This document shows positions 1 through 64,000 of a stretch of DNA of 64,000 nt, piece by piece. The stretch lies in assembly GCA_028293625.1 (NCBI GenBank), contig JAQGOL010000025.1, positions 248,001 through 312,000 on the forward strand, read 5' to 3'. The DNA is from Chthoniobacteraceae bacterium. GTDB lineage: Bacteria; Verrucomicrobiota; Verrucomicrobiia; Chthoniobacterales; Chthoniobacteraceae. The first letter of the stretch is position 1. Each line of letters starts with the position of its first letter. Under the pieces are notes generated by a model that saw nothing but the letters and a program-made list of their open reading frames with translations, did not search any database and was not told the origin of the DNA. A program made the position numbers and the translations under genes.

Positions 1-443
1 CGCTTTCAATCGTCAAATCGCGCGGAATGGGCCATTCCAACCGGATTTGCGAGTTGATCCTCAGCGACAATGGCGTCGCCTTGAACGACGTGTACGTTTC
101 GCAAGGGGAAGTGGTGATGGGCAGCCTGCGATGGAGCCGTCAATTGGAAGAACAAGCCGAGCATCGCCAGGTGAAGGCGGAGATCGAAAAAATGCAGCGC
201 GAAATTGACAAGGCAAAAGCGGAGCTCCCGGCTCAAGTCGATAGCCTGGAACGCCAGCTCAACATCAAACAGGCCAAACTCAATGAGCTAATCGCCGCGC
301 AGAATGCTCAGGAAGCAAGCCGCACACGACAGCTCAAGCCTGAGACAGGACACACAAAGAGCGAAATGCCTTCAAAAGGGCACAAATCGACATCGGGCAA
401 AACCACCGGTCCAAGGCGGCATGGGAAAGGAGAAGCGCAATGA
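1..443 (+). CDS. kaiC: KaiC-like circadian clock ATPase, C-terminal fragment (5' end outside window)
   Basis: The reading frame is open to the left edge (codons from base 3), so this is the 3' end of a longer gene; the ATG at base 27 is internal. The first visible residues, LSIVKSRGMGHSNRICELIL, match the end of the second RecA-like ATPase domain of KaiC-family proteins, where a K-SRGM-HSN block precedes the last beta strands. It continues with the usual 'GEVVMGSLRW' region, then a charged helical segment (about residues 50-100 of the fragment) that looks like a coiled coil, and a basic Ser/Thr/Lys-rich tail. KaiC proteins autophosphorylate and cycle with KaiB, or act as non-oscillating signalling ATPases. 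The coiled-coil tail resembles that of KaiC-like proteins outside cyanobacteria. The stop overlaps the kaiB-like start by 4 bp (ATGA), which suggests translational coupling. The catalytic domains lie outside the window. Confidence 0.85.
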   Translation, partial: LSIVKSRGMGHSNRICELILSDNGVALNDVYVSQGEVVMGSLRWSRQLEEQAEHRQVKAEIEKMQREIDKAKAELPAQVDSLERQLNIKQAKLNELIAAQNAQEASRTRQLKPETGHTKSEMPSKGHKSTSGKTTGPRRHGKGEAQ

Positions 444-769
444 GCCCGCAACGCCGCAAAAAGAAAACAACGCCCGAGAATCCCAAGCTGATGCTGCGGC
501 TCTATATTGTTGAAAACGCGATTCATTCAAACCACGCGATTGCCAACCTCAAAGCCATTTGCACAAAGCACTTGGCTGACCATTTCAAGCTTGAAATCGT
601 AGATGTGCTCAATGAACCCCGCCAGATCATCAAATATCAAATCTTGGCGACGCCTACTTTGATCAAGCTATCGCCTGAACCGGTCCGCACCATCATCGGC
701 GATCTTAGTGATGAGCAGAAAGTTCTGGATGCGCTCGGCATCATGCCCGCTCCTCCTCCTTCGAGTTAA
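440..769 (+). CDS. kaiB: KaiB-like circadian clock protein
   Basis: This 109-residue protein has the thioredoxin-like KaiB fold signature: LRLYIVENAIHSNHAIANLK in the first strand-helix, then 'LEIVDVL', then the highly conserved 'QILATPTLIKL' and 'IIGDLSD' blocks. In the family, KaiB binds the KaiC ring, in cyanobacteria after a fold switch, and recruits or releases output kinases. There is a lysine-rich extension of about 17 residues before the domain and a short proline tail after it. Its ATG overlaps the kaiC-like stop by 4 bp. A large PAS-rich hybrid histidine kinase sits about 1.9 kb downstream, beyond a halogenase on the other strand; similar kinases accompany kaiBC in many non-cyanobacterial genomes. 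Whether this is a true timer or a stress-response KaiBC cannot be decided here. Confidence 0.9.
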   Translation: MSPQRRKKKTTPENPKLMLRLYIVENAIHSNHAIANLKAICTKHLADHFKLEIVDVLNEPRQIIKYQILATPTLIKLSPEPVRTIIGDLSDEQKVLDALGIMPAPPPSS

Positions 770-832
770 TAATCGCCCGACCTATTCCATGCAGCCGGAA
801 AACGGAGGCAGAAAGGGGAGGATAAACCGAGG

Positions 833-2323
833 TTACCTCTCCCCGTGCCAGCTCCAGCGCGGATCGCGGATAATACCGAGAGCTTCCTTCACATCCATCC
901 CGGCTTTTGCCTGCATGGCAAAGTCGGCGCGGCGGCTGTTCCACAAGCGGGTTTCCGTTTCAGAAACCACCTGCTTTCTATAAGGCACGCGATTGCCAAC
1001 GAGCATCACCAAATAGCCTTCTATGCCGAAGGTGTTTTCCGTGCCACGCAGGATATAGCGTCCAAACCCGCTTGGGCCGTTCTCGCGATAAAACTCCAGA
1101 AGCTGCTCGATTCCGCTGATGTCCGTATCCGCGCGGCAATGGCGCCAGAAGGGCGTATCGAGCCGGGTATTGGCGTAATAATGGAGCGCCAGAAAATCGC
1201 GGACATCGTCCCAAAGTCCACTGACCATCTGATTAAAAAGCCGGCGCATGGAAGGCGTGGCGACAAAGCTGCAATGCAGGAGTTGGTCCACGAGCGTCTG
1301 GCATTCCATGCATACAATCATCAGCGAAGTCGCTTCCAGCGGCTCGACAAAACCGGCGGCGTTGCCTACCGCCACCACGTTGTCCACCCAGTTGCGCTGG
1401 TAGCGGCCAGAGCGGAATTTAACCACGCGCGGCGAAGAGGGAGCTTTGGGATTTTTACTCAAAAACTCAGCGCACGCTTCATCATCGGAGATCGACTGCG
1501 AGGCATAAACATAACCACGATTAACGTGATGCTCGTGCTCGATCTGCCATGACCACCCCGCATTCATCGTCTCCGCCACTGTATAGGGAAGGATCGGTTC
1601 ATCCGTGCGCTCCCAGCCGCCCACTACCGCCCGGTCGCAAAAAAGCGAGCGATCGTAGCTGATATACGGCTCTTCGAGCACGCGTCCAAGCAGCTCACTC
1701 CGAAAGCCGCTTGAATCGATAAACAGATCCGCTTCAAGCCGGCGCCCGTCTTCGAGCTGCACCGCCGCAATCCCTTCCGGCCCGCGTTCCGCGCCGCTTA
1801 CTTTGCCCTCGATAATTTCCACGCCAAGCTGGCAAGCCACAAACTCCAACACTTCAACCAGCTTCTTATTCTCGATATGAAACCCAAACCACGGTTCCAT
1901 GATCGGACCCGTGCCGTTAGGTTGCCGGGCAAACGCTTTATCGTGCGCCATGAGCGCGGCGGGAATGTCTGTACAACGAAATTCCTTTTCGCAGTAGTAG
2001 CCATTTGGAAACGACAGATCCCTCCAGCGCGAGTCGAGCTGATTGGAAAATGTATAGTCAAAGTGATCCCTGGGCCCCCATAAAAAACGGATTCCCAGTT
2101 TCCATGTCGGCTCGGCTTTCTCATAAAAAAGCCGCTGACTGATTCCCAGGTACTCAAAGAAATACTTGGGGAACGCCACCGTGGTCCCCTCGCCTACGCC
2201 GATGACTCCGATTTCTTTGCTGCGCACCACCCGCACCGAAAGACGCGGGATTTTTCGTTTGAGCGAAATGGCCGCAATGAGACCAGCGCTGCCCGAACCG
2301 AGGACGAGAACGTTTTCAATCAT
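833..2323 (-). CDS. Flavin-dependent tryptophan halogenase family protein
   Basis: A 496-residue FAD monooxygenase-fold protein. It begins with a Rossmann GxGxxG motif (VLGSGSAGL, residues 7-15) followed by 'GVGEGTT' (43-48), typical of tryptophan halogenases. K75, in 'PTWKLGIRF', lines up with the lysine that carries or guides the hypohalous species in PrnA/RebH. 'GFVEPLEATS' corresponds to the conserved region carrying the catalytic glutamate. The signature WxWxIP appears as W257-S-W-Q-I-E262, so the proline is replaced by glutamate. Reduced flavin must be supplied by a separate reductase, and none is visible nearby. Many environmental members of this family have unknown substrates, so chlorination of tryptophan should not be assumed. 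It is transcribed alone, convergent with kaiB and divergent from the hybrid kinase. No biosynthetic cluster surrounds it. Confidence 0.85.
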   Translation of the reverse strand: MIENVLVLGSGSAGLIAAISLKRKIPRLSVRVVRSKEIGVIGVGEGTTVAFPKYFFEYLGISQRLFYEKAEPTWKLGIRFLWGPRDHFDYTFSNQLDSRWRDLSFPNGYYCEKEFRCTDIPAALMAHDKAFARQPNGTGPIMEPWFGFHIENKKLVEVLEFVACQLGVEIIEGKVSGAERGPEGIAAVQLEDGRRLEADLFIDSSGFRSELLGRVLEEPYISYDRSLFCDRAVVGGWERTDEPILPYTVAETMNAGWSWQIEHEHHVNRGYVYASQSISDDEACAEFLSKNPKAPSSPRVVKFRSGRYQRNWVDNVVAVGNAAGFVEPLEATSLMIVCMECQTLVDQLLHCSFVATPSMRRLFNQMVSGLWDDVRDFLALHYYANTRLDTPFWRHCRADTDISGIEQLLEFYRENGPSGFGRYILRGTENTFGIEGYLVMLVGNRVPYRKQVVSETETRLWNSRRADFAMQAKAGMDVKEALGIIRDPRWSWHGER

Positions 2324-2667
2324 GGGGGGTGTAAAGGGGGGACCCGATCGTTAGCAAAATGTTGCTGATCACGCAATGAGTTCCCGAAATGTTCCCGGCC
2401 TATTCAGTCGATCATACATGCTGCGTTAACGCCCGATAATGTCCTTCGCAACGCAGGCACGCTTCCATAGCTCGGCGCCATGCATCGTTTCGACATTGTT
2501 ACCGCTCAAAAAACGCGGCTCATTAGCAAAGCCTATAAGAGAAAACAGAGGGTTTCGTTAATTGCCGCCTTTGTTCAGGACAAACAATCGCTATCTAAAG
2601 CTTCAGTTCGCGATAGCCTCTGGAAGCCTTGAAATCACAGCTCCTCCCCTGACTGCCATGGTATCCA
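2324..2667. other. Intergenic region between divergent halogenase and hybrid kinase genes
   Basis: About 344 bp separate the two divergent start codons. It should hold promoters for both genes, but I could not pick convincing -35/-10 pairs, a clear operator or an RNA gene by eye. Confidence 0.4.
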
Positions 2668-5600
2668 GTGATTAATATGAAACCTGAGTCCCAGCCGGTG
2701 AGTGCGCTCATTATTGAGGATTCGGAGGAGGACGCCCTGCTCCTGGTCGAAGCGTTGCGACGCGGCGGCTACAAGCCGGATTGGAAGCGGGTGGAAACTG
2801 AGTCCGCCCTGCGCGCGGCGCTTGCCGAGCGTGAGTGGGACGTGGTTTTTTGTGATTATGCGATGCCGCTTTTTGATGCGCCGAGCGCTTTGCGAGTAAT
2901 CCGCGAAACGGGCGATACACTTGCGGCCATCGTCGTCTCAGGGCAGGTTGGCGAAGAGGTCGCCGTGGAGGCAATGCAGCTGGGGGCCAATGATTTTGTC
3001 CTCAAACGGAACCTGGAACGCGTTGTGCCGGCCATGGAACGCGAGTTGCGTTCGGCCAGCCTGCGCAAAGAGCGATGGGCGGCCGCTGTGGCGTTGCGCC
3101 AGAGCGAGGAACGTTACCGTGTGCTTTTTGATAAGAGCCCATGGCCGATGTGGGTTTATGATCCTGAAACACTGGATTACCTGGCAGTTAACGATACGGC
3201 GATTAAGATTTACGGATATACACGGGAAGAATACCTGGCCATGACGGTCAAGGATTTGCGGCCGGCCGAAGATGTCCCCGTTTTGCTCGATTATTTTCAG
3301 CGGATGGAAAGTGGAGAGGAGATCGCGCCGGAGCGCATCTGGCGGCATCGAAAAAAAGACGGCAGTGTGATCGTGGTCGAGATTGCGCATCAACCGATCA
3401 CTTTTAATGGAAAACTGGCGAGCGTTGTTCAGGCTGTCGACATTACCGCGCGCAAGGAAACCGAGCTGGCCCTGCGATCGAGTGAGACAAGTCTGCAGCA
3501 GGCGTATGAGGTTCAAAGATCGCTCTTTGATGCATTGCCGGCCCACATTGCACTTGTTGATGCGCACGGTGTCATCCTTGCGGTAAACGCCTCGTGGAAG
3601 CGCTTTGGCGCCGCCAATAAGCTGTGCCATCCCAATTTCTGCATCGGAGAAAATTACCTGGGCGTTTGCCGGCAAGCCGGAAATCCCGGCTCAGAGGAGG
3701 CAAAGAAAGTCGCCGCGGGTTTAACGGAGGTTCTCGAGCGCGCTCGGGCCGGTTTTGCCTGTGAATATCCATGCCATTCGCCGGAGGAAAAACGTTGGTT
3801 CCGCCTCTGTATTACTCCGCTGAATGGCGGTCCCGATACCGGCGCAGTCGTCATGCATATTGATATCAGCGAGCGCATCAAAGCGGAGCTCGCATTGCAT
3901 GAGAGCGAAAACGATCTGCGCCTGGTTCTTGAAGCGGCCAACGATGGTGTCTGGAAATCGGATTTTGAAACCGGCAACCTGATCTGGTCGGATCGCATGT
4001 ATGAAATGCTCGGCCTCTCAAGGACGACCTTCTCGCCAACCATCGAAAACTTTACCGCGCTGATTCACTCCGAGGACCTTGCCGGTTTCAAGCGCGCCCG
4101 GCAGGAGTATTTGCACAATGGCGGGAGTTACTTCACTCAAATGCGAATCCGGCGGAGCGATGGGACCTACGGTTATTTTTTGGGCCGCGGCCGGCTTGTG
4201 AACGATGCCGCCGGACAGCCTGTGCGCATGATCGGGTCGACCACCGATGTGACGAAGATCTTCAAAGCCGAGGAACAGATCCGTGAACAGGCTGCGCTGC
4301 TCGATCACGCACGCGACGCGATCCTTGTGCAAAATCTGGAGGGCCGGATCGAATATTGGAACAAGAGCGCGGAGCGTGTCTTTGGATGGACCGCGGAGGA
4401 GGTCGCGGGGAAAAAAGTGCAGGATCTGCTTTACGAGAGCTCTGAACCGTACCGCGCCTCACTCAGATCGACTCTCTCCTGCGGCGGCTGGATTGGTGAG
4501 CTGACTATACTCACCAAAGCCGGCGGCAAGGTGCTCATTGAAGGACGCTGGACATTGGTGCGCGACAGCGCGGGCAACCCGAAGGCGATTCTCTCCATTA
4601 ATACCGACATCACGGAAAAGAAAAAAATCGAGGCGCAGTTCTTCCGTGCGCAACGGATGGAAAGCATCGGAACGCTCGCGGGAGGTATTGCCCATGATTT
4701 AAACAACGTTTTAAGTCCCATCATCATGGCCGTGGAACTCCTGAAGGCGCGTATCACCAATCCGCAGGACTATGATCTGCTCGAAATGATAGAGGTCAGC
4801 GGCCAGCGCGGCGCGGATATGGTCAGGCAAGTGCTCTTTTTTGCGCGCGGCATCGAGGGACAACGAGTATTGATCTCTCCGAAGCATCTTATTAGTGAAC
4901 TCGAAAGAATCATCCGCGACACCTTTCCAAAATCGCTCGCCGTTGAAGCCCGCATAGCGGAGGGAACTTGGAATGTGTTGGCCGACCGCACCCAGCTTCA
5001 TCAGGTTTTATTAAATCTCTGCGTGAACGCGCGCGATGCGATGCCGGGCGGCGGACGCCTGAGTATCACCACACAGAACCGCCTGATCGACGAGCACTTT
5101 GCCGCGATGCACGCCGAGGCGAGCCCCGGCCCGTATGTCTGTTTTGAAGTAGCCGATACGGGGGAGGGAATGAGCAAAGAAGTCGTGGAGCGAATTTTTG
5201 AACCCTTTTTTACGACCAAAGCCTTTGGCCAGGGGACCGGGCTTGGGCTTTCCACCACCCACGCCATCGTCAAAAGCCACGGCGGCTTTATAAATGTGGA
5301 AAGTGAGCCCGGGACAGGCACGACTTTTTACGTCAACCTGCCGGCCGAAAGCGGCCCGGGCGAGGTGGAGAGTGAAAGCGTGTCGGGGGAACTGCCGCGC
5401 GGCTCCGGCGAGCTGATTCTCATCATCGACGATGAAGCGGCCATCCGTTCAATTTCCGGCCAGACGTTGGAGGCCTTTGGTTACCAGGTTATGACCGCAG
5501 GCGACGGCGCCGAAGGGGTCGCGGCGTATGCGCAGCATGCGGGGAAAATCGCCGCCGTGCTGACTGACATGATGATGCCGATCATGGATGGCGCTGCGAC

Positions 5601-5775
5601 AATCCGCGTTCTCAGGCGGCTCAATCCGGATGTGAAAATCATTGCTGTCAGCGGCCTGAATTCAAAAGCCGCGGAGTCAGAAGCCGCCGGGATTGAACTA
5701 AAATATTTCCTGCCCAAACCGTATACGGCAGAGACTTTGTTGCAGGCGCTCGGCGAACTGTTGCATCCCAAATAG
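2668..5775 (+). CDS. Hybrid sensor histidine kinase: REC-PAS repeats-HisKA-HATPase-REC
   Basis: A 1035-residue cytoplasmic signalling protein with no membrane segments. The N-terminal receiver domain (about 12-130) has acidic residues at E17/D18 and phosphoacceptor D63 in 'FCDYAMPL'. Around four PAS/PAC modules follow (about 145-265, 280-400, 405-530, 535-655). The HisKA domain carries phospho-acceptor H676 in 'GGIAHDLNN'. The HATPase has the N box, 'DTGEGMS' (G1) and 'GTGLGLS' (G2). The C-terminal receiver has D967 in 'LTDMMMP' and a conserved Lys-Pro. GTG at 2668 or ATG at 2677 could start it. With a receiver at each end it probably takes input from a partner kinase and passes phosphate on. 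Its place just after kaiC/kaiB makes it a candidate clock-output kinase, but this is inferred from position only. The halogenase separates them. Confidence 0.92.
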   Translation: MINMKPESQPVSALIIEDSEEDALLLVEALRRGGYKPDWKRVETESALRAALAEREWDVVFCDYAMPLFDAPSALRVIRETGDTLAAIVVSGQVGEEVAVEAMQLGANDFVLKRNLERVVPAMERELRSASLRKERWAAAVALRQSEERYRVLFDKSPWPMWVYDPETLDYLAVNDTAIKIYGYTREEYLAMTVKDLRPAEDVPVLLDYFQRMESGEEIAPERIWRHRKKDGSVIVVEIAHQPITFNGKLASVVQAVDITARKETELALRSSETSLQQAYEVQRSLFDALPAHIALVDAHGVILAVNASWKRFGAANKLCHPNFCIGENYLGVCRQAGNPGSEEAKKVAAGLTEVLERARAGFACEYPCHSPEEKRWFRLCITPLNGGPDTGAVVMHIDISERIKAELALHESENDLRLVLEAANDGVWKSDFETGNLIWSDRMYEMLGLSRTTFSPTIENFTALIHSEDLAGFKRARQEYLHNGGSYFTQMRIRRSDGTYGYFLGRGRLVNDAAGQPVRMIGSTTDVTKIFKAEEQIREQAALLDHARDAILVQNLEGRIEYWNKSAERVFGWTAEEVAGKKVQDLLYESSEPYRASLRSTLSCGGWIGELTILTKAGGKVLIEGRWTLVRDSAGNPKAILSINTDITEKKKIEAQFFRAQRMESIGTLAGGIAHDLNNVLSPIIMAVELLKARITNPQDYDLLEMIEVSGQRGADMVRQVLFFARGIEGQRVLISPKHLISELERIIRDTFPKSLAVEARIAEGTWNVLADRTQLHQVLLNLCVNARDAMPGGGRLSITTQNRLIDEHFAAMHAEASPGPYVCFEVADTGEGMSKEVVERIFEPFFTTKAFGQGTGLGLSTTHAIVKSHGGFINVESEPGTGTTFYVNLPAESGPGEVESESVSGELPRGSGELILIIDDEAAIRSISGQTLEAFGYQVMTAGDGAEGVAAYAQHAGKIAAVLTDMMMPIMDGAATIRVLRRLNPDVKIIAVSGLNSKAAESEAAGIELKYFLPKPYTAETLLQALGELLHPK

Positions 5776-5876
5776 CGACGATCTTAAAACCAACGTTTGC
5801 GTGCCGATCGGCAGCCGTCTGAAAAATCCGTGGATAAATGCTTAGCGCTTTGGCTCCCGATGGTAAACTGGCAGTC

Positions 5877-8372
5877 ATGCGCCCCCCGCCTGCTCGGAAG
5901 CCTTTGCTCGCATGGAGGTTTTCTCCGTCGATATTGATCCTGCTGCTTGGTGTGTGGAGCGTCGCTGGTCGGGCCACGGAACCGGCTCCCCCGGTTTTCG
6001 GAAGCCCGGGAGGTTTGGTGCATTCACCGGCGCTGCTCAGCCTGACTCATCCCAACTCAACCGGCACGATCTTCTATACGATTGATGGGCCGGATCCCCG
6101 GGATCAGTTTGGCGGCGCCGCGCAGGAAGGGCTCGGCTTTTCCTCGCCGATTTCGGTCAATCGCGCGATGGTGATCCGGGCGCGAGTTCGGGATGGGAAC
6201 GAGTGGAGCAGTCTGGCAGTGATGGCGCTCACAGCGGATCAGGATTTCTCAAAACTGCTCTTCACCGAGCTCATGTTCCACCCGAGGGACGCGGACGATC
6301 TTGCCGAGTTCATTGAGCTCAAGAATACCGGCACATTGCCACTCGACCTAAGCGGCTTGCATCTCAGGATCAGAATCAACCTCCAGAGCTTTCTTTTTCC
6401 TGCCGGAACAATCATTGCTCCGGGCGGATTTTTTGTCCTGATCCGGGACACGGCGGCCTATCGAGCGATCCATCCCACGGCACAAATCGACGGCCTCTTT
6501 ACCGGCGATCTGGATAACTCGATCGACGATCTTTTTATTGAGGACCTCAACGGGGCCATCGCAGCGGAAGCCCATTACGAGACAGCCGCGCCATGGCAGG
6601 TGGTGCCGGACAACCACGGCTATTTCCCCAATGACGGGGTCGGTTTCTCCCTGGTGCGCACCACGCTTGAGCCCGCTTCAAATCCGGCGGACTACCGTTC
6701 CTGGCGTGCGAGCGCGCAGCGATACGGGTCGCCCGGCCGGGATGATCCGGCACCTCTGTTGCTGCCAGTCTATATCAATGAGTTGCTCACCCGTGGCAGT
6801 GCCGGCGTGCCTGAAGCCATCGAGTTCTTTAATCCGAATCCTACGGCGGTTTCCATCGGCGGCTGGTGGCTAAGCGATGAGCGTAACAGGCCGTTTCGCT
6901 ATGCGATTCCCGCTGGAACAAGCGTTCCGGCACTCGGCTATCTTGTCATGGAGGCGACGCAATTCGGCGCCGGCGTCTCCTTTAGCGCAGAAGGTGAACG
7001 GTGTTATCTTTTTTCCGCGGACTCCGCTGGAGCGCTTACCGGCTTTAGTCACGGCTTCCAATTCCGAGGAGCCGAACGCGACGCCTCCTTCGGACGGTAC
7101 CTGGCAAGCGACGGAAGCGAGGATTTTCCAGCCCAGATCAATCGCACCTTTGGCTTGGCAAACAGTGGACCGATTGTCCCGCCGGTGGTGATCAGCGAAG
7201 TGATGTATAACCCGATTGTTCCCGGCGATGAATATATCGAATTGCGCAACACCACCGATGCGCCATTCCCGATGTGGGATCCTCAGAACCCCTCCGCGAC
7301 CTGGATCATCGAGAGTTCCCTGATTTTTAGCGTGGCGCTGCCCGCCAACACGACGATCCCTGCCCAGGGACACCTTCTCATCGTTAGGAAAAATCCGGCG
7401 CTTTTCCGCGCGGCACATGCCGTGCCTGCCAATGTTTTGATCGTGCAGATCGACCCGATGTTTACCGGGTTTGCATCAACTCACGAACTTACTCTTTCAA
7501 AACCTTCGGGACTCTCCGGAAGAAACCCGCGTTATGTCGTCGCTGAGCATTTGAATTTCGGGAAACAGGCTCCATGGCCCGCGGGAGCCGATGGCGGCGG
7601 CCACTCGCTGGAACGCATCAACCTGAGGGCATATGCCAATGATCCCCGCAATTGGAGGGATTCAATCCTATCGCCCGGATTGCCGAACACGGGAAACCTG
7701 GCGCCGAAAGTGTCGGCAGGCGGGAGCCAAATCCAGTTCACCGGGGACGCGGTGAAACTTACAGGACTCGTTCTCGACGACGGATGGAACAAGAGCGTGC
7801 TGAGCTCAAGCTGGTCGCAAATTGCCGGACCGGCGGCGGTGCAGTTCAGTGAGCCGGAGCTGAATTCGGTCAGTGTTCGTTTTCCTGTGCCGGGCCGCTA
7901 TGTCATGCGCCTCGCTGCTTCCGATGGAAGTTTGTCGACGGCGGACACCGCGACAATCGATGTGATCGAGCGCCCGTTTAATGCCTGGCGAACCGCGAAT
8001 TTCACAGAAGCCGAGCTCAACGACAGCGCGATCAGCTTTCCAAATGCCGATCCCGACCACGACGGCTTGTGCAACGATGAAGAGTATTTCTTCGCGTCGC
8101 TTCCAAAAACGCCGGGTGCTCCGAACCCGTTTCACACCACGATCGTTGGTGGCTATTGGCAGATAACATGGTTGCAACGCGCGATTGCACCGGATCTCCT
8201 GGTCACGCCCGAACGCGCCGACCGGCTCGAAGGGCCATGGTTTGCAGGCCCGGAATTCTTCGAGCGCACCGAGATCCCAAACGAGGCGTTTACCGAAGTC
8301 ACGCTGCGTGAAAAATCCCCCGCTGCTGGCCGGTTTCAAAGTTTCTTCCGGCTGCGATTCCAGATGCGCTGA
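5877..8372 (+). CDS. Secreted lamin tail domain (LTD) surface protein
   Basis: An 831-residue exported protein. I chose the ATG at 5877 over the upstream in-frame ATG at 5838 because it directly precedes a basic stretch and hydrophobic signal peptide ('ILILLLGVWSVAGRA'). After it comes a chitobiase C-terminal-like beta domain ('GTIFYTIDGPDPR'). Two or three lamin tail domains follow, recognised by 'LLFTELMFHP...EFIELKNTG', 'VYINELLTRG...EAIEFFNPN' and 'VVISEVMYNP...EYIELRNTT'. A PKD/Ig-like module ('VKLTGLVLDDG...SWSQIAGP') lies near residues 615-700, followed by a C-terminal domain with an acidic 'DPDHDGLCNDEE' loop that could bind calcium. LTD proteins of this build are common in Verrucomicrobiota and Planctomycetota, usually without an assigned role. 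It probably acts outside the cell. A short hairpin follows the stop. Confidence 0.85.
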   Translation: MRPPPARKPLLAWRFSPSILILLLGVWSVAGRATEPAPPVFGSPGGLVHSPALLSLTHPNSTGTIFYTIDGPDPRDQFGGAAQEGLGFSSPISVNRAMVIRARVRDGNEWSSLAVMALTADQDFSKLLFTELMFHPRDADDLAEFIELKNTGTLPLDLSGLHLRIRINLQSFLFPAGTIIAPGGFFVLIRDTAAYRAIHPTAQIDGLFTGDLDNSIDDLFIEDLNGAIAAEAHYETAAPWQVVPDNHGYFPNDGVGFSLVRTTLEPASNPADYRSWRASAQRYGSPGRDDPAPLLLPVYINELLTRGSAGVPEAIEFFNPNPTAVSIGGWWLSDERNRPFRYAIPAGTSVPALGYLVMEATQFGAGVSFSAEGERCYLFSADSAGALTGFSHGFQFRGAERDASFGRYLASDGSEDFPAQINRTFGLANSGPIVPPVVISEVMYNPIVPGDEYIELRNTTDAPFPMWDPQNPSATWIIESSLIFSVALPANTTIPAQGHLLIVRKNPALFRAAHAVPANVLIVQIDPMFTGFASTHELTLSKPSGLSGRNPRYVVAEHLNFGKQAPWPAGADGGGHSLERINLRAYANDPRNWRDSILSPGLPNTGNLAPKVSAGGSQIQFTGDAVKLTGLVLDDGWNKSVLSSSWSQIAGPAAVQFSEPELNSVSVRFPVPGRYVMRLAASDGSLSTADTATIDVIERPFNAWRTANFTEAELNDSAISFPNADPDHDGLCNDEEYFFASLPKTPGAPNPFHTTIVGGYWQITWLQRAIAPDLLVTPERADRLEGPWFAGPEFFERTEIPNEAFTEVTLREKSPAAGRFQSFFRLRFQMR

Positions 8373-8380
8373 ATCAAAAA

Positions 8381-8400
8381 GGCGGCATTTTGAAGCCGCC
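8381..8400 (+). terminator. Short GC hairpin after the LTD gene
   Basis: GGCGGC at 8381-8386 pairs with GCCGCC at 8395-8400 around an 8-base loop, 9 bases after the LTD stop. A run of A precedes it but no T tract follows, so terminator activity is only possible. Confidence 0.35.
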
Positions 8401-8473
8401 GCCCTCCGCGGTCTTTTACAGACAACCGGAAAGCGGCTTGGCACTGAACAAGCCGTTTGTTTAGCTTTGCCCC

Positions 8474-8935
8474 ATGACCGCACCCCTTCAAAAAATCAGT
8501 GCCATCCAAGCCCGGATTCGCTCGCTTGCCACGAGGAAAACCATCTCGGTAGGCGGGCTGCTTTTAACGGGGCTCAGCCTGATTGTCAGCAGTCTCATTT
8601 TCCTGCCTGACGCCTTTATCGCCTCGGGCAGTGCCTCGGAGTTCAACAGCGGCCTGCTCAGTTGTCTGGTAGGGGTTGTCGCGATGCTGCTTTTTGTCGG
8701 GGTAGCTTTCTATGCTTACCAGCCCGTCCTTTCATTTTCGCAGATCGAACAACGCATCGATTCCGCAGTTGGAGAAGTGAAGGCTATCGTTGCCGAACAC
8801 AAACTCGACGCTTCAGTCGTTGCCGACTTTCGTAAAGAAGCGGGACGCGCGCTTCATCAAGCGGCTGAAAAGGGCAGCGATCATGCTGTCCAGACTCACG
8901 TGGCACGAAAATACGCTATCCCGGCTCGGAGCTAA
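8474..8935 (+). CDS. Hypothetical two-pass inner-membrane protein
   Basis: A 153-residue protein I do not recognise. Two hydrophobic segments are clear: about residues 25-45 ('VGGLLLTGLSLIVSSLIFL') and about 62-84 ('LLSCLVGVVAMLLFVGVAFY'), separated by a short polar loop. A soluble C-terminal half of about 65 residues follows, with a helical, charged character ('QIEQRIDSAVGEVKAIVAEH'). The stop is 15 bases from the convergent DUF3008 gene. No motif suggests a function. Confidence 0.6.
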   Translation: MTAPLQKISAIQARIRSLATRKTISVGGLLLTGLSLIVSSLIFLPDAFIASGSASEFNSGLLSCLVGVVAMLLFVGVAFYAYQPVLSFSQIEQRIDSAVGEVKAIVAEHKLDASVVADFRKEAGRALHQAAEKGSDHAVQTHVARKYAIPARS

Positions 8936-8949
8936 CCGCAGGACTTGGC

Positions 8950-9141
8950 TTATTTGGCGGCTTTCTTTTTGGCGGGAAGCTTCTTGCGTTTTGTCGATGC
9001 GAACTCCTCAAGTTGCGACTCGCTCATTGAATCAGCCATTTGTTTGGAGGCGCCTTTAAGCGACGATTTGGCCGTCTCGCCGCGTTTTGCCGAAAGCGCC
9101 GCTCCCGCGGCCATCTGCTGTTTTTTGGATGTTGCTGGCAT
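8950..9141 (-). CDS. DUF3008-type small basic protein
   Basis: A 63-residue protein beginning MPATSKKQQMAAGAALSAKR. This N-terminus, the 'LKGASKQMADSMSESQLEEFA' middle and the 'STKRKKLP' end closely resemble the DUF3008 family of short lysine-rich proteins found across many bacteria. The ATG at 9141 was chosen because the family begins exactly there; the longer in-frame opening from 9246 adds 35 residues with no family resemblance. Members are small, charged and probably cytoplasmic; their function is unknown, and a nucleic-acid-associated role is only a guess from the lysine/serine content. Confidence 0.85.
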   Translation of the reverse strand: MPATSKKQQMAAGAALSAKRGETAKSSLKGASKQMADSMSESQLEEFASTKRKKLPAKKKAAK

Positions 9142-9257
9142 ACAGTACGGAAATCGCGATCCATGAGAAGAGCGGTCCCGGAAACGCGGGATAAAACTGA
9201 AACTTTTCCGGCTTGGGCGCCTGCTATTGTGGAGCGGCGCATTCAATAGCTCGGCTG

Positions 9258-11327
9258 TTACTTCGGCTCAGCCTCTTTCGTATAAGGCTGATGCACATTG
9301 CGGATAGCGGGTAGTGGCAGCTCGCTGGAAATGTAGAGATCGACGTAGCCGTTCTTTGCCTTTGGATCCGGCAGACGTTTCCAGCGGGCTTGCAAAACAA
9401 TCGCCGGGGGCAGATTACCGGCAATCGATACCGGAACGGCAGCCAGGTCACTTGGAGGTGAAAGCGCCCCGTTTTTCCGGGCGATAACCCGATAGAACCG
9501 ATACTCCGGGATAGTCTCAAATTTCGCCTCGCTGACAACCGCTACCAGGTTCTTGTTCGGCCGGCTTTGTTCGAGCTGCCCATTGCGAAGCGCGACTATT
9601 TCCTCCGTCGCATAGACCTCGGGCACAAAATCAAGCCGATGACTTCCGAAAACCAGATATTCAGTGGCAGGCTCCCCTTTTGGCCAGGAAAGGCGCAAGT
9701 TCCCTTGTGGAAGTGCTTCCACAACGACAGGGGTGGGACGCATCGGCACGTCGACTCTAAACTCCACCGGTGAAGACCATTCACCCCAGGTTCCTCCGCG
9801 GCCTTCTGTTCCTTTCCTGCGGGCTTTAACTCGGAGAAAATAGGTCTCGCCCCGGTTGAAAAACGTCGCCGTCAACGGATCAAACACCAGATTTTTTATC
9901 GGAGCACTGACGGAGTCAAAGTTCGGAATGACAAATCTGAAATCCGCGGATGTCGCCACCTGCCACCAATGGCGGTTTACGTCCGGCTCGTGGTCGATCT
10001 CAAACTCCGGCAACGGCCCGGCGCCCTCGCGGCGCTGGATTTTCGGGGCGAGGCCGATCGGATCGTGAAAGCGCTCAAACTCCACTGAAATGGTAGCTTC
10101 ACCGCGGGGATCCTTTGCATCAATGGCGAGCTGCGTTGTTCCTTTGTGAATGCGTGGAAATGAAACGCGCGAACGCTGGCAATAGACAGAAATCGGACCA
10201 GCATCAGGCTTGGGTTTGATAGTCAGATCAAAGACCGGTTCACCCGGTGGCACTGGAAACGATTCACCATTGCCTTGAGCAGTTATGCCAACGATCGGGT
10301 ATGCGCTCGAGATAGAGACCTCGCCCTCTGCATTCGAGCGCAACGCGGGATCGATGACCCATTCCACAAGGCAAAGAGCCGATTCGCGCAGCCCTTCCCA
10401 GGCCAGAATATTCGTTGTTCCAGCCGGATTTTCCGGGGAGCGGTCGTGATGGAAAATCAGCTTTTCACCGGGCAACAAAGTCTCGTGACGAAGCGCGATA
10501 TCGGGCGTCTTATGCTTGAGCGGCTTGCGCTCGCGCGGATCGATATATTCAAAGAGCGAAGTATTAAAAGCCGAGTTCACCAGAGACTTCGGCGAATGTT
10601 TGCCAAAGACCTTGGTCCGCAGCGCAATCAACGGGTCGGCGGCAATGTCCGCCGCGGAAGCAAGAGTGCGATTATCCCAGCCATGGTAGCAGACATTCTG
10701 ATCACCATCGATGACATGCCAGCCGCCATCGTAGAAGTATTCCGCAACGGTATGCCCGTTTAGCGCGATCCGGCGGCCAGGAATTCCGGCGTGTTCAAAA
10801 AACCGTGCCAGGACTTCGCTATCTTCCCCGCAGTAGGTATATCCCCAAAAATTCAGGGCTCCCACAGGATGCTCACTTGCTTTGCTGCCACTGGAAGCGT
10901 GTGAGCGGCTATCTTTCCAGAAAGTATAAAAACGCTCGACCAAAAGCCGGGGTTCGGCCGGCAGATGCAGGCTATCGCGGAGTTTGTCCACGCTACTCCA
11001 ATCCTGGCCGTCAACGATAAGGAGCCGGCCAGTGAGCGGCACCGCGCCACTGTTGACCAGTGTGATCCGACGCGAGAAATGGCGCATGGCCACCCCGTGC
11101 TGTCCGTAGCCGCGTGGATCGCGCAAACCGGCATCGTCCACGGAGACGTCAATGTCCAAAGCGCACGATTTGCCGGCTTGCACCTTCCTGACAATGATCT
11201 CTCCACAAACCGTTCCTTCCGAGCAGCCGAGCGCGAAAACCATCAGCATGGCGGATCTGCCGGTAAGCCGGTTCAAGAGACGGGAGCTCAAAAAAATCCG
11301 GCGAAGATCGCGAACGGTATAAAGCAT
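9258..11327 (-). CDS. Secreted transglutaminase-like protein
   Basis: A 689-residue protein with an N-terminal hydrophobic stretch near residues 25-35 ending in 'ALGC', which could be a signal peptide or an imperfect lipobox. The transglutaminase-like catalytic triad is visible as C166 in 'WGYTYCGEDSEV', H192 in 'LNGHTVAEYF' and D207 in 'WHVIDGDQN', with the family's usual spacing. Downstream beta-rich regions include at least one fibronectin-like stretch (about 530-640). In bacteria this fold usually gives cysteine proteases or amidases rather than protein cross-linkers, so the reaction is uncertain. It probably acts in the periplasm or on the cell surface. It is divergent from the hypothetical gene at 11530 and has no obvious partner. 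Confidence 0.65.
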   Translation of the reverse strand: MLYTVRDLRRIFLSSRLLNRLTGRSAMLMVFALGCSEGTVCGEIIVRKVQAGKSCALDIDVSVDDAGLRDPRGYGQHGVAMRHFSRRITLVNSGAVPLTGRLLIVDGQDWSSVDKLRDSLHLPAEPRLLVERFYTFWKDSRSHASSGSKASEHPVGALNFWGYTYCGEDSEVLARFFEHAGIPGRRIALNGHTVAEYFYDGGWHVIDGDQNVCYHGWDNRTLASAADIAADPLIALRTKVFGKHSPKSLVNSAFNTSLFEYIDPRERKPLKHKTPDIALRHETLLPGEKLIFHHDRSPENPAGTTNILAWEGLRESALCLVEWVIDPALRSNAEGEVSISSAYPIVGITAQGNGESFPVPPGEPVFDLTIKPKPDAGPISVYCQRSRVSFPRIHKGTTQLAIDAKDPRGEATISVEFERFHDPIGLAPKIQRREGAGPLPEFEIDHEPDVNRHWWQVATSADFRFVIPNFDSVSAPIKNLVFDPLTATFFNRGETYFLRVKARRKGTEGRGGTWGEWSSPVEFRVDVPMRPTPVVVEALPQGNLRLSWPKGEPATEYLVFGSHRLDFVPEVYATEEIVALRNGQLEQSRPNKNLVAVVSEAKFETIPEYRFYRVIARKNGALSPPSDLAAVPVSIAGNLPPAIVLQARWKRLPDPKAKNGYVDLYISSELPLPAIRNVHQPYTKEAEPK

Positions 11328-11529
11328 AACGGATTAACTATCAGAAAAAAGGCTCATCAAGGCTGCGTGCAGGAGTTGAAACAGACTGGAGGTGGCGTGT
11401 TTGTGGGTCAACGCGGATGCGCATGGTTTTCTTGGGTGAGCCGCAATTTCACGCAGCGATTGTATTTTTAGAAAGCGATGTTTTTTTTGCAGATGCAAAA
11501 GGTGGCCCGCCCGGTCCATTCTTGCATTC

Positions 11530-12084
11530 ATGAACCTCTCGAATATCCACGTCGTGCTTGAGGCGGATGGTTTTCACATTGTTGACAATCAGAAGGAGAT
11601 ACCAGAGGGCGTTTTGATTGAGATCAAATGCGAAACCGCCGAGGGCTGGAGTTGCAAACAATTCGGGTTTGAACGGGATCGTCCGACGCTGCTTCACCCT
11701 TTTAGACGAAGCATGTTCATCTATACCGGAGGCAAGCCACTGCGGGTTTTTATTGAAGGCTGGGAAAAATCGCGGACCGGCGGCCGGCGCTCGCAATTGG
11801 ATCCTGGACCCTCGGACAACGCAGGCGATTTTTACTGTTATCCGGAACCGGGTGACAGCCGATGGAGCGACGACCATCTCCCGTTTTTCCTCGGAAAAGA
11901 ATTTGAGGAAAGCCGCGTCGACCCGGGCTTCCTGGAGGCGAGCCCGCTCGATCGTTTCTCTGAATCGAACGACGCCGTTGAAACGCTGCCCGTTACGCTC
12001 CTTGAAGATGAAATGACGCCTGCCGATGAGCCGGTATGCGCGGATGAATCGCCGATGCAATCCCCCGAGCCGAACGCTTATTAA
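11530..12084 (+). CDS. Hypothetical acidic protein
   Basis: A 184-residue protein of unknown function with no signal peptide or membrane segment. The first 90 residues are mixed beta-like sequence with two cysteines ('IKCETAEGWSCKQF'). The last 60 residues are strongly acidic and proline-containing, and probably disordered. No Shine-Dalgarno sequence is obvious before the ATG. It is followed after about 80 bp by a secreted thioredoxin gene on the same strand. I know of no family match. Confidence 0.5.
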   Translation: MNLSNIHVVLEADGFHIVDNQKEIPEGVLIEIKCETAEGWSCKQFGFERDRPTLLHPFRRSMFIYTGGKPLRVFIEGWEKSRTGGRRSQLDPGPSDNAGDFYCYPEPGDSRWSDDHLPFFLGKEFEESRVDPGFLEASPLDRFSESNDAVETLPVTLLEDEMTPADEPVCADESPMQSPEPNAY

Positions 12085-12163
12085 GCCCCTTATTCCGCGA
12101 CCGCGATGGACCGGCGAAAACGCATTGAAACAGCATCCGCAAATTCTTTATTATCCCGCCGTT

Positions 12164-12613
12164 ATGAACTCCCCTTTTATCCGTTTCGCCCTTGTCGCAG
12201 CCGTCTCCGCTCTGACTTCGTCGGCCCTCCTTGCGGCCGGAGGCTGGGACGATGATTATTCAAAAGCGCTCACTCAAGCCAAGGCCGAGAAGAAGATGGT
12301 GCTTCTCGATTTCACCGGCTCCGACTGGTGCGGCTGGTGCATGAAGCTGGGCAAGGAAGTCTTCTCCAAAAAGGAGTTTAAAGATTATGCCAAAGGGAAC
12401 CTTGTATTGGTGGAAGTCGATTTTCCGCAGGGCAAACGCCAGAGCAAAAAGCTGAAGGACCAAAACGAGAAACTCAAGGGTGAGTTTGCCATCCACGGCT
12501 ATCCGACCATCATTATGCTCGATTCCGAAGGGAAAAAAATCGGCCAGCTCGGTTACATGGAAGGCGGCGCGGAACCCTTTATCGCCGCGCTCGACAAGCT
12601 CAAGGCGCACTAA
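12164..12613 (+). CDS. Exported thioredoxin-like thiol-disulfide protein
   Basis: A 149-residue protein. The ATG at 12164 opens a clear signal peptide (hydrophobic residues 8-24, 'SALLAAG' cleavage region), whereas the longer frame from 12026 adds an unlikely leader. The mature part has the thioredoxin active site W55-C56-G-W-C59 within 'FTGSDWCGWC', the cis-proline region 'IHGYPTIIMLD', and a C-terminal 'YMEGGAEPFIAALDKL' helix. The 'GSDWCGWC' form is typical of thioredoxin-7/DUF255-related exported proteins in Planctomycetes and Verrucomicrobia. It likely reduces or isomerises disulfides in the periplasm; its partner is unknown. Its stop is only 4 bp from the convergent AsmA-like gene. Confidence 0.85.
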   Translation: MNSPFIRFALVAAVSALTSSALLAAGGWDDDYSKALTQAKAEKKMVLLDFTGSDWCGWCMKLGKEVFSKKEFKDYAKGNLVLVEVDFPQGKRQSKKLKDQNEKLKGEFAIHGYPTIIMLDSEGKKIGQLGYMEGGAEPFIAALDKLKAH

Positions 12614-12617
12614 GGCT

Positions 12618-14003
12618 TTATTTAAAAAGCAGGTCGAGGGCGCCTTTGATGACCCCTTTGCCTGTCTCAATCGTGCCGCGCACCCCGCCTTCAACGCCCT
12701 CGATCAGCGCCCCTTTGGCCGCGGCGGCAAGACGCGGGGAAAGATCTTCCTCCGGTTTATCAAGCGGGCCGACCAGCCGCATTGGAGTCCAGACATAACC
12801 GCCGCGGGCCTGGGTAAAAACACGCTCCTGTGAGCCGGGCAGCCATTGCAGACTCGATGGAGTAACGCCCACTTCAAAAGCGCCATCAATTTTCCCATCC
12901 TGCACGGTAAAAGCCCCTTCCATCCGGATCAGTCCAACCGATTCCACGACAAAGTTTTGTACCGTGGTTCGCTGGTTTTCCTGCCTGAAATCCGCCGAGG
13001 CTTTGGTCAGCTTTAACGTGCGAAATTGCTGGAGCCGGGTAAAAGTCGCGATCTGATCCAGGACCGGCAATGCCTCGAGCTGGCCGTTTTCGAGATTGAG
13101 TTTGCCTGATACAACCAGGCCATTTTTTATCGGCAGCGGAGTGCGTGCGTCGATCTCGCCTGAAACCGTGCCGTGCAGGCGGACCCGCCAATCGGCGGCC
13201 AGCAACGGAGTGACCGAAATCCCGGAGAGTGCCGCATGCAAATCGAGGGCGGAGCCGGGATTGATTTCTCCATTGACCCGCACGGTGCCGCCATCGTTTT
13301 GACGCAATTCCGCCGATTGCACGAAAATGGAAGGGGCTTGGTAGCGCATCTGCACGCGGCCCACATCCAGGGATGGAAATCCGGCTTGCTCGAGGCGGCC
13401 GCCGTTCCCCACGATGGCCCAGCCGCCGTCGCTTGGGGTCATTTCCAGGCGCGTCCCCCGCAGAGAACCCGCGTCGCCCCAAAACAGGTTGGTTTCGCGA
13501 ATCGAAGCCGAACCGATCTCAACACGATCGGGCAGCCAACCGCGGAAAGAAGATGCCGGGGCGCCAGATGCCGGCGTTTCCATCACGGGCGACGGACTCT
13601 CCAGCCGGGTGCCATCAAAATGAACGTCGAGCCGCTGAGTGCTGACCTGTTCAATCCGCCATACATGATCGAAAAAACCGCGCCAGCTTACCTCGGCCCG
13701 GATCTGATCCAGGCGAAGCTTGGAAAAGGCGGCACTCTCATCCCCTTGAGCTTGGAAGGTCTCCGAATAGAGATCTTTCCCGGAAAAAGCAAACGGCGCA
13801 AACTCGCTTCTGGCGTGAAGCAATCCGTCAGACTTGGCGCTGATGAATTGCTGAAAACGAGCACTCCGCAAATACGTTTCGATTGCCGACTTGCCCGCCA
13901 GGATGCCGATGACTCCAAGTACCCAAAACGCCGCGAATCCCCAATAAAGAAAGGGTTTGATCCGCCTTTTAACAACGGGCTGACGGCGGGGGCTGATGCT
14001 CAT
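12618..14003 (-). CDS. AsmA-like membrane-anchored envelope protein
   Basis: About 461 residues from the ATG at 14003 (ATG at 14015 is an alternative). A single N-terminal membrane anchor ('FLYWGFAAFWVLGVIGILAG') is followed by a long beta-rich periplasmic region. Its end resembles the C-terminal part of AsmA/DUF3971-type proteins: 'GTVSGEIDARTPLPIKNGLVVSGKL' style repeats and a section about adding to a basis set ('LEALPVLDQIATFTRLQQFRTL'). AsmA-family proteins help lipid transport between the membranes or outer-membrane assembly. The family call rests on general pattern, not on a decisive motif. Its start codon lies on the same CATG as a possible start of the divergent ABC transporter gene. 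Confidence 0.6.
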   Translation of the reverse strand: MSISPRRQPVVKRRIKPFLYWGFAAFWVLGVIGILAGKSAIETYLRSARFQQFISAKSDGLLHARSEFAPFAFSGKDLYSETFQAQGDESAAFSKLRLDQIRAEVSWRGFFDHVWRIEQVSTQRLDVHFDGTRLESPSPVMETPASGAPASSFRGWLPDRVEIGSASIRETNLFWGDAGSLRGTRLEMTPSDGGWAIVGNGGRLEQAGFPSLDVGRVQMRYQAPSIFVQSAELRQNDGGTVRVNGEINPGSALDLHAALSGISVTPLLAADWRVRLHGTVSGEIDARTPLPIKNGLVVSGKLNLENGQLEALPVLDQIATFTRLQQFRTLKLTKASADFRQENQRTTVQNFVVESVGLIRMEGAFTVQDGKIDGAFEVGVTPSSLQWLPGSQERVFTQARGGYVWTPMRLVGPLDKPEEDLSPRLAAAAKGALIEGVEGGVRGTIETGKGVIKGALDLLFK

Positions 14004-15786
14004 GAGGGAGGCCATTTTTGCAGCTGACAAACTTGCGTCAACCCACAATCCTCGCCCGACCGTGCTTGCCCTCCGCGACCTCTCTCTTCAGGTCGGAAAC
14101 GCCCCCGACGAACAGCTTCTACTCGCTGAGTTGAATGTGCAGTTTCCGACAAAACATTTTGTGGCGATTCTTGGCCCCTCGGGCTGTGGGAAAAGCACGT
14201 TGTTAAAAGTGATCGCAGGGGTGCGCGAATCGACCGCCGGCCAGATCCGCTGGAAAGGCCGCGATCTTGCGGAGGAAGGCGATTTTGACCCGCACGAGAT
14301 CGGCTACGTGCCGCAGTTCAGCATCGCGTTTGATCTGCTGACGGTTTGGGAGAGTGTGCGGGCGGCGTTTGATCTCCGCGTCAGCGGCCTCGATGCTGAA
14401 GCCGGCGAGGAACGAATCAACCGGATTTTGCGCGAGGTAGGGATTGAGGAAATCGCCGACCGCCGGGTCCAGCTTCTTTCCGGCGGGCAAAAGCGGCGGC
14501 TGGCTCTGGCGCTTGAATTAATCAGCGCGCCACGGCTTCTGCTTTGCGATGAAGTGACAAGCGGCCTCGATCCCAAAGCGGAGGATGAAATCGTGCAGCT
14601 CATGCATGCGATCTCGCGCGAGGACAATCGCATCGTGCTCTCCGTGACCCATAGTCTTCGGCATCTCGCGCTTTACGACAGCGTGCTGGTGCTTACCGAG
14701 GGACGCCTCGCGTACCACGGATCGCCCCGCAGCCTGCTCCATTATTTTCACGTCGAACATCCCGATGAACTTTATCCGCGCCTGGCGATGCGCGATGCCG
14801 AGGAATGGCATGATTCATGGCAAAAATATCGCGCCGCTTATTACGAAGAATTCGCGGGTCAGCCGCCCGACCCGGCAGCTGCCAACGATGTGCCAGATCC
14901 CGAGGAAACCGCGGCGAACGCGCCGCTGATTCACACTCCGGGCGTTCTGGCGCAGTTTATTGTGTTGTTTGCACGACGGTGGCGCTTGTTTTTTCGCGAT
15001 CGCGGCCAGTTGCTGCTTCAATTGGCGCTCATGCTCGGGTTCCCGTGCCTGGTGATCATCTTCGCCCTGAACGGCATTCCGCAGATTAAGGTGCCAACCG
15101 ACGGCGGCGGCAATGTGCTCGATCAAATCCGCAGCCAGCTCAGTTACAACACCGAGCTTCTCCATACCGGCAGCCTGGTTTCCGGGTTGATCATGTTTCA
15201 GGTCGTGCTCCTTTCCCTGATGGGGTCCAACAACGCGGCAAGGGAAATTGCCGGCGAACGGCTGATCCTGGAAAAAGAGAAGTTCGCGGGGCTGCGTCCC
15301 CTGGCCTACGTCGCTTCCAAGGCGGCCTTTCTCGGCATCCTGGTCGTGGCACAATCGGTCTGGATGGCGGTTTTTGTGAACATGATCGTCCGTTTTCCGG
15401 GCAGTCTGCCTACCCAGATCGTGCTGCTGACGCTGGTCAACGCGGCGCTCACCTCAATCTGCCTGGCCATTTCAAGCATCATGAAATCTGCAGAGCAAGC
15501 CTCGCTTGTCTCGGTCTACCTGGTCGGATTCCAGTTGCCATTAAGTGGCGCCGTGCTCGCCCTGCCAGCCGGTTTAAACTGGATTACCCAGCCATTCATT
15601 GCTTCCTACTGGGGCTGGTCCGGATTTCTTCAAACCCTGCGCGATACCCGTCTTTACGATGCCGTTCAGCTGGTTACCCAAACCCAACTGGCCTCCGCGC
15701 CGCTGGCAATCTGGGTCCTGCTCACCCACATTCTGCTGGGGCTTTTCATCGCCTACACGGGCGTCAAAAGCTCGCGCTGGGATTAG
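13996..15786 (+). CDS. ABCG-type ABC transporter, fused ATPase and permease
   Basis: A protein of about 596 residues with the ATPase first and membrane domain second, the half-transporter order of ABCG/White proteins. The nucleotide-binding domain (about 25-245) has Walker A 'GPSGCGKST' near residue 60, signature 'LSGGQKRR', Walker B 'LLLCDEVTSGLD' and the H-loop 'VTHSLRH'. A charged linker leads to an ABC2-type membrane domain (about 325-590) with six probable helices. Substrate is unknown; candidates include lipids or small hydrophobic compounds. It would work as a dimer. The start is uncertain: ATGs at 13996 and 14002 overlap the divergent AsmA-like gene, while a GTG at 14062 would avoid the overlap and still precede the ATPase domain. 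Confidence 0.88.
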   Translation: MLMREAIFAADKLASTHNPRPTVLALRDLSLQVGNAPDEQLLLAELNVQFPTKHFVAILGPSGCGKSTLLKVIAGVRESTAGQIRWKGRDLAEEGDFDPHEIGYVPQFSIAFDLLTVWESVRAAFDLRVSGLDAEAGEERINRILREVGIEEIADRRVQLLSGGQKRRLALALELISAPRLLLCDEVTSGLDPKAEDEIVQLMHAISREDNRIVLSVTHSLRHLALYDSVLVLTEGRLAYHGSPRSLLHYFHVEHPDELYPRLAMRDAEEWHDSWQKYRAAYYEEFAGQPPDPAAANDVPDPEETAANAPLIHTPGVLAQFIVLFARRWRLFFRDRGQLLLQLALMLGFPCLVIIFALNGIPQIKVPTDGGGNVLDQIRSQLSYNTELLHTGSLVSGLIMFQVVLLSLMGSNNAAREIAGERLILEKEKFAGLRPLAYVASKAAFLGILVVAQSVWMAVFVNMIVRFPGSLPTQIVLLTLVNAALTSICLAISSIMKSAEQASLVSVYLVGFQLPLSGAVLALPAGLNWITQPFIASYWGWSGFLQTLRDTRLYDAVQLVTQTQLASAPLAIWVLLTHILLGLFIAYTGVKSSRWD

Positions 15787-15816
15787 GCGACCAGCAAATG
15801 GAGCGCGCGGCAGACT

Positions 15817-17091
15817 TCAGGCATTGCTACTGCACCATCCCCGCACTTCGTCCACGTCATCGCCCGGGCCGACGATAGCAACGCCCAGGCGGCTGTGGTG
15901 GAGGCAATGGCAGGCAACAGCCTGGATCTCTTCAGCGGTCACAGCGCAGATCTGTTTTTCGATCTCCTCGGGATTAAGAATCTTGCCGTAACCAAGGAGG
16001 CTTTCACCCATCCACATCATCTGGTTGGTGGTGCTTTCCAAACCCATGAGCGTTTGTCCGATTGTATAATCCTGGGCTTTTTTCAGTTCACCCTTTGACG
16101 GCTTACGATGGCAGATCAATTTGAGTTCACGCAGGATCATGATGAACGCTTTTTTGAGCTTCGAATGATCGAGGCCCGCACTGATATGAATGGCGCCGGT
16201 ATCCTCCAGGGTGACCATGCTGCTTGAAACGTTGTAGCAGTAGCCATGCTGTTCACGGAGCTTTTGGAAGAGGCGTGAACTCATATTCTCCCCCAAAATC
16301 ACGCTCAGGAGCTTCAGTGCGAACCGGCGCTTGTCTCCGCGGCCAAACGCATGAAAACCCATTGCCAGCTGCGTTTGCTCCGTCTCTTGTTTATGAAGGG
16401 CCACGCGCGTCCCCTCATTGTAAACCGGGACCCGGGAGAAACGCGGGCGCCGGCCCCGGGGCAACTGGCTTAAAGTAGGCGCAAGCGTTTCCACGGCGCG
16501 CTCATGGCTCACATTGCCGGCTACGGTAACGATCGTGGTGCGGCCATTGTAATGGCGGCCGAGGAACTCGCGAAAATGCGGTTCCTGAAGGGAAGCGATT
16601 GTATCGACACTGCCGGTAAGCGGGCGCCCAAGGGCATGGCCGGGCCACATGGTTTCGGTCAGGAGCTCTTGCGCATGCTGGGCGGGATGATCGCGATACA
16701 TGAGAATCTCCTCGCGTATCACATCCCGTTCGCGGTCGATTTCGGCGGGAGCCAGTTCGCTGCAAAGATACATGTCAGCGAGCACATCACACAGCTTGGG
16801 CAGATGCTGGGCTCCGGCCTTTGCGTAATAACAGGTGTGATCCTCGGTCGTGAAAGCATTCAGGTACCCGCCCAATCCTTCCACTGCCTCGCTAATCTGG
16901 CGCGCATTGCGGCGCTTGGTTCCTTTAAAGAGCAGATGCTCAATAAAATGCGCGATCCCACTTTGGGCCGGGGTCTCGTGGCGGCCGCCGATCGCCGCCC
17001 AGAATCCAACGCTCACACTTTTCATGTGCGGCATTGAGACTGAGGAGATACGGACTCCGTTCCTGAGGGTCGTAAGGCTGTATTGATCCAT
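15817..17091 (-). CDS. M16 family zinc peptidase (processing peptidase-like)
   Basis: A 424-residue member of the pitrilysin/M16B family, close to the usual length for a single two-domain subunit. The inverted zinc motif HxxEH is present (H48-F-I-E51-H52 in 'SGIAHFIEHLLFKGT'), with the distal glutamate in 'RDVIREEILMYRDHP'. 'GGYLNAFTTEDHTCYYAK' and the C-terminal 'GLESTTNQMMWMGE' are also characteristic. No signal peptide is seen, so it is probably cytoplasmic, like many bacterial YmxG-type peptidases whose substrates are poorly known. It lies 20 bp after ispD on the same strand and probably shares a transcript with ispD and the YqeY-like gene. Confidence 0.93.
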   Translation of the reverse strand: MDQYSLTTLRNGVRISSVSMPHMKSVSVGFWAAIGGRHETPAQSGIAHFIEHLLFKGTKRRNARQISEAVEGLGGYLNAFTTEDHTCYYAKAGAQHLPKLCDVLADMYLCSELAPAEIDRERDVIREEILMYRDHPAQHAQELLTETMWPGHALGRPLTGSVDTIASLQEPHFREFLGRHYNGRTTIVTVAGNVSHERAVETLAPTLSQLPRGRRPRFSRVPVYNEGTRVALHKQETEQTQLAMGFHAFGRGDKRRFALKLLSVILGENMSSRLFQKLREQHGYCYNVSSSMVTLEDTGAIHISAGLDHSKLKKAFIMILRELKLICHRKPSKGELKKAQDYTIGQTLMGLESTTNQMMWMGESLLGYGKILNPEEIEKQICAVTAEEIQAVACHCLHHSRLGVAIVGPGDDVDEVRGWCSSNA

Positions 17092-17111
17092 CGTGTCGGT
17101 GGGAAAAGCCG

Positions 17112-17846
17112 CTATTGCGATACGGGTGGCGCTTTCCTGGCTCTGGGCGTTTTAACGAGCTTCTTTTTGTGCCGGAGCGCGATGACGTGTTCGGCCAGCT
17201 CAAGGTCATGGGGAAAAGTGATTTTAAAATTCCAATCCTCGTTTTTTAAGAGCGCGATCTTTTTGCCAAGCTTCTGCACGGCCGAGACTTCATCGGTGAC
17301 CATCTCGTGTTTGGCCATCAATGCCGCGTAAGCCTGAAGGATGAGTCCGCTGCTAAAAACCTGCGGGGTTTGCATTGCCCAAAGCCCGGTTCGCTCCACG
17401 CTTTCCTGCACCATCTGCTCCACCGACGCCCGTTTCACCGTGTCGGGGATGGGCGATGCACAACAGGCCGCGCCATGTTTTTCGGCCATTGCGAGGCAGG
17501 CGCGGATCAGCTTGGGAGTGGTCAGAGGCCGGGCTCCGTCATGGATTGCCACGTAGCGGCTGCATTTGCTCTCAATGGCCTGGAGCCCTTTCCACACCGA
17601 AAGATGCCGCTCCGCACCGCCTGCGATGACCTTTTTCACCTTCGGCAGCTTTTCCTGGCTTAATAAAACATTAAATTCCTCCAGCCGATCTTCCCTGGCT
17701 ACGACGATGATTTCGTCGACTTCAGACGTGTCTGAAAATGCTTTAAGCGAATGCCAGATAACCGGCTTGCCGGCCAGAGTGACAAAGAGTTTGTCAAAAC
17801 CCATTCGGCGTGAACTGCCGGCTGCGACGATGATTGCGGAGACCAT
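17112..17846 (-). CDS. ispD: 2-C-methyl-D-erythritol 4-phosphate cytidylyltransferase
   Basis: A 244-residue cytoplasmic enzyme of the non-mevalonate (MEP) isoprenoid pathway, transferring CMP from CTP to methylerythritol phosphate. The N-terminal nucleotide-binding loop 'AAGSSRRMGFDKLF', the 'HDGARPLT' motif and the 'MQTPQVFSSGLI' segment are diagnostic. A lysine/arginine-rich tail of about 18 residues extends past the usual end. It lies downstream of the YqeY-like gene and 20 bp upstream of the M16 peptidase gene. The window holds no other MEP pathway genes. Confidence 0.95.
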   Translation of the reverse strand: MVSAIIVAAGSSRRMGFDKLFVTLAGKPVIWHSLKAFSDTSEVDEIIVVAREDRLEEFNVLLSQEKLPKVKKVIAGGAERHLSVWKGLQAIESKCSRYVAIHDGARPLTTPKLIRACLAMAEKHGAACCASPIPDTVKRASVEQMVQESVERTGLWAMQTPQVFSSGLILQAYAALMAKHEMVTDEVSAVQKLGKKIALLKNEDWNFKITFPHDLELAEHVIALRHKKKLVKTPRARKAPPVSQ

Positions 17847-17912
17847 GGGGGTGGGAAAAAGGGCTTACGAAATAGATAACCCAAAGGCGATTCAAGACGC
17901 CGGGTCTGAAAT

Positions 17913-18380
17913 TTAACGGTTTTGATTTGTAACGTTGGAAAGCTGCGCCGCGACCGCCTGACTTAATGCTTTGCCATCGGCACGGCCGGCTGCCAGTTCA
18001 TTGGCCAGTTTCATGACGGCACCCATCTGAGCCCGTGAGGTGGCTCCTGTTTCAGCCACGGCGCGCGCCACCAAACCGGCAAGTTCTTCCTCGGAAAAAG
18101 GGTGCGGCAAATAATCTGCAAGCATTTCAAGCTCCGCCTGCTCGCGCTCCGCCAGCTCCGGCCGGTTCCCCTTTTGAAACGCTTCGATGGCGTCCTGGCG
18201 TTTCTTAACCTCTTTTCGCACAACGGCGAGCGCGCTTGCCTCATCGAGCTTAAGACCGCCTTGCTCAATCGATGCGTTTTTAAGCGCGCTTTTGAGCATT
18301 CGAATCACGCCAAGCCGATCAGCCTGACGCGCTTTCATTGCCGTTTTAAGGTCTTCGTCAATTCGATCCTGAAAATCCAT
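17913..18380 (-). CDS. GatB/YqeY domain protein
   Basis: A 155-residue protein of the YqeY family, which resembles the tRNA-binding C-terminal part of the amidotransferase subunit GatB. The ATG at 18380 was chosen because the family begins there with '[19 protein letters not shown]'. Other family landmarks are '[13 protein letters not shown]', '[20 protein letters not shown]', and the C-terminal 'GADG-LS-AVAAQL' region. Its exact function is unknown. A 48-base in-frame upstream extension to 18428 has no family resemblance. Confidence 0.92.
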
Positions 18381-18505
18381 GGGGCCGGGAACCCTACGCG
18401 ATGACTCCCGGGGCGCAAACCCTTTCACTGCAACAAGCGGCGCTTCATTTTGCCAATGGTGCGTTGGTGGCAGCGCGCCATCCGTTACCCCGCCGTATTA
18501 ATAGA

Positions 18506-18958
18506 ATGAGCATTCTTAGTGAATTCAAAGACTTCATCAACCGCGGCAATGTGGTCGATCTCGCGGTTGGTGTGGTGATCGGCGCCGCTTTTAGCAAGGT
18601 GGTCACTTCGCTCGTGGATGATTTGCTGATGCCGCCCATTGGAAAAATTTTAGGCAATCTCGATTTCAGCAACCTCTATTTCTCGCTCTCGGAAAAAACA
18701 CCGCCGGCAGGTTCACTGGCTGAAGTCAGAAAGCTCGGCCTGCCGGTGATCGCTTGGGGAAACTTTTTAACCGTTGTCATTAATTTCCTCATCGTTGCGT
18801 TGTGCATTTTCCTCGTGGTCAAAGCCGTCAATGCATTGAAGAAAAAGCAGGCCGTCCAGCCGTCGCCGGAACCAAAGGATGTGGTGCTGCTGCGTGAAAT
18901 CCGCGACTTACTCAAAACCGGACCAACGCCGCGCTTCCCTGAAGGCGGCGCACAATAA
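18506..18958 (+). CDS. mscL: Large-conductance mechanosensitive channel
   Basis: A 150-residue inner-membrane channel subunit; five copies form the tension-gated pore that releases solutes on hypo-osmotic shock. The ATG at 18506 gives the family N-terminus '[20 protein letters not shown]', directly followed by the first helix '[18 protein letters not shown]' and 'LLMPPIG'. The second helix is '[17 protein letters not shown]', and the cytoplasmic helix 'LLREIRDLL' ends it. The longer frame from 18401 adds 35 unlikely residues. It stands alone on the plus strand, divergent from the YqeY-like gene. Confidence 0.96.
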
Positions 18959-19029
18959 ATGAATCCGGCGCAATTTGTCTCTCCGCCGGACAACCAATCG
19001 GCACTCCATTCCCGTTGGGAAGAGACCCA

Positions 19030-19332
19030 ATGAAGAGCTCCATCACCCGCACGCCGGAAGAGATTGCAAAGGAGATCAGCACGCTTCAGGAGCTTCGTGC
19101 GCTCGTGCCGCAATTCATGCGATATGAAGACGGCGAACCTTCCGAGCATGACAATCATGAAGCCATTGGAGCGCAGATCAAAACGCTCGAAAAAAATCTG
19201 ACTTTCGAATTGATCACCGAAGAAGACTGGTCGGAATACGCCGAGGAACATGCCTTGGAGGCCCGCGATTGGCTCAAAGGCGAGCTGAACGATCCTCCCT
19301 CAGTCGATTGGCGTGCTCTGGTTCCAGTGTAG
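19030..19332 (+). CDS. Hypothetical small acidic helical protein
   Basis: A 100-residue protein (ATG at 19030; an in-frame ATG at 19015 is possible). It is rich in glutamate and looks mostly helical ('TPEEIAKEISTLQELRALVP', 'HEAIGAQIKTLEKNLTFELI'), ending with several tryptophans. No signal peptide, membrane segment or known motif is visible. It converges on the Fe-S carrier gene. Codon use looks normal for the region, so it is probably a real gene of unknown function. Confidence 0.55.
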   Translation: MKSSITRTPEEIAKEISTLQELRALVPQFMRYEDGEPSEHDNHEAIGAQIKTLEKNLTFELITEEDWSEYAEEHALEARDWLKGELNDPPSVDWRALVPV

Positions 19333-19378
19333 AAGGCTCACTCAAAAGCTCCCGGAACGGCACTTCCCATTCGAATTC

Positions 19379-19741
19379 CTAGGCGGAAAAACTTTCGCCA
19401 CACGAACAGTGGGCCACAGCATTGGGATTGGTGACTTTAAACCCGCCTTTTTGCAGATCGTCACTGTAATCAAGCAACGAGCCGCTCACAAAAAGGGCGC
19501 TCTTTGGATCAATAACGACGCGGACACCGGCGGAAGGCACAATGATGTCGCGGTGAGCAGGGCCATCCACGAGATCCATCTTATATTGGAGTCCGGAACA
19601 ACCGCCGCCGATGACCGCCACTCGCAAGGCGCCATTAGGCCGGCCTTGCTTGGTAAGGAGCGAGGTGAGTTTGTTGCCCGCAGTCTCGGTTACTTTGACC
19701 AACTTCTCGTTGCCAATCTTGTATTTGATTTCGTCAGTCAT
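19379..19741 (-). CDS. A-type iron-sulfur carrier (IscA/ErpA/HesB family)
   Basis: A 120-residue protein with the three conserved cysteines of A-type carriers: C48 in 'GGGCSGLQYKM' and C112/C114 in 'HCSCGESF' at the C-terminus. These ligate and hand over Fe-S clusters to target enzymes. The first 20 residues, an extra 'MTDEIKYKIGNEK' strand, resemble the plain HesB-like group. I cannot distinguish IscA, ErpA and SufA by sequence alone. It is followed upstream on the same strand by dusB, 72 bp away. No isc or suf genes are in the window. Confidence 0.93.
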   Translation of the reverse strand: MTDEIKYKIGNEKLVKVTETAGNKLTSLLTKQGRPNGALRVAVIGGGCSGLQYKMDLVDGPAHRDIIVPSAGVRVVIDPKSALFVSGSLLDYSDDLQKGGFKVTNPNAVAHCSCGESFSA

Positions 19742-19813
19742 TGAAAAATGGGGTGTGCCGAACCTTACCCTTCGATCCCGCGCGATGATAGATCGATTTC
19801 CAACGGAACAGCC

Positions 19814-20833
19814 CTACAACGGCGCCGAAGTTCCAGAGAGGGCGGGAGAGACGCTTTCACCGCGTTCGTTCTCCAGGCTTTGCTCCGCGATCCGATCAAG
19901 GTCGGCCAGGGATGAGACTTGCCCAAACTGATGCCGCAACGCTTTGGCTTCGGGCATTCCACGCGAATACGCCATCAGCCGGGCTCGCATCGAAGCCATC
20001 ATGTGGCGCTCTTCACCCCGCCGTTCCACAGCCAGGCGGCAATGGCGGCGGATATGCGCCCACTGCGCTTCGAGCGATGGCGCCGGAAGTATCTCGCCCG
20101 TCGCCAGATAATGGGTCACTTCGCGAAAAATCCATGGCGCGCACATTGCAGCCCGGCCGATCATGATGCCGCTCACCCCGGTTTTCATTCGCCGTTCGAC
20201 ATCGCGTGCCCCGGAGATGTCGCCATTGCCGATCACCGGCACCCTGACCGCCTGGGCGACTGCGGCAATGACATCCCAGTCCGCCTCGCCGCTGTAACCC
20301 TGCTCCTTGGTGCGTCCATGCACGGCAATGGCGCGCACCCCGGCGTCCTCCAGGATGCGGGCAGTGGTCGTCGCGTTGATTTGCTGGCTGTTCCAGCCAA
20401 TCCGCATCTTGGCCGTCACCGGAAAAGGCGCCACGGCATTCACCACGGAACGCGTCACTTTTTCCAAAAGCGGACAGTCGCGCAACAAAGAGGAGCCGCC
20501 ATTTTTTGAAACAACCTTGTTTACCGGGCACCCGAAATTCAGGTCGATGAAATCGGGCTGTTTCCATTCCATAATCAGCCGGGCGGCTTCCCCCAGATGC
20601 GCGGGATCCGCCCCAAAGAGCTGCACACCGAGCGGCCGTTCCGCGTCGACAAATTCCAAATACTCCAAGGTCCGCTCATTGCGGCGAAAAACCCCTTCCG
20701 CGGAAACAAACTCGGTGACCATGACATCGGCGCCCTGTTCCTTGCAAAGCTGGCGGAAAATGGTGTCCGAGATCCCGGCCATGGGGGCCAGGTAAATGGG
20801 GAAACGATCTTGGAACCAGGGAAGTGATGTCAT
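19814..20833 (-). CDS. dusB: tRNA-dihydrouridine synthase (DusB type)
   Basis: A 339-residue FMN enzyme that reduces uridines in the tRNA D-loop with NADPH. Landmarks are 'LAPMAGISDTIFRQLC' at the N-terminus, 'FVSAEG', the catalytic cysteine in 'NFGCPVNKVVSKNGG', 'VTAKMRIGW', 'AVHGRTKEQGYSG', 'NGDI' and 'GIMIGRAAM'. Length agrees with the family. The DusB subgroup is favoured by overall layout, but DusA/C cannot be strictly excluded. It is downstream of the LptF/G permease gene and the hypothetical gene at 20941 on the same strand. Confidence 0.92.
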   Translation of the reverse strand: MTSLPWFQDRFPIYLAPMAGISDTIFRQLCKEQGADVMVTEFVSAEGVFRRNERTLEYLEFVDAERPLGVQLFGADPAHLGEAARLIMEWKQPDFIDLNFGCPVNKVVSKNGGSSLLRDCPLLEKVTRSVVNAVAPFPVTAKMRIGWNSQQINATTTARILEDAGVRAIAVHGRTKEQGYSGEADWDVIAAVAQAVRVPVIGNGDISGARDVERRMKTGVSGIMIGRAAMCAPWIFREVTHYLATGEILPAPSLEAQWAHIRRHCRLAVERRGEERHMMASMRARLMAYSRGMPEAKALRHQFGQVSSLADLDRIAEQSLENERGESVSPALSGTSAPL

Positions 20834-20940
20834 GAAAAGCGGGCGCTATGTAGCATAGATCGGAACATGCAGCGAAACTGCGGAGATTTTGGCAAAAGCC
20901 AATTGTGCCGAAACCTGGCTTCCTTCATTCAGACTCTGCA

Positions 20941-21435
20941 TCAATGCAACAATTCGGCGACCTGCGTTTGCACCGCCATTATCTGGTCGAGATGCAGTTG
21001 CGGATCGGGAATAACAAAAATCTCGCCGGTCTTGGAATGCATGTAGATGCGGGTAAGCGAGCCGTCCGCGCCGACCTTGGTCTCCACCTCCTTGAGCAGG
21101 CGCTTGCGCTCGAGCATGAGAGCCAGGATGTAACGCACATTGAGATGTTCCGGCGTGTTATCGGCCATGTAACGGCGCAGCAACTCTTCAGCAGTCTGTC
21201 TGCCCAGCGCCTCAGGGGGCGCGGGCGGTGGCACCTCAAATTTTGAGCGCCAAAACGAAAACGGTTTAACCCCCTCTTCCTTGCGCTCTTTCCAGGCCGC
21301 TTCGCTCAGGTCTTCCCTGCGAAACCCGGCATTTTCATCATACAGCACCGTGTAAAAATATTCACCGTTCTCGAACGTCTTGCCGGTCAACGAACAACGG
21401 TCTGCCCGGCTCTGGATGCTCCACTCAATCGTCAT
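20941..21435 (-). CDS. Hypothetical conserved-looking protein
   Basis: A 164-residue cytoplasmic protein. The N-terminal part 'WSIQSRADRCSLTGKTFENGEYFYTVL' looks like a small beta ribbon. Helical segments follow ('QTAEELLRRYMADNTPEHLN', 'ILALMLERKRLLKEV'), then a beta-type 'RIYMHSKTGEIFVIPDPQL' end. This arrangement reminds me of uncharacterised proteins shared by Verrucomicrobiota and Planctomycetota, but I cannot name a family. It sits 5 bp after the LptF/G-type permease gene, so the two are probably co-transcribed. Confidence 0.6.
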   Translation of the reverse strand: MTIEWSIQSRADRCSLTGKTFENGEYFYTVLYDENAGFRREDLSEAAWKERKEEGVKPFSFWRSKFEVPPPAPPEALGRQTAEELLRRYMADNTPEHLNVRYILALMLERKRLLKEVETKVGADGSLTRIYMHSKTGEIFVIPDPQLHLDQIMAVQTQVAELLH

Positions 21436-21440
21436 AAAGA

Positions 21441-22580
21441 CTACTTTTGACCAAACCCGAACTTGGGCAGATCGCGATTGGTCGAGCGGAAGTACAAAAG
21501 CGTAAGGCCAATAAAAAGAAAGATCGCGTTGGGCAACCAGGCGGCGGCGGCGGCCGACACGCGGTTTCCCTTGCCCAAAGCCAGGAACAGGCTGGTGGAA
21601 AGCATCATGGCCGAATTAAGGAGCACCGCGCTTGCAATGCCGCCGACCACGCCGCGGCGCGAAAAAACAATCGCCAATGGAGCGCCCATGATCAGTACGA
21701 TCAGGCACTGGAGTGGAAGCGCCCAGCGATGATGCACATAGGTTTTAAACGCGGCGAGCTGCCCCGCAGGGAGATCACCGTTGAATTTCAGGTAATCGTG
21801 CAATTCAGGAATAGAAAGGTTCTGCGGCTCCAGCCGGGAACTTAAAATGCGCCACGGGGTTTCGGTCCAACCCGTAATCGTCCGGGCGTCAGTGGAAAAA
21901 TCGTCGACCTTTTCAATGTCACCCGCCGTATTAAAATCGACGCACATGCCGCGTTGGAGCAGCCATGTCTTGGTTTTTTCCTGGTAAACCGCCAGCCGCG
22001 CGTACCATTTCCGGGTAATATCGCTATTCTCGTCCTGCTGGGTGATGTGGACCCCAATCATTTCAAGGGAGTTTTCCCGCAAATGCCGCACATACCACGT
22101 GCGATCGTTAATCCGATCTCTGAAAAGGTAACCATCCACTGAACCGCGATCGAGGCGCTTCTTGCTCTTGGTGATTTGCTCAAGGAGCGCCTTCTTGATC
22201 GCGGCTGAATGCGGCGCCCATTCATAATTGAGGCCAAAAGAGAGAATGCTCGCCAGCAGACCAACGACAAAATAAGGCATCAGCAACCGCACCACACTGC
22301 GGCCCGCGGTGAGCATCGAGATGATTTCGTTGGAGCGCGACATGCGGCTCAATGAAAAAAGCGAGCCCAGGAGCAATGCCACCGGCAGCGAGATGACGAT
22401 CACATCGGGAATCTGCGTGGCATAAAACCGGGCAATCTGCTTGAGACTGGTGCTCGCATCGAGAAAATCCCGAAGGTTGCCCATCAGGTCAAACACCAGC
22501 CAAATGGCGATGAACCCGGCAAAGCAGATGAAAAACGGCTCTAAAAAAGCGCGTAGGATATATCGGTCGAGTAGCTTCAA
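21441..22580 (-). CDS. LptF/LptG family lipopolysaccharide export permease
   Basis: An inner-membrane protein of about 379 residues. The family N-terminus 'LKLLDRYILRAFLEPF' suggests a TTG start at 22580. An ATG at 22652 is possible but adds 24 residues that do not look like the family and overlaps the divergent helicase region. Three N-terminal membrane helices surround 'LPVALLLGSLFSLSRMSRSNEI', and 'MLTAGRSVVRLLMPY' is characteristic. A beta-rich periplasmic jellyroll (about 130-270) follows, then three C-terminal helices with 'IVLIMGAPLAIVFSRRGVVGGI'. LptF and LptG pair with the ATPase LptB to extract LPS for export; which of the two this is cannot be told, and no partner is nearby. Confidence 0.88.
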   Translation of the reverse strand: MKLLDRYILRAFLEPFFICFAGFIAIWLVFDLMGNLRDFLDASTSLKQIARFYATQIPDVIVISLPVALLLGSLFSLSRMSRSNEIISMLTAGRSVVRLLMPYFVVGLLASILSFGLNYEWAPHSAAIKKALLEQITKSKKRLDRGSVDGYLFRDRINDRTWYVRHLRENSLEMIGVHITQQDENSDITRKWYARLAVYQEKTKTWLLQRGMCVDFNTAGDIEKVDDFSTDARTITGWTETPWRILSSRLEPQNLSIPELHDYLKFNGDLPAGQLAAFKTYVHHRWALPLQCLIVLIMGAPLAIVFSRRGVVGGIASAVLLNSAMMLSTSLFLALGKGNRVSAAAAAWLPNAIFLFIGLTLLYFRSTNRDLPKFGFGQK

Positions 22581-22684
22581 CGGGTTGGGGATCTGATTGC
22601 GGATTGCGGAATTAGCAAAGGCACAGTTTGCTCCACGCCCACGCAGGGGCAAAACTCAATAATTCTATTCTGTATTCCGCAACC

Positions 22685-24679
22685 ATGATTTCTTTGAGCG
22701 AGAGCACCGGCAGCGCCAAAAGCAACGAGTTCGTCGAAAAAGTGCGCGAAATCTTTTCTCCGGATGGGTTGCTCGCCAAGGCCAAAAATTTTGAATTTCG
22801 CGCCGAACAGCAGGAAATGGCCGCTGCCGTGGCAAATGCGCTAAGCGAAGAGCGCCATTTGGTGATCGAGGCAGGCACGGGCGTTGGCAAATCGCTGGCG
22901 TATTTGGTCCCTGCGATTCTTTGGGCGCTCGAAAAAAAGAAAAAAGCGGTCATCTCCACCTACACCATCAATCTTCAGGAGCAGCTTTTTTACAAAGATA
23001 TCCCGATTTTGCAGAAAGTGTTGCCGGTCGAGTTTGAGGCAATGCTCTGGAAAGGACGGCAGAATTATCTCTGCCCGATGCGGCTTCAGCGGGCCATTGC
23101 CAGTTCCACCGAACTTTTCACCTCTCCCGAACAGGCCGAACTTCAACGCATCTGGGAATGGGCGCAGACCACCCAGGACGGCACGCTCTCGGATTTCTCA
23201 GTGGAACCCGACCCGCATGTCTGGTCGCAGGTTTGCAGCGAACAGCATATCTGCACGACCAAGTCATGTGGGCAGAATCCAAAATGCGCTTACCAGGCCG
23301 CGCGCAAACGGCTCATCGCCGCGGATATCGTGGTCATGAATCACACGCTTTTTTTCATGAACCTCGGCGACCTGAATAGCGCCGAGGAAAATGAGAGCGG
23401 TTATATTTTCGCCAACGATTTCGTCATCTTCGATGAAGCGCACACGGTTGAACAAGTTGCCGCCCGGCAAATCGGCCTTGGTGTCTCGCAGTTTGGAATC
23501 CGTTATGCGCTCCAAAGGCTCTATAATCCGAAGACCCGCAAAGGGCTTTTCCAAATTCTACGCCGGCCCGATGCAGTCAAAGAGGTCAGCACCCTGATTG
23601 AGGAAGTGGAGGCCTTTTTCGATCGGGTAGGGAGCCGGGCCGATTTCAAAAAAGGACGTGAATACCGTGTCCGGCAGCCCGATTTTGTGGACGATTCTCT
23701 CACCCAGCCATTGGCGCGGCTTCAGAAAATGGTGGTTGAATGTGTGCGGGCCATTGAAGACGAACAGACCAAATCCGAGCTTCAGGATCTCGGCCGGCGA
23801 ATTCGTGATGCGCGCGCCAATATCGCCACCTTTTTAAAACAGGATTCCGACGATTACGTCTATTGGGTGGAACAATCGGGCAAGACCCAGAAATACCATA
23901 GCCTCAACGCCGCCCCCATCGATGTTGCCGCACACCTGCGTGCCCTGCTTTTCCGTGAAGGCCATGTCTGCATCATGACAAGTGCCACGCTTTCAGTCGG
24001 CAGCGAAGCGCTCACCTATTTTCGGGAACGGGTCGGCGCCCAGGAGGTCGACGCCAAACAGGTCGGGAGCCCTTTTGATTACGAGCGCCAGATGCGGCTC
24101 TTTATCACGCGAAAGATGCCCGACCCGCGCGATCCGGGCTACGAGAGCGCCCTGGCCGAGCGGATTGAGCATTACGTTGAACAATCCAAAGGGCGCGCCT
24201 TTGTGCTTTTTACAAGCTACAAGGTGATGCATTCGCTCGCTTCAGCCATGCGCGAACGGCTCGATGACCTCGACTACAAACTCATTGTGCAAGGCGAAGG
24301 AATGCCGAGGCATCGGCTCATCGCGGAGTTCAAAAAGAACGACCGCCATGTCCTCTTCGGCACCGAGAGCTTCTGGAGCGGGGTCGATGTGCCCGGCGAA
24401 GCACTCTCCAACGTCATCATTACACGGCTCCCTTTTGCGGTTCCTGATCATCCGCTGATTGAAGCGCGGCTTGAACTCATTCAAAGCGAAGGGGGCGATC
24501 CTTTTTCCGAATACTCGCTGCCCGAAGCTATTCTGAAACTCCGGCAAGGGGTCGGCCGGCTGATCCGCACACGGCAGGACAGCGGCATCGTGGTGATTCT
24601 GGATCCGCGCGTCCTGACCAAGGGCTATGGTCAGGCGTTTCTGAAGGCGCTGCCCAAATGCCCGGTGGAAATCGTGTAG
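22685..24679 (+). CDS. DinG-family ATP-dependent DNA helicase
   Basis: A 664-residue superfamily-2 helicase. The ATG at 22685 is chosen, as the 19 residues upstream are unlike the family. Walker A is 'EAGTGVGKSLAYLVP'; the DEAH box is 'FDEAHTVEQVA'; motif VI is 'QGVGRLIRTRQD'. Four cysteines between motifs I and II ('NYLCP', 'QVCSEQHICTTKSCGQNPKCAY') are placed like the iron-sulfur cluster of XPD/DinG helicases. It unwinds 5'-tailed duplexes and R-loops in repair and replication. Length agrees with DinG (about 700). It is divergent from the LptF/G gene. Confidence 0.93.
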   Translation: MISLSESTGSAKSNEFVEKVREIFSPDGLLAKAKNFEFRAEQQEMAAAVANALSEERHLVIEAGTGVGKSLAYLVPAILWALEKKKKAVISTYTINLQEQLFYKDIPILQKVLPVEFEAMLWKGRQNYLCPMRLQRAIASSTELFTSPEQAELQRIWEWAQTTQDGTLSDFSVEPDPHVWSQVCSEQHICTTKSCGQNPKCAYQAARKRLIAADIVVMNHTLFFMNLGDLNSAEENESGYIFANDFVIFDEAHTVEQVAARQIGLGVSQFGIRYALQRLYNPKTRKGLFQILRRPDAVKEVSTLIEEVEAFFDRVGSRADFKKGREYRVRQPDFVDDSLTQPLARLQKMVVECVRAIEDEQTKSELQDLGRRIRDARANIATFLKQDSDDYVYWVEQSGKTQKYHSLNAAPIDVAAHLRALLFREGHVCIMTSATLSVGSEALTYFRERVGAQEVDAKQVGSPFDYERQMRLFITRKMPDPRDPGYESALAERIEHYVEQSKGRAFVLFTSYKVMHSLASAMRERLDDLDYKLIVQGEGMPRHRLIAEFKKNDRHVLFGTESFWSGVDVPGEALSNVIITRLPFAVPDHPLIEARLELIQSEGGDPFSEYSLPEAILKLRQGVGRLIRTRQDSGIVVILDPRVLTKGYGQAFLKALPKCPVEIV

Positions 24680-24876
24680 GATTGGCCGGGCAGGCAAGAA
24701 GATCTATTCTATCCATACAGCAAGGGAAATGGATAGTTACTATCCGGTCATTAGGGACTGAAGTATCTTACCGCAGGAAAGGATGCCTGCACACTTCCCT
24801 GGTATTCGTGAGTAATACTCCAAGTGGCTCAAGGTTTGCTTAGCGGGGGCGCCCAATCGATGGCCTCCATCCTATC

Positions 24877-25425
24877 ATGACCTCACGTATTACTGCTCTC
24901 ACCCATTCTGGCATCATCCAAAAATTTCTCGTGCCGCTGTGCATGAGCGCGGCTGTTTTCACGACTCAAGCCGCTGAACCGGCGCTTCCGGGCGATAAAC
25001 CAATGAAGCTCAACAAACCATTGGAAATCAAGGCGGTGGCATTGCTTCCCGATGGCTCGATGTTACTTGGAGGAACCGCTGGCCTTTGCCTCTGGAAAGA
25101 TGGCGTTGCCAATCCCGTAAAAGGCCTTTCAGGAGGAAATTTGCCAGCCGGCGAAATTAAAGATGTGGCCGTGGACCTGCTTGGGCGCTGGTGGGTTGCA
25201 ACAAAAGAAGGCGTCGCATTCCGCAATTCTGACGGCCAATGGCAGGCAAGTCTGGAGGGCGATGTCCATCGCCTGCAAAGCGGGCCGGCGGGATCGGTGT
25301 ATGTCACATTGGGAAAAGGGGAAGGTGTGAAAAAAACAACCGATGGGAAAACCTGGGAGCTGGTCGTGGCAATGATGCCTGAAACGATGAGACCCGCTGC
25401 CGAATCCGCTAAAAGAGCCGAATAG
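24877..25425 (+). CDS. Exported propeller-like hypothetical protein
   Basis: A 182-residue protein with a signal peptide (hydrophobic residues 14-32, cleavage near 'TQAAEP'). The mature part has repeated 'IKAVALLPDGSMLLGGTAGL', 'IKDVAVDLLGRWWVATKEGV' and 'VHRLQSGPAGSVYVTLGKGE' stretches, which look like blades of a two-component-regulator-type beta propeller but too few to close a ring. It therefore may be a fragment or a partial propeller. It lies 18 bp before the PEP-CTERM gene that leads into the Verru_Chthon cassette and may be co-transcribed with it. Confidence 0.6.
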   Translation: MTSRITALTHSGIIQKFLVPLCMSAAVFTTQAAEPALPGDKPMKLNKPLEIKAVALLPDGSMLLGGTAGLCLWKDGVANPVKGLSGGNLPAGEIKDVAVDLLGRWWVATKEGVAFRNSDGQWQASLEGDVHRLQSGPAGSVYVTLGKGEGVKKTTDGKTWELVVAMMPETMRPAAESAKRAE

Positions 25426-25443
25426 CCCTACCCCAGAAATCCA

Positions 25444-26406
25444 ATGAAATTTCATCAGCCTTTTCTTGTCATTCTAGCCGGATTGACACTCTGCTCGCCG
25501 ACCAAACTTCATGCCGTCGGGGCTACGGTGCATTTCGATGCACTATCGGACATCAGCTCCTTTTCTTATCCAAACAGCACCGCGCAAACTACATTCGGAT
25601 TCGATAACACCACGGGAGTAGGCGGGACGGGCGGATCCGGTGTATTTCAATCCACGGCCGGCGCGGGAAGCGAGAAGCGAGTGCTTGCCTTGTATGATGG
25701 CCTTAATCTGAACTCCCCCGATGTCACGAGTTGGGAGACGTCTGTCTACTTGAAGTTCTCCGATCTGGTTTCCACACCGGCCAACGGGACAAATAGTGCG
25801 GAAGCGCGGTTCGGCTTTTTCGCCGCAAACCCGGCATATAATTACGGGGGCTCAAAGCCGCAGGATTTCGTCAGCCTGAATCCGTCTTTTTACGCCAAGG
25901 CGAAGTTCGAATGGGAACGTGGTGCCGGGAAAGAAGCCGTCATTTCGATCGAACCGTTGTTTTCCACAGGTTCCACGGAACTGGGATTATCGGGAGCTTC
26001 AAAAATGAAGACCACCCAATTTGATCTCAATGATTGGTTCAAGTTCACACTGACAATCACTCGGGACGATACGCCGGGGAATAACAGATACAACGGGAGC
26101 GCCGCGATTTATGATGTCGGCCTGGACGGAAGGGATGATCCGCTGCTGCTTACAGGCATCGGAGGAGTCGAGAGCGCGTCCAGCTTCCAATCGTGGACCG
26201 GAGCGGTTAACGGGCCATTCAGCACCAGCGCGCACATCAGTGGAGCAATGGTGCTGGGAGGGGAAAAGGGCCTGGCCTGGTCCAACTTGTATAACCTTCA
26301 TGTGGATGAATATTCCGTCATGGCGGTAACGGTGCCTGAACCGAACTCGCTTATTCTACTTGCCTTGATGACGACATGCTTTCGTTATCGCAGGAGCGAC
26401 CGTTGA
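25444..26406 (+). CDS. PEP-CTERM sorting domain protein
   Basis: A 320-residue exported protein: signal peptide at residues 1-24 ('FLVILAGLTLCSPTKLHA'), a beta-rich extracellular domain of about 270 residues, and a C-terminal PEP-CTERM tripartite signal: 'VPEPNS', a short hydrophobic helix 'LILLALMTTC', and the basic end 'FRYRRSDR'. Such proteins are cleaved and released or anchored by the exosortase EpsH/XrtA system, often with exopolysaccharide. No exosortase gene is in the window. The gene runs directly into the pseudopilin cassette and overlaps the next frame, so its product is a plausible client or partner of the cassette. Confidence 0.9.
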   Translation: MKFHQPFLVILAGLTLCSPTKLHAVGATVHFDALSDISSFSYPNSTAQTTFGFDNTTGVGGTGGSGVFQSTAGAGSEKRVLALYDGLNLNSPDVTSWETSVYLKFSDLVSTPANGTNSAEARFGFFAANPAYNYGGSKPQDFVSLNPSFYAKAKFEWERGAGKEAVISIEPLFSTGSTELGLSGASKMKTTQFDLNDWFKFTLTITRDDTPGNNRYNGSAAIYDVGLDGRDDPLLLTGIGGVESASSFQSWTGAVNGPFSTSAHISGAMVLGGEKGLAWSNLYNLHVDEYSVMAVTVPEPNSLILLALMTTCFRYRRSDR

Positions 26407-27416
26407 CCGATTATATAGCGGACAAGAGGATTGGGAGCTGCATCAGAAGTCTTGGCAATCCAGTCAGGAGCAATCAAACCGGCTTCTCACTGATCGAGTT
26501 ACTCTGTGTGCTGGTAGTCCTTCTGATTTTAGTTGGGCTGACAGCGAAGGGTTTGGAAGGTATTCAAAGCAGAGAACGGCCTCGCGCCGCGGCACAGGAA
26601 TGCCTCCTCATGTTGCGGGAGGCGCGGGAACTTGCCCGGCGAAAATCATGCCGCACCCGCGTGGTGTTCTCACTGCCTGGAAAGAAGAACATGCAATTGC
26701 CAATCGAGGAGCAGCCGCCTGAAAACTCGTTTGCAATCTTTGTTTTTCACATCCCGGTTGACGCGGCACAGCTCGTTCAATCGCTTGCCCCGGCGCGGCT
26801 TGTTGAAGCGGTGGATGGCGTGAACTCTCCACTTCATGAGATGGTCGCCATGGGCGCCGGCGCCTTGCCGGAGGCACTGATTGGCCAATGGATTCCAAGT
26901 CCGGAACGTCCCGCATGGTTTCGCTGTGCCGCGGGTGTGAAAATTGACGGCGCGCTTATTAAAGAATTTGAAGAGGACGGCTTTATCAAGTTCGCCAACC
27001 TCCACTTTTTTAAGCCGCGCGCGTTATGGGATGCGGATGCCACCCGCGAGCACGATGGGTTAAGCTGCCGCTCCCAGTATCCGCAAACCTATCAGTTGAC
27101 GCCTTTCCCCCGGTCCATTGCGTTATTCCTGGCACCACTCTTGGAAACCACGCGCGTTTATGACTATTCGAGAAACCTAATTGTTTCGGGAGCGGCACTT
27201 TGGGGAGATCAGGTCGTGCCGCAATTTGCTGTGTTGGCGCAATCCGGCATCTATCAGTTCGAATTACCGGCTGTCGAATTCGCATCCGATGGATCGCTGG
27301 CGACACCACAACAAAAACCGCTGCATCTCCGATTTCATCCACAGGATCGGGAAGAGCCAGGTTACGAGATCGCCATCGCTCCCGGTGACGGCCGCGCGAA
27401 ATTGGTTTCACCATGA
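26376..27416 (+). CDS. Verru_Chthon cassette protein D (pseudopilin-like)
   Basis: A 346-residue protein with a prepilin signal: a 36-residue leader, then G|FSLIELLCVLVVLLILVGL, i.e. the glycine cleaved by prepilin peptidase, the conserved glutamate at +5, and a hydrophobic helix. The rest is a large globular domain. Its place and size fit the D member of the Verru_Chthon cassette, a set of four co-transcribed genes defined from Verrucomicrobium and Chthoniobacter genomes and still without a known role. The ATG at 26376 overlaps the PEP-CTERM gene by 31 bp. A TTG at 26403 would give a 4-bp overlap (TTGA) and a 27-residue leader; either could be used. It overlaps gene B by 4 bp. Confidence 0.8.
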   Translation: MLSLSQERPLTDYIADKRIGSCIRSLGNPVRSNQTGFSLIELLCVLVVLLILVGLTAKGLEGIQSRERPRAAAQECLLMLREARELARRKSCRTRVVFSLPGKKNMQLPIEEQPPENSFAIFVFHIPVDAAQLVQSLAPARLVEAVDGVNSPLHEMVAMGAGALPEALIGQWIPSPERPAWFRCAAGVKIDGALIKEFEEDGFIKFANLHFFKPRALWDADATREHDGLSCRSQYPQTYQLTPFPRSIALFLAPLLETTRVYDYSRNLIVSGAALWGDQVVPQFAVLAQSGIYQFELPAVEFASDGSLATPQQKPLHLRFHPQDREEPGYEIAIAPGDGRAKLVSP

Positions 27417-27844
27417 AGCACGGCAGATCCGCGGGCTTTTCACTGATTGAGATCGCGGTTGCCGTCTCGGTAATCGGTTTCTGCGCCATTGCATTGCTGA
27501 TGATTCTCTCCAATAGCGTCAATGATACGCGCTCAATTCGAGATGAAACCATCGCGTTGCTGCTGGCGCGCAACGTTCGCACACTCCTTCTGGAGCCGGC
27601 CTGGCCTTTGGAAAAAAAACCGGCTCCCGATGGCTGGCGCGCCCAGGTCTTTTTCGATGGTAACTGCGCAATTGCAGAAGCCGAACGCGCGACTATTCGT
27701 GCTGAACTTGTCGCGCAAGGCGGCCCCGGCTTTGAGAGCGTGCGGGCCGAGGCAGTCAGGGTAATCTTTATTGAGATAGATTCGGGACGCGAACTTGGGT
27801 CCTATATTCTACAACGGCAAACCCGCACTCAGGCAGAGCCATGA
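27413..27844 (+). CDS. Verru_Chthon cassette protein B (minor pseudopilin-like)
   Basis: A 143-residue protein with a short leader then the prepilin sequence 'G|FSLIEIAVAVSVIGFCAIA', with glutamate at +5 and a hydrophobic helix. The soluble domain is about 100 residues. The size and position match cassette protein B, which resembles minor pseudopilins (GspI type) of type II secretion. Start and stop codons overlap the neighbours by 4 bp on both sides (ATGA at 27413-27416 and 27841-27844), implying translational coupling and tight stoichiometry. Confidence 0.85.
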   Translation: MKHGRSAGFSLIEIAVAVSVIGFCAIALLMILSNSVNDTRSIRDETIALLLARNVRTLLLEPAWPLEKKPAPDGWRAQVFFDGNCAIAEAERATIRAELVAQGGPGFESVRAEAVRVIFIEIDSGRELGSYILQRQTRTQAEP

Positions 27845-28617
27845 AGCATGTAAAGTTCGCGCACGGTTTTACTTTGATTGAAATGCTTGCCGCGGTCGCG
27901 CTGCTGTCTATTTTTGGCATCCTGCTCCTGAACCTGGTGGAAGGCACTCTGCGCTCTGTAGATATCTCGCTTGCACAAATGGCTCTCTTCGCCAATGCAC
28001 GGGCTCTTAGCGATGCTTTGGAGAACGATTTGGCGCGTGTTTCATTGGCTCAATCGACCAAGCACACTCTCGGATTGTTCCTGGAAGAGGATGGAGAACG
28101 CGTGCGGCTCGCCTTCAGCCTGCCGGTCACGCGGGTGACAAGCATTGAGCAATTTGGGCCGGTCGCGCATGTTGTATATCTTTGGGATAAAAAAACAAAG
28201 CAGCTGTCACGGGCGGAATTTCACGCTGAACGACATACAGACCTGGTCCGCTCCACGGGCAGTGATCCGGCCGGCGCGGATTATGCCGCCAATGAATCCC
28301 GGTCGGCACAACTTGCCCCGGCTTATCTTCCCGATGCTCCCGGTGAATGGCTCGATGATGCACGGATGGAAGCTGAGTTACAGAGCGCCACTCCTTTGCT
28401 CAAGGCAGTGGCTGATCTTGAATTCACTTGCTTTACCGATACCGCGCGAAAAGTGCCTCAGGCCCGCAACTCATGGTCCTTTCCAGATCGTCTGCCTGCG
28501 GTCGTGCGCCTGCGCGCCCGCCTGGCGGCGAATGAAAGTGCGAATATTTCAGGCCAGCGGCTCATTGAATTACTTATTCCCGTGCTCTCCATGAGCGAGG
28601 CGGAGATCCATGAATAA
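27841..28617 (+). CDS. Verru_Chthon cassette protein C (pseudopilin-like)
   Basis: A 258-residue protein with a nine-residue leader and the prepilin signal 'G|FTLIEMLAAVALLSIFGIL', like GspJ/PilW-type minor pseudopilins. The globular part has no cysteine pairs typical of pilins. It is the third gene of the D-B-C-A run and overlaps gene A by 8 bp. In the absence of a secretin, ATPase or inner-membrane platform in this window, it must rely on secretion machinery encoded elsewhere if it forms a pseudopilus. Confidence 0.87.
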   Translation: MKHVKFAHGFTLIEMLAAVALLSIFGILLLNLVEGTLRSVDISLAQMALFANARALSDALENDLARVSLAQSTKHTLGLFLEEDGERVRLAFSLPVTRVTSIEQFGPVAHVVYLWDKKTKQLSRAEFHAERHTDLVRSTGSDPAGADYAANESRSAQLAPAYLPDAPGEWLDDARMEAELQSATPLLKAVADLEFTCFTDTARKVPQARNSWSFPDRLPAVVRLRARLAANESANISGQRLIELLIPVLSMSEAEIHE

Positions 28618-31600
28618 CCGAAAACCGCATCCGCAAGCACTCGCAGGCGCGGCGCTGATCTGGGCGCTTCTGGTTTGCGGTTTACTCACAGTGCTGGTGC
28701 TCGGCCTTCTGACGGCAATAACCAGTGAACGCCGTCTTTCCCATGGCGAGACGGAGATTGGCGCGGCGGATCTGCTGATTGAAGGCGCGCTTGCCGAAGT
28801 CCGCGGCAAGCTGGCAACTGGATTTGATGCCGAAACTCCAGGCGCGGACGGGTTGCTTAAAGCAAGTGTTACGGCAAGCCCGGGTTTGATGGAAGTGCGC
28901 CATTATGGTTTCCCATACAACCGCGGCAGCGCATCGGGGCCGGCCGCGTTTGACCAAAAAGAGCTATCATCCTTCAGCCGGCCCTTTGCGGCACATTATG
29001 ATGGGAGCCCTGCCAACCCGCGCTGGATTCCCCTTTTCTCGTGGAAATATTTTGCGCCTACCTTGCGAAATCTGACCCAGACGCTCGGGCGTCCGGGCGA
29101 TCTCAACAGCGATTTTAATCCCGCGGCTGTCTTCAACCTCAACACTCCGAACAATCCTTTTTCTCCGGGCTATTGTTATCTTTCCGGGGTCGGCGGCGAT
29201 CCCGCGGGTGTCCGCTACGAAAAAGATGTGCAAGGGCATTGGGCCACCGCCGGCGCCCGGGAAAAGTTCGCGCTGTTTCCCGGCGAAACCAGCGCGGAAC
29301 GCCCCGTCTGGGTTCAATGGATTCCTATCTTGCAGGATCCGGCAAAACCGCCTGGCAATAAAAACCGGATGATAGGCCGTTACGCCTATTGGGTGGACGT
29401 TGAGAATACCAAACTCCATCTGGAGCGCGCGACCCGGCCGCTGCGTCAGCATGAAGTCTTTGCGCGGTTTTTAGGCGAAGGCGACGCGGCCGCTGGCAGC
29501 GGCGGCTATTTTAGCCAGAGCGGCGGCAATCCGTTTAGTGCGCTGCGGTTGCGCGCGGAAGGAGCCGTCGCGCATTGGGATAAATCCAGCCGCCGTTCGC
29601 TGGACGGACAACCCGGACCTGGATTTTCGGGAAGCGTGGGAGCGGAGGCGCGAGATGCGTGGCTCGACTGGCGCAACGGTGAACGCCCCGCCGCGGCAGA
29701 CACCTCGCTGGTAGACTGGGATTTTTTCGCGGCATTGCGCCCCCGGGGCACCGCGGAAAAAATGGCACTCGATGGGATTCTTGGCGAGCATGCGCGAAGG
29801 GTAACCCAGGAGGCGGCGGTCCCTTTTAACAGCCCCTGGGAAGCATTCATGTTGCTTGATCCCAAGCTTCGCAAGGAGAGTTCCAGCACGGTGGATATAC
29901 GAGCCGACTTAATGCGGCAGATGCTCACCTCGTCGGCAACGATTTGGGGCCATGATGAGGAACGTGATCCGCTCGGCCGGCCGAAGATCGATCTGCCCAA
30001 ATTTCAATGTCAAATTTCCGGTACGGCCGGCGCGAACATTGAGAAAATCACGCAAAGCACCTTGTGGATGCGTCTCCACGATGCGCGCTATTTTTCCGCC
30101 TATTATCCCGCTGCCTTCCCCACCAACGGTCAGCCGCGATCGTTTATCCAGTCATTTAACCGTTTTGCCGGCGATGGATCTTCCTCCAGGGATGCCAATG
30201 GCGAGGCCGCCGTGTTGCAGATGCTTGCCAATATCGGTGAATATGCGCAGCCGGCCAGCACGGCACCACTCATTGATCGCGAACGTGGGATCGTTGGCGG
30301 CCGCTCGATGCCGTATGTTGCCGAGGTTGCCACACGCGCACGCAGTGCCTGGTGGCTGTTGCCGCCCGCGGCGAGGGCAAATCCATCCGCCTTTTTCCAA
30401 ACCAACGGTTCGGCCAACGATGGAGGCAATTCGCTTGCCTGGTATGCGTCCCACTTAATCATCGACCTGACTATCGGCTGCATAAATCCGAATCCATTTG
30501 AGACCCGGCCTTTTGATGGTGAACTTGAACTTGACGCTGACTGGCATGATATCCCGCCTGGAAGCCAGATAGAGTCAGGCCCATTTCGCGCCGGGCTAAA
30601 AGGACTCTTTACTACTTCGCCGGAAAGCGGCAAGGCACCCAAGCGGGTTCGGCTTCTTGGAAAAACGGTGACTTTCCGCCTCGGAGTCGTGCCAGCCAGC
30701 GCATTACTGGATCCGGCTTTTGCCACCGCCTTCAGAATCAAAGGGTGGCGCGTTCGCTCAGGCAACCAAGTCTGGCATGAGGTGCCGGTGCGCCATCCAG
30801 GAGCGAAAGAAACGCGCGAATGGTGGGCTATGGCGCAACCTGGCGAAAACGCTGGAAGCCCATGGGATTCACGCTCGCTTGCGGCCTATCAGTTCAAACC
30901 GGAAACTTACGGCTACCGAGCGGTAGGGTGGTTTACAAAGCCATCCCTGGATATGCTCATGCCCGACACGCTTTTTGTCGCCGGCCTCGATCCCACGCGC
31001 CCGCTGACTTCCGCGCTCTCCAGCCGCCTGGCAACATGGCTTCAATGGACTCCAATGACTTCCATGGTCGAACGCGTTTTCAGCGTCGACCCTGTTCTTG
31101 GACATCGCACGGGCGATCCAACCCTTCACGGGATTTGGGGAAAGGGCCATTTTTATGGCGCGCTTGGCCATCCGTGGCGTCGGCTCTCCCAAAGACCAGC
31201 TTACCAGTCGATCAAGTCAGGGCAAACAATGCCCGAGATCCGCGAACTGGCCATCCAGGAATGCGATTACACATTGGGAAACCGGATCGAGGCAGGGATC
31301 GCTGGTAAGATCGGCCGAGGCGCATTCCTTGACTCAGGCCAGCATCCCGCCTCGGTGCTACCCGTGACCGCGCATCCGGGCAAAGTCTACTCCGGAAAGT
31401 ATTTCTCTCACTATTGGCTTTATCCGACAGAGAAACAGGACACGACAATATCCGCGCCTGACTCGCCCACCGGATTATTTCTTGTTCCTTCAATAGAAGG
31501 CAGTTTCCCGCTCGGAGATCTCGACGCTGAACATTGGCTTGATACCACTGTGCAACTTGAGTCCGCGGAAAGCGGACGCGTATGGAAAGATGCCGATCTG

Positions 31601-33025
31601 GAAACCGCGGAACCTTTGATTGACAAGGGAGACCTGACCGCGCTTCCCGAGTCGAAAAAAAGCAGCCGTTCCCTTTTCTGCCAGGCTCCCGCAAGCCGGC
31701 CAATGACTTCTTTGGGCGAACTGGGCTTCTGCCACTCCGGATTCTTTAATCGTCCCATTCTCATCGGTCCGGAAGAAGGCCGCACCGATGTACAACTCAA
31801 CTCGCCCCGGCACGGGCCGCCAATGCGAATGCTGCTCGATCTCTTCAATCCCGCGGTTTTTGCTGATCCGGATACAGGCTCGCCGCTTTCCGCGGCAGCC
31901 TGGGCCGCCGGCAATTACCGTTCGGCTTCACCTGAGCATCCGAGGCGAGGCCTCTGGAGTGTTAATACCGCGATTGCGCACGACGGCTACATGGCACTTC
32001 GCGAAGGAGGCACGGCCAACGATTGGAACCTGAAGACGCTGGTTGAACCAACTTACTTGCCGGCACACGTTGTCTGGCTGCCAAATGCAAGAGGCCATGC
32101 CCGCCGGCAGCTCGGCGCGGAAAATTTCCACGGCAAGGAACTTGGCGATCTTTTTTCGACAAACGTCGGCCATATACTCGACCGCCATCTCAGCCCGTTT
32201 CCCGCTTTTGATCGTCCTTGGGAAATGTGGCTTGGGATGATTGGTGGAGATTTTTCGGCTACTCGGGCCAGCGGCGGCCAGATGTGGGGCATCAACAACG
32301 CACTTCGCATTTTTTATGGCCCCGGCAGCTTCACCTGGTGTCCGGGGAAAGGACTCGGGCTGCGCGCCCCTTACTATTCGAACCCCTTTGTTGATTTCGA
32401 GCCTTCAGCAACTCACCGCGGCAAACTCCTTGTCTTTGGCAATGACGGACGCGATGACACGACCAATACGGGCGACGGCTGGCTGCGCGGGCGTTGCGCG
32501 GCGGACCAAAACCTCGACTCGCTAAAAGCGGGACGCCTTACCTATCTGCCAGCCCACCATGTCACGCGATTAAGTCTCTTTCCGATACGGCATTTTATCA
32601 GCGACTTAAGCGTCGATTACCAAGTGGACGGTGAATTTCACTATCTCAAAAGCCCGTTAAATCCGCGTCAAAATAGCGCTCCGCCGCCCTCCGACAATTC
32701 CTCGGCGCTAAACGTTGAAGGAGGAAGTTTTCCGGGCGGCTGCCATATGACTGGCGTCTTCTACCATGCGCCACTTGCCTTGCTTCTGAATCAGGCGACT
32801 ACCGCCGCAAACGCTTTTACCGCGCACATTGTGGTCCAAAGCATGCGCGACTTGGGCAAGAAACGGGAAACCATCGAGAAATCCGGATACGGGTTTAGCG
32901 ATTCCGATGATGAAGTCCTCTGTGAACGTTGGGCACGAGTTGTCCTTGCCAGTTCGCCGGATCACTCCGAGGTGCCCGAACCTCGAAAACTGCGGGTCGT
33001 GAGTTTTGAAAAAGCAGGCCGATAG
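28610..33025 (+). CDS. Verru_Chthon cassette protein A (giant GspK/PilX-like protein)
   Basis: A 1471-residue protein, the largest in the window. A basic N-terminus leads to one membrane helix ('AGAALIWALLVCGLLTVLVLGLLTAI', residues 12-37 roughly) with a GspK/PilX feel: a positively charged start, a hydrophobic helix, and a following 'TSERRLSHGETEIGAADLLIEGALAEV' segment. The very long remainder is presumably extracytoplasmic and rich in Trp, Tyr, Gly and Pro. In the cassette's definition protein A is the large final member. It may cap a pseudopilus tip, as GspK does, with an added very large domain; this is inferred. No enzymatic motif was recognised. Confidence 0.85.
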   Translation: MNNRKPHPQALAGAALIWALLVCGLLTVLVLGLLTAITSERRLSHGETEIGAADLLIEGALAEVRGKLATGFDAETPGADGLLKASVTASPGLMEVRHYGFPYNRGSASGPAAFDQKELSSFSRPFAAHYDGSPANPRWIPLFSWKYFAPTLRNLTQTLGRPGDLNSDFNPAAVFNLNTPNNPFSPGYCYLSGVGGDPAGVRYEKDVQGHWATAGAREKFALFPGETSAERPVWVQWIPILQDPAKPPGNKNRMIGRYAYWVDVENTKLHLERATRPLRQHEVFARFLGEGDAAAGSGGYFSQSGGNPFSALRLRAEGAVAHWDKSSRRSLDGQPGPGFSGSVGAEARDAWLDWRNGERPAAADTSLVDWDFFAALRPRGTAEKMALDGILGEHARRVTQEAAVPFNSPWEAFMLLDPKLRKESSSTVDIRADLMRQMLTSSATIWGHDEERDPLGRPKIDLPKFQCQISGTAGANIEKITQSTLWMRLHDARYFSAYYPAAFPTNGQPRSFIQSFNRFAGDGSSSRDANGEAAVLQMLANIGEYAQPASTAPLIDRERGIVGGRSMPYVAEVATRARSAWWLLPPAARANPSAFFQTNGSANDGGNSLAWYASHLIIDLTIGCINPNPFETRPFDGELELDADWHDIPPGSQIESGPFRAGLKGLFTTSPESGKAPKRVRLLGKTVTFRLGVVPASALLDPAFATAFRIKGWRVRSGNQVWHEVPVRHPGAKETREWWAMAQPGENAGSPWDSRSLAAYQFKPETYGYRAVGWFTKPSLDMLMPDTLFVAGLDPTRPLTSALSSRLATWLQWTPMTSMVERVFSVDPVLGHRTGDPTLHGIWGKGHFYGALGHPWRRLSQRPAYQSIKSGQTMPEIRELAIQECDYTLGNRIEAGIAGKIGRGAFLDSGQHPASVLPVTAHPGKVYSGKYFSHYWLYPTEKQDTTISAPDSPTGLFLVPSIEGSFPLGDLDAEHWLDTTVQLESAESGRVWKDADLETAEPLIDKGDLTALPESKKSSRSLFCQAPASRPMTSLGELGFCHSGFFNRPILIGPEEGRTDVQLNSPRHGPPMRMLLDLFNPAVFADPDTGSPLSAAAWAAGNYRSASPEHPRRGLWSVNTAIAHDGYMALREGGTANDWNLKTLVEPTYLPAHVVWLPNARGHARRQLGAENFHGKELGDLFSTNVGHILDRHLSPFPAFDRPWEMWLGMIGGDFSATRASGGQMWGINNALRIFYGPGSFTWCPGKGLGLRAPYYSNPFVDFEPSATHRGKLLVFGNDGRDDTTNTGDGWLRGRCAADQNLDSLKAGRLTYLPAHHVTRLSLFPIRHFISDLSVDYQVDGEFHYLKSPLNPRQNSAPPPSDNSSALNVEGGSFPGGCHMTGVFYHAPLALLLNQATTAANAFTAHIVVQSMRDLGKKRETIEKSGYGFSDSDDEVLCERWARVVLASSPDHSEVPEPRKLRVVSFEKAGR

Positions 33026-33142
33026 GGCAACAGTTGCGACGGGGGTTTACTGCAAACAGCAATCTTTAGCGGTAAAGAGCCGTCACGATGCGTTGCATCC
33101 CTCCTTATCTTTGCAGGCTAACATATGAGACGGCACTGAAAA

Positions 33143-33961
33143 TCAGACCGTCCCTTCAAGCAGCGCGTTCCAAGCCTCTTCAACAGCCTGGCAACCTGCT
33201 TCCAGAATCAGCGCGGTCATATCGTCCTCCATTGCGACGCGAACGATGATACGACTTCCCCTGTTGCTCTTTTTTTGTTGCTCGAGAGAAACTCGAGTGA
33301 AGAGTTTCGGTTGAAAATGCAACCCGGTCACGTCGTCAGAAGCCAGCCACCAATCCTCGCCTGTTTGAAGAAAACGCGGGACGAATTCCACTCGCTGCGT
33401 GACCGATTTCCCATACAAGGTTACCCGAACCGGCATTGCTGAGTCGACGCAGGCCGCCATAATGGCTTGGAAGGCGCCCCTACCGCAGCACCATAGCGTG
33501 CGCATTGCCTCTTGCGGAGTAATCTCTTCCTCCGTCTCCTCCAGCCACGAGGCTGCAGAATGAGCGGCGCAGGCCTGATGCAGCCGCGCCCAGGCAAAAA
33601 ATTCATCCATGTCGCTCTCTTTTGTAAGAGTAAATCGTTGAACGATTTGTCCGGCGGCATTTGCAAACTCGACACCAAAGAGATGGCCGGTTTTTTGCCG
33701 CACATGCACAGCTCGTGCGGCACCAAGACGACCAAAATTCACCCATAGTCCGCCATGCCCGCTGGCGCCTTTGCCTCCGCCGCTGGTGACACTCAGCGCC
33801 GGATACTTCATGTGGCGCTCCAAAATCGCAACCGCATTGCGGGTCATCAGCAACCCCACTTTCGCAAGCACCAGCTGCTCAAACATCCGTGCCCAATCCG
33901 TGCCGAGATTGACCCGCAGATGCCGTCCGTCCTCGCTGTGGCTGATATTGACAAGTTGCAT
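33143..33961 (-). CDS. Hypothetical protein with weak HmuS/ChuS-like resemblance
   Basis: A 272-residue soluble protein. A middle segment (about 80-135: 'ARAVHVRQKTGHLFGVEFAN...AGQIVQRFTLTKESDMDEFFAWARL') recalls the repeated half of heme-handling HmuS/HemS/ChuS proteins, which carry a 'partition of a beta strand, D-x-x-G, x-x-x-F-x-x-x-R, W' pattern. The C-terminal half 'FLQTGEDWWLASDDVTGLHF' would fit the same comparison. The resemblance is weak, no heme-ligand histidine is obvious, and no heme transporter is nearby, so I leave it unnamed. It stands alone on the minus strand. Confidence 0.5.
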   Translation of the reverse strand: MQLVNISHSEDGRHLRVNLGTDWARMFEQLVLAKVGLLMTRNAVAILERHMKYPALSVTSGGGKGASGHGGLWVNFGRLGAARAVHVRQKTGHLFGVEFANAAGQIVQRFTLTKESDMDEFFAWARLHQACAAHSAASWLEETEEEITPQEAMRTLWCCGRGAFQAIMAACVDSAMPVRVTLYGKSVTQRVEFVPRFLQTGEDWWLASDDVTGLHFQPKLFTRVSLEQQKKSNRGSRIIVRVAMEDDMTALILEAGCQAVEEAWNALLEGTV

Positions 33962-34256
33962 ACCCGGCGTAAGCGGGCTGCACCATTCCGGCAGGGGTCA
34001 AAGAGCGCGAGTTCCCGCGTTCGCTGAATAAGCGCACAGCATTGACACCCTGACTCGTTGCCGCACTTTTTTGCAATCGCAGAAGTGAACGCCGGAAAAG
34101 ACCGGCTAAAGCGTTGAATCATGTGCCGAGCGTCGCACGTCCAATGCGCCCGCGCTTTCCCGCCGTTGCGGTGGATGCTCGGCGAATTGCCGGGCACACT
34201 TTGAAAGCGAGGTTCGCGCTATTAATGGCGGCCCGGCACCGTTCACCGCATCGTTT

Positions 34257-34649
34257 CTACCACCCGCTCGCGTAATAACCCGGACCGCTCGACACCCCCA
34301 GCGAGAAGGCCACGCCGGGCCGGTAATATGGCCGGTAACCATAATCATATGACCGATAGGCATATGGCCGATAATAATACGGTCTGTTATATCCGTAATA
34401 ATACGGCCTATTGTATCCATAATAATATGGCCTGCTATAACCATAACGGTATGGCCGATAATAACGATGCCGATTATATCCGTAATAATATGGCCGATGA
34501 TGCCTGTAATATCCGTATCGATCGCCGCCCCGGTAATAACCGTGGTGGTGATGATGATGACGATGGTGATCCCGCGCCTCGATCTGCGGCGTTCCTGACA
34601 GCCCCATTCCCAATGTAGCTGCCACAATTAAAAGTAGTCTTTGCAACAT
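34257..34649 (-). CDS. Secreted Tyr/His/Arg-rich repeat protein
   Basis: A 130-residue protein. A good ribosome-binding site (AAGGAG, about 8 bases before ATG) supports the start. A signal peptide is followed by a histidine run ('HHRHHHHHHGYYRGG'), then by short tandem repeats of the type YYYGYNRP / YYRPYRYGY spanning roughly residues 45-105, and a hydrophobic C-terminal end 'GVAFSLGVSSGPGYYASGW'. Repeat-unit DNA is AT-rich and imperfectly iterated ('GGCCATATTATTAT' type). The composition is like surface or matrix proteins that bind metals or cross-link through tyrosine, but no function is known. The opposite-strand frames here are shadows of the repeat. Confidence 0.75.
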   Translation of the reverse strand: MLQRLLLIVAATLGMGLSGTPQIEARDHHRHHHHHHGYYRGGDRYGYYRHHRPYYYGYNRHRYYRPYRYGYSRPYYYGYNRPYYYGYNRPYYYRPYAYRSYDYGYRPYYRPGVAFSLGVSSGPGYYASGW

Positions 34650-34993
34650 AGAATTCAGCTCCTTCTGGAGAACTTAGACGCTGTTCCGGGCGAAATGTTC
34701 GGCGTTAATGAAAGAATCGGTCGAACCGCCCAAGTTATGGCGAATTATTGCCACCCCTCCGTGAGGAACTGTCTCTTTTTGACCTCACGCAGGCTGAAAC
34801 GAATGTCTCCAATCTTTGAATCGTAAAAAGTTACCGTGCCGATGGTCTCCAATCCTCAGAGTAGGAGAAGAATAATGCCTCGATTTAAGCCTTTTTAAAG
34901 AAAAGGCGTTCCCGGTTGGCAAGGGGTTTGCTAAAGACGCCACTCGCCGACCCCGGCATAACCTAACCAAGACCAACCAATCGATAGAATCCA
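34650..34993. other. Intergenic region between the repeat protein and the TorF-like barrel
   Basis: 344 bp between divergent genes. It contains the 10-bp direct repeat GTCTCCAATC at 34805-34814 and 34845-34854, spaced 40 bp start to start, and a small hairpin (GCCTTTT at 34889-34895, AAAAGGC at 34901-34907) in the leader of the downstream gene. No RNA gene is seen. Confidence 0.4.
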
Positions 34994-35869
34994 ATGACCA
35001 AAAAAAGCATTGCCAAGTTTTGCGCCCTTGCTGCCGGTATCGCGGCAATCCCTGCCGTCAGTTTCGCTGGCACGGAATCCTCTGGCAAAGAAGCCAAGAA
35101 ATTGACGGAAGTTGTCAAAGAATCGTGCATCACCGGCGATCTCGGAGTGAGTTTTGTTTCCGAGTATATCTCCCGCGGCCTTGTGCTCGAAAATCAGGGT
35201 GTGATCGCGCAGCCCTTCACGGACCTCTACTTCAAGCTCTATTCGGGCGACGGATTCATCAACAAGGTCTCCTTCAACCTGGGCCTTTGGAGCAGCATCC
35301 ACTCGCATTCCCAGGCGATTCCCGGCAGCACCAGCCGCAACTGGTATGAATTCGATTACACCGCGGGTTTTGCGGTCACTTTCGCCAAGAACTTCACCGG
35401 CACGCTGAGCTACTTTGAGTTCATCAGCCCCTCCGACAGCTTCGGCACTGCGCGCAGCGTCAATTTCAACCTCGCGTATGACGATACCGATTTGCTCGGC
35501 AAATTCGCCCTGCACCCGCACGTGACCGTGCTGCGTGAAATCGAAGGCGCCGCGGGTCTTCAGGACGACGGCTGGTATTTTGAAGCCGGTATCGCCCCAA
35601 GCTACAGCCCGGTTGCCGGACTGACCTTCTCGCTGCCAATCACCGCTGGATTCGGCGACGATAACTTCTACGCAGGCGATAACTTCGGTTACGTTTCCGC
35701 CGGCATCACCGCCTCCGTGCCGTTGAGCTTCGTGCCTTCCTGCTACGGCGCCTGGACCTTCACCACAGGCTACACTTATTACCACCTCGGCGACAACGTG
35801 GCCGATGCAACCGCCTCCGGCGACGAGAACCGCCACGTCTTCCAGGGCGGAATCGTTCTGACCTTCTAA
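34994..35869 (+). CDS. TorF-like outer-membrane beta-barrel protein
   Basis: A 291-residue protein with a signal peptide (residues 1-25, 'GIAAIPAVSFAG') and a barrel made of alternating aromatic/polar strands, ending in 'GGIVLTF', the C-terminal phenylalanine typical for outer-membrane insertion. The first strand 'GDLGVSFVSEYISRGLVLENQGV' matches the conserved opening of TorF-family putative porins ('SEYxxRG'). It is followed by a strong 13-bp stem hairpin and then the urea transporter operon, so a role in letting urea or other nitrogen compounds through the outer membrane is a fair guess from position only. Confidence 0.75.
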   Translation: MTKKSIAKFCALAAGIAAIPAVSFAGTESSGKEAKKLTEVVKESCITGDLGVSFVSEYISRGLVLENQGVIAQPFTDLYFKLYSGDGFINKVSFNLGLWSSIHSHSQAIPGSTSRNWYEFDYTAGFAVTFAKNFTGTLSYFEFISPSDSFGTARSVNFNLAYDDTDLLGKFALHPHVTVLREIEGAAGLQDDGWYFEAGIAPSYSPVAGLTFSLPITAGFGDDNFYAGDNFGYVSAGITASVPLSFVPSCYGAWTFTTGYTYYHLGDNVADATASGDENRHVFQGGIVLTF

Positions 35870-35891
35870 AAGGGGTTCCCAGTGACTTAGC

Positions 35892-35922
35892 GGCTTTGCC
35901 GGACAACGGGTCCGGCAAAGCC
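35892..35922 (+). terminator. Strong hairpin terminator after the TorF-like gene
   Basis: GGCTTTGCCGGAC at 35892-35904 pairs perfectly with GTCCGGCAAAGCC at 35910-35922 around a 5-base loop, 23 bases after the stop codon. No T tract follows, but the 13-bp stem is the strongest hairpin I found in the window and separates the barrel gene from urtA. Confidence 0.7.
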
Positions 35923-36079
35923 CGCGGGGCCCGGAGCGGTCCCAAAAAAACGGTTAGTTTTCAGCAGGCTCCCATGAGCCAGGTCCCAGCCCATTCGCGG
36001 ATTTGATGCCGCGCCCAAGGCTCCCTTCTGCCCGGATTCCACGTTACCTTAACGAAAATAACACAAACACTACTGCAAG

Positions 36080-37357
36080 ATGAAACTGCGTAAATTCCTC
36101 GCCACGACAATTCTTACCGGTGCGGCCCTCCTCACCACTTCCATCAGCTCGCGCGCCGCCGACGACACCGTCAAAGTCGGTGTCCTCCATTCGCTCAGCG
36201 GCACGATGGCCATCTCGGAAACCTCCCTCCGCGACGTGCTCCTCTTCACGTTTGATGAGATCAACAAAGCGGGCGGTGTGCTCGGCAAAAAAATCGAGCC
36301 TGTCGTCGTCGATGGCGCCTCCAACTGGCCGCTCTTTGCTGAAAAAGCAAAGCAGCTTCTCGATCAGGACAAAGTCGCCGTCACCTTCGGCTGCTGGACC
36401 TCGGTCTCGCGCAAATCGGTGTTGCCGGTTTTTGAAGAAAAGAAAGGGCTCCTCTTCTACCCGGTGCAGTATGAGGGCGAAGAGATGTCCAAAAACATCA
36501 TTTACACCGCGGAAGCCGTCAACCAGCAGGCGACGCCTGCGGTCGATTACGAGCTTGCCCAGGGGAAAAAGAAGTTCTACCTGCTCGGCAGCGATTACGT
36601 TTACCCGCAGACCACCAACCTGGTGCTGCTTGAATATCTTCTCTCCAAAGGCGTACCGCTGGAGAACATCGGCGGCGGCTTCAAGAAGGATGAAAGCGGC
36701 CAGATCATTTCCGCCGGCAAATACACGCCGTTTGGTCACACCGATTACCAGCAGATCGTGGCTGAAATCAAGCAGTTCGCCGCCGGCGGCAAAGCGTGCG
36801 TCATCAACACGCTAAACGGCGATACCAACGTTCCCTTCTTTAAGGAATACGCGGCAGCCGGTTTGACCGCGGAGACCTGCCCGGTGGTGAGCTTCTCGAT
36901 TTCTGAAGATGAATTCCGCGGGCTGCCTGCCAAACAGCTTGTTGGCCAGCTTGGCTGCTGGACTTACTTCCAGTCTATCAACAGCCCTGCCAACAAGAAG
37001 TTCACGACGAACTTCCAGAGCTGGCTCAAAAACACCGACGTGACCGGCATCGTCAAGGAAGGCCGCGTGACCTGCTCGCCCATGGTGCTCAGCTACGATG
37101 GCGTCTATCTCTGGAAAAAAGCCGTGGAAAAAGCCAAGAGCTTTGACGTCGATAAAGTCACCGCGGCATTGGAAGCGGGCATCAGCTTTGATGGCCCGGG
37201 CGGTCTGGTCACGACGCAGAAAAATCATCACCTGACCAAGAACGTCTACATCGGCGAGACCAAGGCCAACGGCCAATTCAAGATCCTCAAGACCTTCAAC
37301 GGCGTCGTTGGCGAGCCGTTCCTCAAGGGGACTTTCAAGGCGAAAACCGCCAAGTAA
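36080..37357 (+). CDS. urtA: Urea ABC transporter substrate-binding protein
   Basis: A 425-residue periplasmic binding protein (signal peptide at residues 1-26, 'SSRAADD') of the branched-chain amino acid binding family. '[22 protein letters not shown]' and '[33 protein letters not shown]' are hallmark UrtA segments. It begins a run of thirteen same-strand genes: five transporter genes, a small stub, seven urease genes. A perfect 10-bp hairpin lies between it and urtB, which would let urtA mRNA accumulate above the rest. NtrC- or NtcA-type control would be expected, but I found no convincing site upstream. Confidence 0.96.
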
Positions 37358-37365
37358 CCGCACTG

Positions 37366-37392
37366 AAGGACGGGGTCCGATCCCCCGTCCTT
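37366..37392 (+). promoter_or_regulatory. Intercistronic hairpin between urtA and urtB
   Basis: AAGGACGGGG at 37366-37375 pairs perfectly with CCCCGTCCTT at 37383-37392 (7-base loop), 8 bases after the urtA stop. A partial terminator or mRNA-stabilising stem here would raise binding-protein expression over the channel genes. It has only a short T run after it. Confidence 0.65.
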
Positions 37393-37418
37393 TCCACCTT
37401 CCCCAACATATCACTGCC

Positions 37419-39155
37419 ATGCCGCGACATCGTCCAATTTTTTGGCAACTTCTTGCCTGCATTTTGTTTCTGAGCGGCATGACGCTGCAGGGAGCGGAAC
37501 CGCCTCGCGCTGTGATTGCCAAGGCGCTCATCACTGAGGATGCCGAGGAACAAAGCAAACTGGTCGCTTCGCTCGCTGGCAACACCGATCCGCTCATCCG
37601 CGATTTGCTGACCGCGTGGAAGGAAGGAACCCTTTTCATTTTTGAAGCTCCGGCAGGCCTGGCCGGCTTTACCGAAGGTGAAAAACTCGCCGTTACGCTG
37701 ACCGGCGAAAAGGATGGCGAAGAAAAACAAGGCGCGCTCCGGGTCGACACCGCGGAAGTGCTTAAAGATGGGGAAGGCAAAGCGATCCGGCTTCTGGAGA
37801 GCGATCTGAGCGCCGCGGAAACCGATTCCAATCTGCGCGTCGCCATGAAGGGCGTGCTCGATGTCTTCGCGCTCTCGGCCGCCGACTCTGTTTCCCGCCT
37901 GAAAGTCGTGACGCAAATCGGACTCGACCAGGATCCAGGCCTGCTTGCTGCCTTGCGCGCACGCGAGAAAATTGAACCTGACGCCGGCGTGCGGCGCGCT
38001 ATCCGCCAGTCACTCGCCCAGATTGAACTTAAGAACGAAGATGCGGCCATCCGCATCGGCGCGGTAAAAGAGCTCGGCGCAATGGGCTCCATTTCAAGCC
38101 AGGACGCCTTGAAGGAGCTTGTAAGAAACGCCACGGCCGGGGATGGCACCGAAGTAGCGGCCACCGCGGCGCTCAAGGCGATCGCGACCCACGTTAAATG
38201 GGTCAACTTTTACGGCACATTTTTCCGGGGCCTCTCAGGAGGTTCAGTCCTTCTGGTTGTGGCGATCGGACTGGCCATCACCTTTGGCTTAATGGGCGTT
38301 ATCAATATGGCTCATGGCGAGCTCATCGTCGTCGGCGCCTACACGACCTACGTTGTTCAATGCGTTTTCGGCCCCGGCCTGGCGCTTTCCCCGTTTGGAA
38401 TGAAAATCGCGCTTCCTGGGCTGAACGCGACCGGCGCTGCTCTCGATTCCTATTTCCTGGTCGCCCTGCCACTTTCCTTTTTGATGGCGGCGGCGGTGGG
38501 ACTTGCGCTTGAACGCGGCATCATCCGCTTTCTTTACCGGCGCCCGCTTGAATCGCTTCTGGCAACCTGGGGCGTATCACTCGTTCTCCAGCAGCTTTTC
38601 CGCTCGGTTTTCGGCTCAAACAATGTGCAGGTCTACAGCCCGAGCTGGCTTTCGGGGAACTGGACCGTCTTCGACGTCATCCTCGGTTGGAACCGGGTTT
38701 TCGTCATCGGGTTCGCGATCCTCATCATCATGGGGACGTGGGCGATTTTAAATAAGACACCGCTTGGCCTTCTTATCCGCGCTGTCATGCAGAACCGGGC
38801 AATGGCTTCGTGCGTTGGAGTTCGCACCGAACGGGTCAACATGCTCACCTTTGGATTTGGCAGCGGGCTGGCGGGATTGGCCGGCGCGTTTTTAAGCCAG
38901 CTCGGAAATGTGGGGCCGCTGCTTGGCCAGGATTACATTGTGAGCGCGTTCATGACCGTGGTGGTGGGCGGGGTCGGCAGCCTGGCCGGCACCGTGATCA
39001 GCGCCCTCGGCATCGGCGTGGTCGATCAGTCGCTCCAGCAAATTCTACTCAATCCGGTGCTTGGAAAAATCCTCGTCCTTGCCGGGATCATCCTTTTCCT
39101 CCAATGGCGGCCGGCGGGGATTTTTGTGACAAAAAGCCGGAGTCTGGAGGGATGA
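37419..39155 (+). CDS. urtB: Urea ABC transporter permease UrtB
   Basis: A 578-residue permease. The start at 37419 gives a signal-like hydrophobic segment ('[19 protein letters not shown]'); the 37 residues upstream in the longer frame overlap urtA. An N-terminal extracytoplasmic region of about 270 residues (helical, HEAT-like '[22 protein letters not shown]') precedes the membrane domain, as in many UrtB proteins. The membrane part from about residue 275 has '[21 protein letters not shown]', '[21 protein letters not shown]' and '[30 protein letters not shown]', all conserved. It pairs with UrtC to form the channel. Confidence 0.95.
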
Positions 39156-39177
39156 ATTTCAAAACCACTTCGCGACC

Positions 39178-40335
39178 ATGAAACGCGCAATCTCAAGAAC
39201 CGAATTTCTCTTCATAGCGATCACCGCTTTTATAGTGATCGTGCTGCTTCCCGCGCTCAATGCCGAGGGAATCATCAGTAACTTCCACCTCAATCTGTGG
39301 GGGAAGTATCTCTGTTATTCTGTATTGGCGATCAGCGTCGATCTGCTTTGGGGTTACACCGGGCTGCTTTCCCTTGGCCAGGCGCTCTTCTTTAGTTTGG
39401 GAGGGTATATGTTCGGCATGTATCTGATGCTGGTGGCCGGTCCTTTCGGGCAATTCGCGCAATCCGGCCAGAACCCGAATGGACTGCCCGACTTCATGGT
39501 ATTCCTGGGCCACACGGTGCTCCCCTCGTTCTGGCGGCCGTTCGCCTCGTTTAGCTTCTCAACCCTCATGGTGGTTGCGCTGCCGGGATTGCTCGCGCTC
39601 GGATTTGGTTATCTGGCATTCCGTTCGCGGATCAAGGGGGTCTACTTTTCGATCCTTACCCAGGCACTTACTTACGGGGCCGCGCTGATGTTTTTCAGCA
39701 ATGACACGGTAATGGGCGGCAACAATGGATTTACCGATTTCCGGTACATCCTCGGGGTCGATGTCCGCAGTGCGTCAACCCAGCGCTGGCTGTTTATTGC
39801 AAGCGCCGTCCTGCTGCTTGGGGTCTACATGCTTTGCAAATGGCTGACCGGCACAAAGTTCGGACTCGTGCAACGAGCCGTGCGCGACAGCGAGACCCGC
39901 GTGCTTTTCAGCGGATACGCAGCCGCCAACTACAAGCTCTTTGTCTTTGTCCTGAGCTCGTTGATAGCCGCCTTGGGTGGAGCGCTTTATGTCCCTCAGG
40001 TGGGGATCATTAATCCGAGCGAAATGACGACGGAAAAATCGCTCGAAGCCGTCGTCTGGTGCGCGGTGGGCGGACGCGGCACCCTGGTCGGGCCGATTGT
40101 GGGAGCGATCGGTGTCAACGCCCTCAAGTCGTGGGCTACGCGCAATTGTCCCGATTACTGGTCCTTCATCCTTGGAACCATTTTTATCCTGATGGTGCTT
40201 TTTGTCCCGAAAGGGATCGTGGGCGGAATCAACGATTGCTCCGCGTGGTTTACGAAGTGGAAAAAGGGACGCGAACCGGACAGCACCATTTTGGAAGAGA
40301 TTACCGAACCCGCAGCCAGCCCTTCGCAATCTTAA
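39178..40335 (+). CDS. urtC: Urea ABC transporter permease UrtC
   Basis: A 385-residue membrane protein with about ten helices. '[31 protein letters not shown]' and '[19 protein letters not shown]' are characteristic of UrtC, as is 'GGNNGFTDF'. '[27 protein letters not shown]' near the end is also family-typical. The gene starts 22 bp after urtB and ends 1 bp before urtD, consistent with one operon. Confidence 0.95.
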
Positions 40336-40336
40336 G

Positions 40337-41119
40337 ATGATTATTGAATCCCAACTTAAACAGCGGCCGTTCATTCTTGCGGCCGAAGGAGTCAACAAAT
40401 CGTTCGCCGGTTTCCAGGCCATTCGCGACCTGAGCTTCTACATGGACGAAGGCGAACTGCGCACCGTCATCGGTCCAAACGGCGCGGGCAAGACTACTTT
40501 TCTGGATCTGATCACCGGCCGCACCAAGCCGGATACGGGCACCATTGAGTTTGACGCAAAGCACGAGCTTTCGCGGATGAACGAATACGAGATTTACCGG
40601 CTCGGCATCGGGCGCAAGTTTCAGACGCCGACGGTTTACACCGATCACACGGTTTTCGAGAACCTGCTCATGTCGCTGGAAGGAAGCCGCGGCGTATTCG
40701 CCTCGCTCTTTTCAAAAGTAAACGGCCAGCAGAAAGACCGGATCCACGACATTTTAAAGACGATCAACCTCTCTGAAAAAGCGGAGTGGAAAGCCGGGGC
40801 GCTTGCCCATGGCCAGAAGCAATGGCTGGAGATCGGCATGTTGCTTGCCCAGAACGCGCGCCTTTTGCTCGTGGACGAACCCGCAGCGGGCATGACCGAT
40901 GAGGAGACCCATCGCACCGGCGAACTGCTTCTCTCCCTGGCGGGCAAACATTCCATCATCGTTATCGAGCACGACATGGTGTTCATCCGCCAGATTGCCG
41001 CCGGGCGCAAAGTCACCGTGCTTCATCAGGGAAGCGTCCTGTGCGAAGGCGCCGTGGAAGCGGTCCAAAGCAATGAAAAAGTCATTGAAGTCTACCTCGG
41101 ACGCAAACACGCGCACTGA
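40337..41119 (+). CDS. urtD: Urea ABC transporter ATPase UrtD
   Basis: A 260-residue ATPase. ATG at 40337 lies 1 bp after the urtC stop; the 45-residue upstream extension in this frame is only a shadow of urtC. Walker A is 'GPNGAGKTTFLD', the Q-loop region 'GRKFQTPTVYTDHTVFENL', a degenerate signature 'LAHGQKQWLEIGMLLA', and Walker B 'LLLVDEPAAGMTDEE'. These are typical of UrtD/LivG proteins, and the UrtD 'GQKQWLEIG' is usual for the family. Confidence 0.95.
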   Translation: MIIESQLKQRPFILAAEGVNKSFAGFQAIRDLSFYMDEGELRTVIGPNGAGKTTFLDLITGRTKPDTGTIEFDAKHELSRMNEYEIYRLGIGRKFQTPTVYTDHTVFENLLMSLEGSRGVFASLFSKVNGQQKDRIHDILKTINLSEKAEWKAGALAHGQKQWLEIGMLLAQNARLLLVDEPAAGMTDEETHRTGELLLSLAGKHSIIVIEHDMVFIRQIAAGRKVTVLHQGSVLCEGAVEAVQSNEKVIEVYLGRKHAH

Positions 41120-41137
41120 GCCACCGCGAAATTTCCC

Positions 41138-41833
41138 ATGCTCCAAATAGCCAATCTCGAAGTCGCAATCGGTGGCAGCCGGATCCTGCGCGGCGTCACG
41201 CTGGAAGTGCCCAAAAACAGCGTGGTCTGCCTGATGGGACGCAACGGCGTCGGCAAAACAACCACCCTCAAAAGCATCGTCGGCCTGCTTAAGGCAAACG
41301 TCGGCACCGTGACCCTTTGCGGCGAAAAACTCACCCATTCCTCCCCTGAAGCGCGCGCCCGGGCCGGAATCGGTTACGTGCCGCAGGGTCGCGAGATCTT
41401 CCCGCATCTGACCGTGGAGGAAAACCTCAAGATTGGCGCCATCGCACAGGGGAAAAAGCTGAATGGCAACCTCGATCGCGTGTTTACTCTCTTCCCGATT
41501 TTAAAAGAGTTTCTTCCCCGCAAAGGCGGAATGCTCAGCGGCGGCCAGCAACAGCAGCTCGCCATCGGCCGGGCGCTTCTGACGGAACCAAAGGTGCTTA
41601 TCCTTGATGAACCGACCGAAGGGATCCAGCCGAACATCATCGATCAGATCGGCGATACCATCCGGCTCCTGCGCGAGGAAGGCAAAATGAGCATTCTTCT
41701 GGTTGAACAATACCTCGATTTCGCCAAGGAGCTCGCGGACATCTTCTACATCATGGATCGCGGCGCTGTCGTGGCCAACGGACCCATTGCGGAACTGACC
41801 GATAGCGTCGTTCGCCAGCATCTCATCGTGTAA
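41138..41833 (+). CDS. urtE: Urea ABC transporter ATPase UrtE
   Basis: A 231-residue ATPase of LivF type. Walker A is 'GRNGVGKTTTLKS', signature 'LSGGQQQQLAIGRAL', Walker B 'VLILDEPTEGIQPNI', all as in UrtE. It forms the second half of the ATPase dimer with UrtD. It ends 60 bp before the small stub gene that links the transporter to the urease genes. Confidence 0.95.
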   Translation: MLQIANLEVAIGGSRILRGVTLEVPKNSVVCLMGRNGVGKTTTLKSIVGLLKANVGTVTLCGEKLTHSSPEARARAGIGYVPQGREIFPHLTVEENLKIGAIAQGKKLNGNLDRVFTLFPILKEFLPRKGGMLSGGQQQQLAIGRALLTEPKVLILDEPTEGIQPNIIDQIGDTIRLLREEGKMSILLVEQYLDFAKELADIFYIMDRGAVVANGPIAELTDSVVRQHLIV

Positions 41834-41893
41834 AAAGGCGTGCCTCGGGCCGGCAAAAAAACCTACCTTGTGGCGAATTCCGAATTTATCTGC

Positions 41894-42106
41894 ATGAAAC
41901 TGACCCGACACCTCTCCACCGCCCTTACCTCGATGCTTCTTCTCATGCCGGCTTTGGCGCAGGCGCATCCCGGCCACTCCGCATTTGATCCCACCGCCGG
42001 TCCGGTGCACGCGGGCCATGGCCCGGAATGGGCCTCCCTCGCGCTTTTCGTGGCTGTCTCCGGTGGATTGCTTGGACTGCGCTGGCTGGCGAGTCAGCGT
42101 CACTAG
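41894..42106 (+). CDS. Small membrane protein resembling a truncated HupE/UreJ
   Basis: A 70-residue protein. ATG at 41894 opens a signal peptide (residues 1-23) followed by 'HPGHS...HAGHGPEW', which recalls the mature N-terminus of HupE/UreJ nickel permeases ('HPGHG'). One further helix ('ASLALFVAVSGGLLGLRWL') ends it. Full HupE/UreJ proteins have about 190 residues and several helices, so this is either a separate small protein or a shortened relative. Its location between urtE and ureA, 3 bp before ureA, makes a metal-related role plausible. The histidines could bind nickel. No frameshift remnant follows, so it does not look like a broken gene. Confidence 0.6.
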   Translation: MKLTRHLSTALTSMLLLMPALAQAHPGHSAFDPTAGPVHAGHGPEWASLALFVAVSGGLLGLRWLASQRH

Positions 42107-42109
42107 CCG

Positions 42110-42412
42110 ATGCATCTCTCACCCCGCGAGCAGGAAAAGCTGCTTCTTGTTGTCGCCGCCGACCTGGCGCGCCGGCGGCAAGGCCGCGGGCTCAAGCTCA
42201 ATTACCCTGAATCGGTGGCACTGATTGCCGCCGAAATCATGGAAGGCGCCCGTGACGGCCGCACTGTGGCTGAACTGATGAGCTTTGGCACCACGATCCT
42301 CAAGCGGGACGACGTCATGGAAGGCGTTGCGGAAATGATTCATGAAGTTCAGGTGGAAGCGACTTTCCCTGATGGGACCAAACTGGTTACCGTCCACAAT
42401 CCTATCCGATGA
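42110..42412 (+). CDS. ureA: Urease gamma subunit
   Basis: A 100-residue protein beginning '[20 protein letters not shown]', with '[21 protein letters not shown]' and a C-terminal '[21 protein letters not shown]', which is typical UreA. It is the small structural subunit of the (alpha-beta-gamma)3 urease. It overlaps ureB by 4 bp. Confidence 0.97.
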
Positions 42413-42726
42413 TTCCCGGAGAAATCATTGTCGCCAGCGAACCCGCGTTCATTGAAATCAACGCCGGTCGCGAAGTCCGGGTTCTGGAAGTTGCCAATAC
42501 CGGCGACCGGCCGATCCAGGTGGGGAGCCATTTCCACTTTTACGAAGTCAACAGCGCCCTCTCTTTTAAACGGGAATCGGCACGCGGCTTTCGCTTAAAC
42601 ATCGCCGCCGGCACCGCCGTGCGTTTTGAGCCGGGCGATACCCGCGAAATCTCCCTGGTGGCGCTGGCTGGAACCCGCGAAGTCTACGGGTTTAACGCAA
42701 AAATAAACGGTCCGCTCAACCAATAA
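42409..42726 (+). CDS. ureB: Urease beta subunit
   Basis: A 105-residue UreB: '[18 protein letters not shown]' at the start, '[21 protein letters not shown]' in the middle and '[26 protein letters not shown]' near the end. Separate A and B genes, unlike the fused Helicobacter form, are the usual bacterial arrangement. The stop is 6 bp from ureC. Confidence 0.97.
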
Positions 42727-42732
42727 CCACTC

Positions 42733-44475
42733 ATGGCCCTTTCCCGCCGCCAATACGCTGAAATGTTCGGTCCGACGGTGGGCGACCAGGTGCGCCTGGC
42801 CGACACCGAACTTTTTATTCAGGTCGAACGCGACTTGATTGCCGAGGCTGGTGCGTACGGCGATGAAGTCAAATTCGGCGGCGGCAAGGTGATCCGTGAT
42901 GGCATGGGCCAGTCCTCCACCGCGACCGATGCAGAGTCGCTCGATCTGGTGATCACCAACGCGCTGATTCTGGATGCGGTTCAGGGGATCATCAAGGCGG
43001 ACATCGGCATCAAATACGGCCGCATCGTCGGCATCGGCCATGCCGGCAATCCCGGCATCCAGCCAGGCATCAGCATGACCATCGGCGCGGCGACCGAAGT
43101 GATCGCGGGCGAAGGTTGCATCGTCACAGCGGGCGGGATCGATACGCACATTCATTTTATTTGTCCGCAACAGATCGAGCATGCGCTGGCCAGCGGCATC
43201 ACCACCATGCTCGGAGGCGGCACCGGCCCTGCCCACGGCACTTACGCGACCACCTGCACGCCCGGAAAGTGGAATATCCATCGCATGCTCGAAGCGGCCG
43301 AGGAATACCCGATGAATCTCGGGTTTTTAGGCAAAGGCAATTGCGCGACTCACGAGCCGTTAAGGGAACAGATCGTGGCCGGCGCGATCGGGCTTAAACT
43401 GCATGAAGACTGGGGCACGACCCCGGCGGCCATCACCACCTGTCTGGATGTAGCCGACGAGTTCGATGTGCAGGTCGCCATCCATACCGATACCCTCAAT
43501 GAATCGGGGTTTGTGGAGGATACCATTGCCGCGTTCAAGGGCCGCACCATTCACACATTCCACAGTGAAGGGGCTGGCGGCGGGCACGCGCCCGACATCA
43601 TCCGCGTCTGCGGCGAGGCGAACGTGCTCCCCTCCTCCACCAATCCGACGCGTCCCTACACGGTCAACACGATCGACGAGCATCTCGACATGCTCATGGT
43701 TTGTCATCATCTCGACTCAAAGATCCCCGAGGACGTCGCATTTGCCGAATCGCGCATCCGTCCCGAGACCATCGCGGCGGAAGATCTCCTGCACGATCTG
43801 GGCGCCTTTTCGATGATGTCGAGCGACTCGCAAGCCATGGGGCGCGTGGGCGAAGTCATCACCCGGACCTGGCAGACGGCCCACAAGATGAAAGTGCAAT
43901 TTGGGAAGCTTCCAGTGGCCGGCGTGACCGACCTTGGATTCACCCACGATGCCGCCGACAATTTTCGCGCCCTGCGTTACGTGGCAAAATACACGATCAA
44001 CCCGGCCATCGCGCACGGGATCAGCCACGAGGTCGGCTCGATTCAAGTGGGCAAACTGGCCGATCTGGTGGTCTGGAAGCCGGCCTTTTTCGGAGTCAAA
44101 CCCGAGGTCGTTTTAAAAGGCGGCCTTATCGCGATGGCCAACATGGGCGATCCCAACGCGAGCATCCCGACACCCCAACCGATGATTTACCGGCCGCAAT
44201 TTGCCGCGCACGGACGCGCCAAATCGTCGACGTCAGTGACATTTGTGAGCGAAGCGGCGCTGCGCGACGGCAACCTCGGCAGCCTGCAATTGGCCAAACG
44301 CCTCGTCGCTGTCAAAAACACCCGCAACATCACCAAACGCGACCTGCTCTGGAACGACGTGCTGCCTGCGATTGAAGTCGATCCGGAGACTTACATGGTG
44401 AAAGCCGATGGACGCGAACTGCGCTGCGAACCCGCACGCGTGCTTCCCATGGCTCAACGTTATTTCCTTTTTTAA
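42733..44475 (+). CDS. ureC: Urease alpha (catalytic) subunit
   Basis: A 580-residue amidohydrolase-fold subunit, about ten residues longer than the common 567-572. All active-site residues are present, shifted by +5 against Klebsiella numbering: H139 and H141 ('THIHF'), carbamylated K222 in 'GLKLHEDWG', H224, H251, H277, D365 in 'SSDSQAMG', plus the flap C324-H325 ('VCHH'). This argues for an active nickel enzyme hydrolysing urea to ammonia and carbamate in the cytoplasm. It is centred in the urease operon. Confidence 0.98.
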
Positions 44476-44485
44476 CCGCCCCGAC

Positions 44486-44911
44486 ATGCTTCTGATCCAC
44501 GATCATCTCCACGACTGGAATCCCGAGCTGCCCCGGATCCGGCTGGCCGCCGACCGCAACACCCTTGCCAAACGGCGCTGGCGTGGCTTGGCCGAGGACG
44601 GCACGGAATTTGGCTTTGATCTTGAACATCCACTGGTGGATGGCGACGTCTATCACGTCAGCGAAACCGCGGTCTATTCGGTCCGGCAAATCCCGGAGCC
44701 CGTTTTGGAAATCTCACTTGGAGAGCACCCCGCCGCGGCTGCCCGGCTTGGATGGATGATCGGCAATCTCCATTTCCAGATCGCCATTGAAAACGGCGTC
44801 GTTCTGGCCATCGACGATCCCGCGATCCGGCAGCTTCTCACGCGCGAACACATTGAGTTTGAGCCCGCGATCCGCGTTTTTCGAGCCTTTGGCGGCGGCC
44901 ATTCCCATTAA
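44486..44911 (+). CDS. ureE: Urease accessory nickel chaperone UreE
   Basis: A 141-residue UreE. ATG at 44486 gives a sensible start, 10 bp after ureC. The 'RRWRGLAEDGTEFGFDL' segment of the peptide-binding domain and 'GWMIGNLHFQIAIENGVV' of the metal-binding domain are recognisable. The C-terminal histidine tail is short ('GGGHSH'), so metal storage capacity is limited compared with Klebsiella UreE. It hands nickel to UreG. Confidence 0.93.
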   Translation: MLLIHDHLHDWNPELPRIRLAADRNTLAKRRWRGLAEDGTEFGFDLEHPLVDGDVYHVSETAVYSVRQIPEPVLEISLGEHPAAAARLGWMIGNLHFQIAIENGVVLAIDDPAIRQLLTREHIEFEPAIRVFRAFGGGHSH

Positions 44912-44913
44912 CA

Positions 44914-45609
44914 ATGTCCGCCGAGCTGCCCTGGCTGCCATTTCTGCTCCAGACAGCCGACTCGCTCTTTCCAACCGGCGCCTACGCTCATTCCCTCGGT
45001 TTTGAGGAAAGTGCCCGGCTCGGTCTGGTGCATGACGAGGCAACGCTGCTCGCTTTTTTAGCCACCCAGATCGTCCCCGCCCAGTGTGCCCAGGAGTTGC
45101 CGTATCTGCGGTTTGCTTTTGAAGCCGCCACTCGCGGCGACCTTGCCGGCCTTTGCATGCTTGATCATGAAATCGATGCGTGGAAGCTGGCGCCGGAAAC
45201 CCGCGCGGCAAGCATCCAGCTTGGAGTCCGCCGGCTCAAGGCGCTCCGGACCATCAGCGAGGCGCCGCTTCTTCTGACGCTGGAAAACGCGATCGGATCG
45301 GGCCGGGCACGCGGTCATCATCTCCTTGTCTGCGGAGTGCAAGCGGCCATCGAAAACGTGCCGCTTGAAGCCGCCCTTTCCCTCTCATTTTATCAGGCGC
45401 TCGGAGCGGTATGCGCCGCCGCTCTCAAGCTGATACGCATCGGCCAGGACGGCTGCCAGCGCGCATTGCGCCAGGCTTGCAGACCCGCCCCGGGCATCAT
45501 TGCCCGGTCCCTTGAAATCGAACGGAAGCGGGCCGGCTGGTTTAATCCATTGCTCGAGATCGCCAGCATGCGCCACGCTCGGGCTGAAGAACGTCTTTTC
45601 ATCTCATGA
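44914..45609 (+). CDS. ureF: Urease accessory protein UreF
   Basis: A 231-residue all-helical UreF: '[21 protein letters not shown]' at the N-terminus is the family signature. It bridges UreD and UreG on apo-urease and controls the GTPase of UreG. It starts 2 bp after ureE and overlaps ureG by 4 bp. Confidence 0.95.
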
Positions 45610-46214
45610 ACAAAAAACCTATCCGCATTGGCATTGGCGGCCCGGTCGGCACCGGCAAGACCATGCTTGTCCTCCGGCTCTGCCAATGGCTGCGTGATGA
45701 AATCTCGCTCGCGGTAGTCACCAACGACATCTACACCCGCGAAGACGCGGAGTTCCTTGTCCGAAATGCCGCGCTTCCTTCCGACCGGGTCATCGGAGTG
45801 GAAACCGGCGGCTGCCCGCACACCGCCATTCGCGACGATACGAGCATGAACCTGGCGGCCATCGCGGAACTTGAGCGACGGCATCCGGATGCCAGGCTTA
45901 TTCTGGTGGAAAGCGGCGGAGACAACCTGTCGGCCACCTTCTCGCCCGAGCTGGTCGAAGCATTCATCTACGTCATCGATGTGGCTGGCGGCGATAAGAT
46001 CCCAAGAAAAGGCGGCCCCGCCATCCGTCACAGCGATCTTCTGCTCATTAACAAAACCGACCTGGCTCCGCATGTCGGCGCCGATCTCGAAGTCATGGCG
46101 CGCGACGCCAAGCTGATGCGCGGCGACAAACCTTTTCTCTTTAGCGATCTGCGAAGTGAAAAAGGAAAAGACGCCGTGCTCAGCTGGCTGCGGCACGAGC
46201 TGCTTTTTGTCTGA
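45606..46214 (+). CDS. ureG: Urease accessory GTPase UreG
   Basis: A 202-residue SIMIBI GTPase. The P-loop is '[15 protein letters not shown]'. '[14 protein letters not shown]', the nickel-site '[13 protein letters not shown]' (CPH), '[16 protein letters not shown]' and the G4 '[10 protein letters not shown]' are all diagnostic. It drives nickel insertion with UreDFE. Confidence 0.97.
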
Positions 46215-46250
46215 GCTTTTGTCTCCTTCCCACATCGGAGAGCTCCAAGT

Positions 46251-47075
46251 ATGAACCGAGGCCTTCACGGTCATCTTGAACTTATCTGCGCACTCGATTC
46301 CGGCGGACGCAGCTACCTGCGCCATCAATCGTTCCAGGCGCCGATGCATCTAAGCAAACCGCACCTCGACGAGGGTGTGCTGGTGGTCAACATGGTGAAC
46401 CCCACCGCCGGTTTGCTGGCCGGCGACCGGATCCGCCTTAAAGCCGATGTGGAATCGGGCGCGCGGCTTCTTCTGACAACGCCAAGCGCCGCCCGCGCCC
46501 ATCGCATGCTGTCAGACTACGCCGAAGTAACCCAGGAGTTCTCCGTCGCCGCGGGCGGCTGGCTCGAAAATCTGCCTGAACTTTTTATTCCCCAGGCCGG
46601 CAGCCGATACCGCCAGCGCACCGTTATCCGCGTTGAAAAAGGCGGGGATCTTCTCTTCTTTGAAACGCTCGCCCCGGGCCGCGTCGCTTCCGGCGAATCC
46701 TTCCAATACGACTGGCTCGACTGGGAAACCGACCTCTTTTATGGCGATCAACTCATCGCCCGCGAATGCTACAAGCTGAGTCCCGGCAACGAAAGCCTTG
46801 TCCCGATGCGGGCTCTTTTTCCCAACGCCTACTACGCGAGCTGTTTTTTTGTAACCGAACAGCTTGGGGCCGATCATCCATGCTGGGCTTCCATTCACGC
46901 ATTGCATACCCAGGAAGTCTGGGTCGGATGCGGCGCGCTAAAGTCCGGCGGATGGACGATCAAGATAGTCGCCGCGGGCAGCATTCTGCTGCGCCGCACT
47001 TTGGCTTTGGTAAGGAAGCTTCTTTACACCGCTCTCGGCCGGGCGCTTCCCAGTCTGCGCCGCGCCATCGAGTAG
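46251..47075 (+). CDS. ureD: Urease accessory protein UreD
   Basis: A 274-residue UreD (UreH), the apo-urease-binding chaperone. Typical parts are 'VLVVNMVNPTAGLLAGDRIRL', 'LLLTTPSAARAHRM', 'GWLENLPELFIPQAGSRYRQ', 'FFETLAPGRVASGE' and 'ECYKL'. Its place last in the cluster, 36 bp after ureG, differs from the Klebsiella order where ureD is first, but such rearrangement is common. Confidence 0.92.
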   Translation: MNRGLHGHLELICALDSGGRSYLRHQSFQAPMHLSKPHLDEGVLVVNMVNPTAGLLAGDRIRLKADVESGARLLLTTPSAARAHRMLSDYAEVTQEFSVAAGGWLENLPELFIPQAGSRYRQRTVIRVEKGGDLLFFETLAPGRVASGESFQYDWLDWETDLFYGDQLIARECYKLSPGNESLVPMRALFPNAYYASCFFVTEQLGADHPCWASIHALHTQEVWVGCGALKSGGWTIKIVAAGSILLRRTLALVRKLLYTALGRALPSLRRAIE

Positions 47076-47302
47076 AAGCGATCTTCGCGGGCGCGCCCGA
47101 AGAATTCCCTAACTTTGTCAGGCTGCGCAATGCTTCGGCTTATACGTCCGAGCCCCGATGCGATTACTCGCATTCCATTACAATCGCGAACCATCCGGGG
47201 ACATTGCAAATATAACCACCGCATTACTCGGACTCCGGCCGTCCCGGGATCGCTGATGCTGCCCAAGTTCAGACAGGCGGCTTCGGGAGAAAAATCAGAA
47301 GG

Positions 47303-48244
47303 CTAATTACCCGTCAGGACGGCGCGGAAAGTGCCGGCGACATAACTTTTTTCCGGATCGGGCAGACAGACATAGATTTCGCCGTCCACCTTGCCGTTCT
47401 CCGCGGCTCCGAACTTCAGTTGCATTGTATAGTTATCCGTAAAAATCATCGACTTCGGAAGTTCGCTTCCTTTCTCACGCCATTTCAAGTGGACATGCGC
47501 CGCGCTTGAGCCCGCTTTACGTTTTACTTCAAATAAGCGGTTGGCGGGTGACTCTCCTTTTTTCAGAAACAGAAAAATCACCCATTCCTGTTCGGCGACA
47601 AATTCGCGGCCTTGCCGGAGTGAAAGTATCCCGTTCTCCAGGTTTGCGGTTTCGACAGTAAAAGGGCGGCCATGCACCCGGCCGGCCGCGGGTTCTTTTG
47701 GGATGGCCGCGCCGACTGCTTCGTCGCGCCATAAACCGTCTCCGGCCTTCCTCTGACTTAGCGCAAGTAGAACGGGTTGCAGCTCAAGATTGTATTGGGC
47801 TATTTCGCGCGTGATTGCTTCCAATGCAGGGCCGTCCCCAGGTTTTAAAGCTGCTTTGCGAGCGATCAACTCCTGCTCGCGCAGGCGCAACCGGGCGAGT
47901 TTTTCGTCCAGGGAGAGTTCAGGCGCGCTGGAAACGCCCGGCTTTGCATGGCGCAGCGATTCGGTTTGGCGGGTGATCTGCGCGACAATCTTTTCTTTAA
48001 AGACCTCTCGCGGCAAGAGGAAGAAACCGGCCAGCGCCAGGATTGTTCCCGCAACTCCAAGGAAGAACGCCCGTCTCGATTCGGCCCATGCGAGCACGAT
48101 AAAAACCAACGCCGCGCCCGGTATGAAAAGAGTGCCCAATCCCCAAAGGAGATGCCGCTGGAAGGCCAGGATCACGAGCCAGAGCTGCGAGCCCAAAATG
48201 AGAATCAGGGCGAGAATGAAAAGAACTACCGCTAATGGGATCAT
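47303..48244 (-). CDS. Hypothetical membrane protein with coiled coil
   Basis: A 313-residue protein from the ATG at 48244, which begins directly with hydrophobic sequence; a longer frame from 48283 adds 13 residues. Three hydrophobic helices lie within the first 80 residues. A charged helical segment (about 90-165, 'ELSLDEKLARLRLREQELIARKAAL') is probably coiled coil. The last 120 residues look beta-rich ('MIFTDNYTMQLKFGAAENGKVDGEIYVCLPDPEKSYVAGTF'). I recognise no family. It is convergent with ureD and downstream of the FG-GAP protein gene. Confidence 0.65.
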   Translation of the reverse strand: MIPLAVVLFILALILILGSQLWLVILAFQRHLLWGLGTLFIPGAALVFIVLAWAESRRAFFLGVAGTILALAGFFLLPREVFKEKIVAQITRQTESLRHAKPGVSSAPELSLDEKLARLRLREQELIARKAALKPGDGPALEAITREIAQYNLELQPVLLALSQRKAGDGLWRDEAVGAAIPKEPAAGRVHGRPFTVETANLENGILSLRQGREFVAEQEWVIFLFLKKGESPANRLFEVKRKAGSSAAHVHLKWREKGSELPKSMIFTDNYTMQLKFGAAENGKVDGEIYVCLPDPEKSYVAGTFRAVLTGN

Positions 48245-48332
48245 CGGAGCAGGAACATGCCTTTTGATGCAAGCAAGTGGCACGCCCGCGGACGCGCTCT
48301 TTCCCGTGCAAATTTAAGCGGCAGAATAAACC

Positions 48333-51098
48333 TCAGGCTACTTCATGCAGCGTGAGGCCACCGCCAATGAGTTGCAGAGGCAGGTCGTTTCCCGCCCCTT
48401 TTTTCAGGAGAACCGTCACCCCTTTGATTTTCACCGCGCCGATTTCCTGCGCCACAAACCCAAAGCTCTCCTGAAAACTCACATTCCCTGTCAGCCCGCC
48501 GTTGATGATGATCTTGGCAATCCTGGCAATTTGTGCCGGGTTTTGGGCAGCTTCGGCAATCAACGCATCGTCATTGGCTCCGTAGCCTTTGAAGCCGGGC
48601 GCCACGCCGGCTGCCAGGCTGGCGTGCGTCCAGGTTTGTTTGACTAAAAGCGAGCCGATGCTGGCGTCCGAGTTTGAAGCAACCCCGTTGATCTGAATCC
48701 CCGCAACAATCAGCGCGCTCTCTACTTTTCCACTGACACTGATTGCACCGATTGCCACATCCGTTTTTCCAGCTGATGAATTGGAGCCTGCCGCGGAAAT
48801 AATAACCGGCGCCGTTACATAGCCGTGGATGTCGCCTTGCACGTTTAACTTACCGATCGAGGCTCCGGTTCGAATCGCGGCGCTCCCGACTCCGAAGCCG
48901 GATGTGATTCCGCCAGCAATGTTGATGCTCCCGATCGCACCTTCGGCCACCAGCGCCCCGCTTCCCGCGGCGGCTCCCCCATGCATCCCGCCCTTGATCA
49001 CAACAGCGCCGATCTTCCCGGAACCGGTCGTATCTGCTGAGACTCTCAGCGCCGCCGTGGAAAAGCTGCCGGAAACAGTCAGTTTACCCAGGTCTCCATA
49101 AATGACGCTCGAGACCGGCGTGGACGAAAGCGGATCGAGCTGCTTGCCAAATGAGCCGATTGTGAGCGCTTTTATTCCGGCTTTTGCCGAAGCGGCCGAG
49201 AGATCCTGACCGGCTTCAATTTGCCCCAGATCACCGCCAATCGTCACCGTTCCCAAATTGGTCCCACGTGCGGCGATGGTACCGATATCGACCTGGCCAT
49301 TCCCGCCAAAAGCTGATTTGGACGCGCTGATTTTTACGTTGCTTCCTTCAAACTGCGATACCCCGCCAATGAGCGGATTTTCAAGATTCAGCATCACGAG
49401 TTTCTTGCCGGCGCCCGCTTCCTGGAAAGTGAAATTGGCCGCGGTCAGGGTTCCCTTGGTGACCGTGACTGTGACCAGATCGCCATCGATATCGGTAAAT
49501 GTCACCTTGTGCGGGGTGAAAATTGGGTCGGGGCCAGCCGGACCGCCCGGATTGGGTGTTCCATAAATGACGTTTGCGATGCCGGGACCAAAACCAAACG
49601 TCGTATTCCCGTTTGGTGAATAACCAGGCGAACCGACGATCAAATCAGCGCGATGATCGCCATTGAGATCCCCCAGGGAAACCGAGGCGCCGGTGCGGCT
49701 TCCTCCCGGCAATCCTCCCACGATCACACCGCTCCCGGCCGGCAACGCCGCGGCGTCGTATTTGGCGGCAAACGCGCCGTTGTGCCCGTAAAGAATCACC
49801 ACCTGGCCCCCGCCCGCGTTGTCAGGGGCGCCCATGGCCAGATCATCAAAGCCGTCGCCGTTAAAGTCGCCGGTGGCAAGGCTTCGGCCGAGCCGGGCAA
49901 ACTTGCCGCCCGTAACGACAAACCCGCTGACTCCATCCGGTGTGCCCGGATCAAAATCGGCGGTCCACCCACTTTTTTTGCCAAAGACCACCGTCACGGT
50001 CCCGTCGTCGGTATGACTTTGTGGAAAAGGATCACCGACCTGCTGGGTGGGCGCGCCGAGGACAATATCATCAATGCCGTCGCCATTTAAATCCCCGTGA
50101 AGGTCCACGGTTGTTCCGCGGCCACTGAGAGAAACCGTTCCGGGAATACGGAACCCGGTGATCCCGTCAAGATCCGCGGCATTCAGACCGGCAGGCCATG
50201 CGCCGATTTTACCAAATAGCACATAAGCGGAACCTTTGTTGGTAAAATTGGAACCCGCCCCTGCTCCACCAACGAGGAGATCTTTCAGCCCGTCTCCGTT
50301 CACGTCACCGAGACTGAGGGAGCCTCCGGAATTGGCGCCCGCCATTGCGCCGGTGATTACAGAAACGCTCGCGCTATTGCCGGCTCCGGCGTCAATCACA
50401 GAAGAAAACATCCCGCTACCCTTGATCACATAAGTCAGCCCATAGTTATTATTAGGACCGCCAAAAACCGGTACATCGGCAAATGGCGCGCCGATGATCA
50501 ATTCATCAATCCCATCGCCATCAAGATCGCCCGCAGCGAGACCGGTACCGAACTGCGCTCCCGAACTGAGCCGGGGATCACGGATAACAGAGCCGGCGGT
50601 GCCGGTCACATTGGCCGGGGTGAAGTGTGCCGGGAAAAAATTATTTGCGAGGGTGTTCTTTCCAAAAATGACATGCACTTCGCCCACATGAGCCGCAAAC
50701 GGCGCCCCGATGGCGAGGTCATCAATTCCATCGTGATTAAAATCCCCGGTTGCAAAAGTATAAGGAATTGAGGTCTCACCGCCGTCATCGGTATACGTAA
50801 ATCCATTGGTCCCGTTCAGGGTGGTAAGATCAATGCCGGCCGGCACTCCGGTTGCCGTGCCGAACACCACATAGATTGTCCCGCTGTTGCCGGAGGAAAT
50901 CGTATCGCTGATCGCAAAGTCGCCGTGCCCGTCGCCGTTCAGGTCGCCGATCGCACCGACCGTCGCGGCCCCGGTGTAACTACCATTGGGTAACGGAAAA
51001 CCGGCGCCTTTGTCCGCGGCAATTGGCATAAGCGACAGCACAGGAACGCCGGCAGGCGCAATCCGGTTTTCAAGCAGTTCAATCGAAGAAAAAGCCAT
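48333..51098 (-). CDS. Surface protein with seven FG-GAP repeats and a beta solenoid
   Basis: A 921-residue protein. Instead of a standard signal peptide it starts 'MAFSSIELLENRIAPAG', a motif like the short 'LE-x-R' openings seen on large surface proteins in Verrucomicrobiota and Planctomycetota. Seven FG-GAP repeats follow (e.g. 'GDLNGDGHGDFAI', 'GDFNHDGIDDLAIGAPF', 'GDLDGDGIDELIIGAPF'), enough for one seven-bladed integrin-type propeller with calcium loops DxNxDGxxD. From about residue 510 the sequence becomes a run of 'IGSINIAGGI'-like strands, a likely beta solenoid. No catalytic motif is visible. The protein is presumably secreted or surface-bound and adhesive. Confidence 0.82.
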   Translation of the reverse strand: MAFSSIELLENRIAPAGVPVLSLMPIAADKGAGFPLPNGSYTGAATVGAIGDLNGDGHGDFAISDTISSGNSGTIYVVFGTATGVPAGIDLTTLNGTNGFTYTDDGGETSIPYTFATGDFNHDGIDDLAIGAPFAAHVGEVHVIFGKNTLANNFFPAHFTPANVTGTAGSVIRDPRLSSGAQFGTGLAAGDLDGDGIDELIIGAPFADVPVFGGPNNNYGLTYVIKGSGMFSSVIDAGAGNSASVSVITGAMAGANSGGSLSLGDVNGDGLKDLLVGGAGAGSNFTNKGSAYVLFGKIGAWPAGLNAADLDGITGFRIPGTVSLSGRGTTVDLHGDLNGDGIDDIVLGAPTQQVGDPFPQSHTDDGTVTVVFGKKSGWTADFDPGTPDGVSGFVVTGGKFARLGRSLATGDFNGDGFDDLAMGAPDNAGGGQVVILYGHNGAFAAKYDAAALPAGSGVIVGGLPGGSRTGASVSLGDLNGDHRADLIVGSPGYSPNGNTTFGFGPGIANVIYGTPNPGGPAGPDPIFTPHKVTFTDIDGDLVTVTVTKGTLTAANFTFQEAGAGKKLVMLNLENPLIGGVSQFEGSNVKISASKSAFGGNGQVDIGTIAARGTNLGTVTIGGDLGQIEAGQDLSAASAKAGIKALTIGSFGKQLDPLSSTPVSSVIYGDLGKLTVSGSFSTAALRVSADTTGSGKIGAVVIKGGMHGGAAAGSGALVAEGAIGSINIAGGITSGFGVGSAAIRTGASIGKLNVQGDIHGYVTAPVIISAAGSNSSAGKTDVAIGAISVSGKVESALIVAGIQINGVASNSDASIGSLLVKQTWTHASLAAGVAPGFKGYGANDDALIAEAAQNPAQIARIAKIIINGGLTGNVSFQESFGFVAQEIGAVKIKGVTVLLKKGAGNDLPLQLIGGGLTLHEVA

Positions 51099-51253
51099 GT
51101 TGGCGCAGACGCGTAATCACTTTTGGATCACCGGACAACGACTTTTCAGAAAAGAAGAAAATCAATCCGGATGGCGTTCAGGTGCCATCGATCTTGCTCG
51201 CGGGTCCGCGGCAAAGCTTGTCGGCCGCCGGGCAGCACGTTTTAAGTGCTCCC

Positions 51254-51850
51254 ATGTTGCGCTTCCCGCTCGATTTCCGGTTCCGACTTTTAACCCTCGC
51301 ACCTCAGATCACCGTCACCGATTCGGCGGGCAGTGAAGTCTGTTACATCAAGCAGAAAGCTTTCAAGCTGCGCGAATCAGTCACCGTTTTCCGCGACTCC
51401 ACCCAGGGCGCCATTCTTGGCAAAATCGAGGCCGACCGCATCATTGATTGGTCGGCCCGCTACACTTTCCAGGATGCCGAAGGCCAGCCTTTCGGCGCAG
51501 TCGGCCGGCGCGGCGCCCGTTCCCTTTGGCGCTCGCACTACGATATCTTCGATAGCGCCACTTCCAATCGGGCTTCCATGAGCATTCAGGAGGAAAGCGT
51601 CATGATGCGCATGCTCGACAATGTGCTGGGCGAGATCCCGATCCTTGGAATGTTCACCGGTTATTTTTTCAATCCGAGTTATGCGGTGGTGAGCGCGGAA
51701 GGCGTTCTGGTCGCCAAGCTGCGTAAACGGGCCAGCTTCCTCGACAAGCATTTCACGCTCGAAAAGCTGGCAGATCTCACCTCCGAGCAGGAACTCGAAA
51801 TCCTTCTAAGCTGCCTGATGATGACTCTGCTGGAACGACACAGGGGCTAA
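51254..51850 (+). CDS. LURP-one-related / scramblase-like domain protein
   Basis: A 198-residue protein (ATG at 51254; the longer frame from 51182 adds 24 residues). It looks like a twelve-stranded beta-barrel of the Tubby/LURP-one type: 'ITVTDSAGSEVCYIKQKAFKLRESVTVFRD', then 'ILGKIEADRIIDWSARYTFQDAEGQPFGAVGRRG', then 'YDIFDSA', with the ending 'FNPSYAVVSAEGVLVAKLRKR' and a final helix. These proteins may bind membranes or lipids; the bacterial role is unknown. Convergent with prfC. Confidence 0.65.
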   Translation: MLRFPLDFRFRLLTLAPQITVTDSAGSEVCYIKQKAFKLRESVTVFRDSTQGAILGKIEADRIIDWSARYTFQDAEGQPFGAVGRRGARSLWRSHYDIFDSATSNRASMSIQEESVMMRMLDNVLGEIPILGMFTGYFFNPSYAVVSAEGVLVAKLRKRASFLDKHFTLEKLADLTSEQELEILLSCLMMTLLERHRG

Positions 51851-51859
51851 CCCCCTTCC

Positions 51860-51938
51860 TCGTAATCGTAATCTTCGGTAACCGGGTTGGTAACGGAAGA
51901 GATTAAGATTATGATTAAGGGTAAGATTACGATTACGA
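51860..51938. repeat. Inverted repeat with GATTA iterations between convergent genes
   Basis: A perfect 16-bp inverted repeat: TCGTAATCGTAATCTT at 51860-51875 and AAGATTACGATTACGA at 51923-51938, 47 bases apart. The spacer holds further copies of the GATTA/TAATC element. It could be a bidirectional terminator for the LURP-one-like gene and prfC, or one copy of a dispersed intergenic repeat. Confidence 0.75.
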
Positions 51939-51943
51939 AAAGA

Positions 51944-53527
51944 TCAGAGCGCCTTCGGCTCCGGTAAGCTCAGCAGTGAGACGCCGGGATTGAGTTCGCC
52001 AAAATAACGTTGCGTCCAGTCATTGGGGAAAAGCACCCCGTTCTGGCCGCCGCTGTCGAGGGCCAGCCGGCAACCGGTCGGAAGCTTGAGCGCTTTTTCA
52101 TCCACCGTCTGCGACAGCCATCGGAATGCTTCCCAGGTCGCCGATTCCAAACGCGATTCCGCGCCGTATTCAGCCTCCAATCGGTATTGCACCACTTCAA
52201 ACTGCAAGGGACCAACCGCCGCCAGCAACGGCACTTTTTGCACCGTGTCGCGCAATTCAAACACCTGCATTACGCCTTCCTGAAGCAGCTGTTCAAGGCC
52301 CTGGCGAAACTGTTTAAACTTCGAGGGGTTCGGGTTTTGAAGGAACGCAAAACATTCCGGGGCAAACCGCGGAATCTCATCATACGAAATCGACGCGTCT
52401 TCCGTGAGCGTGTCGCCGATGCCAAACTCCGAATGGCCAACCAGGCCGATCACGTCGCCGGCATACGCTTCATCGACTGTTTCGCGTTCCTGGGCGAAAA
52501 GTTTATGCGCGCTGGAGAGACGCACGCGCTTGCCAGTACGCCCATGGATGACACTCATATCGCGGGTGAATTTGCCCGAACAGATTCGCAAAAACGCGAT
52601 TCTGTCTCGATGCCGCGGATCCATATTCGCCTGGATTTTAAAAACGAATCCTGAAAAGGCCGGCAAATCGGGTTCAATGGTCACATCGCCCGAAAGATGC
52701 GCCTGCGGCGGAGCGCTCCGCTCAAGAAAAGAATCGAGCATCAGCTGGACGCCAAAATTGTTCATGGCGCTGCCGAAAAAAACCGGCGTCAGTTCGCCTC
52801 GAAGCACGGCCTCGTTGGAATCCTGCACACCGGCCATGTCGAGCATTTCGAGTTCCTCAACGGCCTTGTCAAAATCCGATGCGTCGAGACGCTCCCGCAC
52901 AAACGGCTGATCGATACTGCCCGTCTCCACCGGAGCCCGATAAGCGCCCTGGGGCGTTTTCTCAAAGAGATGCACCTGCCCTTTCTGCCGGTCAAATACC
53001 CCGCGAAAACTGTATCCGCTGCCGAGCGGCCAGTTGACCGGGTAAGCGCCAATACCGAGGACGCTCTCAAGCTCATCAAGCAAAGCAAGTGGCTCCCGCG
53101 TAGGACGATCACATTTATTGATGAAAGTGAAAATCGGGACCCCCCGCCGTTTGCAAACCTCGAAAAGCTTGCGCGTTTGAGCCTCGATTCCCTTGCCGGC
53201 GTCAATGACCATCACGACGGCGTCCACGGCGGTGAGCACGCGGTAAGTGTCTTCGGAAAAATCTTTGTGTCCCGGCGTGTCGAGCAGGTTGATGCGGTAA
53301 CCGTTGTAATCAAACTGAAGCACCGTGGAGCTGACGGAGATGCCGCGTTTGCGTTCAAGCTCCATCCAGTCCGAAGTGGCGGCGCGCGCGCTTTTGCGGG
53401 CGGTCACCGAGCCGGCAAGCTGAAGTGCGCCGCCGTAAAGGAGCAGCTTTTCAGTAAGGGTGGTTTTACCCGCGTCAGGGTGTGAAATGATGGCGAAAGT
53501 TCGCCGGCGTTTGATCTCGTCGCGCAT
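51944..53527 (-). CDS. prfC: Peptide chain release factor 3
   Basis: A 527-residue translational GTPase recycling RF1/RF2 from the ribosome. The G1 loop 'SHPDAGKTTLTEKLLLYGGA', the switch region 'SDWMELERKRGISVSSTVLQF', 'DTPGHKDFSEDTYR' (G3), 'NKCDRPTREP' (G4) and the C-terminal 'FAPECFAFLQNPNPSKFKQF' are diagnostic. Length agrees with the family. It is cytoplasmic and stands alone on the minus strand. Confidence 0.97.
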   Translation of the reverse strand: MRDEIKRRRTFAIISHPDAGKTTLTEKLLLYGGALQLAGSVTARKSARAATSDWMELERKRGISVSSTVLQFDYNGYRINLLDTPGHKDFSEDTYRVLTAVDAVVMVIDAGKGIEAQTRKLFEVCKRRGVPIFTFINKCDRPTREPLALLDELESVLGIGAYPVNWPLGSGYSFRGVFDRQKGQVHLFEKTPQGAYRAPVETGSIDQPFVRERLDASDFDKAVEELEMLDMAGVQDSNEAVLRGELTPVFFGSAMNNFGVQLMLDSFLERSAPPQAHLSGDVTIEPDLPAFSGFVFKIQANMDPRHRDRIAFLRICSGKFTRDMSVIHGRTGKRVRLSSAHKLFAQERETVDEAYAGDVIGLVGHSEFGIGDTLTEDASISYDEIPRFAPECFAFLQNPNPSKFKQFRQGLEQLLQEGVMQVFELRDTVQKVPLLAAVGPLQFEVVQYRLEAEYGAESRLESATWEAFRWLSQTVDEKALKLPTGCRLALDSGGQNGVLFPNDWTQRYFGELNPGVSLLSLPEPKAL

Positions 53528-53641
53528 GAAAGGGCGGCGACTCTCCTAGAAAGAGAGCCGGTGCGCAAGAGCTTGAACATTAAGACGGTTTGAGGCACCA
53601 CACTTGCTCCCTCAACCCGCTGCATTTCCCCACCCCCACTT

Positions 53642-55060
53642 ATGCCCTGCCTCCGTATCAAGCTTCCCGATAACAAAGGTGAGTTCACACAGGTTCTGGC
53701 TGGCCAGCGCATCACGATTGGCCGCCGTCCCGACAACACGATTCAAGTCATCCACCTGAGCGTTTCGGGTCATCACGCGGAGCTCATTGCTTCCGCGGGT
53801 CATTACCGGCTCCATGACCTTGGCTCAACGAATCTGACCTGTGTCGATGAACAGCCCGTCACCGATTTCCATCTCCACAAAGACTGCAAAATCTCCTTCG
53901 GCTCCGTGGAATGCGAGTTCATCCTGGAATCCCATCAGGTCGATCCCCATAGCCTTACGGAAATGGTGCCGACCCGCGCCGATCTGGAGTTTTTGCGCAG
54001 GGAAAACCTCGATCTTCAAAGCAAACTTGCCACCCAGCAAAAGCAGATCGACATCCTGAGCAGCGCCCGGCTTATCACCACGCAAACCACACAACTGGGC
54101 GTGGCACCGGAAGCCCACCGCCGCATCGTCGCTCAGCGCGATGAATTGCGCACGGAAAACCAGAGCCTCAAGCGCGACGTGGAAAACCTCAAGGCCGATT
54201 TGGTTGCCATTAGCCGCGATCGCGATGCGATGCGGCAGGCGTGGGAGACAGTCAAAAATGAAATCGGCGCATCGCGCGCGGAAATCGCCGTGCTAACCGG
54301 AATTAACGAACCACCAGCAGCGGCAGCGCCCCCCGCCGCGGCCCCGGTGGCCGAGCCGCCCTCCAAGCTTTTTGCCGAAGCGCCCGCCGCATTGGACGCC
54401 CTTAAAAGTGCGCTGAATCAGCTCACCGACGAACCGGGCAACACGGCGGCACGGGAAGCCTCGCTCCGCGCGATCGCCGCGCTCAACCGCAGCACGATGC
54501 CGACCCAGGGGCATCCGGTGCAGCGCCTTTCCGCCGCCATCTTTACGCTCCTGCGCGAGATCGCCCCCACCGACGGGCCTTTGGAACCCAGCGCCATTCG
54601 GAGTCTGGTGCAGGCGGCAGACCTCATTGGCACGCTCCTGGAACCGGCTCATCTCAACAAGTTCAAACAGCTGGGCGACCCGCAGGTGCTTGCCATCGAG
54701 CGGGATGCCGATCTGCTCGCCACCATGGGCGCCGCGCTTGAGTTTTGCGACATCGGCACCACCGGCATTTCAAAACCCGAGGAAGCGCTCGGCCTGCTCA
54801 ATAGCAAACGCTTTAATCTTATCCTCCTTGATATTGGCGCCGGTGAATCGGAGGCGATTAATTTTCGCGAACACATCCATGCCTTGCCCGGCGGAGCAAA
54901 TACGCCGCTTGTTTTTCTCTCAAACGGCGGCGGCGCCAATCCCATCACGCCCGCCAATCTGCGCGGCGGTCACGACGTGCTCGAGAAGCCGCTCAATATT
55001 GTTGAGTTCACTTTGAAAGCGCACACGTGGATTTACCGGGATCAGCTCGGGCTGATGTAG
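53642..55060 (+). CDS. FHA domain protein with coiled coil and receiver-like C-terminus
   Basis: A 472-residue protein. The FHA domain (about 20-95) shows 'ITIGRRPDNTIQVIHLSVSGHHAEL', with GR, S, H and 'LGSTN', so it should bind phosphothreonine. A long coiled coil (about 115-220) follows, then an Ala/Pro-rich linker and a helical region. The last 120 residues look like a response-regulator receiver: 'VLAIERDADLLATMGAALEF', 'FNLILLDIGAGESEAINF', 'PLVFLSN', 'DVLEKPLN'. The phosphoacceptor aspartate (in 'LLDIG') and lysine (in 'EKP') are present, but the acidic pair is weak ('ERD'). It could link Ser/Thr kinase signalling to a two-component relay. No partner is nearby. Confidence 0.75.
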   Translation: MPCLRIKLPDNKGEFTQVLAGQRITIGRRPDNTIQVIHLSVSGHHAELIASAGHYRLHDLGSTNLTCVDEQPVTDFHLHKDCKISFGSVECEFILESHQVDPHSLTEMVPTRADLEFLRRENLDLQSKLATQQKQIDILSSARLITTQTTQLGVAPEAHRRIVAQRDELRTENQSLKRDVENLKADLVAISRDRDAMRQAWETVKNEIGASRAEIAVLTGINEPPAAAAPPAAAPVAEPPSKLFAEAPAALDALKSALNQLTDEPGNTAAREASLRAIAALNRSTMPTQGHPVQRLSAAIFTLLREIAPTDGPLEPSAIRSLVQAADLIGTLLEPAHLNKFKQLGDPQVLAIERDADLLATMGAALEFCDIGTTGISKPEEALGLLNSKRFNLILLDIGAGESEAINFREHIHALPGGANTPLVFLSNGGGANPITPANLRGGHDVLEKPLNIVEFTLKAHTWIYRDQLGLM

Positions 55061-55066
55061 GCCCTC

Positions 55067-56458
55067 TTACTTCGCTCCGAGCCCCAAAACCACCACGGGG
55101 ATCGTCCGTAAAAGGATTTTAAAATCGAGCCAAAGCGACCATTGATCGATATATTTTAAATCGAGCAGAACCCATTGATCAAAATTGGTGCAGCTGCTGC
55201 GGCCGTTTACCTGCCAAAGACAAGTCAGACCCGGCTTCATGCTTAAACGGCGGCGTTGCGCCGTGGTCTCGAATTTTTCCACTTCGTAGATTGGCAACGG
55301 ACGCGGCCCCACCAGGCTCATCTCTCCTTTGAGCACGTTAAAAAGCTGGGGAAGCTCATCGAGGCTCGTCTTACGCAGGAACTTTCCAAATCGCGTGATC
55401 CGCGGGTCGTTTTCAATTTTAAAGACCGGGCCCGACATCTGATTATGCACCGCGAGCTCAGCCTGCAGCATCGCGGCGTCGGTGCGCATCGAGCGCAACT
55501 TATACATGGTAAACGGCTTCCCGTTTTTCCCCCCCCGCAGTTGTTTGAAAAAAATCGGACCCGGCGAGGTGAGCTTTATCCCGATGGCCAGCATTCCAAG
55601 GAGCGGTCCCGTCAATAAGAGCCCCGCCAGTGCCCCGAGCCGGTCGATAAAACTTTTGACCGCCAGCGACCACGAGATATCCGGGGTGGTGCGAAAGACA
55701 AGCACCGGGCGCGAGCCGAAAACATCGAAGCTGGGCCGTGCGATTGAAGTGCGGATAAAGTCGGCCACCAGCCACGCCTCCACGCCTTCGATCTCACAGG
55801 CGGCGATCGCTTCCTGCAAACGGATGAGATGACTGTGGCCGCCCGCGAAAATCACGCGGCTTACCGAGTGCTCATGAAGCGCATTAATGAGATCGACCAC
55901 AGGCTGGGTTTCCACGTCAAATTCCGCCACCACTTCCAACTCCATGATTTGCTCCGGACTGAACGTGTGCCGGAACAGCCGGATATCGTCCGCCGTGCCG
56001 CCTAAAATGATCGGTTCGCGCAGAAACTCGCTTTTCACCCGTTTCCGGTACCGTTGCACGGTGATCTGTTCGCGCAGCAGCAAAAGGATCACAGCGAGGA
56101 TGGCAAAGATCGGCATCACGGCGCGGCTCGGCACATCGCGGCGCAGAAAATACGAGCATCCGGCAATGAGCAATCCGAGCCAGAAACCACCCCTGACGAT
56201 TTGGGAAAGCGATTTGCCGGGCTGCTTTTGAAACGGATGACTATAGAACCCCTGGAGCTCAAGCAGGATCGGGCCAAAGGGGACGATGATAAACAGCATC
56301 CATTGAAACTCGGTAAACGCTCCGATTGGCTTGTTGAAAATCGCCCAGTCAGTCCCGAGGAATCGCAAAGCGTGCGCGCTCCAAAACGCGATGGCCGCAA
56401 GTAAACCGTCGACTATTTGCAGGAATTGGAGGTTGAGTTCTTGTTTTCGTCCGATCAT
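55067..56458 (-). CDS. Undecaprenyl-phosphate sugar phosphotransferase (WcaJ/polyprenyl family)
   Basis: A 463-residue membrane enzyme that starts exopolysaccharide synthesis by placing a sugar-phosphate on undecaprenyl phosphate. Four N-terminal helices, a central CoA-binding-like Rossmann domain ('[15 protein letters not shown]...[13 protein letters not shown]') and the catalytic C-terminal domain are visible. Catalytic landmarks are '[30 protein letters not shown]', the '[29 protein letters not shown]' DE/PRP block, and '[14 protein letters not shown]'. The sugar is unknown. No other polysaccharide genes are adjacent. Confidence 0.92.
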
Positions 56459-56496
56459 CGCTGTGGGTGCCGCGGGGGGAAGCCGCAGGAGACAAT

Positions 56497-57210
56497 ATGC
56501 TATCTAGAAATCTTTCGAGTGAATTTGATCAATTCAACCATGTGGTGGGCACCATCCATTCCGATGGCTCCCTCCAACGCGCATTGCGGCTGCGGCCCAA
56601 TGCCGTCGATTTCCTTGAAATCCGCGTTGATCATTTTGCCGCCGATCCGCGTCCTCTCCTGCGCGCAGTGCCGAAACTCAAATTCCCGCTGATTCTCACT
56701 GCACGGCATCCCGCGGAAGGCGGCGCCAACAGCTTGAACCTTGCAAGGCGGCGCGAGCTGATGATGGAATTTCTTCCTTTCGCCTCCGTTCTCGATGCCG
56801 AATTGCGCACCGTGGAAAAACTCGGCTCAATTCTCGCCATGGCTCGCGGACACGGAATTAAGATCCTGGTTTCCGCTCATTATTTTCATTCCACTCCGTC
56901 CGCCAGCCAGCTTGCCCTCCTCCCGGCACGCGCCAAAGCCGTCAACGCTGATATTTTAAAAGTTGCCGCCCTGACCTCGACGGCCACCGATCTCGCCGCG
57001 CTCTTCTCCCTCTTTACTCAAAAACCGAAACTCCCGCTCAGCGTGATGGGAATGGGTGCATTCGGAAAAATTTCCCGGCTCCTCTTTGCCCGGGCGGGCT
57101 CGGTTTTTAATTACGGTTACCTCGATAAACCCAACGCGAGCGGCCAATGGGAAGCCACTCTTTTAAAAGCACGAATCGCTGAAATCGAGGCCGGTTCGCC
57201 CCCTGAATGA
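56497..57210 (+). CDS. aroD: Type I 3-dehydroquinate dehydratase
   Basis: A 237-residue shikimate-pathway enzyme. ATG at 56497 gives a good length. E41 ('LEIRVD'), H128 in 'VSAHYF' and the Schiff-base lysine K155 in 'DILKVAA' are at family positions, and 'SVMGMGAFGKISR' is the conserved end. Many bacteria have the unrelated type II enzyme, so type I here is worth noting. It overlaps the membrane-protein gene at 57207 by 4 bp (ATGA). Confidence 0.9.
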   Translation: MLSRNLSSEFDQFNHVVGTIHSDGSLQRALRLRPNAVDFLEIRVDHFAADPRPLLRAVPKLKFPLILTARHPAEGGANSLNLARRRELMMEFLPFASVLDAELRTVEKLGSILAMARGHGIKILVSAHYFHSTPSASQLALLPARAKAVNADILKVAALTSTATDLAALFSLFTQKPKLPLSVMGMGAFGKISRLLFARAGSVFNYGYLDKPNASGQWEATLLKARIAEIEAGSPPE

Positions 57211-57647
57211 ATCCATCCATTCATCCCCCGCTGCTGCGCTCCCCGGAGCCTCCATTGCGAGCTTATGTGAGTTCGGTTATTTTACTGCTGCCAGCATTCG
57301 CCTCGTGGATATTCGCATCCTTGTTCTTACAAGCCCGATTGGAGATGATCTGGCAACGAGCCGGGCTCGCGCACTCACGGGCGCAATGGCTGATCTCTTT
57401 TTCCGACGGTTGCCGGCGGAGCTTTTGGTTCATCGTGGCGGGTGCCGTATTGCTGCTCCTCTTTATGGAGTTGCGCGTCCGCCTCTGGCCTCGCTATCGC
57501 CGCGTGGCCTTGCTTTTGGCTACTGTTACTCTCAACGCCGCCGCGTTTATCTGGGTTTTAACAATCGCAACCGCCGCATTGCTGGCAACGCCCATTCTCA
57601 TCGAACGACCGACTGACCCGGCGCAAGCGGGTAAAGCGCTTCCATAA
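57207..57647 (+). CDS. Hypothetical three-helix membrane protein
   Basis: A 146-residue protein with three hydrophobic segments (about 19-42, 72-90, 102-129) joined by basic loops. The ATG overlaps the aroD stop by 4 bp, so the genes are likely coupled. No family was recognised. The second and third helices, with 'VRLWPRYRRVA' between them, vaguely recall platform proteins of secretion systems, but nothing supports that. Confidence 0.55.
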   Translation: MNPSIHPPLLRSPEPPLRAYVSSVILLLPAFASWIFASLFLQARLEMIWQRAGLAHSRAQWLISFSDGCRRSFWFIVAGAVLLLLFMELRVRLWPRYRRVALLLATVTLNAAAFIWVLTIATAALLATPILIERPTDPAQAGKALP

Positions 57648-57667
57648 CAAATCAAGCGCTTGGCATC

Positions 57668-57685
57668 TTTTAATAATTATTAAAA
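57668..57685. promoter_or_regulatory. Perfect AT palindrome upstream of the STAND NTPase gene
   Basis: TTTTAATAATTATTAAAA is an 18-bp perfect palindrome 37 bases before the STAND start codon, with AAGCGCTT (57654-57661) just upstream. The intergenic stretch is markedly AT-rich for this window. It may be an operator or part of the promoter; a terminator for the preceding gene is less likely as the stem is all A/T. Confidence 0.5.
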
Positions 57686-57722
57686 TTGTTGTCTAAATAA
57701 AATTGATCGTTACACCGATGAC

Positions 57723-60662
57723 ATGGACTCTATCGAGACAGCCCGTGCCGATCGGGCTGTCCGTCTCTTTGTCTCGTCCACCTTCTCCGACATGCTCATG
57801 GAGCGGCGCGTGCTTGTTGAGCGCGTTTTTCCACAAGTGCGAGAGTGGTGCCACGCACGCGGTGTTTCATTTACAGAAATCGACCTGCGATGGGGCATTA
57901 CTGAAGAGCAGAGCCGTGGAGGCCGGGTACTGCCGATATGCCTGGGCGAAATCGAGGCGTGCCACCCCTTTTTTCTTGGCCTGATTGGAGGACGATACGG
58001 CTCGCTGGCAAAACGATTCACGCCTGAGCTGCTAACCGATTATCCATGGCTCAGAGGCATGGAGCAACGCAGCTATACGGAGCTGGAATTTGCCCGCGCA
58101 TTGTGGACAGAAAGCGGCCCTGGGATCTCTTCGCTCGTTTATGAGCGGGATCCGGCTTTCGATTCCTATTCAGAGTCACCCGGATCCGAGCCAGCAAAGC
58201 AGCTCGCCGAATTTAAAGCCAGGGTGCGCAACGCCGGTTTGATGGCGCGTGCGGACTGCTACCGCGGTGCGGAGGAACTGGGAAGCTGGGTATTGGAAGA
58301 TCTGATCCACAAAATCGAACTTCTCTTTCCCGAGTCGGTGCCGCCGTCGCCTGAAGAACGGGAAAGGGAAATTCAATCGCGAGTGCGGCGGCTGCGCGGA
58401 CGACGATTTATCGGGAGCCGGGAAATTCTCAAGCGCCTTGACGCGCATGTGCTCGGTGGCGCGAACCCACTGCTCATCTGCGCGCCGTCTGGCGCAGGCA
58501 AAAGCACAACCCTGGCCGCGTGGGCGGCGCTGGCGGAAGGTGAATTCGAGCCGTCATTGTATCTAACCAAAGCCTGGAAAGATCGGTTTCCCAAATGGTG
58601 GCGTGGTGAAGCCGCCGTTGCCTCGCCCGTGACCGGCCAACTTGCGGCGCTCGTCTTTTGCGCTGTGGCGGCAAGTCCGCAAACCAGCTCATGGCCGGGT
58701 GTAGTGCGGTTTGTTTGTGAAGAAATGCGCCGCCGTTTTTCACTCATCCTGCCATCGCTGCCGGACGATCCGGCGGCGCTTTCGGCACTGTTTGCCGATT
58801 TTTTACTCGCGGTGGCTGCCCGCGGGCGGGTGGCCATCGTGCTCGATGGAATTGACCGCTTACCGGGCGATGAGGCGGATCGTGCGGTCGCATCGATCCC
58901 CACCCGTCTGCCTGCGTCATTACGGCTTTTTATTTCCGCCGCGCCTGGCCGAATCGCCAATCAGTTGCGAGCCCTGGGAGGATCGGAATTACGACTTCCC
59001 AATTGGAGCGAAGAAGAACGCCGGCTCTGCTTGCAGGCATTCCGCGACGACTTTCGCAAAGAACTTTCGCATGAAGGTGAAGAGCGACTCATCTCCGCAC
59101 CTCAAACAGCGCAGCCGCTTTTTCTCTGCACGAGCCTTGAGGAGTTGCGTGTTGTTTCAAGCCATAGTGATGTTGCCGAACGCATCACGGCTCAACTCGC
59201 GGCAGCGGATGTCACCAGCCTTTTTGAGCAGATGTTTGCACGGTTCGAGCACAGCTTCGAAGAGGAACGCCCTTATCTCGTGTGTGAATGCCTGAGCCTT
59301 CTATGGGCGGCGCGGCGCGGACTGCGCGAAAGCGAACTGCGTGAGATGGTCGGCCTCGACGGCGAGCCGCTCGCGGCATCGATCTGGGCCCCTCTTGCCG
59401 CCGCCCTGCGTCCGCATCTTGCCCAACGCGATGGACTCCTCGCCTTCGATACCGCCGCGCTTCCGGAAGCTGTCCAGCGATGCTACCTCGCCTCGCGTGA
59501 AGATCGTTTTGCCGTGCATGGCATGCTTGCCGATTACTTCCAACCACAGCTTCCCGACTCGCGCGCGCTTGCCGAACTGGCGTGGCAACTTCTCTGGGCA
59601 GCGCGAATCGATGAACTCGCCACGCTGCTCACCGATCCCAAATTTCTTCCCGCAGCGTGGCGTTGGGATCGCGAGGAATTGTTGAATTTGATAGGCGAGC
59701 TAAAAACGGGAGGCATTCAGATAGCTAAGATTTTTTCTTCAGAATTTAAAATATTGTCTTCCAATATCGAGGCATCTAACAGCGCTGCGAACCTTCTTTT
59801 TGCTCTCGGAGAAACAGAAGCGGCCACGCTTTTTGCCGAAGCTGCTCTAAGCCATGCTGAAGCTTCGCAAGACGTCGTGCGAGCTGATGAGCTTGGCACA
59901 ATGCTTGCCCTCCTCGACCAGCGGCGTGGCTGCCTCCTCGCGGCGGAGGCCCGGCTTTCAGCGCTTGTTTCACATGCTCGCGTTAGAAATGATCTGCCAC
60001 GGCTTGCGTTGCAACTCGGCAATCGCGGAACCGTGCTGCGCGAACTTGGCCGCACTCACGAAGCATACAAATGCTTTGCCGAGGAAGAATCCGTCTGCCG
60101 CGAACTCGGCGACCGACGCTCCCATGTCGGTGCCATCGGTCACCTTGGTCAGATCGAATTTGACAACGGTCAAGTGGCTGAAGCACTCGCTCGTTTTGAC
60201 ACACAGATCATTTGTTGCCGCCAATTGGGAGACGCGCGCCAGCTTCAGAGCGCCCTTGGCAACGCAGCGGCCTGCCACGCCGCTTTAAATCGGATCGAGA
60301 AGGCGATGGCACTGCACGCTGAAGAAGAGGAACTCTGCCGCCAGCGCGGCGACCGCCACGCGCTGCAAGTCTGTTTAGGCAATCAAGCCCGCCTGTTACA
60401 GCGTTTTCGTGCGGCTGATTACGACCGCGCAATGAAACTGCTGGAAGAGCGTGAAAGGCTTGTTAAAGAGCTGGGCGATCCGGCAGCTGAAGCCGCAACA
60501 CTGCTGCAGTTTTCGCGGCTCTACTACGCGCTCAGCGCCACTCAATTTGGCGCCGCGGTAGAGGATTACGCCCAGCGCGCAGCAGCTCTCGCAAACCAAC
60601 ACGGCCTCGGGCAACTTGCCCACGAGATCAAGCGGTGGCAAGACGCGCTTCGTGGGAGTTGA
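57723..60662 (+). CDS. DUF4062-NTPase-TPR protein (nephrocystin-3-like STAND ATPase)
   Basis: A 979-residue soluble protein. The N-terminal DUF4062 domain (about 12-110) has 'RLFVSSTFSDMLMERRVLVE', 'FTEIDLRWGITEEQS' and 'CHPFFLGLIGGRYG', as in nephrocystin-3 and TEP1. A P-loop NTPase follows with Walker A 'APSGAGKST' (254-262) and Walker B 'IVLDGID' (D375), a NACHT-like helical region, and C-terminal TPR-like repeats (about 690-960, e.g. 'LGNQARLL', 'LGNAAACHAALNRIEKAMAL'). This is the layout of STAND switches: an effector or adaptor head, an ATPase that oligomerises, and a repeat sensor. Bacterial relatives include antiviral and signalling proteins. The role here is unknown. It is convergent with the giant membrane protein, 27 bp away. 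Confidence 0.85.
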   Translation: MDSIETARADRAVRLFVSSTFSDMLMERRVLVERVFPQVREWCHARGVSFTEIDLRWGITEEQSRGGRVLPICLGEIEACHPFFLGLIGGRYGSLAKRFTPELLTDYPWLRGMEQRSYTELEFARALWTESGPGISSLVYERDPAFDSYSESPGSEPAKQLAEFKARVRNAGLMARADCYRGAEELGSWVLEDLIHKIELLFPESVPPSPEEREREIQSRVRRLRGRRFIGSREILKRLDAHVLGGANPLLICAPSGAGKSTTLAAWAALAEGEFEPSLYLTKAWKDRFPKWWRGEAAVASPVTGQLAALVFCAVAASPQTSSWPGVVRFVCEEMRRRFSLILPSLPDDPAALSALFADFLLAVAARGRVAIVLDGIDRLPGDEADRAVASIPTRLPASLRLFISAAPGRIANQLRALGGSELRLPNWSEEERRLCLQAFRDDFRKELSHEGEERLISAPQTAQPLFLCTSLEELRVVSSHSDVAERITAQLAAADVTSLFEQMFARFEHSFEEERPYLVCECLSLLWAARRGLRESELREMVGLDGEPLAASIWAPLAAALRPHLAQRDGLLAFDTAALPEAVQRCYLASREDRFAVHGMLADYFQPQLPDSRALAELAWQLLWAARIDELATLLTDPKFLPAAWRWDREELLNLIGELKTGGIQIAKIFSSEFKILSSNIEASNSAANLLFALGETEAATLFAEAALSHAEASQDVVRADELGTMLALLDQRRGCLLAAEARLSALVSHARVRNDLPRLALQLGNRGTVLRELGRTHEAYKCFAEEESVCRELGDRRSHVGAIGHLGQIEFDNGQVAEALARFDTQIICCRQLGDARQLQSALGNAAACHAALNRIEKAMALHAEEEELCRQRGDRHALQVCLGNQARLLQRFRAADYDRAMKLLEERERLVKELGDPAAEAATLLQFSRLYYALSATQFGAAVEDYAQRAAALANQHGLGQLAHEIKRWQDALRGS

Positions 60663-60689
60663 TCTTCCGCGTTACGAGGATCCCGGCAC

Positions 60690-63600
60690 CTAAAGCAACG
60701 GCACCTTTCGCAGCCCGATTGCCGCCTCCTGCCCGAGCCGCTCATCTTTATTTACGTCCAAAGCGCGCCGCACTTTCAATGCGGTGGTCGTGCGCGATGT
60801 CATCTCAAGAGCCACCCGGATCTCCCGGGGAATCGCGGCGGCATCTTGTTTTGCAGCATTCGCCAACTGTTGGGCAGCCTTCTGCCACTCGAGCTCCCAA
60901 CCCTGCTGATCTGCCTCCTCCTGCATCCAAAGACTTAACCAGGTTTGCCGCCAGGCATCCCCGGTTTTTCGTTTGCTTTCCAGCTTGGCAAGCTTGTCGC
61001 TGAAATCTTTTCGCCGCTCGATATTTTTCTTCGCGAGCGCCGCACACGCCTGAAGCCCGGGGATAAATGCCGCATTTTTCCCGTCCTCGGTTCCAACCAA
61101 AAGGATCATTGAAATGGTTTCAAACGCGCGCGCCTCAATGCTGCCTGGACGCGGGTTCCAACGGGGTGTTGTCCATTCGGCCGGCTTGACGCTGCGCTCA
61201 AGATCGGTGGCCAGCTGATCAAGCTTGGCAACGGGAAAATCGTCCCCGAACCGGCCCAGAAATGCGAGCCGGAAAAACCTCTGGAGAATTGTAAACTCAC
61301 TTGAATTAGTCAGGACAATACGATCTTCCGGATCAAGCGACTGATGCACTGTGTCGCGGATCCGTTGCCGGATTTCCGGAAATTCCCACGGTTTTGTGTC
61401 GCTGTAAGTGCCGACATCTTCGTCGCGAGTCACCCGGGCCGAACCAAATTGCGGATCGGAAGTAAATGCGACCTGAAGCATGAAATCGAGCGAGGCAGGC
61501 ACTTTTGCGCCATCGCGAACAAACACCGCATCGAAGTCAGGATTAAATTCCATCTCGCGCACGCCACTCCAGATTTCGAAGTTTGGTGGCAAGGCAAGCC
61601 AGTTTTGGATCAATGTCTCATCCTCCTGACTTGCGTGACGGCTCGCGGGGCTCGAGTCGTCAAAAAGCTCCCGCACGTGGCTCGCCTGCGTCATAAGCAG
61701 CATGCGCAGGTTGGCTGCAAACTTATCAAGCGTATCACTGTTTGTCGCTGCTTGCTTCATAACAGAGACCAAACCCGCGTCGTAAAATTCGTTCTTCACT
61801 GCAAGCGGCGAGCGTTTTGGATCAGCCAGCCCGCTCCCCAGCACAAGACCCAGACTCTTTTCGTCGATCTGCTCACGGTACCTTTCGGCGACCCCGAATC
61901 GAGCCTTGAGCCCCTTGATCTCCTCCGTAATCGGCGATTTGAGCATCTCGATGCGAATCGCCCAGGAAAAGAGATAAAGATTGTGCTCGGTTTGCACACG
62001 CTCTTCAGCCTCACGCCGGAATCCGTCGCCCTGCCGGCTGCCTGTATATTTATCCACGAAACGATCGAGCTCGACCACGTTTCCGCCGAGCGCCGTATCG
62101 ATCAGCGCGGGATGAAGCAGGATCTTCAGTTCCATCAACGGATCAGCCTTTGCCATCGTTACAGCCGTGGGCCGCTGATCAGCCGCGTATACCAGCGCCT
62201 GATAGACCAATGTAGCCCGATGCGGAGCACTCCGGAATGTTTGGCCACGCTCATCTTGCACGACCAGGTGAATTTGGTTCCCTTCACCCAACTCCCATCC
62301 AAAGCTCGTTAACAATAGTTTCCCCGCGGTTTCCGGCTCACGCCCAATCAGGACGCCTCCAACGCGTGAAAAGCCGCGTAACATCGTGAAGCTGCGTGCA
62401 CGTGCAAAGCTGACGCGAGCCGGCGCGGAAATTTTGGATCCTCCCTTCAACGCGGCATTCCCTCCCCCTGTAGCAGGTCGATGGGGTGCAGACCCATTGT
62501 GCCCGCCACCGCCACCGCCACCGCCGCCACCGCCACCGCCGCCACCGCCACCGCCGCCACCGCCGCCACCGCCGCCACCGCCGCTTGGCGGCCCGTATGG
62601 ATTCGCGGAATTGATCGGCACGCCATCCTCGAACCCGCGACGGATATTTGCCGCCGCTGTGCGTTCATCCGCGCCAGCCTGTCCGGGGAAATAATCATCA
62701 TAACTGACAACCGAATCCGCCATTGAGGCGAAGTGCGCGGCGTCCTGACTGTTTTTTGCCCGAAACTCAACGAGTGCCTCGGTGGCTCTGGAAATGGCAG
62801 CCCGATCTTCGACAACGTGCAATGCCGGCGGATGATCTCGAAAATTTGCAGCGACCCGATTCGGCTCTGGAAGTTGCTGGACCTCTGCACGCACAATCCG
62901 TTGCAACTCAGCCGCTTCACCGGGCGTAAGGATGCGGTCTCCGGAAAGCGCGCTTTCCGCGGCAGCCGTTACATCGCTTCCCTTGGTCCACTGATGGGCG
63001 GCTCGATTAATCGTCACGCGTTCATAGCGCCGGAAAACGTCCCGCTGCGTTTCACTGATCTGTTCAACAGCGTCTCCAAACGCCGAGATATTGCCTTCGA
63101 AAACGTCGCTGAAATGGCCCAAAATGGCGCGTTGAAAGTCAGATGCGCGGGCACTCTCACGCCACGCGGCAGCTTCGACCCGTGCTCGCATGCGCAGATC
63201 GGCTTCCGCATGGGAGAGAACCGTTTTGAGCTGTTCGCCGAACTTGCGGCCGTGGCTGGTGCGCGGCCGCAACGAGCCGGGTTCGGCATTGGCCATCTCC
63301 ATCATTGTCTGCTCCGTTTTCGAAAGGTTCGCCTCTCCAAACGATACCTGCGTCGTGACGCGCTCCGGGTGTTGAGCTGCGGCACGTTTTAAAATGCGGT
63401 CGCGCGCGGAAAGCGATTTCAACTCATAGATTGGGCCGCGGGGGACCAACGCTGCGTTCCACACGCCACGCGCTGCGCTCTCAAACTCAAACTTTGCCCC
63501 TAGAATATTGATCGCCTCTTCATCCTCCTTTGCCAATTTCTGCTCTGGCATCTGTTCGAACGCCTGCGCGGTTTGCTCCCAGGCTTGATCCGCGATCTGC

Positions 63601-64000
63601 ACCGCTTGCTCAACTGCAGCAAGATCCTTGGCTTGCTGGAGCCTGAGTTCAATCTGTTCAAAGGCGATTTTCTTTTCCTGAAGCCGTGCCGTATGACTCT
63701 CCAACACCGGCGCATTGACGCGCGCGCTCAGACTCACAAAGGCCGGCAGCAGCAGCGCCAGCGAAACATAGGCAAGCATTCGCCGGGCACGACTCAAGTT
63801 CACCAGCAATCCGCGGCTCATGAAGATATGCTCGATTTTCTCCCAGACGTTCCTTGCTTTGGGAAGGGCCGCATCTTCTTCATCGAGCTTAAAATTTAGC
63901 CGGCGTAAGAGATCACACTTGGCTCGGTAACCGATCAGCTCGCTGGCGCGCTCTTCGATTCCCCGCCTGATTTCGGCAGCTTGCACATCGTCGGCTGCTA
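60690..64000 (-). CDS. Giant membrane-anchored protein with 27-glycine tract (5' end at or beyond window edge)
   Basis: At least 1098 residues. A GTG at 63986 could start it, but the frame is open to the right edge, so the N-terminus is probably missing. The visible N-terminal portion is helical and charged, with one transmembrane segment (about residues 69-90, 'RRMLAYVSLALLLPAFVSL'). A coiled-coil region follows (about 95-160) and a long Ala/Glu-rich helical part. A tract of 27 glycines (residues 469-495) joins it to a C-terminal half of about 600 residues ('FGWELGEGNQIHLVVQDERG') with no motif I recognise. The glycine tract would act as a flexible hinge. Its end lies 27 bp from the STAND gene on the other strand. 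Confidence 0.7.
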   Translation of the reverse strand, partial: AADDVQAAEIRRGIEERASELIGYRAKCDLLRRLNFKLDEEDAALPKARNVWEKIEHIFMSRGLLVNLSRARRMLAYVSLALLLPAFVSLSARVNAPVLESHTARLQEKKIAFEQIELRLQQAKDLAAVEQAVQIADQAWEQTAQAFEQMPEQKLAKEDEEAINILGAKFEFESAARGVWNAALVPRGPIYELKSLSARDRILKRAAAQHPERVTTQVSFGEANLSKTEQTMMEMANAEPGSLRPRTSHGRKFGEQLKTVLSHAEADLRMRARVEAAAWRESARASDFQRAILGHFSDVFEGNISAFGDAVEQISETQRDVFRRYERVTINRAAHQWTKGSDVTAAAESALSGDRILTPGEAAELQRIVRAEVQQLPEPNRVAANFRDHPPALHVVEDRAAISRATEALVEFRAKNSQDAAHFASMADSVVSYDDYFPGQAGADERTAAANIRRGFEDGVPINSANPYGPPSGGGGGGGGGGGGGGGGGGGGGGGGGGGHNGSAPHRPATGGGNAALKGGSKISAPARVSFARARSFTMLRGFSRVGGVLIGREPETAGKLLLTSFGWELGEGNQIHLVVQDERGQTFRSAPHRATLVYQALVYAADQRPTAVTMAKADPLMELKILLHPALIDTALGGNVVELDRFVDKYTGSRQGDGFRREAEERVQTEHNLYLFSWAIRIEMLKSPITEEIKGLKARFGVAERYREQIDEKSLGLVLGSGLADPKRSPLAVKNEFYDAGLVSVMKQAATNSDTLDKFAANLRMLLMTQASHVRELFDDSSPASRHASQEDETLIQNWLALPPNFEIWSGVREMEFNPDFDAVFVRDGAKVPASLDFMLQVAFTSDPQFGSARVTRDEDVGTYSDTKPWEFPEIRQRIRDTVHQSLDPEDRIVLTNSSEFTILQRFFRLAFLGRFGDDFPVAKLDQLATDLERSVKPAEWTTPRWNPRPGSIEARAFETISMILLVGTEDGKNAAFIPGLQACAALAKKNIERRKDFSDKLAKLESKRKTGDAWRQTWLSLWMQEEADQQGWELEWQKAAQQLANAAKQDAAAIPREIRVALEMTSRTTTALKVRRALDVNKDERLGQEAAIGLRKVPLL
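62502..62582. repeat. GGC/GGT trinucleotide tract encoding 27 glycines
   Basis: 81 bases of mixed CCG/CCA triplets (as read on the plus strand) inside the giant membrane-protein gene. Gains or losses of whole triplets change linker length without breaking the frame. Confidence 0.9.

Follow-up and report, generated by a model that had tools for sequence, protein, structure and literature searches.

It has long been asked how the filaments of type II and type IV systems select their cargo. In the window, by which we mean the whole stretch of 64 000 nt of Chthoniobacteraceae DNA that was analyzed, four overlapping pilin-like genes directly follow a gene for an exported PEP-CTERM protein, and the original prediction regarded this arrangement as a Verru_Chthon cassette that forms a pseudopilus on a client basis, each cassette carrying its own secreted partner. 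The locus raises the question of whether a set of minor pilins without a machine of its own serves the exported protein encoded beside it. With a partner that is exclusive to it in the genomes searched, such a tip cassette offers a defined pair of a giant K-like and a lectin-like protein for testing specificity.

Layout of the apparent operon in the window

The genes of the locus are as follows:

24877-25425, + strand: propeller-like gene, 182 aa, small and exported, first in the apparent operon
25444-26406, + strand: PEP-CTERM partner gene, 320 aa, exported, predicted lectin-like (ConA jelly roll) with a PEP-CTERM tail
26403-27416, + strand: D, GspH-type minor pseudopilin, given from its preferred TTG start (longest ORF from ATG 26376, 346 aa)
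27413-27844, + strand: B, GspI/PilV-type minor pseudopilin, 143 aa
27841-28617, + strand: C, GspJ-type minor pseudopilin, 258 aa
28610-33025, + strand: A, giant GspK-like minor pseudopilin, 1471 aa

By checking the open reading frames we found the overlaps among the pilin genes exactly as they had been claimed (D/B 4 bp, B/C 4 bp and C/A 8 bp). The overlap between the PEP-CTERM gene and D is real as well, and its size depends on the start of D: it amounts to 31 bp from the ATG and to 4 bp (TTGA) with the preferred TTG. An AGGAG lies a few bases 5' of TTG 26403 and none is found 5' of ATG 26376, so that the TTG is the likelier start; the junction then becomes a 4-bp stop-start which resembles the ATGA junctions of D/B and B/C. 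Because the propeller-like gene and the PEP-CTERM gene are separated by only 18 bp, all six genes appear to form one operon. A scan for sigma-70-type promoters found no site, and terminator-like sites were not above chance. The designation 'propeller-like' for the first gene is weak: the window protein matches no propeller family in Pfam, while a homologue shows weak propeller matches. Downstream of the cassette a convergent gene on the minus strand (33143-33961) shows weak similarity to HemS/ChuX; we rejected it as a haem link since the E-value of 0.017 is too weak and there is no PDB match. A small exported protein with a very high content of His, Tyr and Arg is encoded further on (34257-34649, minus strand).

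Assignment of the four pilin genes

Prepilin signals are present in D (GFSLIE), B (GFSLIE) and C (GFTLIE) as predicted, and A is indeed a GspK-like protein of 1471 aa, whose start is of the GspK style without E5 (AGAALIWALL). The prepilin model TIGR02532 scores above its cut-off in D, B and C. Pfam N_methyl is above its cut-off in D and C; for B it gives 19.5 against 21.2 in the isolated ORF and reaches 22.2, above the cut-off, in the genome scan. We compared the four proteins with the curated NCBIfam Verru_Chthon models TIGR02596, TIGR02598, TIGR02599 and TIGR02600 (for D, B, C and A, respectively), and all four missed the cut-offs (bits/cut-off: D 16.5/70, B 15.2/51.4, C 25.3/256.5 and A 25.8/332.3). 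Of the name given to the cassette, the D-B-C-A order and the prepilin N-termini therefore hold, whereas membership in the curated families does not. On these profiles we regard D, B, C and A as a divergent Verru_Chthon subfamily. Related Verru_Chthon-type cassettes are present in many of the Verrucomicrobiota genomes scanned; curated models exist for these families, and in a non-exhaustive search of the literature we found no paper naming them. The ordinary cassettes share with the window cassette the gene order, the prepilin signals, a giant GspK-like A and the ends of A, but those examined have neither the lectin-like partner nor the propeller-like protein.

The equivalog cut-offs for GspH, GspI, GspJ and GspK were all missed as well (15.9/80, 26.9/44.35, 18.9/64.85 and 11.4/130 bits, respectively). 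Below the cut-offs, B matches GspI with an E-value of 5e-6, and C matches the N-terminus of TIGR02599 with 8e-6 and GspJ with 1e-3. The top profile matches of D, B, C and A are of the H-, I-, J- and K-type, an assignment for which the sister cassettes in this genome give clearer matches. By these matches the four pilins resemble the GspH/I/J/K tip set without a major pilin, an ATPase or a secretin. They share with the type II GspH-I-J-K set the number of four subunits, weak profile matches and a K-like start lacking E5, but differ from it in that the window cassette has no GspC-G/L/M and that A exceeds GspK in size several-fold.

Conserved ends and subfamily-specific middle of protein A

Compared with A of the ordinary Verru_Chthon cassettes, A of the window can be divided as follows:

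28610-29431, + strand: residues 1-274, common to ordinary Verru_Chthon A (hhalign probability 99.4, E 8e-22)
29375-29413, + strand: subfamily signature GRYAYWVDVENTK (ordinary family: GRYAFWxDDE..KLNxNTA)
29432-32686, + strand: residues 275-1359, subfamily-specific middle, no profile match to ordinary Verru_Chthon A
32687-33022, + strand: residues 1360-1471, common to ordinary Verru_Chthon A (hhalign probability 86.5, E 5e-7)

The N-terminal match covers residues 10-274. Homology to the ordinary protein is thus confined to about 270 N-terminal and about 100 C-terminal residues, and the approximately 1100 residues in between are unrelated; we rejected a homologous middle because no match was obtained at the profile level. 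The signature separates the two families further, since GRYAYWVDVEN[TS]K occurs in all members of the subfamily whereas ordinary A proteins carry GRYAFWxDDE, and the DDE..KLNxN of the latter stands against DVENTK in the window subfamily. A search of the PDB gave no sequence match for the middle, and the AlphaFold2 model of residues 275-1471 reached a mean pLDDT of 36.8. As the structure of A did not model, it is from sequence profiles that we infer a giant insertion, specific to the subfamily, which interrupts a GspK-like pilin.

Predicted lectin fold of the partner

We divided the exported partner into two parts:

25507-26340, + strand: residues 22-299, ConA-like domain (AlphaFold2 model and structural comparison)
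26332-26394, + strand: residues 297-317, PEP-CTERM sorting signal (TIGR02595)

A sequence search of the PDB gave nothing useful for this protein. The AlphaFold2 model, built from seven sequences, has a pLDDT of 70 and a pTM of 0.76; Foldseek matched it to legume lectins with an E-value of 1.6e-6, and comparison with VIA gave a Z of 15.3 over 211 residues with an rmsd of 3.8, at a sequence identity to lectins of about 10%. With moderate model confidence, the domain is therefore predicted to have the jelly-roll fold of concanavalin-type lectins, and the partner may bind glycans. Neither the partner nor the propeller-like protein, including those homologues in relatives that were scanned, matches a PilY1-type family in Pfam.

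The tail reached the cut-off of TIGR02595 (18.4 bits, cut-off 16) and did not reach that of Pfam PF07589 (15.7/20.7). With a signal peptide, a C-terminal PEP motif, a transmembrane segment and a basic tail, the window partner agrees with the known PEP-CTERM/exosortase sorting (PMC1569441), and five exosortase genes (PF09721) are present in the genome. However, the tail is confined to the window copy and the partners of the relatives lack it, so that the conserved part of the coupling is the lectin-like domain and not the PEP-CTERM signal as originally supposed. The tail could hold the window partner in the envelope without any pilus.

Co-occurrence of cassette and partner in related genomes

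We found seven further cassette loci with 30-45% identity and a patchy spread. Six of them were detected by scanning 84 980 species genomes (L084-L087 and the Opitutales loci L088 and L089; 38-46% best-segment identity), and searches of the phylum and the family added one more, in genome G394; judging from coordinates and an in-frame stop, the genomes G441, G648 and G604 appear to be those of L085, L087 and L084. The A subfamily was found in 3 of 387 genomes of the phylum, 4 of 68 of one family and none of three of the same genus, and no A orthologue beyond motif-level matches was detected in 39 other genomes of the family and 213 of the order. Homologues of D are present at L084-L086, L088, L089 and G394 (E 2e-34 to 4e-17), and homologues of B and C were also found at the related loci.

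All of the five closer relatives of A (about 40-45% identity) adjoin homologues of both upstream genes of the window, the propeller-like gene (L084-L087, E 1e-18 to 2e-7; G394, 1e-12) and the partner (L084-L087, E 4e-14 to 6e-8; G394, 5e-15). The homologues of the partner are secreted and about 1460-1690 aa long (the one of L085 is cut by the contig end); they contain the window-type domain three to four times and, in the three that were scanned, FN3 domains. We searched five whole genomes with a profile of the partner domain and obtained matches only in genes next to the cassette, the window protein being the sole match in its own genome; as some of the searched sequences had gone into the profile, the strength of self-matches is meaningless and the evidence lies in the absence of matches elsewhere. 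Two extra matches in G441, right at the beginning of contig C8, are probably the continuation of the partner gene that runs off the end of contig C37. At 21 other loci, most of them pilin cassettes, we covered 331 kb and found neither the partner domain nor the propeller-like protein. Against a reading that ties partner and tip together it counts that the partner, depending on the genome, stands upstream or downstream of the cassette, and that the Opitutales loci L088 and L089 have neither the lectin-like partner nor a propeller-like homologue, but instead a downstream exported protein of 709-711 aa with a weak propeller-repeat match.

The patchy distribution would also suit a mere linkage of the genes in one operon following horizontal transfer, with no joint function. 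We consider this highly improbable, because the association is kept in six of six loci at an A identity of about 40% even though the order of the partner changes, and because the partner family was found nowhere but next to the cassette in the genomes searched.

Machine genes and other pilin cassettes in the host genome

A genome lacking a prepilin peptidase and a secretion platform would have spoken against the original prediction. This objection is ruled out, since we found a prepilin peptidase (one gene) together with five full-length matches to GspE/PilB-type ATPases, several shorter PilT-like matches and four clear secretins. All of these machine genes are located elsewhere; the window cassette and its near neighbours contain no gene for an ATPase, a platform protein or a secretin.

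TIGR02600-like sequence occurs at five places in the 6.8 Mb assembly, namely in full length on contig C31, partially on C26 (133-137 kb), on C6 and in the window, and as a short match on C20 (189 kb) that lies inside a frame of 1308 aa with no flanking pilin genes. We counted four A-type cassettes, one of B-C-A order (C31) and three of D-B-C-A order (C26 at 133-139 kb, C6 and the window). As none of the four carries machine genes, a shared machine is plausible for them. Their upstream neighbours are a sugar-binding ABC protein that is part of a separate transporter operon (C31), a DUF1501 gene with a PSCyt1/PSCyt2/PSD1 gene (C26, 139-144 kb), an amidohydrolase-like gene (C6) and the lectin-like PEP-CTERM protein (window). 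They follow no single rule, and we rejected the universal form of the proposal, in which every copy would be directly preceded by an exported gene that differs from copy to copy; what stands of the client idea is that a dedicated exported partner travels with the window cassette.

Other types of cassettes have exported neighbours as well. In seven of eight ordinary Verru_Chthon loci tested, another conserved exported protein, which matched no Pfam family in the members tested, is encoded downstream:

L090, 7928-8602: downstream exported protein
L093, 6946-7674: downstream exported protein
L094, 13071-13850: downstream exported protein
L096, 5521-6303: downstream exported protein
L097, 6046-6792: downstream exported protein
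L098, 12051-12872: downstream exported protein
L099, 12886-13791: downstream exported protein

Three-pilin (PilV-W-X-like) sets are found in the host genome at C31 (94-98 kb and 406 kb), C39 (503-506 kb) and C27 (68-71 and 72-75 kb), and all except that on C39 are followed by an exported gene of 190-200 aa belonging to one loose family (BLAST E 5e-7 to 4e-79). Cassette types therefore seem to have type-specific exported neighbours in variable position.

With H/I/J/K-like profile matches in the cassette, and with secretins and a T2SS-like operon encoded in the genome, the four pilins could alternatively be the piston head of a type II-like secretion system, in which A would recognize the partner and expel it into the medium. 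The partners of the relatives, secreted giants with no anchor, fit this proposal, but the T2SS-like operon (on contig C13) already encodes its own pseudopilins and the window partner has a tail for retention or processing, and we rate secretion of this kind as rather unlikely.

A proposed tip complex with its own partner

Two known systems come close to the arrangement in the window. In Myxococcus xanthus three minor-pilin/PilY1 clusters serve one machine (PMC7541494); these are likewise four-minor-pilin clusters, each with a large exported protein, but the window partner is ConA-like by prediction and has no PilY1 match. In Streptococcus sanguinis the tip minor pilin PilC carries a ConA-like lectin module (PMC9934059), so that there, too, a lectin fold is tied to a minor-pilin tip complex; the module of PilC is grafted onto the pilin, whereas the lectin-like protein of the window is a separate exported polypeptide. 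HIJK sets are furthermore interchangeable in promoting assembly (PMC9934059). Given these precedents, a tip complex that carries a partner is the most economical reading, and we give a probability of about 0.55 to an H-I-J-K-type tip complex which, on a shared machine, displays or exports its own lectin-like partner. The single detected prepilin peptidase would process D, B, C and probably A. The four minor pilins would then form a tip complex and start a pilus or pseudopilus on an ATPase/platform/secretin machine encoded elsewhere, and the middle of A, held between its conserved ends, may be the specificity element at the tip. By binding the partner the tip could either display it at the end of the filament, as with PilY1 or the lectin module of PilC, or export it through the outer membrane like a type II client. 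In this genome the partner would be one lectin-like domain open to processing by an exosortase, and in the relatives a secreted giant with three to four such domains and FN3. Against this reading also stand the scores of all four pilins below the curated family cut-offs, the restriction of the PEP-CTERM tail to the window copy and the redox or iron-uptake genes next to the cassette in several relatives.

If display were the only function, the cassette would form an alternative type IV pilus tip on which the lectin-like protein or giant acts as a PilY1-like capping adhesin, with no free client. The match of four minor pilins and one large exported protein to the M. xanthus clusters (PMC7541494), the predicted lectin fold with PilC as precedent (PMC9934059) and the adhesin-like tandem ConA/FN3 architecture of the relatives' partners are consistent with an adhesive tip. 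The partner has no PilY1 family match, however, and its PEP-CTERM tail implies that it is inserted into the membrane and cleaved by an exosortase, which is unusual for a pilus cap, so that we hold this for possible but doubtful. The adhesive tip and type II-like secretion are the two halves of the preferred explanation, and their likelihoods are not to be added to that of the tip complex with its own partner.

A wider reading, which we consider less likely than not, is one filament or secretion machine in Verrucomicrobiota with interchangeable minor-pilin tips, each cassette type having its own exported partner and the insertion in A being a partner-specific receptor; this would fit the different conserved exported neighbours of the two other cassette types. 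Minor-pilin tip sets are already known, and what our findings suggest as new is that such a cassette has a lectin-like partner of its own, provided in trans.

Redox and iron genes at related loci

At four of the related loci a transmembrane protein with a weak PepSY_TM-like segment and a degenerate flavodoxin-like part is encoded between the propeller-like gene and D. In three cases this protein is fused in frame to D (L084, 7055-8713; L085, 7395-8939; and G394, L113/L114), with the prepilin motif about 240 residues into the ORF. The homologous transmembrane protein at L086 (E 1e-28) is a complete flavodoxin/FAD/NAD reductase. In addition, L085 has a TonB receptor of the FecA/siderophore type, L086 a FeoB/FeoA-like pair (read by eye), and an ECF-type sigma gene is present at L084 and, by similarity, at G394.

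These neighbours hint at a role outside the tip model. The cassette might belong to an envelope module for metal uptake or redox reactions, with the propeller-like protein, the transmembrane/flavodoxin-like protein and the TonB receptor as core and the pilins and lectin-like protein as surface-binding accessories. Such a module would account for the PepSY_TM-like protein beside the cassette in five relatives and its fusions to D, and for the reductase, Feo, TonB and sigma genes. However, none of the redox or iron genes adjoins the window cassette, where the similarity to HemS/ChuX is weak, and the TonB receptor and the Feo genes occur in one locus each; we therefore consider the module improbable.

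As a minor observation, A of L087 (Verrucomicrobium sp. BvORR106) contains an in-frame TAA at codon 345 (10988-10990), which reflects either a sequencing error or a broken gene.
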